From Synergistaceae bacterium (GTDB lineage: Bacteria; Synergistota; Synergistia; Synergistales; Aminobacteriaceae), in assembly GCA_017454625.1 (NCBI GenBank), contig JAFTCP010000130.1, positions 1-37,962 of the forward strand: DNA of 37,962 nucleotides, written 5' to 3'. The notes under the pieces were generated by a model, which saw nothing but the letters and a program-made list of their open reading frames with translations, was not told the origin of the DNA and searched no databases. Shown here in pieces: positions 1 through 37,962 of this stretch. Position 1 is the stretch's first letter, and every line of letters begins with the position of its first letter. A program made the translations under genes and the position numbers.

Positions 1-9
1 AAATTTTCG

Positions 10-37
10 CGGAAGGTCTTGACTTACAGGCCTTCCG
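10..37. terminator. Hairpin at the LysR gene end
   Basis: A perfect 7-bp inverted repeat (CGGAAGG at 10-16, CCTTCCG at 31-37) with a 14-nt loop overlaps the last codons of the LysR gene. On the plus strand it is followed by TTTT, so it may mainly stop transcription entering from the left. On the minus strand the tail is less U-rich, so termination of the LysR message is less certain. Confidence 0.45.
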
Positions 38-1007
38 TTTTACTAAGTCTTGTTAATTTTTCGCCGCCTATGACTTGAAACTGTTCACCGAGAAGCTCAA
101 TGAAATATCGGCAATGATGATTTAAGTATCTCTGCTTGCTGTAAATCACGTAAAGTTTCAGCAAAACCGGCTTATCCCGGAAATACAGCGGGAAAACGTT
201 AACGTCGTCGTCAATCTGGTAATGCCATCGCGCTAAATTCATGTGAGACGTAAAACATCCGGCCAATGCGGAATTACACACAGGAGCCATTATCGTTGTG
301 TAACCGGCCTTGAGATAAATTTTAGGTTCGTATCCGGCATCATCGAAGCATTGAGCAATTCTCCGGCCCATTCTTCCCTTAGGTGAGACGATGAGGAACG
401 GCAGACGCGAGAAATCCTCAAGGTGTGCGCCGTCAGTGAATGCTTTTTCCTTGAGAGCGTCAATATCATCACCATAATATTTCCTCAGCAATTTATCCGA
501 CACGCAGAAATAAACGGGATCTTCGTATGTTCCTCTCACATTAACTTTGAGCTTCTGAATTTCACTGTCAACGGTAACGGCGAAGTCAACATGATTTTTC
601 TGCACGAGAATTTCTGAGTCGTCGCTTGTCCGGTCAATTAAATCAATCGTAACATTGGGATATTTCAGTGAGAATTTTTCGAGGACATCAGGCAGATAAT
701 AATTAAATCTCGGTGAACTCGCGGAAATCGTAATTTCTCCCGTGTCGCTCTGGAGTGTGTCGACAAGTACAGCCTTCAAGTTCAACTCTTCCTGATAAAC
801 TCTCTGCGCAAAACTCAGAACTTCTTTTCCTGCGCTCGTCAATTGCAAAGTCGGATAACGGTAAAATAATTTCGCCCCGTAATAACTCTCAATCCTCGCT
901 ATGTGATTGCTCAAAGTCTGCTGGCTTATGTGCAATCGTGATGCTGTACGCGTAATGTGTAAATCCCTCGCTGTCTCGGCAAAATAATATAAACTCTCAA
1001 GTTCCAT
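24..1007 (-). CDS. LysR-family transcriptional regulator
   Basis: A LysR-type regulator of about 327 residues. The N-terminal winged helix-turn-helix shows the family pattern (LHITRTASRLHISQQTLSNH, then an IE and a KLFYR segment), followed by the effector-binding fold, including the TSAGKEVL segment after the helix-turn-helix. An upstream in-frame ATG at 1034 exists, but a strong Shine-Dalgarno (AAGGGGG) lies inside that extension about 10 nt before the ATG at 1007, so 1007 is the better start. The gene is divergent from the oxidoreductase at 1301 across a 293-nt gap, the usual arrangement for a LysR protein controlling the adjacent operon. Family membership is clear; the inducer and the target genes are inferred from position only. 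Confidence 0.9.
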   Translation of the reverse strand: MELESLYYFAETARDLHITRTASRLHISQQTLSNHIARIESYYGAKLFYRYPTLQLTSAGKEVLSFAQRVYQEELNLKAVLVDTLQSDTGEITISASSPRFNYYLPDVLEKFSLKYPNVTIDLIDRTSDDSEILVQKNHVDFAVTVDSEIQKLKVNVRGTYEDPVYFCVSDKLLRKYYGDDIDALKEKAFTDGAHLEDFSRLPFLIVSPKGRMGRRIAQCFDDAGYEPKIYLKAGYTTIMAPVCNSALAGCFTSHMNLARWHYQIDDDVNVFPLYFRDKPVLLKLYVIYSKQRYLNHHCRYFIELLGEQFQVIGGEKLTRLSKTEGL

Positions 1008-1300
1008 AGATATTTTTACCCCCTTATAGCTCATGTGATATGTAAAATTTCCTGCTGTCTCGCCGCTCTCAAAAAATCTTCCCTCGTTTAATCTCGTAAG
1101 TCATAAACTCTCTCTATTCTCATGCAAGCGTATGCTCTCACTCACAAGAATTTATTGATATTATAACAATTTCCATTTGTGAAAACGACAACTATTTACG
1201 ATTTTATATTGTGAATATGCGAATGATATAATGTGTCCAATTCAAAAATCCAGAAAATTTTTACACAATCAATTTCATGCTAAGAGGGGAGAAAATTCTT
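1008..1300. promoter_or_regulatory. Divergent promoter region with a possible LysR site
   Basis: This 293-nt gap separates the LysR gene from the oxidoreductase. On the plus strand an extended -10 (TGATATAAT, 1224-1232) precedes the oxidoreductase. On the minus strand a TATAAT (1165 to 1160) faces the LysR gene. Between them TTCCATTTGTGAA (1171-1183) fits the T-N11-A rule for LysR boxes with TTC/GAA dyad ends. The -10 elements are visible; the operator assignment is a weak inference because T-N11-A is common in AT-rich DNA. Confidence 0.4.
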
Positions 1301-2212
1301 ATGTCATTTTCGCTCGGATTTATCGGTTTCGGAGAAGCTGCCTACAACATGGGCAAGGGTTTACGCGGCGAGGGACTTCAAGACATCAAGGCTTACGACG
1401 TTGTAATGGACAAAGAAGGCCCAATGCGCGACACAGTTTTAACGCGATGCAAGGACGCTGACATTAAGGCCGTATTCTCGTCAAAAGAACTTGTTGAGAA
1501 TAGTGATATTGTCGTTATCGCCGTTCCCGCAAGATTTACAGCATCAACAGCCGAAGGATTAAAGCAATACGCGAGGGCCGGACAATTATTCGCCGACGTT
1601 ACGACAGCATTACCGCCGATTAAGGAAGCTCAGGCTAAATCATTCGCCGAACTCGGAGCAGAATATATTGACTCGGCTATGTTAGGTTCGTTAATGGCAC
1701 TCGGTCATAAAGTCCCGATTTTGGCTTCAGGTAAAGGCTGTAAGAAATGGCACGACCTCATGACCCCGTTCAACATGAAAATTACTCTCGTTAATCCCGA
1801 TGACCCTGACAACACGAAAGCTGGCGAGGCATCAAAGATTAAACTCGTCCGCTCAGTTTTCATGAAGGGAATTGAAGGCTTAATCGTCGAGACACTTTTA
1901 TTCGCGAGAAAATGCGGCGTTGAGGATTATATTTTGTCGTCAATCTCCAACTCAATGAATAGAGACAAATTCGAGGACATCGCGCTTAGAATGGCCGGAG
2001 CAGATTTAATTCACTCAGAACGCCGCAGTTTTGAGGTCGGCGAGTCAATGGAACTCATGAAGGAAGTCGGCGTTGAACCTTTAATGGCGATGGGCACGAA
2101 GGAAAGATTAGCACGTACAGCCGCGCTCGGTCTCAATCAGGAATTACACGGAATTGTTCCCAAAGAGTTTGACAAGATTTATGCTCTCTGGGATGAGAAA
2201 AAATACAGCTGA
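1301..2212 (+). CDS. NAD(P)-dependent oxidoreductase, 6-phosphogluconate dehydrogenase-like with DUF1932 C-terminal domain
   Basis: About 303 residues, normal for a two-domain beta-hydroxyacid-dehydrogenase-like enzyme. The N-terminus carries a Rossmann dinucleotide-binding motif (LGFIGFGEAAYNMG), and the expected strand VVIAVPA follows near residue 80. The C-terminal half is helical and matches the DUF1932 style (KIKLVRSVFMKGIEGL, then ETLLFARKCGV), which in this superfamily contributes the substrate pocket and dimer interface. The start at 1301 is preferred over an ATG at 1277 because an AGGGGAG ribosome site lies 8 nt upstream of it. It is the first gene of a probable operon with the tct genes, so a role in oxidising a hydroxy acid imported by that transporter is plausible. 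The substrate is unknown. The 328 nt after the stop hold diverged copies of its own 3' end. Confidence 0.82.
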   Translation: MSFSLGFIGFGEAAYNMGKGLRGEGLQDIKAYDVVMDKEGPMRDTVLTRCKDADIKAVFSSKELVENSDIVVIAVPARFTASTAEGLKQYARAGQLFADVTTALPPIKEAQAKSFAELGAEYIDSAMLGSLMALGHKVPILASGKGCKKWHDLMTPFNMKITLVNPDDPDNTKAGEASKIKLVRSVFMKGIEGLIVETLLFARKCGVEDYILSSISNSMNRDKFEDIALRMAGADLIHSERRSFEVGESMELMKEVGVEPLMAMGTKERLARTAALGLNQELHGIVPKEFDKIYALWDEKKYS

Positions 2213-2218
2213 TAATTT

Positions 2219-2523
2219 GCGCTCGTCTTAATCATGAATTACCCGCGCTCCACTAGTAGCTCTTTATGATGAAAAACAGCACGCAGGAAATTCATCTCTA
2301 CACCAAAATTCTTGGGTTGGCCTGAAAGTTTATGTTTTAAGAGTAGACCATGCGAGAATTTAACGCTTTTACAAAAGAGTTGTGCTTTGGATTTGATGTT
2401 TAAGTCAAGAGTGCGCTCGTTTTCGCTGGAAATTTCAGGCTTTCATGTTTAACTCGAAGCGTCTCGGTCTCATTCGGAAATTGGCCCCAAGATTTTACGC
2501 TATGGGGTAAGAAAAAATATAGT
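2219..2523 (+). pseudogene. Decayed partial copies of the oxidoreductase 3' end
   Basis: This gap between the oxidoreductase and tctC has no open gene. Two stretches resemble the last 85 or so nt of the upstream gene (about 2124-2212). Copy A (2219-2280) matches its GCGCTCG...AATCA.GAATTAC start and, after an internal deletion, its GCTCT...GATGA..AAAA...ACAGC end. Copy D (2457-2523) matches CTCGGTCTCA, then CAAGATTT, then GAAAAAATATAGT. Segments near 2283-2345 and 2410-2440 are weaker candidates. Alignment was by eye. Confidence 0.6.
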
Positions 2524-2540
2524 CAGGAGGAATTTTTGTA

Positions 2541-3512
2541 ATGAAGAAACTTTTACTCGTCGCAATTATGGTTCTCGCTCTAGTTTCGTCGGCATTCGGT
2601 GCGGATTGGCCGGCTAAGACCGTTAACGTCGTACTTCCTTACGGTGCGGGCGGCGACACTGACACGTATTGCCGTCAGCTCTTCCAGAGAGTAGGCAAAA
2701 TCACAGGTCAAACCTTCGTTGTCATCAATCAGCAGGGAGGTTCAGGCATCGTCGCGGCAATGGACGTTATGAACAAGCCTAATGACGGTTACACATTACT
2801 CTTCAATCATACCGGCGCGGCTCTTGTTCAGGAAGCTACGGGAATGGTCGATTTCAGCTACACGAAGGACTTCGAGAATTGCTGCACGGTTGCAATCGAT
2901 GAGACTTACTCACTCGTCGCAATCTCACCTGAAGGCGAATACAAACAGTACAGCAAGGGATGGAAGAATTTAGCTGACATGATTAATTACGCAAAAGAAA
3001 ATCCCGGCAAAGTCAGATATTCCACAGTCTTCGGCTCAACAACTGAATACGTCGGAACAATGCTTGAGCGTCAGGCAGGAGTTGAGTTCGACAACATCAA
3101 TGTAGGAACTTCCGGCGGTGAAAGAATGGCGGCTATGCTCGGCGGTCAGGTTGATATTCTCGCGGCTAACTACATGCAGGTCAAAGATTACATCGAAAAG
3201 GGAGATTTGGTTTGCTTGGCCGTAATGTCAAAGCAGAGAGTTCCGGGAATTGATTATCCGACGTTTACCGAACTCGGCTATGATAAAGTCGTTACGGCGA
3301 AGAAATACGAGGTGAAATTCCCGAAGGGCACCGATAAAGCAATCGTTGATAAACTCGCCGAAATCTGCAAGCAAGTAGTTCTTGAGGATGAAAGTTACGC
3401 CGAAGTCCTGAAAGTTTATTACGCTCAGCCCCTTTATCGCGACGCTGACCAGATGAACAAGGAAGACCCCGAAGAAGTCAAAGAGCTTGAATCGGGATTA
3501 GCGGCTGATTAA
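2541..3512 (+). CDS. tctC: TTT transporter periplasmic substrate-binding protein (TctC/Bug family)
   Basis: A 323-residue secreted solute-binding protein. The first 20 residues form a signal peptide (MKKLLLVAIMVLALVSSAFG, cleavage near GADWP). The mature start WPAKTVNVVLPYGAGGDTD is the hallmark of Bug/TctC proteins: the W-P-x-K-x-V opening and the P-x-GAGG-x-xD loop that contacts the ligand carboxylate. A second typical segment (VVINQQGGSGIVA) follows. It captures a carboxylic acid in the periplasm and hands it to TctBA encoded next. AGGAGG lies 9 nt before the ATG. A weak hairpin before tctB could let this gene be expressed more than the membrane genes. The ligand cannot be predicted. Confidence 0.93.
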   Translation: MKKLLLVAIMVLALVSSAFGADWPAKTVNVVLPYGAGGDTDTYCRQLFQRVGKITGQTFVVINQQGGSGIVAAMDVMNKPNDGYTLLFNHTGAALVQEATGMVDFSYTKDFENCCTVAIDETYSLVAISPEGEYKQYSKGWKNLADMINYAKENPGKVRYSTVFGSTTEYVGTMLERQAGVEFDNINVGTSGGERMAAMLGGQVDILAANYMQVKDYIEKGDLVCLAVMSKQRVPGIDYPTFTELGYDKVVTAKKYEVKFPKGTDKAIVDKLAEICKQVVLEDESYAEVLKVYYAQPLYRDADQMNKEDPEEVKELESGLAAD

Positions 3513-3530
3513 AAAAGATAATGAAATTTT

Positions 3531-3569
3531 CCGCCTGTAATGTCAAAATTATGGGCGGTTATTTATTTT
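3531..3569 (+). terminator. Weak intra-operon hairpin between tctC and tctB
   Basis: CCGCC (3531-3535) can pair with GGCGG (3554-3558) and is followed by TTATTTATTTT. The stem is only 5 bp with an 18-nt loop, so it would be at most a partial terminator or an mRNA end that stabilises the tctC message. A higher TctC to TctAB ratio would fit the biology. Confidence 0.35.
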
Positions 3570-3590
3570 AATAAGGAGGTAAAACTTTTC

Positions 3591-4061
3591 ATGACCAACA
3601 AGATGCGGGATATTTTGTGCTCGATCATAGTAATTGCTTTCGGCGCGGCTATGATCTATTACGTTAAGGATGTCCGGCGGGTAATTCGTTCTGATGTAGG
3701 CTCTGCGTTCGTTCCGACTTTAATAGGCTGGTGCATTGTTATAACCGGAGCTTGCAAGTTTCTTTACGCAATCTTCACGAGCTTGAAGGAGGAGAGCAAG
3801 AAGATAGAGTTTAATCAGGACATGTTCGGAGGAATTGCCACGATTATATTGATGGTGATTTACATGTACTTTTTCCAGAGCATAGGCTTTGTTGTTGCGA
3901 GCGCGTGTTATTTGTTCCTGCAGATGCTTTTGCTGAGTGAGAAGAGTAACAGGAAAATTCTTTTGTTCGCCGTAATCGCTGTAATTCTTCCTATTGCTGT
4001 TGATGCTCTTTTCGTGTACGTAATTCATATGCCGCTTCCTGTCGGCGTATTCGGTTTCTAA
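3591..4061 (+). CDS. tctB: TTT transporter small membrane subunit (TctB)
   Basis: About 156 residues with four hydrophobic segments (near ILCSIIVIAFGAAMIYYV, LIGWCIVITGACKFLYAI, IATIILMVIYMYFF and the C-terminal AVIAVILPIAVDALFVYV), as expected for TctB. Sequence is weakly conserved in this family, so the call leans on topology, length and position between tctC and tctA. An upstream in-frame start at 3540 exists, but AAGGAGGT about 10 nt before the ATG at 3591 decides for the shorter form. The stop is 16 nt before tctA. TctB forms the inner-membrane permease with TctA. Confidence 0.85.
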   Translation: MTNKMRDILCSIIVIAFGAAMIYYVKDVRRVIRSDVGSAFVPTLIGWCIVITGACKFLYAIFTSLKEESKKIEFNQDMFGGIATIILMVIYMYFFQSIGFVVASACYLFLQMLLLSEKSNRKILLFAVIAVILPIAVDALFVYVIHMPLPVGVFGF

Positions 4062-4077
4062 TGGGAGGTGTAATTCT

Positions 4078-5607
4078 ATGATAGCAGCAGCATTAGCTAA
4101 CGTCTTCAATCCTGTATGTCTTGCTTTAATCTGGGTCGGCACGGTAATAGGAATTATCTTCGGTTCAGTTCCCGGCTTAAGCGCAACAATGGCCGTCGTT
4201 TTGTTCCTTCCGATGACGTTTTCACTCGAAGCTACGCGGGGAATTGCTTTACTCGTCGGCTTATACATGGGCGGAATTTCGGGCGGCTTAATCTCGGCAA
4301 TATTGCTGAAAATTCCCGGAACTCCTTCGTCGATCTCAACAGTTTTTGACGGCGGGCCAATGGCAGAAAAAGGAGAAGCCGGACGAGCTTTAGGCGTAGG
4401 CATTCTCTATTCATTCATCGGTTCAATCATGGGAATTTTGGCGTTAATGTTCATAAGCCCGATGCTCGCGAAAGTTTGTTTACTCTTCGGACCTGCTGAA
4501 TATTTCTCGGTCGCTGTATTCTCGCTCACGATTATTGCGGCTTTATCCGGTAAAGATTTACTTAACGGTTTAATCGCAGGACTTACGGGATTAGCTTTAT
4601 CGATGGTCGGAATGGCTCCTATTGATACGAAAGTTCGTTACACCTTCGGAAATTACCAGTTACTTAACGGCTTTGACATCACTGTATTATTAATCGGAGT
4701 TTTCGCGGTTACGGATATAATTTTAGCGGGTTTCGGACGCAGGACATTAGCGCAGAGGCTTGAACAGAAGAAATATCAGCTTAAGGGTTACGGAATTTCA
4801 TTAGTGGAGTTCATCCAGCAGATACCGAACGCGATAATCTCATCAATCATCGGAATAATCATAGGAATTCTTCCGGGCATTGGCGGTTCAACGGCGGGAT
4901 TATTAGCTTACACGGCGGAAAAATCGCGCTCAAAATATCCTGAGAAGTTCGGTACAGGAATTATCGACGGAGTTATCGCCTCAGAGACTTCAAATAACGC
5001 GGTCATTGGAGGTTCACTTGTTCCGTTATTATGCATGGGAATTCCTGGTAATACGGTTGCGGCTGTATTCTTGGGCGGCTTGTTAGTTCACGGCATCAAT
5101 CCCGGTCCATTAATCTTTGACAAGAGCGGGCAATACGTTTACGGAATTTACTTTGCGTTAATCGTCGCGAGTTTCTTCATGTTAATTTTCGAGCGCATGG
5201 GACTTCGGATTTTCGCGAAATTATTAGACATTCCCAAGCATATTTTGCTCCCGATTATCATGGTTATGTGCTGTGTCGGAGCTTACTCAAGCAACAGCCG
5301 AGTATTCGATGTTCAGTGCGTGTTGTTCTTCGCATTGCTGGGCTTGACGTTCAAGTGTTTCAAGATACCGAGTACGCCGCTGATTATAGGCTTTATTCTC
5401 GGCTCAATGTTCGAGGAAAATTTGAGAATGGCACTTCAAGCATCACACGGGAACTGGATGATATTTATCACTAGGCCGATTTCATGTTCATTCTTGATTA
5501 TTGCTGTCGTATTCTGCGCTTACACGGTAATCACCAACCTCAAAGGACGCAAGAAAGCCGAAGAGGAAGGCAAGGAATATCACGAACCTGAAGAAGGCGA
5601 GCTTTAA
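4078..5607 (+). CDS. tctA: TTT transporter large membrane subunit (TctA)
   Basis: A 509-residue, highly hydrophobic protein of normal TctA length with many transmembrane segments. Typical conserved stretches are visible: IIFGSVPGLSATMAVVLFLP near residue 30, LKIPGTPSSISTVFDGGPMA near 80, and in the second half GILPGIGGSTAGLLAY with ASETSNNAVIGGSLVPLLCM and GIPGN. The paired G-x-x-PG-glycine loops of the two inverted halves probably line the substrate path. It is the ion-coupled permease partner of TctC. GGGAGG lies 8 nt before the ATG. The charged C-terminal tail (rich in E and K) is probably cytoplasmic. A strong terminator follows at 5705. Confidence 0.93.
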   Translation: MIAAALANVFNPVCLALIWVGTVIGIIFGSVPGLSATMAVVLFLPMTFSLEATRGIALLVGLYMGGISGGLISAILLKIPGTPSSISTVFDGGPMAEKGEAGRALGVGILYSFIGSIMGILALMFISPMLAKVCLLFGPAEYFSVAVFSLTIIAALSGKDLLNGLIAGLTGLALSMVGMAPIDTKVRYTFGNYQLLNGFDITVLLIGVFAVTDIILAGFGRRTLAQRLEQKKYQLKGYGISLVEFIQQIPNAIISSIIGIIIGILPGIGGSTAGLLAYTAEKSRSKYPEKFGTGIIDGVIASETSNNAVIGGSLVPLLCMGIPGNTVAAVFLGGLLVHGINPGPLIFDKSGQYVYGIYFALIVASFFMLIFERMGLRIFAKLLDIPKHILLPIIMVMCCVGAYSSNSRVFDVQCVLFFALLGLTFKCFKIPSTPLIIGFILGSMFEENLRMALQASHGNWMIFITRPISCSFLIIAVVFCAYTVITNLKGRKKAEEEGKEYHEPEEGEL

Positions 5608-5704
5608 TTTTTCACTGCGGGCTTTAGTGTTAATTGCTTGCGATGAAGCAGAAATATTCATGAACCGCAAAAGTTAGCAATATTTCATGAGAAAATAATT
5701 ATTG

Positions 5705-5733
5705 ACCCTGCGAAAATTCTTCGTGGGGTTTTT
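5705..5733 (+). terminator. Rho-independent terminator of the tct operon
   Basis: ACCCTGCGAA (5705-5714) pairs with TTCGTGGGGT (5720-5729) in a 10-bp stem with two G-T pairs and a 5-nt loop, directly followed by a run of T (5729-5733). This ends the oxidoreductase-tctCBA transcript and isolates the amidohydrolase gene, which has its own control region just downstream. Confidence 0.85.
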
Positions 5734-5738
5734 GCGTA

Positions 5739-5760
5739 AAAATATAACGTGTTATATTTT
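5739..5760 (+). promoter_or_regulatory. Perfect palindrome, probable operator/promoter of the amidohydrolase gene
   Basis: The 10-nt arms AAAATATAAC (5739-5748) and GTTATATTTT (5751-5760) are perfect inverted repeats around GT. A possible -35 (TTGCGT, 5732-5737) and -10 (TATTTT, 5755-5760) with a 17-nt spacer would place the palindrome over the spacer and -10, as for a repressor operator. The palindrome is seen directly; the promoter and repressor are inferred. A 21-of-22 match occurs inside mltG at 21926-21947. Confidence 0.6.
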
Positions 5761-5779
5761 GTTGATGAGGAGAAAATTA

Positions 5780-6934
5780 ATGCATCAAATTTTAATCAAA
5801 AATGGAAGAGTTATAGACCCTGCGAATAATATTAACTCTGTGCTTGATGTCGCTGTGAATGACGGGAAAATCTCACAGGTCGGCGAAAATCTTAACGTTG
5901 AGGCCGTAAACGTAATCGCTGCTTCGGGCTGTATCGTTACGCCGGGACTTGTTGACCATCATGCTCATGTTTACCCGCTCGCTAAGATTGGAATTCCTGC
6001 GGAGGCTGTTTGTTTTGCTTCGGGAGTTACGACGGTCGTCGATGCTGGGAGCACGGGCGCTAAGACTTTCAGGCGTTATAAAGATTTCATTGACACCGCC
6101 AAGCTCACAGTGAAGGCGTATATTAACGTGTGTTCGACTGGGCTTGATTCACTTCCGGCAGAAATGGAGGACGTTAATCCCGAACATTTTGACGCGGGCG
6201 CAATCCGTGAACTCTTTGATGAAGACGCGAGGAACGGGAAAATTTTACTGGGCTTGAAGTTACGAACTAGCAAAGAGATTGTGAAGGATTTAGGCTATGA
6301 GCCTCTGCGTCAGACTGTGAAGCTCGCTGAAAGTTTAGGATTGTCCGTAATGGTACACTCAACAAATCCTCCCGGCGAAATGTCCGAATTATTATCATGC
6401 CTGAGACCTGGAGACGTAATCACTCACATGTACATGAACAAGGGTAGCACGATTATTGACGAAACCGGACATGTCATCAAAGCGGCTCATGGTGCACGAA
6501 AACGCGGAGTAATCTTTGAGGCTTCGGACGCGCGGGCACATTTCGGCTTCAGCACAGCAGAACCGGCAATACGAGAAAATTTTTATCCTGACATTCTCGC
6601 TACGGACATTACGAAATTGAGCGTTCATTTAAGACCGACGGCGTTTAACATGGCTAATCAGCTCGCGAAATATTCCATGCTGGGAATTCCTGAGGAAGAA
6701 TTGTTCAGGCTCTGCACGATTAATCCTGCCCGACACATGAAGATTAACGCCGGAACTCTAAGTGTTAATACTCCTGCTGACATCGCAATTTTCAGACGTG
6801 AAGAAAGACGCGTAATTTTCGGCGACCGGCCAATGACCGACAAGACCGCGCAAATCCGAGAGGGGAAATTTATTTATCGGCCAATGCTCACGGTCAAGAA
6901 CGGTGAAATAGTTTATCGGGATATTGCGTTTTGA
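5780..6934 (+). CDS. Amidohydrolase/deacetylase-family metallohydrolase (dihydroorotase-like)
   Basis: About 384 residues of the amidohydrolase superfamily, closest by eye to the EF_0837/AHA_3915-type group. It opens with the small beta-domain (LIKNGRVIDPANNINSVLDV). The metal-binding HxH lies in VTPGLVDHHAHVYP. A Lys in LLGLKLRTSKE could be the carboxylated lysine. Histidines follow in VMVHSTNPPG and DVITHMYMNKG, and an acidic site in FEASDARAHFG or DILATD. It would hydrolyse a cyclic or acyclic amide in the cytoplasm. The ATG at 5780, with GAGGAG upstream, is chosen over an upstream in-frame start at 5702 that would read through the terminator and palindrome. Context suggests a step in degrading the TctC ligand; the substrate is unknown. 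Confidence 0.85.
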   Translation: MHQILIKNGRVIDPANNINSVLDVAVNDGKISQVGENLNVEAVNVIAASGCIVTPGLVDHHAHVYPLAKIGIPAEAVCFASGVTTVVDAGSTGAKTFRRYKDFIDTAKLTVKAYINVCSTGLDSLPAEMEDVNPEHFDAGAIRELFDEDARNGKILLGLKLRTSKEIVKDLGYEPLRQTVKLAESLGLSVMVHSTNPPGEMSELLSCLRPGDVITHMYMNKGSTIIDETGHVIKAAHGARKRGVIFEASDARAHFGFSTAEPAIRENFYPDILATDITKLSVHLRPTAFNMANQLAKYSMLGIPEEELFRLCTINPARHMKINAGTLSVNTPADIAIFRREERRVIFGDRPMTDKTAQIREGKFIYRPMLTVKNGEIVYRDIAF

Positions 6935-6940
6935 CAAGAA

Positions 6941-6971
6941 AAAATCCCCCTGCTCATCACGAACTGGGGGA
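6941..6971 (-). terminator. Rho-independent terminator of the RraA-family gene
   Basis: TCCCCC (6945-6950) and GGGGGA (6966-6971) form a 6-bp stem. Read on the minus strand it is followed by TTTTTTCTTG, a good U-run, so it ends the convergent RraA-family message. It may also slow plus-strand transcription leaving the amidohydrolase, although the plus-strand tail is poor in T. Confidence 0.72.
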
Positions 6972-6984
6972 CAATCTTTATCGT

Positions 6985-7686
6985 CTATGCTTCGTAAATC
7001 TCATCGAAGACCTCAAAGCCTTTTTCGTCGAGCGTCTTTTGAACCCACTCACGATTGATTATGCCTTTGCGTGTCTTTTCGAGCTTGATAACGTCAGCGG
7101 CCTGGAAGTTTTTCGCGTCCTCAAGAATTTTCGGGGCATCCTTGCGCGGGATAACGATAATTCCGTCGGGGTCAGCAAGAATTATGTCGCCGGGATTTAC
7201 GCTGATACCTCCGCAAGAAATCGGAACGTTGACTTCGCCGGGACCTTCTTTGTAGGGGCCGCCTGGAGTTGTCCCTGTGCAGTAAACGGGGAAATCCCAC
7301 TTGCCTATCTCGTCAATGTCGCGGATTGGCCCGTCGATTACGATACCAGCAACTTTTTTCTGAAGATAAAGATACGCCATCATAATCTCGCCCATTAATG
7401 CGCGTGTGCTGTCCTCTTCGTTCGATACAACAAGAACGTCGCCTTCGGTGCAGTAATTCAACGCGGCATGCAAAGCTAAATTGTCGCCAGCTCTGCACTT
7501 AACCGTGAATGCCGGGCCCGCCATCATCTGAGCTTTCGGACTGCTGACGAGGTGAATACGCGGGTTCATCGCTGAACTTCTGCCCATTACGTCCGCTGTG
7601 TTAGAGGCCGGGATATTCTTGAACTCCTCGATTAACGCGGGATCCGGAAGGTTGCGCCTGAGATATATTCTTTTTCCGACTGACAT
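6985..7686 (-). CDS. RraA-family protein (HMG/CHA aldolase or oxaloacetate decarboxylase-like)
   Basis: A 233-residue member of the RraA/dimethylmenaquinone-methyltransferase-like family. Diagnostic segments are the early ASNTADVMGR, AGPAFTVKCRAGDNLALH, the G-x-x-R-D signature in VIDGPIRDIDEI (Arg and Asp bind substrate and divalent metal in the aldolase members) and ILADPDGIIVIPR. Members near catabolic genes are usually 4-hydroxy-4-methyl-2-oxoglutarate/4-carboxy-4-hydroxy-2-oxoadipate aldolases rather than RNase E regulators. An AAGGAGAG site precedes the ATG at 7686. It faces the amidohydrolase gene across a shared terminator. The exact substrate is unknown; cleavage of a branched oxo-acid from the imported compound is an inference from context. 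Confidence 0.86.
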   Translation of the reverse strand: MSVGKRIYLRRNLPDPALIEEFKNIPASNTADVMGRSSAMNPRIHLVSSPKAQMMAGPAFTVKCRAGDNLALHAALNYCTEGDVLVVSNEEDSTRALMGEIMMAYLYLQKKVAGIVIDGPIRDIDEIGKWDFPVYCTGTTPGGPYKEGPGEVNVPISCGGISVNPGDIILADPDGIIVIPRKDAPKILEDAKNFQAADVIKLEKTRKGIINREWVQKTLDEKGFEVFDEIYEA

Positions 7687-7782
7687 AATTTAATCTGCTC
7701 TCCTTTGTGTTTCTTGATTGGATGAGAGAATATTAACGCATAACTCTCACTAAGACAAACAGCGATAATTTTATTTTCAGAC

Positions 7783-7828
7783 AAAAAAACTTTGTTAATC
7801 ATAACTCGACAGCATGAACAAGTTAACA
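7783..7828 (-). terminator. Probable terminator of the rsmH-mraY operon
   Basis: On the minus strand TGTTAA (7828-7823) can pair with TTAACA (7798-7793), followed after AAG by seven T (7789-7783). The stem is AT-rich and short, so efficiency is uncertain. It lies inside a decayed copy of the mraY 3' end, so the duplicated DNA may now serve as the operon end. Confidence 0.45.
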
Positions 7829-7874
7829 TCTTAAATCTCGTCAAATACTTTGTCGATATAGAATGACGACGTAA
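7795..7874 (-). pseudogene. Decayed copy of the mraY 3' end
   Basis: Read on the minus strand, this stretch just downstream of mraY follows the mraY C-terminal coding sequence. CTGATGG, TTTGACGAGA, TTAAGAT and CTTGTTCATGC.GTCG occur in the same order as in the gene (about 8015-7925), with indels and in-frame stops. It is non-coding and about 80 nt long. Alignment by eye. Confidence 0.65.
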
Positions 7875-7889
7875 TCCATCAGAAAAATT

Positions 7890-8819
7890 TTACACACTCA
7901 ATAACAACAGGCCAATCATCACAGCTCCGACGGCATGAACAAGCCAAAATCTTAACGTTACGGCCGTCTCGTCAAGCCCTTTCTTCTGAAAATGATGATG
8001 TAACGGAGCCATCAGGAAAATTCGCTTGTTTAGCTTGCGTATCGTGAAAATCTGAATTGCTGAACTCAACATCTCCACGATAAATATAAATCCCGCCGGA
8101 ATAATCGCTAAAGTCCTACCGTTCATCACGCACAAAGCCGCCAATGCTCCGCCGAGAAAGTGAGAACCCGTATCTCCCATAAAAGTTTTTGCCGGCCTCG
8201 TGTTGAAGAAGAGGAAGCCCGAAGTCATGAAGAACAGTTCAATCAAAATTTGCGAGTTAAACTCATTCACGGGGATTAAGATTAACATTACGGCGAGCGA
8301 GATTAAGAAACTTCCAGCCGCTAAACCGTCAAGCCCATCCGTAATATTCACGGCGTTAATAGTCCCTGCTGTCATCAAGAACGCAAGAGGGATTGCAAGC
8401 CAGCCGCCAGCATCATAAATTCCCGGCCATAAACCCAAATTTCCCATGAAGAAGATTGCAAGAACCCAAACGCCGCATAATAATAATTGACACTTCAACT
8501 TTGACAAACTCTTGAAGCCCTCGCTAGTGTGAGACGTAAATTTTAACCAGTCATCAACGAAGCCTATTAGTCCGCTCAAAACCGGAAGAGACCAGAAAAT
8601 TAACGAGTTCAGCGAAAAGTTGAGAATGAGCGCGAGAAATCCCATGCACAAAAAAACTACCCCTCCCATTGAAGGAGTAGCCGCTTTTATTTCCGTGTCA
8701 ATATTCACGCCGTACCATTTCTGCTGGTTCATGAGGTGCTTGCGGCGCTGATATTTTATCCATATGAACTGGAGAATTATGCTGAGCGCGAAAAAGATTA
8801 AGCCCGTGTAAAATTTCAT
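7890..8819 (-). CDS. mraY: Phospho-N-acetylmuramoyl-pentapeptide transferase
   Basis: A 309-residue polytopic membrane enzyme that moves phospho-MurNAc-pentapeptide from UDP onto undecaprenyl phosphate to make lipid I. Family signatures are clear: ATPSMGGVVF near residue 48, the catalytic NITDGLDGLAAG, the Mg-binding FMGDTGSHFLGG, and LHHHFQKKGLDET near the C-terminus. It is slightly shorter than the common 320-360 residues, but the ends look intact. The start overlaps the murF stop by 4 nt (ATGA), so translation is probably coupled. It is the last gene of the minus-strand dcw block; murD, ftsW and murG, which usually follow, are absent here. Confidence 0.97.
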   Translation of the reverse strand: MKFYTGLIFFALSIILQFIWIKYQRRKHLMNQQKWYGVNIDTEIKAATPSMGGVVFLCMGFLALILNFSLNSLIFWSLPVLSGLIGFVDDWLKFTSHTSEGFKSLSKLKCQLLLCGVWVLAIFFMGNLGLWPGIYDAGGWLAIPLAFLMTAGTINAVNITDGLDGLAAGSFLISLAVMLILIPVNEFNSQILIELFFMTSGFLFFNTRPAKTFMGDTGSHFLGGALAALCVMNGRTLAIIPAGFIFIVEMLSSAIQIFTIRKLNKRIFLMAPLHHHFQKKGLDETAVTLRFWLVHAVGAVMIGLLLLSV

Positions 8820-10159
8820 CCTGCAATTTCCTTCACGACGTTATCAAGCCCGATGCTGTGTGAGCCTTTAATCAACATTCCCTGCCACTCGTCAATATTC
8901 TTCACAGCTTCAAGAGCTTCCTGCCAAGTGTCGACAAAAATATAATTCTCGTTCTCAGCAAAAGCCTCACGCCAGATTTTACCGACTAGAATAACTTTAT
9001 CAATTCCCTCTAACAAGGGCTGTAAGTCAGCATGAAATTTTGCCTCGTTTTCGCCGAGTTCTCTCATTTCGCCTAAAATCGCAACTTTCCCATTTGCCCG
9101 GACACGCCCGAAAGTTCCGAGTGATGCGCTCATTGATGCTGGGTTAGCGTTATAAGCGTCGTCAACCAAAAACTTTTTGCCGTTCTCAAGAATTATTACC
9201 CGTCCGCGTCCCGTGAGAGCCTGAAATCCTTTGAGAGCTTCCGCCGAGTCCTGCAAGTCAATTCCGAGTTCATGACCAACCGAAGCCGCAAGAGCTAAAG
9301 GCATCGCATTATGTCTTCCCCAAATGTTGGCTGTGAAGCGCGCAATTTCCTGAGTGGGACGATGAGACAAAACGAACGACAAAGCCGGAAGCATGTATTC
9401 GGAGTTATCGATTGCGAGGACAAAATCAGAATCCTTAGCTTCCCCGACACCCATTGACTTCACGACATATTTAAACTTTTCGCTGAGATATTCATTGTCA
9501 TTGTTGAAGATTATTTTTACGAGATTTTCTGAGCGGACAATTTTTATCTTCTCGCGTAAAACTCCTTCGACCGAACCGAAACCCTCAAGATGAACAGGAG
9601 CTACAGCCGTGAGAACTGCGATTGACGGCGGGAAATATTCCGTGAGTTCGTTAATCTCGCCAGGTTTATTAGCGCCAAACTCCAAAATTAAAATTTCAGT
9701 CTCAAGCGGCATCCCCATAATCGTAGCTGTACAGCCAATCAACGTGTTAAAACTTCGTTCGGGAGCGTGTACCTTGAAACGCGGGCTTAGAACTCTTTGC
9801 AACGCGGCACGTGTCGTAGTTTTTCCGACGCTTCCGGTGATGGCTATAATGTCGTGCAAGTCGTGCGCTTTTAACTTTTTCGAGGCAATCTCGGCTAAAT
9901 CTCGTTCAGGATTGTCAAGCTCAATCACAGGAACATTAACGTTCTCAGGAACTTTTCCGCGTCTCACGATGATTAGGCTTGCTCCGTTTTGAATTGCCTG
10001 CGGAATATATTTATGCCCGTCAGTCTTCTCACCTTCCAAAGCAACAAAAGCTCCGCCCGGAATTACGTCTCGGCTGTCAGTCGCAAGATGCGAAGGAAAC
10101 TCCATAGACGCAAAATTTTCCGGAACATTAGCAAATAACTCTATCAATGTCATATTCAT
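8816..10159 (-). CDS. murF: UDP-N-acetylmuramoyl-tripeptide--D-alanyl-D-alanine ligase
   Basis: A 447-residue Mur ligase that adds D-Ala-D-Ala to the UDP-MurNAc-tripeptide. Visible features are the N-terminal domain with SHLATDSRDVIPGGAFVAL, the ATP loop ITGSVGKTTTRAAL near residue 110, the central-domain EFGANKPGEI, and DDAYNANPASMSASL with ILGEMRELGE in the C-terminal part. The start MNMTLIELFANVPENF is supported by AGGAGA upstream. Two vestigial copies of its 5' end lie between it and murE (10156-10343), each with a start codon, forming a stop/start chain into murF. This is the most unusual feature of the locus. Confidence 0.97.
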   Translation of the reverse strand: MNMTLIELFANVPENFASMEFPSHLATDSRDVIPGGAFVALEGEKTDGHKYIPQAIQNGASLIIVRRGKVPENVNVPVIELDNPERDLAEIASKKLKAHDLHDIIAITGSVGKTTTRAALQRVLSPRFKVHAPERSFNTLIGCTATIMGMPLETEILILEFGANKPGEINELTEYFPPSIAVLTAVAPVHLEGFGSVEGVLREKIKIVRSENLVKIIFNNDNEYLSEKFKYVVKSMGVGEAKDSDFVLAIDNSEYMLPALSFVLSHRPTQEIARFTANIWGRHNAMPLALAASVGHELGIDLQDSAEALKGFQALTGRGRVIILENGKKFLVDDAYNANPASMSASLGTFGRVRANGKVAILGEMRELGENEAKFHADLQPLLEGIDKVILVGKIWREAFAENENYIFVDTWQEALEAVKNIDEWQGMLIKGSHSIGLDNVVKEIAG

Positions 10160-10206
10160 GATTGCAAAATTCTCCTGTCAACTTCAGCAAATAATTTCAT
10201 GTTCAT
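10156..10206 (-). pseudogene. 16-codon mini-ORF, second copy of the murF start region
   Basis: It encodes MNMKLFAEVDRRILQS. Its ATG overlaps the TGA of the preceding 46-codon ORF, and its own TGA overlaps the murF ATG (TCATGA). The DNA repeats the murF leader: an ACAGGAGAAT ribosome site and ATGAAyATG occur both before it and at murF. It is probably a decayed duplication that could still pass ribosomes to murF by reinitiation (inference). Confidence 0.55.
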
Positions 10207-10343
10207 AATGCTATTCTCCTGTTAAGCATAAAAATTGTGTTTCCCGCCTCAACTAATAACTTCTCATTGTCATGAAAATTATAGAGAGAAATTACAAATT
10301 TTTCTGGGACATCAGCAAATAACTCTATTAATGTCGTCTTCAT
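10203..10343 (-). pseudogene. 46-codon remnant of a duplicated murF 5' end
   Basis: The open frame begins MKTTLIELFADVPEKF, matching MNMTLIELFANVPENF of intact murF at 12 of 16 residues, then diverges into unrelated sequence (VISLYNFHDN...). Its ATG overlaps the murE stop as TAATG, the classic coupling signal, and its TGA overlaps the next mini-ORF start. It looks like the head of an older murF copy whose body has been lost. Whether the peptide is made is unknown. Confidence 0.7.
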
Positions 10344-11809
10344 TAATGCGCATCTCGCCAGGCTTTTACGGCTTCAGCATCACAGAACGGTATTTTCTCG
10401 CCCTTAATCGTTATGAACTTCTCCGGGCCTTTTCCTGTGATAACTAAAATATCTCCGGGCTTCAAGTTATCCAGTCCGAATTTTACGGCTTCGGGGCGGT
10501 CAAGAATAGTTTTATACGGGATTGTCGCTCCTGACGCTATAGCTTCAGCAATCTTCGCGGGGTCTTCGTCGCGAGCGTTGTCGGAAGTTATGATAATCTC
10601 GTCGGCAAATTCTGAGGCTGATTTTGCGAGTTCGGGCCTGTTCTGCTGGTAACGTCCGCCTCCGTGTCCGAACATCGAGATAATTTTGCGCTCGTTTCCT
10701 GAAAGTTTACGGATTACGCTTAAGACACTTTTCAACGCTGAAGGTGTGTGCGCAAAGTCAACGAATACGCAAGCTCCGTTCGGTAAATCAATTCTCTCTA
10801 ACCTTCCGGGAACTTGAGGGACATTCGCAATTCCCTTAACGATTGCTTCATCGTCAACGCGTCCGCGCATCGCAGTAACAGCACAAAGCGTGTTCATGAT
10901 GTTGAAATCTCCGACTAACGGGCTGTGAAGAGTTAAATTCTTGAAACCCTCCGTGAAAATCTCTAATTCTGTGCCGTCAATGCTCGTCTTAGAGTTAATT
11001 ACTCGTGATGAAGCTCCCTCGCTCAGTCCAAAGCCGCGAAGTTTGCCGGGAAATTCAGCGAGTAATTTTTTTCCCCATTCATCATCGAAATTGGCCGCAC
11101 CGAGATAATCAGGCTTCGTGTAATTCGTGAACAATAACTTTTTCGCCGCAAAATAATTCTCCATAGTTACGTGAAAGTCTAAGTGTTCAGGGTATAAATT
11201 CGTGAAAACTGGAACGTCATATAACGCACCTTTGAGCCTTCCGAAGAATAATCCATGTGAGGAAGTCTCCATAACGCAAGCCCCGCACCCATTTTTCACC
11301 ATGTTAGCAAGCTGACGCTGAACAATACAGCTCTCCGGTGTCGTCCTGTCCGCATCTTTCTCATTAACTCCGTCGCTCTCAATAATCGTCCCGAGTAATC
11401 CCGTACGAATTCCGGCGGCTTGAAGAATACTGCGAGTTATGTAAGTCGTCGTCGTCTTGCCGTTCGTGCCTGTAACTCCAACCATTAATAACTTGCTTGA
11501 CGGGTGATTATAGACGAGTGAAGAAATTTCGCCGAGATAATCCCTGACGTGTTCGACGATAATTTGCGGCAAATCACAATTAACTTCATGTTCACAGAGA
11601 AGCGCGCATGCTCCTTTTTCTTGTGCTGACTTGACGAATTTATGACCGTCTGACTTCTCGCCAGTAATGCAAGCAAATAGAGTTCCGGGCTTAACGTCGC
11701 GGCTGTCGGAAATTACATCTTCAACAAAAAAATCGTCCTGAGACTTCATACGGACATCAATAGTTTTTCCCCGCATAAAGTTCAGGACTTCGCTAAATTT
11801 TACGCTCAA
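10343..11809 (-). CDS. murE: UDP-N-acetylmuramoyl-tripeptide synthetase (probable meso-diaminopimelate-adding)
   Basis: A 488-residue Mur ligase adding the third stem amino acid. Signatures are VISDSRDVKPGTLFACITGE in the N-domain, the ATP loop GVTGTNGKTTTTYITR near residue 110, TPESCIVQRQLANMV, ETSSHGL, and TSDNARDEDPAKI near residue 400. The last corresponds to the DNPR motif of meso-diaminopimelate enzymes with Pro changed to Ala but the substrate-binding Arg kept, so meso-diaminopimelate is the likely substrate. The start is TTG at 11809 with a GGCAGG-like site upstream. The stop overlaps the start of a murF-like remnant. It sits 27 nt downstream of ftsI in the operon. Confidence 0.96.
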   Translation of the reverse strand: MSVKFSEVLNFMRGKTIDVRMKSQDDFFVEDVISDSRDVKPGTLFACITGEKSDGHKFVKSAQEKGACALLCEHEVNCDLPQIIVEHVRDYLGEISSLVYNHPSSKLLMVGVTGTNGKTTTTYITRSILQAAGIRTGLLGTIIESDGVNEKDADRTTPESCIVQRQLANMVKNGCGACVMETSSHGLFFGRLKGALYDVPVFTNLYPEHLDFHVTMENYFAAKKLLFTNYTKPDYLGAANFDDEWGKKLLAEFPGKLRGFGLSEGASSRVINSKTSIDGTELEIFTEGFKNLTLHSPLVGDFNIMNTLCAVTAMRGRVDDEAIVKGIANVPQVPGRLERIDLPNGACVFVDFAHTPSALKSVLSVIRKLSGNERKIISMFGHGGGRYQQNRPELAKSASEFADEIIITSDNARDEDPAKIAEAIASGATIPYKTILDRPEAVKFGLDNLKPGDILVITGKGPEKFITIKGEKIPFCDAEAVKAWRDAH

Positions 11810-11836
11810 GTTTTTAACCTGCCTTCACAAAATTTT

Positions 11837-13525
11837 TTATGAATAATATTCGAGTTCTGCCATTTCTTCAACTATAGACTTGAACACCGGTGCCGCTAAA
11901 TCTCCTCCGTAATATCTTCCTCGTGAAGGTTCACCGAACAACACGAGCATTAAATATTTCGGGTCTTCGTAGGGCCAGAAGCCAATAAACGAAGCTACGT
12001 ATTTTCCCTTCGCGTAAACTCCTTTTTCCGGCACCTGAGCAGTTCCGGTTTTCCCTGCAACGTTAGTAATCGGAGTTGCCGCCCTCTTGCCAGTCCCTTC
12101 AAGTACAACCCTTCTCATAGTTTGCTTAATCCATGCTGTAGTCTCGGACGTAAAAATTTCCCGCATAACTTTAGGCTCTCCCTTATAGACAACTTCACCG
12201 GCAGAATTTATTGCTTCCTTGACGATATACGGGCTCATTAACTTTCCGCCGTTGACGATTGCCGCCATCGCGTTAATAAGCTGAAGAGGAGTTACGGCCA
12301 ATCCCTGACCGATCGCGATATTAGCAGGAGTAATTCCGCGCCAGTTCTCAGGATAAGGCAAAATTCCGCGAGCGACACCGGGCAATTCAATATCAGGTTC
12401 CTGACCAAATCCCAAAGCCTGCAAACTTTCATACATTTTCGTCTTCTCAGCTCTAATTCCAATCTGAGCCATTCCAACGTTGGAGGACTTTATTATGAGC
12501 TGTGCTGTGTCAACGTTGCCTAATGCTATTCGCGCGTCGGATTCACGAATGGAACCGTCAGCAACTTTCAATCTCGCCGGGCAGAAGAACATTTCATCTT
12601 TCCTAACCCAGCCTCTTTCGAGAGCAACTCCCAAATAAATCGGCTTGAACGTTGAGCCGGGTTCGTAACCTCGACTGACTGCGCCGTTCGATAATGCTTC
12701 CATCGTCAAACTTTTTCGATTTGTCGGGTCATAAGTCGGGTAGCTCGCCATTGAGAGAATTTCGCCGGTGTTAGGGTTCATGCAGATGCATACGGCCCAT
12801 TTCGCGGCTTCAGCTTCGGCTGTCTTGAATAAATGCTTCTCGACGACGTATTGTATTCTGCTGTCTAGCGTGAGCGTGATTGTCGGAGTAACTGAATGTT
12901 TATCGTTGTCCTGCTCAATCATAGATGACGCTTGAGTTCCCGGTCGTCTTACAACGATTTTTTGTCCCGGAGGAGAGTAAAGTGTATTATCCCAAGTCTG
13001 CTCAATTCCGGCTTGTCCCTTGTTGTCATTATCGCAGAAGCCGAGAACGTGAGACATTAATTTATTGTTCGTGTATTTGCGGTAAGGTTCATCAATTTCG
13101 CGGAGGGCTTTAACTTTTTTCATTACGGCTTTATACTTCGCGGCTTCGTTGTCAGCAACTTTATGCTTGAGCCACATGAATTGCGATTTTGTCTCGATCT
13201 TGGAGATTACTTTTGCGAGCATGTCCTGTGAAAGAATTTGCACGAGTTCTTCGTAATCCGTTGAAACTATTCTTGACGGGTCAATTGCGAACGCCGGCAT
13301 AGCTTCAGAGATTACTAATGCGTTTCCTTTGGAGTCCTGAATAATTCCTCGTGCTGACTTAAGGGGAATTTTCCGCCAATATTGCTTTTGAGACTGTTCA
13401 AGAACTCTGGGATTTGGGTAACAGTGTCTTGCTATTAAAGTTATGCTTATTACTGAGAAAAAAAATACGAATAATATCCAGGGATTACCGGCCCTGCCTT
13501 TGCGTGATGAATTTTGTGCGGGCAT
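11837..13525 (-). CDS. ftsI: Peptidoglycan D,D-transpeptidase FtsI (PBP3 class)
   Basis: A 562-residue class B penicillin-binding protein for septal cross-linking. One N-terminal membrane anchor (WILFVFFFSVISITLIA, about 16-32) follows a short basic tail. The dimerisation domain starts at SARGIIQDSKGNALV. The transpeptidase has the three active-site motifs: S-x-x-K in EPGSTFKPIYLG, S-x-N in IKSSNVGMAQIG and K-T-G in VAGKTGTAQVPEKG. No C-terminal PASTA domain is seen. It starts 6 nt after the ftsL stop and is part of the rsmH-ftsL-ftsI-murE-murF-mraY operon. Confidence 0.96.
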   Translation of the reverse strand: MPAQNSSRKGRAGNPWILFVFFFSVISITLIARHCYPNPRVLEQSQKQYWRKIPLKSARGIIQDSKGNALVISEAMPAFAIDPSRIVSTDYEELVQILSQDMLAKVISKIETKSQFMWLKHKVADNEAAKYKAVMKKVKALREIDEPYRKYTNNKLMSHVLGFCDNDNKGQAGIEQTWDNTLYSPPGQKIVVRRPGTQASSMIEQDNDKHSVTPTITLTLDSRIQYVVEKHLFKTAEAEAAKWAVCICMNPNTGEILSMASYPTYDPTNRKSLTMEALSNGAVSRGYEPGSTFKPIYLGVALERGWVRKDEMFFCPARLKVADGSIRESDARIALGNVDTAQLIIKSSNVGMAQIGIRAEKTKMYESLQALGFGQEPDIELPGVARGILPYPENWRGITPANIAIGQGLAVTPLQLINAMAAIVNGGKLMSPYIVKEAINSAGEVVYKGEPKVMREIFTSETTAWIKQTMRRVVLEGTGKRAATPITNVAGKTGTAQVPEKGVYAKGKYVASFIGFWPYEDPKYLMLVLFGEPSRGRYYGGDLAAPVFKSIVEEMAELEYYS

Positions 13526-13531
13526 TGTTCA

Positions 13532-13951
13532 TTATCTTCCTAAGAGCCACGCTAAAGCCGTACGCCAGCTCTGACGCTGAGAAGGTGAATAGTTCTGCGA
13601 CGCTGTGAGAGTTTCATTGCGCATCCTGATCGGAAGAGTTTCGGCCTTCGTAACCTTCTGCATTCCTAAGCTCTCTTTGCAGTACGAGTAAATTCGGATT
13701 GGAGCAACAAGACCAGATAATTCCTGCCGCAATACAACTTCTTCGTCTGAATATGTTTTTATGGATTGATTGATTGACTCAAGATAATAGGCTAGACGTG
13801 CAGCGTGAAACCTTAAAATCCCAAGACCAATAACGAGACAAATTACAACACCTAAACCTAAGGCAAATTTTACTGTTAAAGTTAGTCTATTTGAATGATT
13901 TTTACGCACTCCCTTCGCCCCCGCTTCTTTCTTGGAAAAATTTTTGTGCAT
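13532..13951 (-). CDS. ftsL: FtsL-like cell division protein
   Basis: A 139-residue bitopic protein: a basic cytoplasmic N-terminus (about 24 residues rich in K and R), one transmembrane helix (VKFALGLGVVICLVIGLGIL) and a periplasmic segment starting with a possible coiled coil (AARLAYYLESINQSIKTYSD). Sequence similarity across FtsL is low; the call rests on size, topology and position between rsmH and ftsI. FtsL works with FtsB and FtsQ to recruit and activate FtsW-FtsI. The C-terminal tail (rich in S, R and W) is longer than in many FtsL and unexplained. Confidence 0.75.
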   Translation of the reverse strand: MHKNFSKKEAGAKGVRKNHSNRLTLTVKFALGLGVVICLVIGLGILRFHAARLAYYLESINQSIKTYSDEEVVLRQELSGLVAPIRIYSYCKESLGMQKVTKAETLPIRMRNETLTASQNYSPSQRQSWRTALAWLLGR

Positions 13952-13981
13952 GAAAATAATATCACATTTTGCGAAAAATAC

Positions 13982-14866
13982 CTAGTCCATAATAAGACAA
14001 AATGCCCTTAATTTTCCGCTGCGAGACTTGTAATTACGTCTGATTTCCTCATCAGACGGCGTAATCGGATGACGTGTTAAGATTTTCCCCTTGTTATTCT
14101 TCTGCCATTCACGGAAGGATAATTTTACGAGCCTATCTTCAAGTGAATGATACGACACGAATATAATCAACGCTTCTTTGTGAGCAACTTTCGGAAGAGT
14201 TTCGAGTAAATTTTCGAGTTCGCCTGTTTCGTTGTTGACGTAAATTCTGAGGGCCTGAAAAACTCTTCGTGCCGGATGACTTCCCATTTTCCGTTGAACT
14301 GGTTGAGGCAGAGTTTCACGGATTAGCTTTACTAAGTCCGAAGTTGTTTCAATGGGATATTTCGCTCGTTTAATCGCTGAAGCTATCAAGTTCGCAAATC
14401 TCTCTTCGCCGTAATCCCGAAAAATTTTCGTGAGCGTCTTTTCGTCGCAAGTCTTCAACACTTCGGCAGCCGTCAATAAATTTTCATCGTCGGGGTTCAT
14501 TCGCATATCGAGTTTCCCGTCGTTCTGGAACGAAAAGCCGCGTTCTGGGAGTGATAATTGCATATTCGACACGCCCAAATCGAAAACGTAAACGTCAAAG
14601 TTATTAATATCAGGGATTTCATCAAGACTTCCGAAGTTTTTATGTAACGCCTGAAATCTTGATGAATAATCTTGAAGTCTTTCACGTGAAAAATTTATTG
14701 CCTGTGTATCTCTGTCAATTCCCAAAACGAAACTTTCAGGAAAATTTTGCAAGAAAGCCTCAGAATATCCGCCAAGTCCTAAAGTTCCGTCAAGAATTTT
14801 TGCGTGCGAAGAATGAGATTTTATGAGAGTGATTACTTCGTTTAACATTACGGGTTCATGATGCAT
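13982..14866 (-). CDS. rsmH: 16S rRNA (cytosine(1402)-N(4))-methyltransferase RsmH
   Basis: A 294-residue SAM-dependent methyltransferase. Motif I is ILDGTLGLGGYSEAFL near residue 26. Further signatures are VFDLGVSNMQLSLPERGFSF, LDMRMNPDD, ATSAIKRAKYPIETT-like helices and ARRVFQALRIYVNNE. The ending ..SRSGKLRAFCLI is typical of RsmH. It modifies C1402 in the ribosomal P-site region. The start MHHEPVMLNEVI has a GGAG site upstream. It is the first gene of the minus-strand dcw block; mraZ, usually found just upstream, is missing, and a divergent promoter region separates it from the three-gene module at 15031. Confidence 0.97.
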   Translation of the reverse strand: MHHEPVMLNEVITLIKSHSSHAKILDGTLGLGGYSEAFLQNFPESFVLGIDRDTQAINFSRERLQDYSSRFQALHKNFGSLDEIPDINNFDVYVFDLGVSNMQLSLPERGFSFQNDGKLDMRMNPDDENLLTAAEVLKTCDEKTLTKIFRDYGEERFANLIASAIKRAKYPIETTSDLVKLIRETLPQPVQRKMGSHPARRVFQALRIYVNNETGELENLLETLPKVAHKEALIIFVSYHSLEDRLVKLSFREWQKNNKGKILTRHPITPSDEEIRRNYKSRSGKLRAFCLIMD

Positions 14867-15030
14867 GTAATTTCTCCAGTCAAGAAAGATTTTTACGAGT
14901 ATTTTATCAGGCTCATGTAAGATTTATCGGATTGCAAGAAAAATTATGTGTAATTATAGTTTCACGTTTCACTTAATGCGCTAAAATTATGAATGTTCCA
15001 GTAATAAATTTTTAGGGGTGAAATTTTAGC
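14867..15030. promoter_or_regulatory. Divergent promoter region between rsmH and the wHTH-ATPase-nuclease module
   Basis: A 164-nt gap between divergent operons. A possible plus-strand promoter is TTTCAC (14960-14965), a 16-nt spacer and TAAAAT (14982-14987). A direct repeat TTTCAC-G-TTTCAC overlaps the -35. A good ribosome site (AGGGGTGA) sits before the ATG at 15031. No clear minus-strand promoter was picked out for rsmH. Promoter assignments are by eye only. Confidence 0.35.
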
Positions 15031-15933
15031 ATGCCGGAGAAAAATATACCCGATGTAATTCAAGGCATTCTCGAGAAGAACAAGGGATTTGCAAACGTAA
15101 AAAATTTACCGTCAATGCTCAGTGCTGAACTCAGACAGGAACTTGGCATTAAGAACGGATTAACCGGCCCGGTGATCCGCAAGAAACTTGAGCCGTTTTT
15201 AGAGGACAGATTTATTTTTCATAAGAAGGGATTATTGCTTTATATTTTAATTCCCTGTGAGCCTTCTGAACTCGTAATCTCGTTGATAAATTCGAGCAAG
15301 TCTTCAACTCCGAAGATGATCGCTAAAAATCTTCCGTTCACGAAAAAAGAGTTTCTTGACATCGTGAATAACTTAATCGAAGAAGGGCGCGCAAAATTAG
15401 TTCTGACAGAAACACTCGATGTAAAAATTGTCTTCATTGATAAGCCGGCGAAGAAAGAATTTACAGCAGCAGCATTAGCGAGAACGTCAACAGCAGCAAA
15501 TGAAACAATTACGATTGACAAGTCGGGGCAAAAAGAAAGTCCATCACAAGCAATTGCAGAGACATCATCAGCCACACCAATTATGTCGACTGAAACGACA
15601 GCTTCAGCAAGCGCATCAAGCTCACCAGCAATGACACCTTCAGGAAAGCCTGAGGAGGAAGGAGGCAAGAGGGATTACGGTCCCGGAAAATTTCGTGAGG
15701 CTTTTTATGCGTTGGATAAAGGGAGAATCTTTGTAAGGATTTGCGACTTAAGACGTGAATTGAATTGGCCGCGTGAAGTCTTCGATGAGATGTTGAGGAA
15801 ATTACGCGACGAGGAAGTAATCCAGCTTCACGAGGGCGACGCTTCGACAATGACACCTGAAGAGAATAACGATTGCTTCACCGACGAAAATAATATCAGA
15901 ATGGGAACGGTAACTTGGAATGCCGGAAAATAA
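15031..15933 (+). CDS. Unrecognised protein with winged-helix-like N- and C-terminal domains
   Basis: 300 residues, function not recognised. Residues 1 to about 150 are charged and helical and look like two small winged-helix units (VIQGILEKNKGFANVKNLPS; LINSSKSSTPKMIAKNLPFT). Residues about 150-210 are a low-complexity linker rich in S, T and A. Residues about 215-275 again resemble a winged helix (RICDLRRELNWPREVFDEML, then a beta wing IQLHEGDASTMT), ending with FTDENNIRMGTVTWN. No transmembrane segment or enzyme motif is seen. The stop overlaps the ATPase start by 14 nt, so the two are translated together and probably act together, this protein perhaps binding DNA or serving as an adaptor (inference). 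Confidence 0.7.
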   Translation: MPEKNIPDVIQGILEKNKGFANVKNLPSMLSAELRQELGIKNGLTGPVIRKKLEPFLEDRFIFHKKGLLLYILIPCEPSELVISLINSSKSSTPKMIAKNLPFTKKEFLDIVNNLIEEGRAKLVLTETLDVKIVFIDKPAKKEFTAAALARTSTAANETITIDKSGQKESPSQAIAETSSATPIMSTETTASASASSSPAMTPSGKPEEEGGKRDYGPGKFREAFYALDKGRIFVRICDLRRELNWPREVFDEMLRKLRDEEVIQLHEGDASTMTPEENNDCFTDENNIRMGTVTWNAGK

Positions 15934-17884
15934 TGACTTAATCCTCGAAGAATTACGCAAAAATAATCCGTTCAGGTCTCGCATATCACCGACACCGTTT
16001 GAGAATACAAATCCTGATATTCAGCAGCTTAATCGTGATGTCTCAGAAGAGATCGAACAGCTTTTGCGCGATAAACGCCGGAAGCCTTCCGAGCCTGCCG
16101 CAGGATTGATAATCGGTGAAACTGGTTCGGGAAAAACTCACATGCTCACAAGACTTTTACGTCGAATGAAAAGTTACGGATGGCCCGCAATCTTCGTGAG
16201 TGTCAGAACTTTCAGAAATCCCGACAGCGTCATGCACGATTTGTTATCAGAAATTTTCATCAGTCTTGCGCATAAAAATTTCAGCAAGCGTTCACAGTTC
16301 GATATGTTGTTGAGCGAGATGATGAGCATTTACAGCGAGCGAAGAAAAATTGACGGTTTCACAGGAATTGACAAGATTGACACGAAAATTTATCTCATGC
16401 GGGATATGCCGGGAATTGACCGAGTATTTCTAAGATGCTTGATGAGTTATTTGCGGGCAGCTGACGAGACAGAAAAATTATATCTGCTTGAATGGCTCCG
16501 TGAGGGACTTGATGAAGATGATTCTTTGCGCTTCGGGCTTCCTGCTAGAGATACTTCTTCAATGAATAACGCTGAACGTGAAAACGATGCGGAGAAAATT
16601 ATTATCTCAATCGGCAGAGTTTTGGGTTATGCAAAAGTTCCAATGATAATTTGTTTCGACGAGTTAGACGCAATGCCGCGCGAGACGGAGTTAATTCATG
16701 CTTGGGGAAGAGTTATAAGCCTTCTCGTTAATAACGTCTCAGGTGTCCTGCCTTTAGCCTTCATGAAGCCTGAAACTTGGAACGAAGTATTTTTTCCTGT
16801 TTTAGATCATGCTGTAACTCATCGTTTAGGGAACACGATTATAATGCATCCATGTTCAACAGAGCAGGCACAACAGCTTGTAAGAGAGCGTTTGAAGTCA
16901 GCATTCCCGCATAACAGCAAGGAAGAACTTGACGAAAAATATAATTGGCTTATGAAAAGGTTAGAGCCGAAATTGACAAAGGGAACTTCTCCTAGAAATG
17001 TCCTGAAGCTCGCTGATTCCGTCATAACTCAAGGTGATAATATCCCGCGCGTTGAGAAAAATGAAATTGATAACACAATCAGGAACACTTACGATGAAAT
17101 TTACAGTAAAATCGAAGCAGAAGCCTCCTCATGGCCTCCGAACGCAGATCATCTCACGCTTGCTCTTGAAGTCTGGCTGAAATCTCACGAAGGCTTTGAA
17201 TTATCTCAAGGCGACGGAAAAACCGTAAAATTTCTCGGTTCGTATTCTGGCAAAAAATTTATGTTCATCATTGCGGCCTCAAAAAGTCATTTCGTCATAT
17301 CAGCGGGCTTAAAGCACGGAATTTCTTTCTTGAACGCTTACCCTGAAGGCTTATGCTTTTACATCTCCGAACGAAAATTATTCAAGAAGACTTATAAGCA
17401 GGCTAATAATTATCTTCGTGAATTTGAAAGTCTCGGAGGAAAAGCTGTTTTGTTAGACGAAGAGTCAAGAGTTTCATGGTATGCATTTATGGACTTGATT
17501 AATCAGATTGACGGCGGAAATGTCAGCATTTTTACATCATCAGGAAATAAACAGGCTTCACGTGAGGATTTAAGAGAGTTGGCCGGAAGTTTAAGACTGC
17601 TTGATATTGACTTTAAGAAATCCGGGCATACTGCAAAAAATCCTCCTGTTAATCACAATGTAAATTTAGACTTTGACGAGAAAAATTTGATGCGGGAACT
17701 CATGAAAATATTAGACACTTCACCGATGAAATTATTAGCCATCGATAAAACTTTGAATATTTTAGCCCAGCGGGGAATTTTCGTTGAGAGTGAAAAATTT
17801 TTATCATTCGCAAAAAATCATCGCGAGGATTTCAGGATATTCCAAACTAAGACGGAAACGCTTATAGGCTTAACCGAAAAATGA
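15920..17884 (+). CDS. P-loop ATPase of unknown function (AAA/STAND-like)
   Basis: 654 residues. It opens with NNPFRSRISPTPFENTNPDI. Walker A is GETGSGKT (66-73), and Walker B is MIICFDELDA (242-251) with acidic FDELD, so the ATPase core spans about 30-370. The region resembles Cdc6/ORC-like and phage-defence ATPases such as BrxD, but no specific family is claimed. The C-terminal half (about 410-560) is a mixed alpha/beta domain (KTVKFLGSYSGKKFMFIIAA, LCFYISERKLFKKTYKQANN) of unknown fold, then a helical tail. It overlaps the nuclease gene by 4 nt (ATGA) and the upstream gene by 14 nt, so the three form one translational unit. It may power or gate the nuclease; this is inference. Confidence 0.78.
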   Translation: MPENNDLILEELRKNNPFRSRISPTPFENTNPDIQQLNRDVSEEIEQLLRDKRRKPSEPAAGLIIGETGSGKTHMLTRLLRRMKSYGWPAIFVSVRTFRNPDSVMHDLLSEIFISLAHKNFSKRSQFDMLLSEMMSIYSERRKIDGFTGIDKIDTKIYLMRDMPGIDRVFLRCLMSYLRAADETEKLYLLEWLREGLDEDDSLRFGLPARDTSSMNNAERENDAEKIIISIGRVLGYAKVPMIICFDELDAMPRETELIHAWGRVISLLVNNVSGVLPLAFMKPETWNEVFFPVLDHAVTHRLGNTIIMHPCSTEQAQQLVRERLKSAFPHNSKEELDEKYNWLMKRLEPKLTKGTSPRNVLKLADSVITQGDNIPRVEKNEIDNTIRNTYDEIYSKIEAEASSWPPNADHLTLALEVWLKSHEGFELSQGDGKTVKFLGSYSGKKFMFIIAASKSHFVISAGLKHGISFLNAYPEGLCFYISERKLFKKTYKQANNYLREFESLGGKAVLLDEESRVSWYAFMDLINQIDGGNVSIFTSSGNKQASREDLRELAGSLRLLDIDFKKSGHTAKNPPVNHNVNLDFDEKNLMRELMKILDTSPMKLLAIDKTLNILAQRGIFVESEKFLSFAKNHREDFRIFQTKTETLIGLTEK

Positions 17885-18837
17885 ATAGAAAATGTTTCGT
17901 CAATGTCAGCGATCTAGCAATCTGTCAGAGATGTCCGGCCCTCTTTGCTATGAAAATTCATGAAGGCGATAAATCCGTTTGGAGCATCGGCATTCAGGGA
18001 AACGGTCAGGCTTACGGCTCAATCTTCCATAAGAATATTGCTCAGAAATTTTTCAAGGCCGCAGCTCATCCCGAAAATCCCTTACACCTGAAAATTGCGC
18101 GCTCTATCTCGTCCGAAACTCTTGAAGAAACAGTGCGGAAAAATATTTTTATGCCGTTCATAGCTGAAAACTCGCAAAAATTCTCTTCGGGCCAATTGTT
18201 GGCTATGGCTAAAGGCGTGAAAATTTGGGTAAAAGCTATGTCCGACTATTTTATTAATATCCCGTCGCTGATTAATGACCCCGTGAAAAATATGCGGACT
18301 GTCTTCAAGATGCCTGAGCAAAAATTACGGAGCTTTTACGATTTAGAAGGCGGTAGATTAGTTGTTGTCGGATGTTATGATGCTCTAATGTTTAATCCTG
18401 ACAGGGCCGAAGCAAGATTAATCGAGTTCAAGGGTTACAGCAAATCTGATATTACTGTCCCATTGTCGCAAAGTTTAATTTATGCCTGGTTAATCTATAA
18501 AATTACGGGAATAATTCCTTCGGTCGAAATTATTTATCTCGATGACGCTGACAAAGCCCCCGATGCATTCAGCTCTAAAAACGTAAGCGCTATGATTAAA
18601 TCAGGATTGCCGGAACTGTTTCATGCTGCCTTCGATATAATAACGTTAAGGAGGTATCCGAAAATTTTACACGACAAAAAATTATGTGAAATCTGCAAAT
18701 ATAATCAACGATGCAAATTTGAAATTGATAAAATATTCATGCGTAAAAAACGCTTGGGAGCTTCATTAATCAGCGTATTGGCGTTTATGTTTGCGGCTGT
18801 CTTGACTATTTCGCAAGTATTTTTTATCTTAGCATGA
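17881..18837 (+). CDS. Cas4/RecB-like PD-(D/E)XK Fe-S nuclease with a pilin-like C-terminal membrane tail
   Basis: 318 residues. The Cas4/AddB-type pattern is complete: N-terminal cysteines in DLAICQRCPALF (C15, C18), a motif-0 His in GSIFHKNIAQ (H50), GCYDAL (D167), IEFKGY (E182, K184), the QSLIYAW motif (Q197, Y201) and C-terminal LCEICKYNQRC (C269, C272, C278). The cysteines would hold a 4Fe-4S cluster and the D/E/K the metal. From M287 the frame continues as KKRLGASLISVLAFMF..., a near copy of the leader of the pseudopilin at 19002, giving a terminal hydrophobic helix. The native nuclease probably ended near residue 286, and the tail arose by fusion to a duplicated pilin 5' end. Substrate and role are unknown; the ATPase at 15920 is the likely partner. 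Confidence 0.82.
   Translation: MNRKCFVNVSDLAICQRCPALFAMKIHEGDKSVWSIGIQGNGQAYGSIFHKNIAQKFFKAAAHPENPLHLKIARSISSETLEETVRKNIFMPFIAENSQKFSSGQLLAMAKGVKIWVKAMSDYFINIPSLINDPVKNMRTVFKMPEQKLRSFYDLEGGRLVVVGCYDALMFNPDRAEARLIEFKGYSKSDITVPLSQSLIYAWLIYKITGIIPSVEIIYLDDADKAPDAFSSKNVSAMIKSGLPELFHAAFDIITLRRYPKILHDKKLCEICKYNQRCKFEIDKIFMRKKRLGASLISVLAFMFAAVLTISQVFFILA
18739..18837 (+). repeat. First copy of the pseudopilin 5' end, fused in frame to the nuclease
   Basis: ATG-CGT-AAA-AAA-CGC begins a stretch encoding MRKKRLGASLISVLAF..., matching MNKKRPGASLMNVLVF... of the intact gene at 19002, with most differences at third codon positions or conservative residues, through the SQVFF segment. It lacks its own ribosome site and is read as the end of the nuclease. 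Confidence 0.75.
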
Positions 18838-18888
18838 GACTTCTTCAGCAAAAAAAATTTTTCATGTAAAACCAGAGGAGATAATCTT

Positions 18889-19005
18889 ATGAATGAAAAA
18901 ATTTTGTTAATTAGCGTCTTGATTATTTCTCAGGCATTTTTATTTGAGCATGAGACTTCTTCAACGAGAAAATTTCATGCCAACCGAGAGGAGATAATCT
19001 CATGA
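18889..19005 (+). pseudogene. 38-codon remnant, second copy of the pseudopilin 5' end
   Basis: An open frame starting MNEKILLISVLIISQAF, preceded by AGAGGAGATAATCTT, the same leader that precedes the intact gene. An internal deletion removed the GASL part of the pilin leader. Its TGA overlaps the ATG of the pseudopilin at 19002 (TCATGA). The flanking GAGACTTCTTCA and GAGGAGATAATCT blocks occur twice (18836-18893 and 18950-19000), showing a tandem duplication of about 115 nt. Confidence 0.7.
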
Positions 19006-19514
19006 ATAAAAAACGTCCTGGAGCTTCATTAATGAACGTCCTGGTCTTTATGCTTGCGGCAATGATGATCACGTCTCAGGTCTTTTTTTTCGCTGAGAAT
19101 GAAAGCGTTTCCAGCAAGGAAGCCCGCGCAATGATGCAAGTTAGAATGAGGCTCGAAAATCTTGTGCAAACAGCTAAGGGAAGTTTAACGCCGAATACTC
19201 AGCCGCGAACAGCAGACTATAAAACTTTTCATGCAAATATAAAGCTGAATGGTTTTCCCCAAAATTATTGGGACAAGGAATATCACGTTTGCATTTATGA
19301 TTTGGATTATACGCTTCAAGAACGGCCTGTGCTGAATGGCTTTAAGGAGTCAGAATGGGAAAATATCCCCGTTTATGAAAGAATTTTCCCGCCTATGGGA
19401 GCAGATTATTATCTCATCAGGGCTTATACAACTTTACCCGCCGGAAATTCTTTGATGCTTCAGGTTCTTATTCATAACGGCAAAACTTTAGCTTACGAGG
19501 AAATTTGGTATTAG
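19002..19514 (+). CDS. Type IV pilin-like/pseudopilin protein without the conserved Glu5
   Basis: 170 residues. A short basic leader ends at Gly (MNKKRPG), followed by ASLMNVLVFMLAAMMITSQ, a typical class III signal and N-terminal helix; prepilin peptidase would cut after Gly7. Position +5 of the mature protein is Asn instead of Glu, as in minor tip-type pseudopilins such as GspK. The remainder is a soluble beta-rich domain with aromatic residues (PQNYWDKEYHVCIYDLDYTL) and no recognisable family. It is followed 4 nt later by the PilM/PilN-like gene, so it probably belongs to a secretion or pilus assembly system whose other parts lie elsewhere. The ribosome site is GAGAGGAGA. Confidence 0.72.
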   Translation: MNKKRPGASLMNVLVFMLAAMMITSQVFFFAENESVSSKEARAMMQVRMRLENLVQTAKGSLTPNTQPRTADYKTFHANIKLNGFPQNYWDKEYHVCIYDLDYTLQERPVLNGFKESEWENIPVYERIFPPMGADYYLIRAYTTLPAGNSLMLQVLIHNGKTLAYEEIWY

Positions 19515-19518
19515 CAAA

Positions 19519-20907
19519 ATGAAAATTTCATTTGACCATAACAAGAAAAAGAAAATATCGGGCAATTCAGCGGGCTTAGCAATTCACGACAACTTTTTAC
19601 ACTTTATAGAGCTTGACGAGGAAAATCAACCGCTCAAAAAAGTTCAAGTTCCTCTTCCTGAAGGCTGTATCGTTAATAATGCAATCAAGAATTTTGACAT
19701 GCTCAAGGCAGCCTTTGAAGAAATCCGCAGGCAGACGGGCCGCATTCGTGAACCAGTCAGCATTGGCCTTCCTGCTGGTGATGCCGTAATAAGATTATTA
19801 TCATTTCCGAGAATGAGCATTGATGATGTTCGAAGCACGCTTGATCTCAGCTTTGAGGAACATTTTACTTTCTTGAGAATGGATTCAGTCTTTGATGTCA
19901 TCATCGTAAAAACTCCTAATGATAATATTGAACGCGATGAAATCACAGTATTAGCCGCCGCCGCAAAAATCGCAATAATCGAGAAAATTTTGAACATTGC
20001 AAGAGAGGCCGGACTTCCTGCGGGATCAATTGAGCCAATAAATTTTGCGACAGTCCGCGCAATCCCCGAAGCAAGATCAGGTTTAAGCATCTTCGCAGAA
20101 CCTAATTCTATCATCACGATTTATGACGGTGCCGGAATTTTCTTCAGGTCAGCAAATAACACTAACGGTATTCAGGACATCTTGAATACTATGCAATATA
20201 TCAATACGACTTATAAGACAGTTAGAGTTGAGAGGATTATACTTGCTGATTTGAATTTCCAGTTAAGCACAAATTCTTCAATGCAGATCGTGAACATAAC
20301 GGATTCTTATGCTTCGGCTTTGGGGTGTGCAAATCATAATCTTTCAGGTTTCTCCTCGCTCGACTTAAGGCCCGCTGAATATGTAGAGCTTGAACGCCGC
20401 AGATATTCATTTAATGCTAACAGGTTAATTTTCTGGGGGCTTCTCTCGAGTTTCCTGCTGTTATCAATCGCAACAATATTTTTCGCTGTAACACGAATTA
20501 ATCACCTTAAACTCGAAATTGATTATATGCGCGCGAACGTCAACGATTTAACCCGACAAAGAATTGAGTTGACAGAATCAAACTCGAAACTTGAACGCCA
20601 GAAAGATAAAACCGAGAAAATTTTAGAGTTCCTGAAGACGGATATTCCTGTGCTTGAAATTATGAATGCGCTGGAGGCTAACTCGGCGACAGGAATAAAA
20701 TTTGACACAGCAACTTATTCACGAGTTGTAACGGGAGGTTTCAGCGTTGTGATTGACGGCAAAGCTGCGGATGATAAATCGATTCTCCAAATGACAGAGG
20801 GCCTGAAACAAAACGACTTGTTCAAGAGTGTAATGCTTCCGGTCTCACAGAAGGCTCAAACTCAGCAGATAATTTTCAAACTTGTATTGACTGTGAGGGA
20901 TATATAA
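19519..20907 (+). CDS. PilM/PilN-like (GspL-like) fusion assembly protein
   Basis: 462 residues. The first 290 or so form an actin-like PilM/GspL-type domain (SAGLAIHDNFLHFIELDEEN; SIGLPAGDAVIRLLSFP; DVRSTLDLSFEEHFTFLR, similar to the PilM segment that follows the membrane-binding part). The nucleotide loops are degenerate, as in GspL. A transmembrane helix follows (LIFWGLLSSFLLLSIATIFF, about 305-325), then a coiled coil (INHLKLEIDYMRANVNDLTR...) and a ferredoxin-like PilN/GspL C-terminal domain. It probably links a cytoplasmic ATPase to pseudopilins. PilM and PilN are separate genes in type IV pilus systems, so the fused state is closer to GspL. It lies directly between two pseudopilin genes and abuts the next start with no gap. 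Confidence 0.75.
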   Translation: MKISFDHNKKKKISGNSAGLAIHDNFLHFIELDEENQPLKKVQVPLPEGCIVNNAIKNFDMLKAAFEEIRRQTGRIREPVSIGLPAGDAVIRLLSFPRMSIDDVRSTLDLSFEEHFTFLRMDSVFDVIIVKTPNDNIERDEITVLAAAAKIAIIEKILNIAREAGLPAGSIEPINFATVRAIPEARSGLSIFAEPNSIITIYDGAGIFFRSANNTNGIQDILNTMQYINTTYKTVRVERIILADLNFQLSTNSSMQIVNITDSYASALGCANHNLSGFSSLDLRPAEYVELERRRYSFNANRLIFWGLLSSFLLLSIATIFFAVTRINHLKLEIDYMRANVNDLTRQRIELTESNSKLERQKDKTEKILEFLKTDIPVLEIMNALEANSATGIKFDTATYSRVVTGGFSVVIDGKAADDKSILQMTEGLKQNDLFKSVMLPVSQKAQTQQIIFKLVLTVRDI

Positions 20908-21372
20908 ATGAAACGACGTGCTTTTACTCTTATAGAGCTTCTTACAGCGATGATTATAATTATAATTCTCGGAAGTGTTGCGACCCTGAATATCAACGCT
21001 TTTAGGCAAACTCCCAAACGTGAGGCAGAAAAAATTATGTCAAAGTTCCATAGATTAACTCAAGAAGCCGACAGAAAACACAAGAATTTTGCGATAAAGT
21101 TTACGGATATCAACAGGTATTATACGTCTTTCGAAATTTATGATAATTCGTTGGCAAGTAGATATTTTCGTGAGAATTTTGAGATAAGCTCTGGAATTAA
21201 AATTTTATCGAATATGAATAACATTACTTATGGAGCTTCAAACAATACATTTGATAAAAATTTTACGCTCACGGTTGCTAATAATAACGAAACCGATAAA
21301 TATTACGTGATATTTTACGAGGGGAGAGTGAGAATTTCATCAGATACCAACCCGCTAAATGACGACGACTAA
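20908..21372 (+). CDS. GspH/FimT-like pseudopilin
   Basis: 154 residues. The prepilin motif is RRAFTLIELLTAMIIIIILG: cleavage would fall after Ala, before FTLIE, with the conserved Glu5 present (Ala instead of the usual Gly at -1). The hydrophobic helix and a GspH-like soluble domain follow, with the pattern AFRQTPKREAEKIMSKFHRL, then a beta-rich region ending in an acidic tail (NPLNDDD). The start codon directly follows the upstream stop, so it is co-translated with the PilM/PilN-like protein. It is probably a minor pseudopilin of the same secretion or pilus apparatus; no GspD, GspE or GspF gene is in the window. Confidence 0.82.
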   Translation: MKRRAFTLIELLTAMIIIIILGSVATLNINAFRQTPKREAEKIMSKFHRLTQEADRKHKNFAIKFTDINRYYTSFEIYDNSLASRYFRENFEISSGIKILSNMNNITYGASNNTFDKNFTLTVANNNETDKYYVIFYEGRVRISSDTNPLNDDD

Positions 21373-21413
21373 GAAAACATTTAAGGAAATTCAAGCGCAA
21401 CACATATTCTTAA

Positions 21414-21422
21414 TGCTATAAT
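21414..21422 (+). promoter_or_regulatory. Extended -10 promoter of mltG
   Basis: TGCTATAAT is a perfect extended -10 element. Transcription would start near 21429, so the in-frame ATG at 21421 would lie upstream of the RNA start. This favours the TTG at 21451 as the mltG start. No good -35 is visible, as is common for extended -10 promoters. Confidence 0.5.
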
Positions 21423-21450
21423 GCCAAAAACTAACAGGATGTGCTTAAAC

Positions 21451-22548
21451 TTGCAAAGAAATTCTACACTCAAACCAAATCGCAAAAAACGAAAGCGAAA
21501 ATCTTTACTCGGCTTAATTCTCTTTCTCCTGTTCATCATTGCTTCAGGAGCAGGAGCTTTCACGGCTTATCGTCTCAAAGTCCCGGGCAATTTCTGGGAA
21601 CGCGTAATTCCAATTCCCGACGGCGACAAAGTCAGCGTTGTAATCGAACAGGGAATGACGGCTTCACAGGCAGCACGAGCTTTTGAAGTTTACGGAGCTT
21701 TAGTTACGGGTTCACCTCAGGAATTATCAAAATGGATGGTAAAATTCGGCATTGACAAGAGAATTAGAGCAGGACATTACAGCGTCGTCCCTTCGGATGC
21801 TTGGAACTTGGCCAGACAATTACGCTTCGTTAAGCCCGCATTGTTGAAAGCTCAAATTTTGCCGGGAATTGACGTTTTCATGTTAATAGATTCACTCATG
21901 AGCCAAGATAAAGAATTAACGCGACAAAATATAACACGTTCTATTTTGAATGATGCGAATTATCCTCCGAAGATGCTGGAGATATTAAAAACTCTTCCCA
22001 ACGATGAATATACCCGCGCGGCTTTCCTGATGCCTGAGACTTTTATGCTTGTTGACAGGACAGCTGACGAGATTATCAACACTTCGGCTTCTGCATGGTG
22101 GAAACATTGGGGAGATTTAATCACCGAACATAAATTAACGTCGAAAGATATTCAGGACGCTTCGATTATTGCCTCAATGGTTGAGCGTGAAGTTTTGCAT
22201 GATGCCGAATGCCGGACCGTTGCCGGAGTAATTCACAATAGATTGCGCAAGAACATGAAGCTCCAGATTGACGCTACTGTTGTATATGCTTGGAGACTTA
22301 AAGGGAGAAAGTTAACGCGCGTCCTGTATAAGGATTTAGAGGTCGACTCGCCTTATAACACGTACAAAATTTCCGGACTTCCGCCAAGACCTATTTGTAT
22401 TCCTGGAATTGAAGCGTGGGGAGGAGCTTTAGATCCGGAAGATAACGAGTATTATTATTACGTCGCAGGAAAAGACGGCTATCATCATTTCGCGAAGACT
22501 AGCACCGAACATCAGCGAAATATTAGGGAAGTTCGTTCATCGAAATAA
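21451..22548 (+). CDS. mltG: Endolytic murein transglycosylase MltG (YceG-like)
   Basis: About 365 residues. A basic N-terminus and one transmembrane helix (LLGLILFLLFIIASGAGAF) precede a LysM-like region (VVIEQGMTASQAARAF) and the YceG catalytic domain. The domain shows IIASMVEREV with the catalytic Glu, VAGVIHNRL, MKLQIDATVVYAW, SPYNTYKISGLPPRPICIPG and a YYYYVAGKDGYHHFAKT ending. It cuts nascent glycan strands in the periplasm. The start is uncertain: ATGs at 21421 and 21439 are in frame, but an extended -10 overlaps the first and AGGAT about 10 nt before TTG 21451 fits best. A near-copy of the amidohydrolase operator lies inside the gene at 21926-21947. ftsK follows after 18 nt. Confidence 0.93.
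   Translation: MQRNSTLKPNRKKRKRKSLLGLILFLLFIIASGAGAFTAYRLKVPGNFWERVIPIPDGDKVSVVIEQGMTASQAARAFEVYGALVTGSPQELSKWMVKFGIDKRIRAGHYSVVPSDAWNLARQLRFVKPALLKAQILPGIDVFMLIDSLMSQDKELTRQNITRSILNDANYPPKMLEILKTLPNDEYTRAAFLMPETFMLVDRTADEIINTSASAWWKHWGDLITEHKLTSKDIQDASIIASMVEREVLHDAECRTVAGVIHNRLRKNMKLQIDATVVYAWRLKGRKLTRVLYKDLEVDSPYNTYKISGLPPRPICIPGIEAWGGALDPEDNEYYYYVAGKDGYHHFAKTSTEHQRNIREVRSSK
21926..21947 (+). repeat. Near-identical copy of the 5739-5760 palindrome inside mltG
   Basis: This 22-nt stretch matches the reverse complement of the palindrome before the amidohydrolase gene at 21 of 22 positions (one C for A). It is within the mltG reading frame. Whether it is a second binding site or a chance match is not decided. 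Confidence 0.45.
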
Positions 22549-22566
22549 AAAGGGGGAAAATTATTC

Positions 22567-24645
22567 TTGAGCAGGAGACGCAGAGAGAACAAAACCAGCT
22601 GGGGAGAATTAATCTTAGTCGCAATCTTCATAGCCTGTATCTACATGATATTAGCACTCTTCGACAGCTCATTAACAGGAGAAGGAGGCCGAGAACTGGG
22701 AAAATATTTACGCAACTCATGGGGAGGAGCCGTAATTATTCTCTTGTTATTCGGGCTTTATCTGAGCGCGGCAGCTTTTATGAAGCGTCGAATTCCGAAG
22801 GTCAGGCGGCAGATTTTGGGGACAATTCAGCTCTACATTTCCTTTGCGTTTATGCTGGGATTATTGCGCGAGGCCGGTTGGAACTCCGAAATGACTTTAG
22901 CTCAGCCGGGAAGTTTTGGGCTTGGCCTGGCGAAATTTTTCGTCCTCAACGTAGGAACGTTTATAGCTCTCCTGCTCGTAATTCTCTCGTTCATTCTCAC
23001 CGCTTATTTATTCGGGTTAAAGATTTTGAGCGTTGAGCTTCCTTCGTTGCCTTCGTTCAAGTTCAGGCGCAAAAAGAAATCTCAAGATTACGACGACGAA
23101 CCCCGCAAGCCTAAACGAAAACGAGAACAACCGGAGAAGCCTAATGTTACTGCTCCAAAATTGGCCGGAGATTATGAGTTGACACCTGAGGAGATTGCTT
23201 TTATGAAGGATATTCCTGCTCCAATCCTCAGAGAAGACAGATACGCTTACGATTACGGCTATGATTATCAGAATGAGCCTGAGGACGTAAATATTATTCC
23301 GGCATGTTCGAATACGATTGAAATTATCGACAACATTTTAGCGGCTATCGACTCCGGCGAACTCGATGCACCAGCCAAGAGACGCACGATTAATCCGCCG
23401 AGACAGAAAAAAATCCGCCGTCCTCTTCCGGATTTAACAGCTCCAGACGAGAAAGATATTGAAGCCGCCGAGAAGCCCATTAACACGAAATCCGCTTTTC
23501 CTCCGGTTGAAGTTTTCGGGCCTTCGCCAAAGCCTAAGGATGATGAGACTAGCAAAAATTCTTCGGACAATCAAGGTGAAATAATAATCTCGACGCTGAA
23601 AAATTTTCACGTCAACGCCTCAATCGCAAACGTCGTAAAAGGTCCGTCGGTAATTCAATATCAGCTTGAGCTTTCGCCTGGAACAAAAGTTAGTCAGCTT
23701 GAAGCCCTCGACAACGAACTCACAATCGCGCTTGCATCAATGCCCGTTCGTATCGAAGCTCCGATTTTGGGGACGCATTACGCCGGAGTTGAAGTTCCCA
23801 GCAGCGACAGGAAAATTATAACTTTGGGAAATATTTTAGAGGATAGCGAGTTCAAGACTACACGTTTAAGATTGCCGCTTCCTTTGGGAGTTCAGATTGA
23901 CGGGAAAGTTTTAGTGCAGGGGCTTGATGAAATTCTTCATCTCCTAATCGCCGGGAATACAGGCTCAGGCCGAAGCATGTTCGTAGATTCATGTATTCTC
24001 AGTATGTGTTCATTCAGAACGCCCGAAGAGTTGAAGCTGATTTTGATTGACCCCAGACATGTTGAGTTTGCGCCGTATGAAGGACTTCCGCATTTGTTGA
24101 GTTCGCCGATTTTCGAGGCATCGGAAGCGTTGAAGGCTCTCAAGTGGGCATTCAGCGAGATGGAAGCTAGAACGTCGGAATTTGCCAGAACTCACGTGAA
24201 AAATTTAGCCTCGTACAATCGCAAGCTCCCGAAAAAAGACAGACTCCCTGAAATCGTAATAATTATCGATGAACTCGCTGACTTGATTTATTCCGGTGAA
24301 AGTGAGATTGAAAGTTTGCTCGGAAAATTATCACAGAAGGCTGGAGCCGCAGGAATTCACTTGATGTTAACTGTTCAGAAGCCATCAGCTGAGGTTGTTA
24401 CGACGTTGATTAAGGCGAATATTCCAGCAAGAGCCGCATTCACACTTGCGAACGAAAACGACGCGAAGAACTTCGGAGTTCCTGACGCTATGAAGCTCAC
24501 AGGTAAAGGAGATTTACTCTTCACAAGTACGAGTTTCCCGCAATCAATAAGACTTCAAGCGCCATTCATAAACGAGGAGAAAATTTCGGAGTTCGTCGGT
24601 TATATGTCAGAGAGTTTTACGAAGAGCGAGTATATCAAGTTTTGA
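22567..24645 (+). CDS. ftsK: Divergent FtsK/SpoIIIE-type DNA translocase, Walker A Lys replaced, no gamma domain
   Basis: 692 residues from a TTG start with AGGGGGA 10 nt upstream. Four hydrophobic segments occupy the first 165 or so residues, followed by a charged linker (about 165-330). The alpha/beta motor has PSVIQYQLELSPGTKVSQLE, LPLPLGVQIDGKVL, the P-loop, LKLILIDPRHVEF, IIIDELADLI and AGAAGIHLMLTVQKP. The Walker A reads GNTGSGRS (463-470): the catalytic Lys is Arg469 (CGA). Other conserved spots also deviate (DPRHVE for DPKRVE, TVQKP for ATQRP). The protein ends soon after the motor, so the C-terminal gamma winged helix that reads KOPS is missing. It could be a dedicated divergent paralogue or an impaired translocase. 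A partial copy of its 3' end follows. Confidence 0.88.
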   Translation: MSRRRRENKTSWGELILVAIFIACIYMILALFDSSLTGEGGRELGKYLRNSWGGAVIILLLFGLYLSAAAFMKRRIPKVRRQILGTIQLYISFAFMLGLLREAGWNSEMTLAQPGSFGLGLAKFFVLNVGTFIALLLVILSFILTAYLFGLKILSVELPSLPSFKFRRKKKSQDYDDEPRKPKRKREQPEKPNVTAPKLAGDYELTPEEIAFMKDIPAPILREDRYAYDYGYDYQNEPEDVNIIPACSNTIEIIDNILAAIDSGELDAPAKRRTINPPRQKKIRRPLPDLTAPDEKDIEAAEKPINTKSAFPPVEVFGPSPKPKDDETSKNSSDNQGEIIISTLKNFHVNASIANVVKGPSVIQYQLELSPGTKVSQLEALDNELTIALASMPVRIEAPILGTHYAGVEVPSSDRKIITLGNILEDSEFKTTRLRLPLPLGVQIDGKVLVQGLDEILHLLIAGNTGSGRSMFVDSCILSMCSFRTPEELKLILIDPRHVEFAPYEGLPHLLSSPIFEASEALKALKWAFSEMEARTSEFARTHVKNLASYNRKLPKKDRLPEIVIIIDELADLIYSGESEIESLLGKLSQKAGAAGIHLMLTVQKPSAEVVTTLIKANIPARAAFTLANENDAKNFGVPDAMKLTGKGDLLFTSTSFPQSIRLQAPFINEEKISEFVGYMSESFTKSEYIKF

Positions 24646-24649
24646 GGAA

Positions 24650-24785
24650 TAATTTACTATTCAGGAGCACGAATTTTTCTCAAAGTGTAAGACTTCAGGC
24701 ACCGTTTATTAATGAAGAGAAAATTGTTGATTTCGTCGAGTATATGAAAACCAGCTTTAAGGCACCTGAAGTTATACGATTTTAA
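24650..24785 (+). pseudogene. In-frame diverged copy of the ftsK 3' end
   Basis: About 45 codons aligning without indels or internal stops to the last 45 codons of ftsK (from 24511). By hand alignment 29 of 44 residues are identical and about 14 of those identical residues use a different codon, so the divergence is enriched at synonymous sites. It ends at TAA (24783-24785). There is no start codon or ribosome site. Confidence 0.8.
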
Positions 24786-24811
24786 GAAAGAAATTATTGG
24801 CAGGGTTATTT

Positions 24812-25987
24812 TTATTCTTCTATGCTCTGCCTCGCTATATTCTTGTACGAAAAAGTTTTTATGCCCTCGTTAAGAGCGACGCTTTTCATACGTTTATACT
24901 CTTCAGGAAAATTTATCAGCCTCTCAATCTCTCTTTGTATTTCTTGAGTGCTGTCCTGCGTCAAAAATCTCACATTTCCGCCTAAATCGACGTGGTGAGT
25001 TCCTTCCCAGTCCTTACACAGCATAGGAATGCCCAGACCTGTAACTTGTTCCCAAAAAACTGAATGCCTGCCGGGAAAAACAACCAGATCCGAAGCCGCA
25101 AAAACTTTGTATGAATCTCTTGCTTCAACCCAGCCTATATATTGCACATTTACGTCGTCAACGAGAGAGTAAAATTTTTCTCGCATAAATTCTTCAACTG
25201 AACCGAAGACGATCAATTTCACGTGCTCGTTTTGAATGTTTCTTACAGCTTCCATTAAGAGAAGTGTTTGTGTTTTAGCTCGGTCAATTTTTCCGCCGGT
25301 CATAATTAAGAAATCATCAGGCTGAATATTATGTTTCCTTCTGATTTCGTCGATGACTTCAGGTTTTTTCGCTTCATTTACTAAATCGTCATCAGCTCCC
25401 ATCAAAAGCAGCTCACATTTTTCACGTGGTATTCTATATTCTTTGACAAGATAATCAACTCTTGCAGGAAGAACACCGTAATATTTTCTAGCGTAAGGGA
25501 GCAGCGCGCATCTTCTCAAGAAACGTCGAGGAATAAGATTACGTATAAATTTCTTGATGGTCATTCTCTTAGAGCCGCTGTTAGAGTAATCAGCATGACT
25601 ATCGACATAAACTCTCATTTCTGGGTGTCTTTTTACGTATCTCACGATTTCCTCAAGATTACCAGGAACTACGCCGTGAATAAATAAGATTTCTGGCTGT
25701 AATTTCTCCAGATTTGAATAGACACCTTCATATATTCCGCTCCATGGTTTACTTGGGTCATTGCCTCCGAGCATAGGAAGCCGTATCGTTCTAACACCAT
25801 CGGAATTGATATAATCATTGTCGTTTGATTCTCGGATAATATGTAAGCCTTTATCATTGAAGATTATCTGAGAAGTTATTATGGTTACATCATGACCGTT
25901 TTTGTGATGCCATTTAGTCAAAAGATTATCTTGATAGTTCCAGCCGTCAGTAACAGATCCGCATAAGCATAAGTGCACAATTTTCAT
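24812..25987 (-). CDS. Glycosyltransferase family 4-like protein
   Basis: 391 residues with the GT-B two-domain pattern. The N-terminal domain begins MKIVHLCLCGSVTDGWNYQD, with VTIITS and ILFIHGVVPGNLEE. The C-terminal donor-binding half has FLIMTGGKIDRAKTQTLLLM (the G-K-D-R-K-like GT4 segment), VKLIVFGSV, VQYIGWVEARDSYKVFAASD and LVVFPGRHSVFWEQVTGLGI with the E-x(7)-E-like acidic site. It probably adds a sugar to a cell-surface polysaccharide or lipid. It stands alone on the minus strand between ftsK and murC and converges on the ftsK remnant. The acceptor and sugar are unknown. Confidence 0.85.
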   Translation of the reverse strand: MKIVHLCLCGSVTDGWNYQDNLLTKWHHKNGHDVTIITSQIIFNDKGLHIIRESNDNDYINSDGVRTIRLPMLGGNDPSKPWSGIYEGVYSNLEKLQPEILFIHGVVPGNLEEIVRYVKRHPEMRVYVDSHADYSNSGSKRMTIKKFIRNLIPRRFLRRCALLPYARKYYGVLPARVDYLVKEYRIPREKCELLLMGADDDLVNEAKKPEVIDEIRRKHNIQPDDFLIMTGGKIDRAKTQTLLLMEAVRNIQNEHVKLIVFGSVEEFMREKFYSLVDDVNVQYIGWVEARDSYKVFAASDLVVFPGRHSVFWEQVTGLGIPMLCKDWEGTHHVDLGGNVRFLTQDSTQEIQREIERLINFPEEYKRMKSVALNEGIKTFSYKNIARQSIEE

Positions 25988-26222
25988 CTTGCGGCACCTG
26001 CTTTATGGAAAGTAAGCGAAGACTTTATTGTTTGCAGGGAAGTTAAATTAGAATATGATAGGCAACGAGCAACGAGCAACGAGTAATTATACACGTTTAC
26101 CATTTTTAAATCAAGCCCCTTTCTTTATATAATTTTAATTCGTGAGTATTGTATCATAATCAAAAATACGACATGCTAAAATAATGCTTTCTTGACCATA
26201 AATTTTTATAGGAGTGAAATAA
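25988..26222. promoter_or_regulatory. Divergent gap with CAACGAG heptamers and the murC promoter
   Basis: This 235-nt gap lies between the glycosyltransferase (-) and murC (+). It holds three tandem CAACGAG heptamers (26063-26083) and, for murC, an extended -10 TGCTAAAAT (26174-26182). AGGAGTG precedes the TTG start of murC. No other gene or RNA was found. Confidence 0.45.
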
Positions 26223-27593
26223 TTGACTAACATTCAGCGCGTTCACCTCATGGGCATTGGCGGGGCTGGAATGAGTGCGCTCGCGAAATTATTACATGCT
26301 CATGGGCTGGAAGTAACCGGCTGTGATTTGCAGAAACCTCATTATGACTTAGACACAATCCCATTCAAAATTGGCCACTCACGAGGACACATAGACGAGT
26401 TCAAGCCTGACGCATTAATCTTAAGCTCTGCGGTTCATCACGACAACGAGGAAGTCAAAGAGGCTGAACGGAACGGGATAAAAATTCTCTCACGCGCCCA
26501 AGCCTTAAGCTCACTTTTCAATAAATATTCCGGCGTGGGGATTGCAGGAGCACACGGAAAAACGACGACTTCATCAATGACGGGATTAATTTTTTTGCGG
26601 GCTAACCTTGACCCAACAATTTACGTCGGCGCGAATGTTCCTGACATCGGAAGCAACGCAGTATCAGGCAAGGGAAAATATTTTATCGCTGAACTCGACG
26701 AGAGCGACGGAAGTTTTGAGTTATTCCATCCGGAAATCGCGATAATCACCAATGCAGATTGGGATCACGTCGACCATTACCCGACCAGAGACGACGTAAT
26801 CAACGCTTTCACTCGCTTTGTTGACGGACGAAAACAGGACGGAACTCTAATCATCTGCGCTGAGGACGAGGGCACGCAAAAGGTTCTTGCTCAATGCGAC
26901 AAATCACGCGGGAAAATCATACGTTACGGCTTCGGGAAAAATTACGACTGGGGAGCTTACGACATAAAATTTTCCCACGGCGGCGGCTCAACCTGCAAAG
27001 TCTCACACAACGGCCAATTCATAGGGACGCTTGAGCTTCAAGTTTCAGGTGAACATAACATCTTGAACTCACTTGCGGCAATCTCAGCGGCTGAACTCTG
27101 CGGCATAAGTTTCGAGACCAGCGCGGCAATCCTGAAAACTTTTCACGGCTCCGAACGAAGAATGCAAGTAAAAGGCACAACCAGCAATAATATTCTGGTC
27201 ATGGACGATTACGCTCATCATCCTTCGGAAATTCAGGCAACGTTGAACGCCGTCAAAAATATTTACCCCGAACGAAGAATTGTTGTTGTCTATCAGCCTC
27301 ATAGATTTTCACGCACTGCCCAGTTCGCCCCGCAGATTGCTCAAGCCTTAAGCATAGCCGACGAGATATTTTTATTACCCGTGTATTCAGCCGGAGAAAA
27401 GGAATTATCACACAGCTCATCAGAAGAAATCATAAAGAATGCCGCGAAAAAAATTACTCAGGTTAATTTTGATGACGTTGACGAAATTTTGAAGAGTTCA
27501 CTAAAAGCCGGAGATTTATTGTTGACGATGGGAGCAGGTAACGTTTACGAATTGGGTGAAAAGTTTTTGCATGATGAAAAAGCGAAACTTTGA
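26223..27593 (+). CDS. murC: UDP-N-acetylmuramate--L-alanine ligase
   Basis: A 456-residue Mur ligase that adds L-Ala to UDP-MurNAc. Features: VHLMGIGGAGMSALAKLL at the N-terminus, the ATP loop GIAGAHGKTTTSSMTG near residue 105, AELDESDGSFELF, NADWDHVDHYP, the HNILNSLAAISAA segment, MDDYAHHPSEIQAT near residue 325 and VVYQPHRFSRT. The start is TTG with AGGAGTG upstream. It heads the plus-strand dcw block and has its own extended -10 promoter. Three decayed copies of its 3' end fill the gap before murB. Confidence 0.97.
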   Translation: MTNIQRVHLMGIGGAGMSALAKLLHAHGLEVTGCDLQKPHYDLDTIPFKIGHSRGHIDEFKPDALILSSAVHHDNEEVKEAERNGIKILSRAQALSSLFNKYSGVGIAGAHGKTTTSSMTGLIFLRANLDPTIYVGANVPDIGSNAVSGKGKYFIAELDESDGSFELFHPEIAIITNADWDHVDHYPTRDDVINAFTRFVDGRKQDGTLIICAEDEGTQKVLAQCDKSRGKIIRYGFGKNYDWGAYDIKFSHGGGSTCKVSHNGQFIGTLELQVSGEHNILNSLAAISAAELCGISFETSAAILKTFHGSERRMQVKGTTSNNILVMDDYAHHPSEIQATLNAVKNIYPERRIVVVYQPHRFSRTAQFAPQIAQALSIADEIFLLPVYSAGEKELSHSSSEEIIKNAAKKITQVNFDDVDEILKSSLKAGDLLLTMGAGNVYELGEKFLHDEKAKL

Positions 27594-27870
27594 AGAATGC
27601 GTTACGGGCCGGAGATTTATTGTTGACTGGGCGAAAAATTTCTTGCGTGATGAAAATTTATGATGTCAACTAAATCTTGAAGAGTTCATTACAAGCCGAA
27701 GTTTTATTGCTAGACAATGGGAGACTTGGCGAAAAGTTTTTGCATGATGAAAATTGACGAGGTCAGTAAAATTTTGAGGAGTTTATTATGCGCCAGCGAT
27801 TATTTTTGACAAGTGGAGCTGAAGACGTTTATGAATGGGCGAAAAGATTTTGCGTGAAAAATTTAATTGA
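27594..27870 (+). pseudogene. Three tandem decayed copies of the murC 3' end
   Basis: Copy 1 is about 27594-27663, copy 2 about 27664-27757 and copy 3 about 27758-27870. Each aligns to the last 70-125 nt of murC and ends at a TGA after a GATGAAAA-like block. Shared anchors are GAAGAGTT or GAGGAGTT, the GCCGGAGATTTATTG segment, and GGCGAAAA..TTT..GC.TGA. Copies 1 and 2 carry internal deletions of about 40 and 15 nt; copy 3 is the most complete but has frame changes. No ribosome site or plausible protein is seen. Confidence 0.8.
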
Positions 27871-27915
27871 TAGGTTATAATTACGAAAAATTTATCAGGA
27901 AAAAATGAATGCGTA

Positions 27916-28821
27916 ATGTTAATTAATAATTTTCTAGCTTCTTTGCCGGATATAGAGATAAAACAAAATTGGCCGTTAGCTCCGTTATGTACGCTGAAAG
28001 TCGGGGGCAAGGCTGAATTTTTCGCGGAACCTTCTTCGATTGAGAGCATGAGGGAATTATTCGCTTTCGTCATGAAGGAAAATATCCCATTTTATATTAT
28101 CGGTGGCGGAAGCAATATTCTTTTTCCCGACGGTTTAATCAAGGGCCTCGTAATCTCCACGTTGAAGCTGAAATCCATAGAGTGGCGTACAGATTTGACC
28201 GTTGATGTTGACGCAGGATTTTCACTTGCAAAATTAATGAAGGAGTTACGCGAGAGAAATTTAGCCGGTCTTGAATTTTGCGCAGGAATTCCCGGAACAA
28301 TCGGAGGAGCCTTAATCGGTAACGCCGGAGCCGGAGGACATGGACTTTGTGAACTCGCTGATGACGTAGTCGCTGTAGAAGCTGACGGAATAATAAGAAC
28401 TTGGCACAACAGCGAGATTAATTACGGTTATAGAAAATGTTCACTCTCAGACGGAAAAAGGATAATATTATCAGCTCGAATGACCTTCAGAACAGCTAAG
28501 CCCAAAGATAATGAAGTGCTCGAAAGTTTTTTACTCAGGCGGGGAAGTCAGCCTCATGGTCTGCACAATGCCGGATGCACGTTCAAAAATCCTGAGGGAA
28601 ATTCAGCGGGAAAATTATTAGATGAATGCGGATGTAAAAATTTGTCAATCGGTGATGCTTTCGTTTCTGACGTTCACGCAAATTTTATATTAAATCGCGG
28701 ACATGCTTCAAGCTCGGACGTTTTGGAGCTGATAAAGATTTGCGCTCAGAGAGTATTTGACAGCACGGGGATTAAACTTGAGCCGGAAATAAAAATTATG
28801 TGCCCGTGTGAGTGCGTATAG
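27916..28821 (+). CDS. murB: UDP-N-acetylenolpyruvoylglucosamine reductase
   Basis: A 301-residue FAD enzyme that reduces enolpyruvyl-UDP-GlcNAc to UDP-MurNAc. FAD-binding signatures are TLKVGGKAEFFAEP, IIGGGSNILFPDG and CAGIPGTIGGALIGNAGAGG. NYGYRKCSL carries the substrate-binding Tyr and Arg, and EPEIKIM the C-terminal acid. The proton-donor position, Ser in E. coli-type MurB, is Cys221 here (NAGCTFKNP), a replacement that I believe also occurs in other MurB proteins. The start ATG at 27916 overlaps a three-codon ORF (ATG-AAT-GCG-TAA, 27905-27916) preceded by AGGA; ribosomes may reach murB through it. Confidence 0.96.
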   Translation: MLINNFLASLPDIEIKQNWPLAPLCTLKVGGKAEFFAEPSSIESMRELFAFVMKENIPFYIIGGGSNILFPDGLIKGLVISTLKLKSIEWRTDLTVDVDAGFSLAKLMKELRERNLAGLEFCAGIPGTIGGALIGNAGAGGHGLCELADDVVAVEADGIIRTWHNSEINYGYRKCSLSDGKRIILSARMTFRTAKPKDNEVLESFLLRRGSQPHGLHNAGCTFKNPEGNSAGKLLDECGCKNLSIGDAFVSDVHANFILNRGHASSSDVLELIKICAQRVFDSTGIKLEPEIKIMCPCECV

Positions 28822-28830
28822 TGATCTGCT

Positions 28831-29598
28831 GTGCACCGGTTCAAGAGGAGATTACGATTGCTGGCGTTGATTGCGGGCTGTATTCTCTGCATAGTTGAAT
28901 CTAAATATCGTTTCGCTCTGAGTAATTACAAGGTTGAGGCTCAATCTCAAGTTTTGGAGCGCAGGTTATGGGAGGTTTTCCCGAAGAGATGCATAACTTT
29001 CTGGCCGTATTTCCTGAGCGACAAGGAAGCAATGCGAGACTTTCTCGAACGTGATATGCCCGTGAAAGTCGAGACGAAAATGAGCGGACTGGGAAATTTT
29101 ACGACTATAATAAATTGGCTTCAAGCATGGGTAAAAGTTGACTGGCGGGGAAAAATCTGGTGCATCTCACGAGACGGCTTTATGTGGCTCTCCGAACCAG
29201 GAAGGCCCAACGAGGACGAAGCAGGCCGCTTAGTCTGGAAGGTTCCGGAGCAGGGGAATTTGCCGGACGATGAGAACGTCAACGCCCCGATGTCCGGAGT
29301 ATTCAGGTCGCCGCTCTCTACGGAAGTCATTGCATCGTTTCTTGACGACTTCAGGCAATACAGATGGTTTGACTTGGTGAACGAATTAGTCTGGGAACGA
29401 CGAGAGGGAATGAATTTATTCAGGCTTCAGCTCAAAAACGGGGCACAAAGAATAGAATTGCTCGTACAACCGGATAAATATCCCGGCCAAAGAATTGGAG
29501 CTTCCATTCAGGAAGTGTTTCAACGGGCAGTGCAGGAAGGCGGAAATCGTGTTATTGACGCAACTTATGAGAATAAAATATTTTTACGCAAATTATAG
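28831..29598 (+). CDS. ftsQ: Divergent FtsQ/DivIB-like division protein
   Basis: 255 residues from a GTG. A basic N-terminus (HRFKRRLRLL) and one hydrophobic segment (LALIAGCILCIV) are followed by a periplasmic region. WLQAWVKVDWRGKIWCISRDGFMWLSE resembles the POTRA-to-beta segment of FtsQ (W-x-x-x-V...I-D-x-x-G-x). Overall similarity is low; position between murB and ftsA is the best argument. The GTG at 28831 has no ribosome site, whereas AGAGGAGA sits 6 nt before an in-frame TTG at 28858. The short start would lose the basic residues that fix membrane topology, so the start is unresolved. FtsQ links FtsL/FtsB to the divisome. Confidence 0.68.
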   Translation: MHRFKRRLRLLALIAGCILCIVESKYRFALSNYKVEAQSQVLERRLWEVFPKRCITFWPYFLSDKEAMRDFLERDMPVKVETKMSGLGNFTTIINWLQAWVKVDWRGKIWCISRDGFMWLSEPGRPNEDEAGRLVWKVPEQGNLPDDENVNAPMSGVFRSPLSTEVIASFLDDFRQYRWFDLVNELVWERREGMNLFRLQLKNGAQRIELLVQPDKYPGQRIGASIQEVFQRAVQEGGNRVIDATYENKIFLRKL

Positions 29599-29679
29599 TT
29601 TCAGTGTGAGAGTTCGGGAAAATAATTCTCATCTCTGGATAACAAATACAAGATTGTAAAGAAGGGAACGGAAAAAATA

Positions 29680-31146
29680 ATGCCGGGAAAATCTGACAGC
29701 CTTCTTGTGGGGCTTAGTATGGGTACAACAAAAATATCGATGATAGTAGCGGAAAAAGATCCCCGTTACCCTGATTCCGTGCATATAATCGGCTTTGGCA
29801 ATGCTCCGTCAAACGGAATTTCTAAAGGCATCATCGTGAGCCACCAGGACGCAAGGCAGTCAGTCGAGGAAGCCTTCGCTGAGGCACAGAGCATAACCGG
29901 CATACCCGCAAAAAGATTAAGCAATGTAATTGTGGCCTTCAACGCTGACGGCATCGAAAGCAAAACTTCTCATGGAATGGTTACGCTCGGAGATAGAGAC
30001 TCACGTTCGGTTGAACCTAATGACATTGACCGGGCAATTGATAGAGCCAGACGAGACTTAGCACTGAGAAGCAGCATGTATCCCCTTCACATGATCCCGA
30101 CAAGTTACGAACTCGACGGACGGCCCGTTGATGAGCCTTTGAACATGAACGGCAACCAATTAGATTTATGGCTTCAGACAGTTTCAGTTCCTATGACGCA
30201 TATTCAAAACGTGATAAATTGTGTGAGAGCGGCAGGATTGGAAATTCGCGGGCTTTTGTTGAAACCTTTAGCGGCTTCACTTGGAGCATTATACGAGGAG
30301 GAAATGAGGGCCGGCTGCATATCTATCTGTGTCGGCGGCGGAACAACGGGAATAGTTTTATATCGCGGAGGCCGGGCGTTTCGAGTTATAAGTATTCCGA
30401 TCGGCGGAGATCACATCAAAAATGACTTAGCTATGTTGCTGAGAATTTCTCTTGCTGATGCTGAACACTTAAAGAAGCGAATATTCACAGCTCCTGAGGA
30501 AGTTTTGAGACGTGAAGGAATTGACTTAGATTTTGCCTATGACATTATCGCCGCGCGTATCGAGGAACTTTTCGGAGTTCAGGTTCGTGAAGCATTGGCC
30601 GAGTGTACGCCTCAGAGTTTCCCCAATGGAATAATTTTATCCGGTGGCGTTTCAGATATGCCGGGACTTGATGAAGTTCTCCAGAGTATTATGCAGATGC
30701 CCGTACGTAAAGTTGTTGAGCCGGTTTACAAGATGCCTCGCGGGCTTGATAATGCTGCGTTTGTCAGTGCTGCCGGTATCCTTAAGTATTACGTTGCAAC
30801 AGAACAAGACCCGTATTTGTTCATGGAATCGGATCAGCCATTACCGGGCCTGTCAAGTCGTTCGGAGATGCGCGAGCGTCAGGAGCAGAAAAGTCAAGAA
30901 CGCCGTGAGCGAGAACGTAACGCCGAACTTGGTGATAATTTCGATGATGATTACCCGGACGAGGAGCCGGAACCTGAACCGCGAGGAGGTTTTTTCGGTC
31001 GACGCAAGACTGGTAATAATCGCCCGAATAATGACGAAGACGAGGACGAATACGAGGATGATAATTCCCAGAATGACGACAATCCTCGCAGGACGTTCAA
31101 GGATATTCTTACGAAGATTACGGACTTATTCAAGGAAGCGTTCTAA
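29680..31146 (+). CDS. ftsA: FtsA cell division protein with altered phosphate-binding loops and an acidic C-terminal linker
   Basis: 488 residues of the actin-like FtsA family, which tethers FtsZ to the membrane. The fold is well supported: KGIIVSHQDARQSVEEAF and ILNIF-like 1C elements, PLNMNGNQL, NGIILSGGVSDMPGLDEVL (adenosine motif) and IPIGGDHIKNDLA. The two phosphate loops are unusual. Phosphate 1 is GLSMGTTK (Ser13 where Asp is expected) and phosphate 2 is CVGGGTTG (217-224; no Asp at either end). After residue 395 a highly charged linker (RERQEQKSQERRERER, then acidic repeats) leads to an amphipathic membrane-targeting helix (FKDILTKITDLFKEAF). It precedes ftsZ by 58 nt. Confidence 0.93.
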   Translation: MPGKSDSLLVGLSMGTTKISMIVAEKDPRYPDSVHIIGFGNAPSNGISKGIIVSHQDARQSVEEAFAEAQSITGIPAKRLSNVIVAFNADGIESKTSHGMVTLGDRDSRSVEPNDIDRAIDRARRDLALRSSMYPLHMIPTSYELDGRPVDEPLNMNGNQLDLWLQTVSVPMTHIQNVINCVRAAGLEIRGLLLKPLAASLGALYEEEMRAGCISICVGGGTTGIVLYRGGRAFRVISIPIGGDHIKNDLAMLLRISLADAEHLKKRIFTAPEEVLRREGIDLDFAYDIIAARIEELFGVQVREALAECTPQSFPNGIILSGGVSDMPGLDEVLQSIMQMPVRKVVEPVYKMPRGLDNAAFVSAAGILKYYVATEQDPYLFMESDQPLPGLSSRSEMRERQEQKSQERRERERNAELGDNFDDDYPDEEPEPEPRGGFFGRRKTGNNRPNNDEDEDEYEDDNSQNDDNPRRTFKDILTKITDLFKEAF

Positions 31147-31204
31147 AATCTTGTCATAGCCGCGAAAATCAAATAAAATTTCAGCTGAGGAGGAGATATA
31201 TTAA

Positions 31205-32491
31205 ATGAACCAAGATCAATTATTCAAGCTCACTAATAACAACGAAGTCCGTCAAAACGAGAAAATTGTCGTCTTTGGTGTAGGCGGAGGCGGAGGAAAT
31301 GCCTTAAATCACATAATCGAGTCCAATGTTCAGGGTGTAGACTTTGTTGCGGCTAATACAGATGCGCGGGCATTAGCGATGAACCAGGCCCCCAATAAAA
31401 TTATACTCGGAGAAGCATTAACTCGCGGGCTTGGAGCAGGAGCAAATCCCCAAGTCGGGACGAACGCGGCAAAAGAGAGCATTGACAAGATTAAAGAGTA
31501 CATCACCGGAGCCGATATGCTGTTCGTTACTGCCGGAATGGGAGGCGGAACAGGTACGGGAGCTGCGCCGGTTATTGCTGGAGCCGCTAAGGATATGGGC
31601 GTTCTTGTTGTCGGTGTCGTAACTAAACCGTTCGGCTTTGAGATGGGAAAACGTATGCGGACGGCTGAGCTCGGAATTGAGGACTTGAAGAAGAATGTTG
31701 ATGCGTTGTTAATCGTCGAGAATGATAAATTGCTTGACATGGAGAACGGCGGAAAGTTAAAGATTGTCGACGCTTACAAGAAAGTTGATGAAGTTTTGCG
31801 TCAGGCAGTTCAAGGAGTTACGGACTTAATCACAAAATCCGGCTTCATTAATCTTGACTTTGCCGACATCAAAGCAATCTTGACCGGAGCGGGCACGGCC
31901 ATTATGGGAATGGGAGAAGGAGAAGGCGAGGACAGAGCCATGAAGGCCGCGAAGAGCGCAATAACTTCACCTTTGATGACGTTCCCGGTTACCGGCGCGA
32001 AGGGGATTTTGCTTAACGTTACGACCGGAGCCGAGATACTTTTAACGGAAATGTCTGATGCCGCGAAGATTATTGAGGAGACGGCTGACCCTGACGCTCA
32101 AGTTATCTGGGGACATGTTATTGATGAGAGCTTAGGTGAGAAAGTTCACGTTACGTTGATTGCGACATTCCCGGAGGATGCGACACATATTATCCGCCGT
32201 GAAGAGCCTGTGATTGTCGACAGGGAAACGAAAACAGCCGCATCAGGCCGAAGAATTCCAGTTCAGCCGCAAATTTCAATCCCTGAGCCTCAGCCACAAG
32301 TCCAGCAAACTCCTATGCCGCCGCGAAGATCTCTGATTGACATATACAAGACGAAGCAGAGTATGCAGCAACAGCAAGCGAGCCTTGAGGAAGCCAGATT
32401 GACACAAGCAGACGAGGCCCAAACCGCATTTTCGAGATCGAGGAGTAATTTATATGATCAGCCGTCGTACACGAGAAGAAACGCAAGATAA
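31205..32491 (+). CDS. ftsZ: Cell division GTPase FtsZ
   Basis: 428 residues, normal length. The N-terminal GTPase has VFGVGGGGGNALNHII, ANTDARAL, the tubulin signature GMGGGTGTGAAPVIA near residue 118, and NLDFADIKAIL, the segment that inserts the synergy-loop Asp. The C-terminal domain includes VIWGHVIDE. A glutamine- and proline-rich linker of about 80 residues leads to a short conserved-type tail (DQPSYTRRNAR) that would bind FtsA. GAGGAGGAGA lies before the ATG. The last 38 nt overlap the SPOR-domain gene, whose ribosome site is inside ftsZ. Confidence 0.98.
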   Translation: MNQDQLFKLTNNNEVRQNEKIVVFGVGGGGGNALNHIIESNVQGVDFVAANTDARALAMNQAPNKIILGEALTRGLGAGANPQVGTNAAKESIDKIKEYITGADMLFVTAGMGGGTGTGAAPVIAGAAKDMGVLVVGVVTKPFGFEMGKRMRTAELGIEDLKKNVDALLIVENDKLLDMENGGKLKIVDAYKKVDEVLRQAVQGVTDLITKSGFINLDFADIKAILTGAGTAIMGMGEGEGEDRAMKAAKSAITSPLMTFPVTGAKGILLNVTTGAEILLTEMSDAAKIIEETADPDAQVIWGHVIDESLGEKVHVTLIATFPEDATHIIRREEPVIVDRETKTAASGRRIPVQPQISIPEPQPQVQQTPMPPRRSLIDIYKTKQSMQQQQASLEEARLTQADEAQTAFSRSRSNLYDQPSYTRRNAR

Positions 32492-33263
32492 TTCAAGTTT
32501 GAGGCGGCGGGATCTCAATCGTGGAATTAAGCGCAGGGGAATTCTTCCGTCGTTTGGTGATATTGTCCTGCCGATTGTGAGTGTTGCGGCTGTATGTTTG
32601 CTTGTGCTTGCTGGTCGTCAATTCTTCATCAACGGCACGAAGACTTCACCCGAAGTTACATCAACGAGGGCATATGCTGATGCTCCGGCTTTAATCGCTG
32701 AACGTGAGCAGGAAGAAAAGCTAATGCCTCCTGTCGCGAAAGTTATTCCGGCCAATTCACAGCCTGAAGAGGAAATTTTGCCGTCTGTCTCAGAAACTTT
32801 AACAGACGCTCAGCCCGCAAAGGACGTAAACGTAAAAGCTCCGTCAGTTTCAGTGTCAACGGCGAAAGCTCCTGCGAAAACGTCAACTTCAAGTTCAACA
32901 TCAGCGTCAAGTACACAAAAGAAGGCTTCAGCGTCAACTTCTACACCAGCGGCACAAAAGAAGACTTCAACGTCAACGGCGAAAGCTGCTACTCCCGCTC
33001 CAGCCAAGTCAACAAGTTTGCCGAAAGAGAAGCAATGGCGCGTTCAAACTGGAGCTTACGGGACGAAACAGGCAGCACAGGAAGCCGCGAAAAAAATCAG
33101 GGCAGCAGGTTACAAAGCTGAAGTGTACTCAAATCCTGCGTCTAAACACGTAAAAGTTTGGGTTTACAGCGGAGGCGACAAAGCGGCGGCAAATCGTGTT
33201 GTCGAAGCAATGAAGAAGCTCGGTTATAAGACAAGTTTTGCGTTTCCTCCGGCGGCGAAATGA
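32454..33263 (+). CDS. Membrane-anchored SPOR-domain protein
   Basis: 269 residues. A basic cytoplasmic N-terminus (about 32 residues), a transmembrane helix (IVLPIVSVAAVCLLVLAG), a long periplasmic linker rich in S, T, A and K with imperfect internal repeats (AQKK-type blocks at about 150-185), and a C-terminal SPOR domain: WRVQTGAYGTKQAAQEAAKK, AGYKAEVY, VKVWVYSGGDKAAANRVVEA. SPOR domains bind denuded glycan at the septum, fitting its position after ftsZ. The ATG lies 38 nt inside ftsZ with GAGGAG about 9 nt upstream, so it is translationally linked to FtsZ. It resembles FtsN or DedD in design, but orthology is not claimed. Confidence 0.9.
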   Translation: MISRRTREETQDNSSLRRRDLNRGIKRRGILPSFGDIVLPIVSVAAVCLLVLAGRQFFINGTKTSPEVTSTRAYADAPALIAEREQEEKLMPPVAKVIPANSQPEEEILPSVSETLTDAQPAKDVNVKAPSVSVSTAKAPAKTSTSSSTSASSTQKKASASTSTPAAQKKTSTSTAKAATPAPAKSTSLPKEKQWRVQTGAYGTKQAAQEAAKKIRAAGYKAEVYSNPASKHVKVWVYSGGDKAAANRVVEAMKKLGYKTSFAFPPAAK

Positions 33264-33279
33264 GATATTAAGAAATTAC

Positions 33280-33313
33280 ACGGGCAGGAGAAAATTGGCC
33301 TGCTCGTTTTTTT
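33280..33313 (+). terminator. Rho-independent terminator of the murC-ftsZ-SPOR operon
   Basis: ACGGGCAGG (33280-33288) pairs with CCTGCTCGT (33299-33307) with one G-T pair and a 10-nt loop, followed by seven T (33307-33313). folC starts just after it, so folC needs its own or read-through transcription. Confidence 0.87.
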
Positions 33314-33328
33314 ATGGAGAAAAATAAC

Positions 33329-34918
33329 ATGAAAGATTTTGACACGCTAGAAAGTATTTTATACGCTCATTCCAACAATAAGATTATTCCGGGACTTGAG
33401 AGAATTTCACGGCTTCTTGAACGTCTCGGCAATCCGCAAAACTCCTTCAAAGCAATTCACATTGTCGGCACAAACGGTAAAGGTTCAACAGGAGCGTTTA
33501 TCTCGTCAGTGTTCCAGGCTTCAGGCTACAAGACAGGGTTTTACTCAAGCCCGCACTTAGCAAGTCCAGGCGAGAGATTGTTGATTGATGGTGAGGAACT
33601 TAGCGCGGAAGAGTGGATTGAAGCGGCGAATGAAGCTGTCAGCAAAATTTTCACGAATGCAGCCTCAAAGTCAACAGGAGACGGGAAACTCACAGCTTCG
33701 TCAACGAGTGAAAATGTCAGTGAAATTTTCACAAATGTAGCCCCAACCTCAACAGTGGGCGAAAAACTCACAACTACCTCAACGAGCGAGAATGTCAGTA
33801 AAAATCTCACGAATGCAGCCTCAATCTCAACATCAGGCGAAAAACTTACAGCTTCCTCAACTGATGAGAATGTCGGCAAAAATTTAACGAGTTCAGCCTC
33901 ACGCGCAAGCTCAACAGACGACGACTTATCAATTACCCGCCCGCCCGCCCCAAAAGAAGAGTTGCCGTCATATTTTGAGCTACTCACTGCCGCCGCGTTT
34001 GTTCTGGCTAAGCGAAAAAATATTGACGTTGGAATTATTGAGGCAGGACTCGGCGGAAGGCTTGATGCTACGAACTTGCTGGGAAAAACTGTTTGCAGTG
34101 TCATAGCTTCAATCTCAATGGATCACATGGAATATTTAGGCCCGACTTTGCAGGACATAGCTGGTGAAAAATTTGCGGTTGTGAAGGAGAATGTTCCGGC
34201 GTGTTTTAGCGGCGTTGATGCGTCATTAATCCCATTGTTCAAGGAATTTTGCGCTCGTGTTAAGGCTGTTCCGTTTGTCCTGCCTGAGAATGTCAGAGTT
34301 GAGAACGTGAGAATTACTCCGAAAGGTAATATCTTTGACTTTTACGCGCCGAATTTGGAGCTTAAGGAAATTATGACGGGATTAATCGGGGATTATCAGA
34401 TTCAGAATGCCGCGCTCGCTTTATCAGCAATCTCACTCGTGAAAAATTTGTTCCCTAAAATTACGGAAGATACGATAAGAAAGGGAATGTTTCATGCAAA
34501 ATGGCCCGGACGACTTGAAGTTATCTCGCGTGAACCGTTAATAATTCTTGACGGCGGACATAATTACGACGGAGTGAAAAAACTTTGCGAGAGTGTAAAA
34601 ACTTTATGGCCTGATAAAAAGTTTGCTGTGGTTTACGCGGCTATGAAGGATAAGGATTATACGGGAGGTTTAGAACTTTTGAGCGAGAATTTGAGGCCGT
34701 CGCTTTACGCTACAACCGTTCCGAATATGACAAGAGCCGCTAAGCCCGAAGACTTATTACAAGCCGCAGAAAATTTCATATGGGCCAATTCTCCCGAAGG
34801 CTTTAATCTCCCCGTTGATGCCGTTAAAAAAGCTATTAGTGATAAGAATGACGGCGTAATTGTATGTGGCAGCCTTTATTTAGTAGGATATGTGAAGCGT
34901 AATAATATTTTTGGCTGA
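33329..34918 (+). CDS. folC: Folylpolyglutamate synthase/dihydrofolate synthase with internal repeat insertion
   Basis: About 529 residues, some 90 longer than typical FolC. The Mur-ligase-like ATPase is clear: IHIVGTNGKGSTGAFI near residue 45, YSSPHLASPGERLLI, SYFELLTAAAFVLA, GIIEAGLGGRLDATN, SMDHMEYLG and WPGRLEVI with ILDGGHNYDGVK. The extra length is a Ser/Thr-rich tandem repeat of 26 residues (104-181, with a fourth partial unit) between SAEEWIEAANEAV and the SYFELLTA segment, a surface loop region in FolC. The enzyme adds glutamate to folates. The start at 33329 has GGAGA 8 nt upstream; an ATG at 33314 lies at the terminator T-run. A diverged copy of its 3' end follows the stop. Confidence 0.95.
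   Translation: MKDFDTLESILYAHSNNKIIPGLERISRLLERLGNPQNSFKAIHIVGTNGKGSTGAFISSVFQASGYKTGFYSSPHLASPGERLLIDGEELSAEEWIEAANEAVSKIFTNAASKSTGDGKLTASSTSENVSEIFTNVAPTSTVGEKLTTTSTSENVSKNLTNAASISTSGEKLTASSTDENVGKNLTSSASRASSTDDDLSITRPPAPKEELPSYFELLTAAAFVLAKRKNIDVGIIEAGLGGRLDATNLLGKTVCSVIASISMDHMEYLGPTLQDIAGEKFAVVKENVPACFSGVDASLIPLFKEFCARVKAVPFVLPENVRVENVRITPKGNIFDFYAPNLELKEIMTGLIGDYQIQNAALALSAISLVKNLFPKITEDTIRKGMFHAKWPGRLEVISREPLIILDGGHNYDGVKKLCESVKTLWPDKKFAVVYAAMKDKDYTGGLELLSENLRPSLYATTVPNMTRAAKPEDLLQAAENFIWANSPEGFNLPVDAVKKAISDKNDGVIVCGSLYLVGYVKRNNIFG
33638..33913 (+). repeat. In-frame 78-bp tandem repeat inside folC
   Basis: Units lie at 33638-33715, 33716-33793 and 33794-33871, with a partial fourth at 33872-33913. 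Each encodes a 26-residue block of the form VS-[KE]-xx-TN-x-A-x-x-ST-x-x-x-KLT-x-x-ST-x-EN. The units differ at several bases each, so they are not a recent expansion. No indel breaks the frame. Confidence 0.9.
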
Positions 34919-34922
34919 GTTT

Positions 34923-35018
34923 ATGCGTAAAATCTTTAGCTATAACAATAACGGCGTAATCATTTGCGGAAGTCTTTATTTAATCGGATATGTGAAGCGT
35001 GATAAAATTTTACTTTAA
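34923..35018 (+). pseudogene. 31-codon in-frame copy of the folC 3' end
   Basis: An ATG-started frame that aligns without gaps to the folC C-terminus over about 30 codons. In the best 23 codons 16 residues match (NNGVIICGSLYLIGYVKR against NDGVIVCGSLYLVGYVKR), with synonymous changes such as TGT/TGC, GGC/GGA and AGC/AGT. It ends at TAA, 21 nt before mgtE. No ribosome site is evident. Confidence 0.8.
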
Positions 35019-35039
35019 CCACAACAGGAGGTGCATTCC

Positions 35040-36380
35040 ATGCTTGAAAGTATTAAATCACTCGTAGAAGCCAAGAACGTCAAAGAACTCCGAACAATCA
35101 CTGAGGATATGAACGAAGCCGACATTGCTGATGCCGTCGAACAGCTTGAACCCGAAGGACGAGTAATTTTATTCCGCGCTCTTCGTAAGGATATGGCCGC
35201 AGAAGTCTTCGCTTATTTATCGCCGGACACGAAAGAAGCTCTAGTCTCACAGCTCACAGCTCCCGAACTTGGCCGTATCGTCGATGAATTGTTCCTTGAT
35301 GATGCCGCTGACTTAGTCGAAGAATTACCCGCCGATGTCGTAAAGAGAATTTTGGAGAACGCAAGCCCTGAGACCAGACGCGGAATTAATCAGCTCTTGC
35401 AGTATCAGGAAGATTCAGCCGGAAGCATAATGACAACAGAATATATTTCTCTCAGGCCAGATATGAACGTTGAGCAGTCTTTCAAGCATATTCGCGAGGT
35501 CGGCACTGACAAAGAGACGCTTTACACGTGCTACGTTACTGACCCTAAGGGAATATTAATCGGTGTCGTTACGGTCCGAACGATGTTATTATCGCAATAC
35601 GCCGACAAAATTGGGGACATCATGACCGACACAAACTTAATCAGCGTCAACACTAACGATGACCGCGAAAAAGTTACGGAGCTGTTCCAGAAATATGATT
35701 TTATCGCGCTTCCTGTTGTAGATTCCGAGAAACATTTAGTCGGGATTGTTACGATTGACGACGCTATGGAAGTTCTCGAGGAGGAGAGCACGGAGGACTT
35801 TCACAAGATGGCCGCCATGCTTCCGATGGATGAGCCTTATTTAGCTATGAGCGTCGGTGAACTTGCGCGCAAGCGTGTAATCTGGCTCATGGTGTTAATG
35901 ATTTCGGCGACGCTTTCAGGTTCAATTCTCACGCACTATCAATCAGTATTCGCGGCACTCCCGGCATTAATTGCTTCAATTCCAATGTTGATGGACACGG
36001 GCGGAAATGCAGGCTCTCAGTCATCAACGCTCGTAATTCGCGGGCTTGCTGTCGGTGAATTAAAGATACGGGACTTCATGAAAGTTTTCTTCAAGGAAAT
36101 TCGCGTCAGTCTTCTTGTCGGCGGAGGCTTGGCTGTCGTCAACTTCTTCTATAAATATGCGATGAGCGGTGATTTCCTTCTTTCTCTCACAGTCGGAATA
36201 AGTTTATTCGCAACCGTAATTTTCGCTCAGACCGTCGGCGGAATGCTCCCGTTGTTGGCAAAGGCTGTAGGGTTTGACCCGGCATTAATGGCGGCACCGA
36301 TTGTTACGACGATTGTTGATGCTGGAAGTTTGACGATGTATTTTGCGGTTGCCAGTAAAGTTATGAGCATGGGAGCGTAA
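35040..36380 (+). CDS. mgtE: MgtE-family magnesium transporter
   Basis: About 446 residues. The cytoplasmic N-domain is helical and acidic (DIADAVEQLEPEGRVILFRA...), with the superhelical motif VDELFLDDAADLVEELPADV. Two CBS domains follow (GSIMTTEYISLRPDMNVEQS; DIMTDTNLISVNTNDD), then a plug helix and five transmembrane helices. The pore region MDTGGNAGSQSSTLVIRGLA is diagnostic. It conducts Mg2+ gated by cytoplasmic Mg2+ binding. AGGAGG lies 7 nt before the ATG at 35040; an upstream GTG at 35031 would overlap the ribosome site. Decayed copies of its 3' end lie downstream. Confidence 0.96.
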   Translation: MLESIKSLVEAKNVKELRTITEDMNEADIADAVEQLEPEGRVILFRALRKDMAAEVFAYLSPDTKEALVSQLTAPELGRIVDELFLDDAADLVEELPADVVKRILENASPETRRGINQLLQYQEDSAGSIMTTEYISLRPDMNVEQSFKHIREVGTDKETLYTCYVTDPKGILIGVVTVRTMLLSQYADKIGDIMTDTNLISVNTNDDREKVTELFQKYDFIALPVVDSEKHLVGIVTIDDAMEVLEEESTEDFHKMAAMLPMDEPYLAMSVGELARKRVIWLMVLMISATLSGSILTHYQSVFAALPALIASIPMLMDTGGNAGSQSSTLVIRGLAVGELKIRDFMKVFFKEIRVSLLVGGGLAVVNFFYKYAMSGDFLLSLTVGISLFATVIFAQTVGGMLPLLAKAVGFDPALMAAPIVTTIVDAGSLTMYFAVASKVMSMGA

Positions 36381-36412
36381 ATTCATGTCAGTAAGTAATT
36401 TATTCATTCGTT

Positions 36413-36604
36413 AAAGCTGTCGATGTCTGGCCAGTATTAATAGCTGCTGCGATTGTTAACGTGAAAATTTGACAATATATTTTGCCGTCGCAATTAAAGC
36501 TATGACTATGAGAGCTTGAAGCTGAGATATTTATGCTTGTCGTCCGAATAATGAATGTGAGAGATAAATAATTTTGCGATTGTCAGCATAATAATGAGCG
36601 TGTA
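36413..36604 (+). pseudogene. Two decayed copies of the mgtE 3' end
   Basis: Copy 1 (36413-36519) follows the last 120 or so nt of mgtE: a KAV...P.L.AA.IV-coding stretch, then after a small deletion LTIYFAVAIKAMTMRA and TGA, with several synonymous differences from LTMYFAVASKVMSMGA. Copy 2 (36569-36604) matches only the last 36 nt (TTTTGCGATTGTCAGC...ATGAGC...GTGTAA). Both are non-coding. Confidence 0.75.
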
Positions 36605-36637
36605 AAATAAATACGTAAAAATTCATCAAGAAAGGTC

Positions 36638-36666
36638 TTGACAAAAACAAAATGAAAGTCCATAAT
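36638..36666 (+). promoter_or_regulatory. Strong sigma70-type promoter
   Basis: TTGACA (36638-36643), a 17-nt spacer and CATAAT (36661-36666): the best -35/-10 pair in the window. Transcription would start near 36673, inside the heptanucleotide repeat, and run to the gene at 36829. Confidence 0.75.
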
Positions 36667-36667
36667 T

Positions 36668-36721
<54 letters not shown>

Positions 36722-36828
36722 CATAATTATGCCCTAACGACAGAAGAAGATAACGCCTCTGTTCTTGAGTTAAAACCTCAGGGACGGGGGCTTTTTTGCT
36801 GGGCAAATTCTTCGGGGGTGAAGCTGTA

Positions 36829-37863
36829 ATGAAAATCCTCCGAAAAATTTTACAACCCGCAAAAATGCTTTTCTCGATGGCCTGCGTGTTCGGATCTTTC
36901 CTGCTGGGATGGTGCAGCTTCACTAAAATGAAAGCGTATATGTATGAGCGTGTAAGAGAGTATTACAGGTCATATTTAAGGAAAAAAGGTAAGCTGAACA
37001 TCACGACTTACAACGGAAAAAGAATTTTAACTCTTGACGAGGCCAATCAAGTAATCGCCGACGCAATCAAAGCAGGAAAGCCTTTTATGGCGGCACGTTA
37101 CGGCTCGGAGTTAAGAGCTGTGTGGAGAACTCGCGATGACGGCAGGGGATTTATTCTGCCTATAAGGAAAATCTTGAAAAGCGTATGCAGTCATACAGGA
37201 TTTTTCCCGGAAGACAAGAAAGCTCTGATAAAGTTTAGTGAAGTCATGAAATGGGCTAGCCCTTATGTAGACTTAATCGGTGTATTTCATCAGTTAATGG
37301 AGGAGTATTCGATTAGGACTTACTGTAATAACCCGCAATATACTCTTTTAGGTTATCTTGAACCGTACTTCTCAAACAATCCCTGGAGCGCAGCACTTGA
37401 AGGCAAAAAAGTCGTCGTAATTCACCCGTTTGACAAGACAATTCAATCTCAATATAAAAAACGTGAGCTTTTATTTCCCGGCACAAACATTCTCCCTGAG
37501 TTTGAGCTTCGAACTGTAAGAGCCGTTCAAACCCTCGCAGATCAAACGGACGAAAGATTTGTAAATTGGTTTGAAGCTCTTGATTGGATGTTCAACGAAG
37601 CCATGAAAGAGGACTTTGACGTTGCAATAATCGGCTGCGGAGCTTACGGTTTCCCGTTGGCCGCAAAGATTAAACAGGCTGGCAAGATTTCTATTCACTT
37701 AGGCGGCGGAACACAATTACTCTTTGGGATTAAAGGCAGACGCTGGGAAGTTGAACAAGCCAGTAAATTCGCAAAATTGCTTGATAATCCTGCATGGGTA
37801 CGTCCAGGCGAAGACGAAAAACCTAAAGGTGCTGAAAAAGTCGAAGAAGCCTGCTATTGGTAA
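36829..37863 (+). CDS. Probable polysaccharide-biosynthesis protein, possibly GT-D-fold glycosyltransferase
   Basis: About 344 residues. A basic N-terminus and a hydrophobic stretch (LFSMACVFGSFLLGW) are followed by a soluble domain. PFMAARYGSELRAVW resembles the R-[FY]-G-x-x-E segment of GT-D-type proteins. Later come VVVIHPFDKTIQSQYKKREL, LPEFELRTVRAVQT, DFDVAIIGCGAYGFPLAAKI and HLGGGTQLLFGIKGRRW, ending EEACYW. I associate this set with uncharacterised proteins of surface-polysaccharide loci, but the GT-D assignment is tentative. The start at 36829 has GGGGGTGA 8 nt upstream; the open frame also extends to a TTG at 36796. The strong promoter and heptanucleotide repeat lie upstream. Confidence 0.72.
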   Translation: MKILRKILQPAKMLFSMACVFGSFLLGWCSFTKMKAYMYERVREYYRSYLRKKGKLNITTYNGKRILTLDEANQVIADAIKAGKPFMAARYGSELRAVWRTRDDGRGFILPIRKILKSVCSHTGFFPEDKKALIKFSEVMKWASPYVDLIGVFHQLMEEYSIRTYCNNPQYTLLGYLEPYFSNNPWSAALEGKKVVVIHPFDKTIQSQYKKRELLFPGTNILPEFELRTVRAVQTLADQTDERFVNWFEALDWMFNEAMKEDFDVAIIGCGAYGFPLAAKIKQAGKISIHLGGGTQLLFGIKGRRWEVEQASKFAKLLDNPAWVRPGEDEKPKGAEKVEEACYW

Positions 37864-37915
37864 GTCATATATAATTACGGCGTAAAAAATTTTTCTTCAG
37901 GAGGAGTTTTCTAGA

Positions 37916-37962
37916 ATGAGAAAGTTTATTTATGCCGTATTCATTCTCATGTTATGTTCTTC
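37916..37962 (+). CDS. Start of a secreted or membrane protein, truncated by the window end
   Basis: Only 15 codons are visible (MRKFIYAVFILMLCS). A perfect AGGAGGAG ribosome site lies 9 nt upstream. The charged start and hydrophobic run are a signal peptide or membrane anchor, and the Cys near the end could be a lipobox Cys. Nothing more can be said. Confidence 0.7.
   Translation, partial: MRKFIYAVFILMLCS

What the first reader, a model, noticed from the sequence alone, without database searches (positions are those of the whole stretch)
15031..18837. Uncharacterised winged-helix/ATPase/Cas4-like nuclease module
Three genes overlap by 14 and 4 nt and encode a winged-helix protein, a 654-residue P-loop ATPase with intact Walker A and B, and a nuclease with all Cas4/AddB motifs and an Fe-S cysteine set. 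ATPase plus nuclease plus DNA-binding adaptor is the logic of many DNA-repair, DNA-uptake and phage-defence systems (compare AddAB, HerA-NurA, BREX accessory ATPases), but I cannot match this trio to a named one. It sits next to core division genes and upstream of pilus-like genes, with no mobile-element signs, so a housekeeping role (for example processing DNA taken up by a pilus) is as likely as defence.
Basis: partly seen in the sequence, partly recalled or inferred. Interest (0 to 1): 0.72.

Follow-up and report, generated by a model that had tools for sequence, protein, structure and literature searches.

The report
Motor-less DNA-cutting module joined to pilin
A three-gene set for binding and cutting DNA, related to a predicted anti-virus system but without its DNA-pumping motor, is kept by almost every species of one genus of ruminant-gut bacteria and is usually welded in one reading frame to a pilus protein, which suggests that it acts on DNA at the cell membrane.

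Summary
The trio is real and travels together. It encodes a wHTH-like protein, an Orc/Cdc6-type AAA+ ATPase with a C-terminal winged helix, and a Cas4/AddB-type PD-(D/E)XK nuclease with a full cysteine set. It is in 38 of 43 sampled genomes of the window's genus (ruminant-gut Synergistaceae).

In other genera and phyla the nuclease continues into an FtsK translocase. That architecture matches the predicted 'HerA/FtsK capture' anti-invader systems (Rakesh, Aravind & Krishnan 2024, PMC10853773).

The window's genus has lost that motor. The trio always sits directly upstream of a type IV prepilin gene (31 of 31 loci with sequence there), and in 26 of 37 species the nuclease frame runs straight into the prepilin. 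Eight of these species have no start codon of their own for the pilin. The window species is a secondary split: a 5' duplication left the nuclease with a prepilin-like membrane tail.

Best guess: a capture-type nuclease module re-anchored to the inner membrane and pilus, acting on DNA there; restriction of incoming DNA is likelier than processing it for competence. Function is untested.

Noticed alongside: this genus's FtsK has lost its gamma domain and usually a Walker motif, and XerC/D-class recombinases appear absent.

The parts
15031..15933 (+). Putative (tandem) winged-helix DNA-binding protein, 300 aa; about 235-260 aa in relatives, with a low-complexity insert in this species
   Evidence: ORF; alignment A3 of 27 relatives, mean column identity 44%, C-terminal block FVRIxxLRxxLxWPRxxFD nearly invariant; no Pfam match above cut-off
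15920..17884 (+). Orc/Cdc6-type AAA+ ATPase, 654 aa, with a middle alpha/beta domain (catalytic acids of the REase fold not evident) and a C-terminal winged helix
   Evidence: AAA_22 3e-8; AlphaFold pLDDT 84; Foldseek top hits ORC/Cdc6
16115..16141 (+). Walker A GETGSGKTH
   Evidence: alignment columns, K and T invariant in 26 of 26
16646..16675 (+). Walker B region IICFDELDAM; catalytic E is Q in 16 of 26 relatives
17144..17455 (+). Middle alpha-beta-beta-beta-alpha-beta domain (residues 409-512), read here as an inactive REase-like domain
   Evidence: DSSP of model; no conserved D...(D/E)xK at the expected strands; fold identity inferred, not tested separately
17678..17872 (+). C-terminal winged helix of the ATPase (residues 587-651)
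   Evidence: DSSP H587-600, H608-617, H624-633, E638-642, E647-651
17881..18837 (+). Cas4/AddB-type PD-(D/E)XK nuclease with invariant cysteines C15, C18, C269, C272, C278
   Evidence: PDDEXK_1 above cut-off; Cas4 TIGR00372 weak; invariant catalytic set; Foldseek ACE1/Dna2/AddAB for the model of a fused relative
18730..18834 (+). Prepilin-like tail of the nuclease (FMRKKRLG/ASLISVLAFMFAAVLTISQVFFILA): class III signal motif and membrane segment left by the duplication
   Evidence: direct repeat with 19000-19091; aligned to the prepilin part of fused relatives
18843..18900 (+). Second duplicated piece (58 nt, 78% to 18956-19013): ribosome-binding site and start region of the pilin gene
19002..19514 (+). 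Type IV (minor) prepilin-like protein, 170 aa; fused to the nuclease in most relatives
19519..20907 (+). PilM-PilN fusion
   Evidence: pilM TIGR01175 1.3e-7, PilN weak; separate pilM and pilN genes in most other genera
20908..21372 (+). Minor pseudopilin (GspH/ComGD-like, N_methyl)
21421..22548 (+). MltG-like endolytic transglycosylase (assigned by reading the sequence)
   Evidence: syntenic in relatives
22567..24645 (+). Only FtsK of this genome (FtsK alpha plus motor, no gamma); Walker A K changed to R (GNTGSGRS)
13982..14866 (-). rsmH (mraW), divergent neighbour of the trio in about half of the genus

Best explanation
This is a motor-less, vertically kept derivative of the predicted Orc/Cdc6-HerA/FtsK 'capture' systems, coupled to a type IV pilus operon. 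SHOWN: the three proteins, their conserved order, the missing FtsK domain, the fixed linkage to a prepilin gene and the frequent in-frame nuclease-prepilin fusion. INFERRED: the wHTH protein and the Orc-like ATPase form a DNA-bound complex; the Cas4/AddB-type Fe-S nuclease degrades DNA; its prepilin segment inserts in the inner membrane. The prepilin peptidase then either cuts at the conserved Gly/Ala, so that one ORF yields a cytoplasmic nuclease and a pilin, or leaves part of the nuclease tethered. The cutter is thereby supplied where the pilus machine and incoming DNA meet the membrane, and its likeliest job is to intercept foreign DNA there. Restriction rather than processing for transformation is my guess, not a result. 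The window species makes the two as separate proteins, but its nuclease keeps the membrane tail.
For: Trio in 38 of 43 genomes of the genus and in termite-gut Synergistaceae and Planctomycetaceae, partly in a Methanomicrobiales archaeon and Deltaproteobacteria. Relatives outside the genus carry nuclease-FtsK-alpha-FtsK in one ORF. Domain plan matches PMC10853773 section 22. ORC/Cdc6 fold and Cas4/AddB fold. Directly followed by the prepilin gene in 31 of 31 loci, even in 9 that are away from rsmH. Fused in 26 of 37, with no ATG/GTG/TTG between the last Cys and the cleavage site in 8 species; Gly at -1 in nearly all fused sequences, Ala in two. dN/dS 0.07-0.31 in fused nucleases. PilD, PilB/PilT-type ATPases and a ComEC-type protein present in the window genome. 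Module distances track ftsI (Mantel r 0.78-0.85 for ATPase and nuclease).
Against: Fused and split forms interchange at least 8 times on the nuclease tree, so fusion itself may be near-neutral. In one clade the fused frame keeps an SD-like GGAGG before an in-frame GTG/ATG, so separate pilin synthesis remains possible. Walker B Glu is Gln in 16 of 26 ATPases. Five genomes of the genus lack the trio. No experimental datum ties any member of this class to phage, plasmid or competence phenotypes in what I read. Cleavage and membrane insertion are not tested. The pilin part of the model has low confidence.
Confidence: 0.42

Rival explanations
1. Ordinary cytoplasmic capture-type defence module whose gene happens to abut the pilin gene; the fusion is a neutral by-product of a 4-nt gene overlap and has no functional meaning.
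For: Fused and split states interchange at least 8 times; in split species the nuclease stop often overlaps the pilin ATG (ATGA), so one indel toggles the state; relatives lie in ordinary chromosomal contexts without pilus genes.
Against: Linkage to the pilin is kept in 31 of 31 loci, including those away from rsmH; 8 species cannot start the pilin on its own with a standard start codon; the motor that defines the capture mechanism is gone; the nuclease remains under purifying selection.
Confidence: 0.3
2. Processing nuclease for DNA uptake by the pilus (competence): the module degrades one strand or trims incoming DNA for recombination.
For: Same operon as PilM/PilN and minor pilins; PilB/PilT-type ATPases, PilD and a ComEC-family protein in the genome.
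Against: ComEC and pilus genes are equally present in genera and species without the trio; the nearest relatives carry a DNA pump and resemble predicted anti-invader systems, not uptake systems.
Confidence: 0.17
3. Domesticated chromosome-maintenance module: it deals with trapped or dimeric chromosomes at the septum in a genus that has dismantled FtsK-XerCD dimer resolution.
For: Often co-operonic with ftsK and next to division genes; FtsK gamma absent in 43 of 43 genomes of the genus but present in 33 of 40 of other genera; FtsK Walker motifs changed in most species; no XerC/D-strength recombinase in the genus.
Against: Members without the trio (e.g. G024, G019, G097) have lost gamma and strong Xer matches as well; trio plus pilin is sometimes away from ftsK (L080, L094); no fork- or dimer-specific feature seen.
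Confidence: 0.08

Closest known systems
Orc/Cdc6-HerA/FtsK 'capture' systems (predicted; Rakesh, Aravind & Krishnan 2024, PMC10853773)
   Same: Orc/Cdc6 AAA+ with an extra domain before its C-terminal wHTH; REase-fold nuclease; separate wHTH protein; in relatives an FtsK motor with FtsK-alpha
   Different: Window genus has no HerA/FtsK domain in the module; the Cas4/AddB-type nuclease may not be one of the two REase families named there; chromosomally fixed, joined to a prepilin and pilus operon
Cas4 / AddB / Dna2 Fe-S PD-(D/E)XK nucleases, including Argonaute-associated Cas4 family protein ACE1
   Same: Catalytic H, D, ExK, QxxxY and a cysteine set with N-terminal and three C-terminal positions; Foldseek top hits
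   Different: No cas genes and no helicase domain seen beside it; C-terminal prepilin or FtsK fusion
HerA-NurA end-resection complex
   Same: Pairing of a HerA/FtsK pump with a nuclease (in relatives outside the genus)
   Different: Different nuclease family, Orc-like ATPase and wHTH added, pump missing in the window genus
BREX (BrxC, BrxD ATPases)
   Same: Orc/Cdc6-clade ATPase followed by wHTH
   Different: No PglZ, methyltransferase or BrxL in the window; no BREX model match
AddAB
   Same: AddB-type Fe-S nuclease domain
   Different: No UvrD-type helicase in the module

Membership tests
Orc/Cdc6-HerA/FtsK capture system | Orc/Cdc6 AAA+ ATPase | tested here: met
   Foldseek to ORC/Cdc6, prob 1.00, E down to 2.7e-5; intact Walker A
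Orc/Cdc6-HerA/FtsK capture system | Inactive REase between AAA+ and C-terminal wHTH | tested here: inconclusive
   alpha-beta-beta-beta-alpha-beta order and missing catalytic acids; domain not folded or searched on its own
Orc/Cdc6-HerA/FtsK capture system | C-terminal wHTH on the ATPase | tested here: met
   three helices and a two-stranded wing at 587-651
Orc/Cdc6-HerA/FtsK capture system | Active REase of one of two stated families | tested here: inconclusive
   active-site set intact, but the families in the paper were not available for comparison
Orc/Cdc6-HerA/FtsK capture system | HerA/FtsK translocase | tested here: not met
   absent from the trio in the window genus; met in relatives of other genera. 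The window module is therefore filed as a derivative, not a member
Orc/Cdc6-HerA/FtsK capture system | Separate wHTH protein | tested here: inconclusive
   conserved co-encoded protein, found with the ATPase in other phyla; fold not predicted
Cas4/AddB-type Fe-S nuclease | PD-(D/E)XK catalytic residues | tested here: met
   H50, D167, E182-x-K184, Q197, Y201 invariant
Cas4/AddB-type Fe-S nuclease | Four-cysteine Fe-S set | tested here: met
   C15/C18, C269, C272, C278 invariant; the cluster itself is not testable here
CRISPR Cas4 | Passes curated Cas4 model; cas1-cas2 neighbours | tested here: not met
   TIGR00372 24 bits vs cut-off 65; no cas1/cas2 among the window genes scanned
AddAB | UvrD-type helicase subunits | tested here: not met
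   none in the operon
HerA-NurA | NurA-family nuclease with HerA | tested here: not met
   no NurA match and no HerA beside it in the window genus
BREX | BREX core proteins | tested here: not met
   PADLOC: only weak Avs2/mad8 and Cas4 matches
Type IV prepilin (tail and fusion partner) | Basic leader, G(-1), hydrophobic helix | tested here: met
   R289 and G291 invariant in the 16 fused sequences of A4; 56-residue helix H294-349 in the model
Type IV prepilin (tail and fusion partner) | Glu at +5 | tested here: not met
   position is mostly N or S; from my own knowledge some minor pilins also lack it
Type IV prepilin (tail and fusion partner) | Processing by the prepilin peptidase | not testable with these tools
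   a PilD-family gene is present in the genome

The most novel reading that the evidence does not exclude
In this genus a Cas4-type nuclease is the leader peptide of a prepilin: one reading frame makes a DNA-cutting enzyme and a pilus subunit, which the prepilin peptidase separates at the membrane. A capture-type defence module has exchanged its own DNA pump for delivery by the pilus machine.
Probability: 0.25. Interest if true: 0.82.

Novelty: new variant of a known kind. Interest (0 to 1): 0.6.

Why it matters
[quoted passage not shown] This lineage offers a natural test of what the ATPase, wHTH and nuclease do without the motor. A nuclease translated as the N-terminal part of a prepilin is an unusual domain fusion for which I found no precedent, and it would link DNA degradation directly to the pilus. 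The parallel decay of FtsK and loss of Xer in the same genus raises the separate, testable question of how these bacteria resolve chromosome dimers.

Tried and rejected
Mobile or viral origin: no relative in viral contigs, none in plasmids, only weak fold matches to viral ATPases. CRISPR: Cas4 models below cut-off (weak). Sequence search of the PDB gave nothing useful for either protein. Tested whether the operon's FtsK descends from the module's FtsK: no, it groups with cellular FtsK and the module's FtsK is a separate clade. Tested whether the module replaces FtsK-XerCD: not supported as a strict replacement, because genus members without the trio also lack gamma and strong Xer matches. Defence-island neighbourhood outside the genus: neighbours with matches were housekeeping-like, e.g. 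GatB and MetRS, or unassigned. Literature searches for nuclease-prepilin fusions found none.
Full report
WHAT IS THERE. The window is one contig of a 2.47 Mb MAG. Close relatives are ruminant-gut MAGs named Synergistaceae, Synergistales or Fretibacterium.

THE PROTEINS. The ATPase matches AAA_22 (3e-8) and KAP (1e-5). An AlphaFold model from 26 relatives (pLDDT 84) shows a AAA+ core, a middle alpha/beta domain (409-512 and following) and a C-terminal winged helix (587-651). Foldseek's best hits are ORC and Cdc6. Walker A is intact in 26 of 26; the Walker B Asp is invariant, while the Glu is Gln in 16 of 26, though not in the window. The middle domain has the strand order of the REase fold without its acids; I read it as an inactive REase, without a separate test. 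The nuclease has every AddB/Cas4 residue and five invariant cysteines. The model of a fused relative matches the Cas4-family protein ACE1, Dna2 and AddB. The first protein has no accepted family match and its wHTH label is inferred.

DISTRIBUTION. In the first sample the ATPase is in 33 of 37 genomes of the genus; a 34th, G024, gave only a weak partial match that I do not count. Over 43 genomes the trio is in 38, counting G034, where only the ATPase end is on the contig. A scan of genome contigs found the ATPase in termite-gut Synergistaceae, Planctomycetaceae, a Methanomicrobiales archaeon, Deltaproteobacteria and more distant groups. Profiles built from the three families find the wHTH gene upstream, and the nuclease downstream where the contig allows, in many of these. 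Outside the genus the nuclease ORF is mostly 640-740 aa and its C-terminal half is FtsK-alpha plus FtsK. So the three genes do travel together, and the window genus has lost a motor.

KNOWN CLASS. Rakesh, Aravind and Krishnan 2024 (PMC10853773) describe neighbourhoods with an Orc/Cdc6 ATPase, an inactive REase inserted before its C-terminal wHTH, an active REase, a HerA/FtsK (one set with FtsK-alpha) and a wHTH protein, and predict interception of invading DNA. A 2026 paper (Rakesh and Krishnan, PMC12839542) repeats the theme. The module outside the genus fits this plan. The window form fails the HerA/FtsK criterion and is a derivative.

THE PILIN. The last ~35 residues of the window nuclease repeat the start of the next gene. 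In relatives the same tail does not stop: the frame runs on into a full prepilin-like protein. Of 37 species examined, 26 are fused at this junction (one of these, G032, has a stop inside the nuclease) and 11 are split, mostly with a nuclease stop overlapping or close to the pilin ATG. In 8 fused species there is no ATG, GTG or TTG between the last cysteine and the expected cleavage site. In the others an in-frame start exists, and in one clade an SD-like GGAGG precedes it, so separate initiation is possible there. The residue at -1 is Gly, with Ala in two species. The states change at least 8 times on the tree, which is expected if a peptidase or internal initiation makes them equivalent, but also if fusion is neutral. 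The nuclease part of fused ORFs is under purifying selection (dN/dS 0.07-0.31). The window species looks like a resolved fusion: duplication gave the pilin its own ribosome-binding site and left a membrane segment on the nuclease.

LINKAGE. The prepilin gene directly follows the nuclease in 31 of 31 loci with sequence there. rsmH is the divergent neighbour in 17 of these; in 9 with at least 1 kb upstream it is not. Linkage to the pilin is thus stronger than linkage to division genes. G024, which lacks the trio, keeps the pilin-PilMN-pilin-MltG-FtsK operon with a normal pilin start. The nuclease tree makes the genus one clade whose sister is the genus g25, where the nuclease carries FtsK. Distances of ATPase and nuclease follow ftsI (Mantel r 0.78 and 0.85), consistent with mainly vertical descent.

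MECHANISM. My best reading is a membrane- and pilus-delivered DNA-interception nuclease (confidence 0.42). Shown: parts, order, loss of motor, fusion, selection. Inferred: complex formation, membrane insertion, cleavage by PilD, and foreign DNA as the target. The main rival is an ordinary capture-type defence module with a meaningless fusion (0.3). Competence processing (0.17) and a chromosome-maintenance role (0.08) are less supported.

SIDE OBSERVATIONS. The genus's cellular FtsK lacks the gamma domain in 43 of 43 genomes (33 of 40 in other genera have it) and carries altered Walker A and/or B residues in most sequences. No Phage_integrase match in the genus exceeds about 103 bits, while 35 of 40 genomes of other genera have one with E of 6e-43 or better; 15 of 43 have none at 1e-10, including two genomes rated 100% complete. 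Members without the trio show the same losses, so a causal tie to the trio is not supported.

LIMITS. All or nearly all genomes of the genus are MAGs; absence in any one can be an assembly gap. Counts of species are of the genomes sampled here. No function of any part was tested.

Noticed in passing
window 22567-24645 and its orthologues in the genus: The only FtsK of the genome has Walker A K changed to R; in the genus FtsK gamma is absent in 43 of 43 genomes and 15 of 16 distinct sequences in the first set have a changed Walker A and/or B residue.
   Followed up: partly
whole genus of the window (G000-G036, G094-G099): No tyrosine recombinase of XerC/D strength was found, and 15 of 43 genomes have none at all at E<=1e-10, whereas nearly all other genera of the family have strong ones; chromosome dimer resolution may be lost or replaced.
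   Followed up: partly
G104 and G114/G113 (other genera; L158, L192, L193, L208): A second group of the family lacks both FtsK gamma and strong Xer matches; G104 and G114 keep intact FtsK Walker motifs, and in G104 the module's FtsK half is a decayed remnant.
   Followed up: partly
window 15920-17884 relatives (alignment A1): Catalytic Walker B Glu of the Orc-like ATPase is Gln in 16 of 26 species, which usually slows or stops ATP hydrolysis.
   Followed up: no
window 19519-20907: PilM and PilN are one ORF in this genus and in the sister genus g25, but separate genes in most other genera of the family.
   Followed up: no
L170 (G032) around 7328: In-frame stop/frameshift inside the nuclease, with the remainder of the nuclease still fused to the pilin; decay or sequencing error.
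   Followed up: no
L209-L211, L218-L220 (G011, G010, G019): Long (1351-1502 aa) proteins with two FtsK/SpoIIIE domains, which look like type VII secretion EccC-type ATPases.
   Followed up: no
L106, L110: In more distant relatives the Orc-like ATPase continues into a HerA-like domain in one ~1150-aa protein.
   Followed up: no
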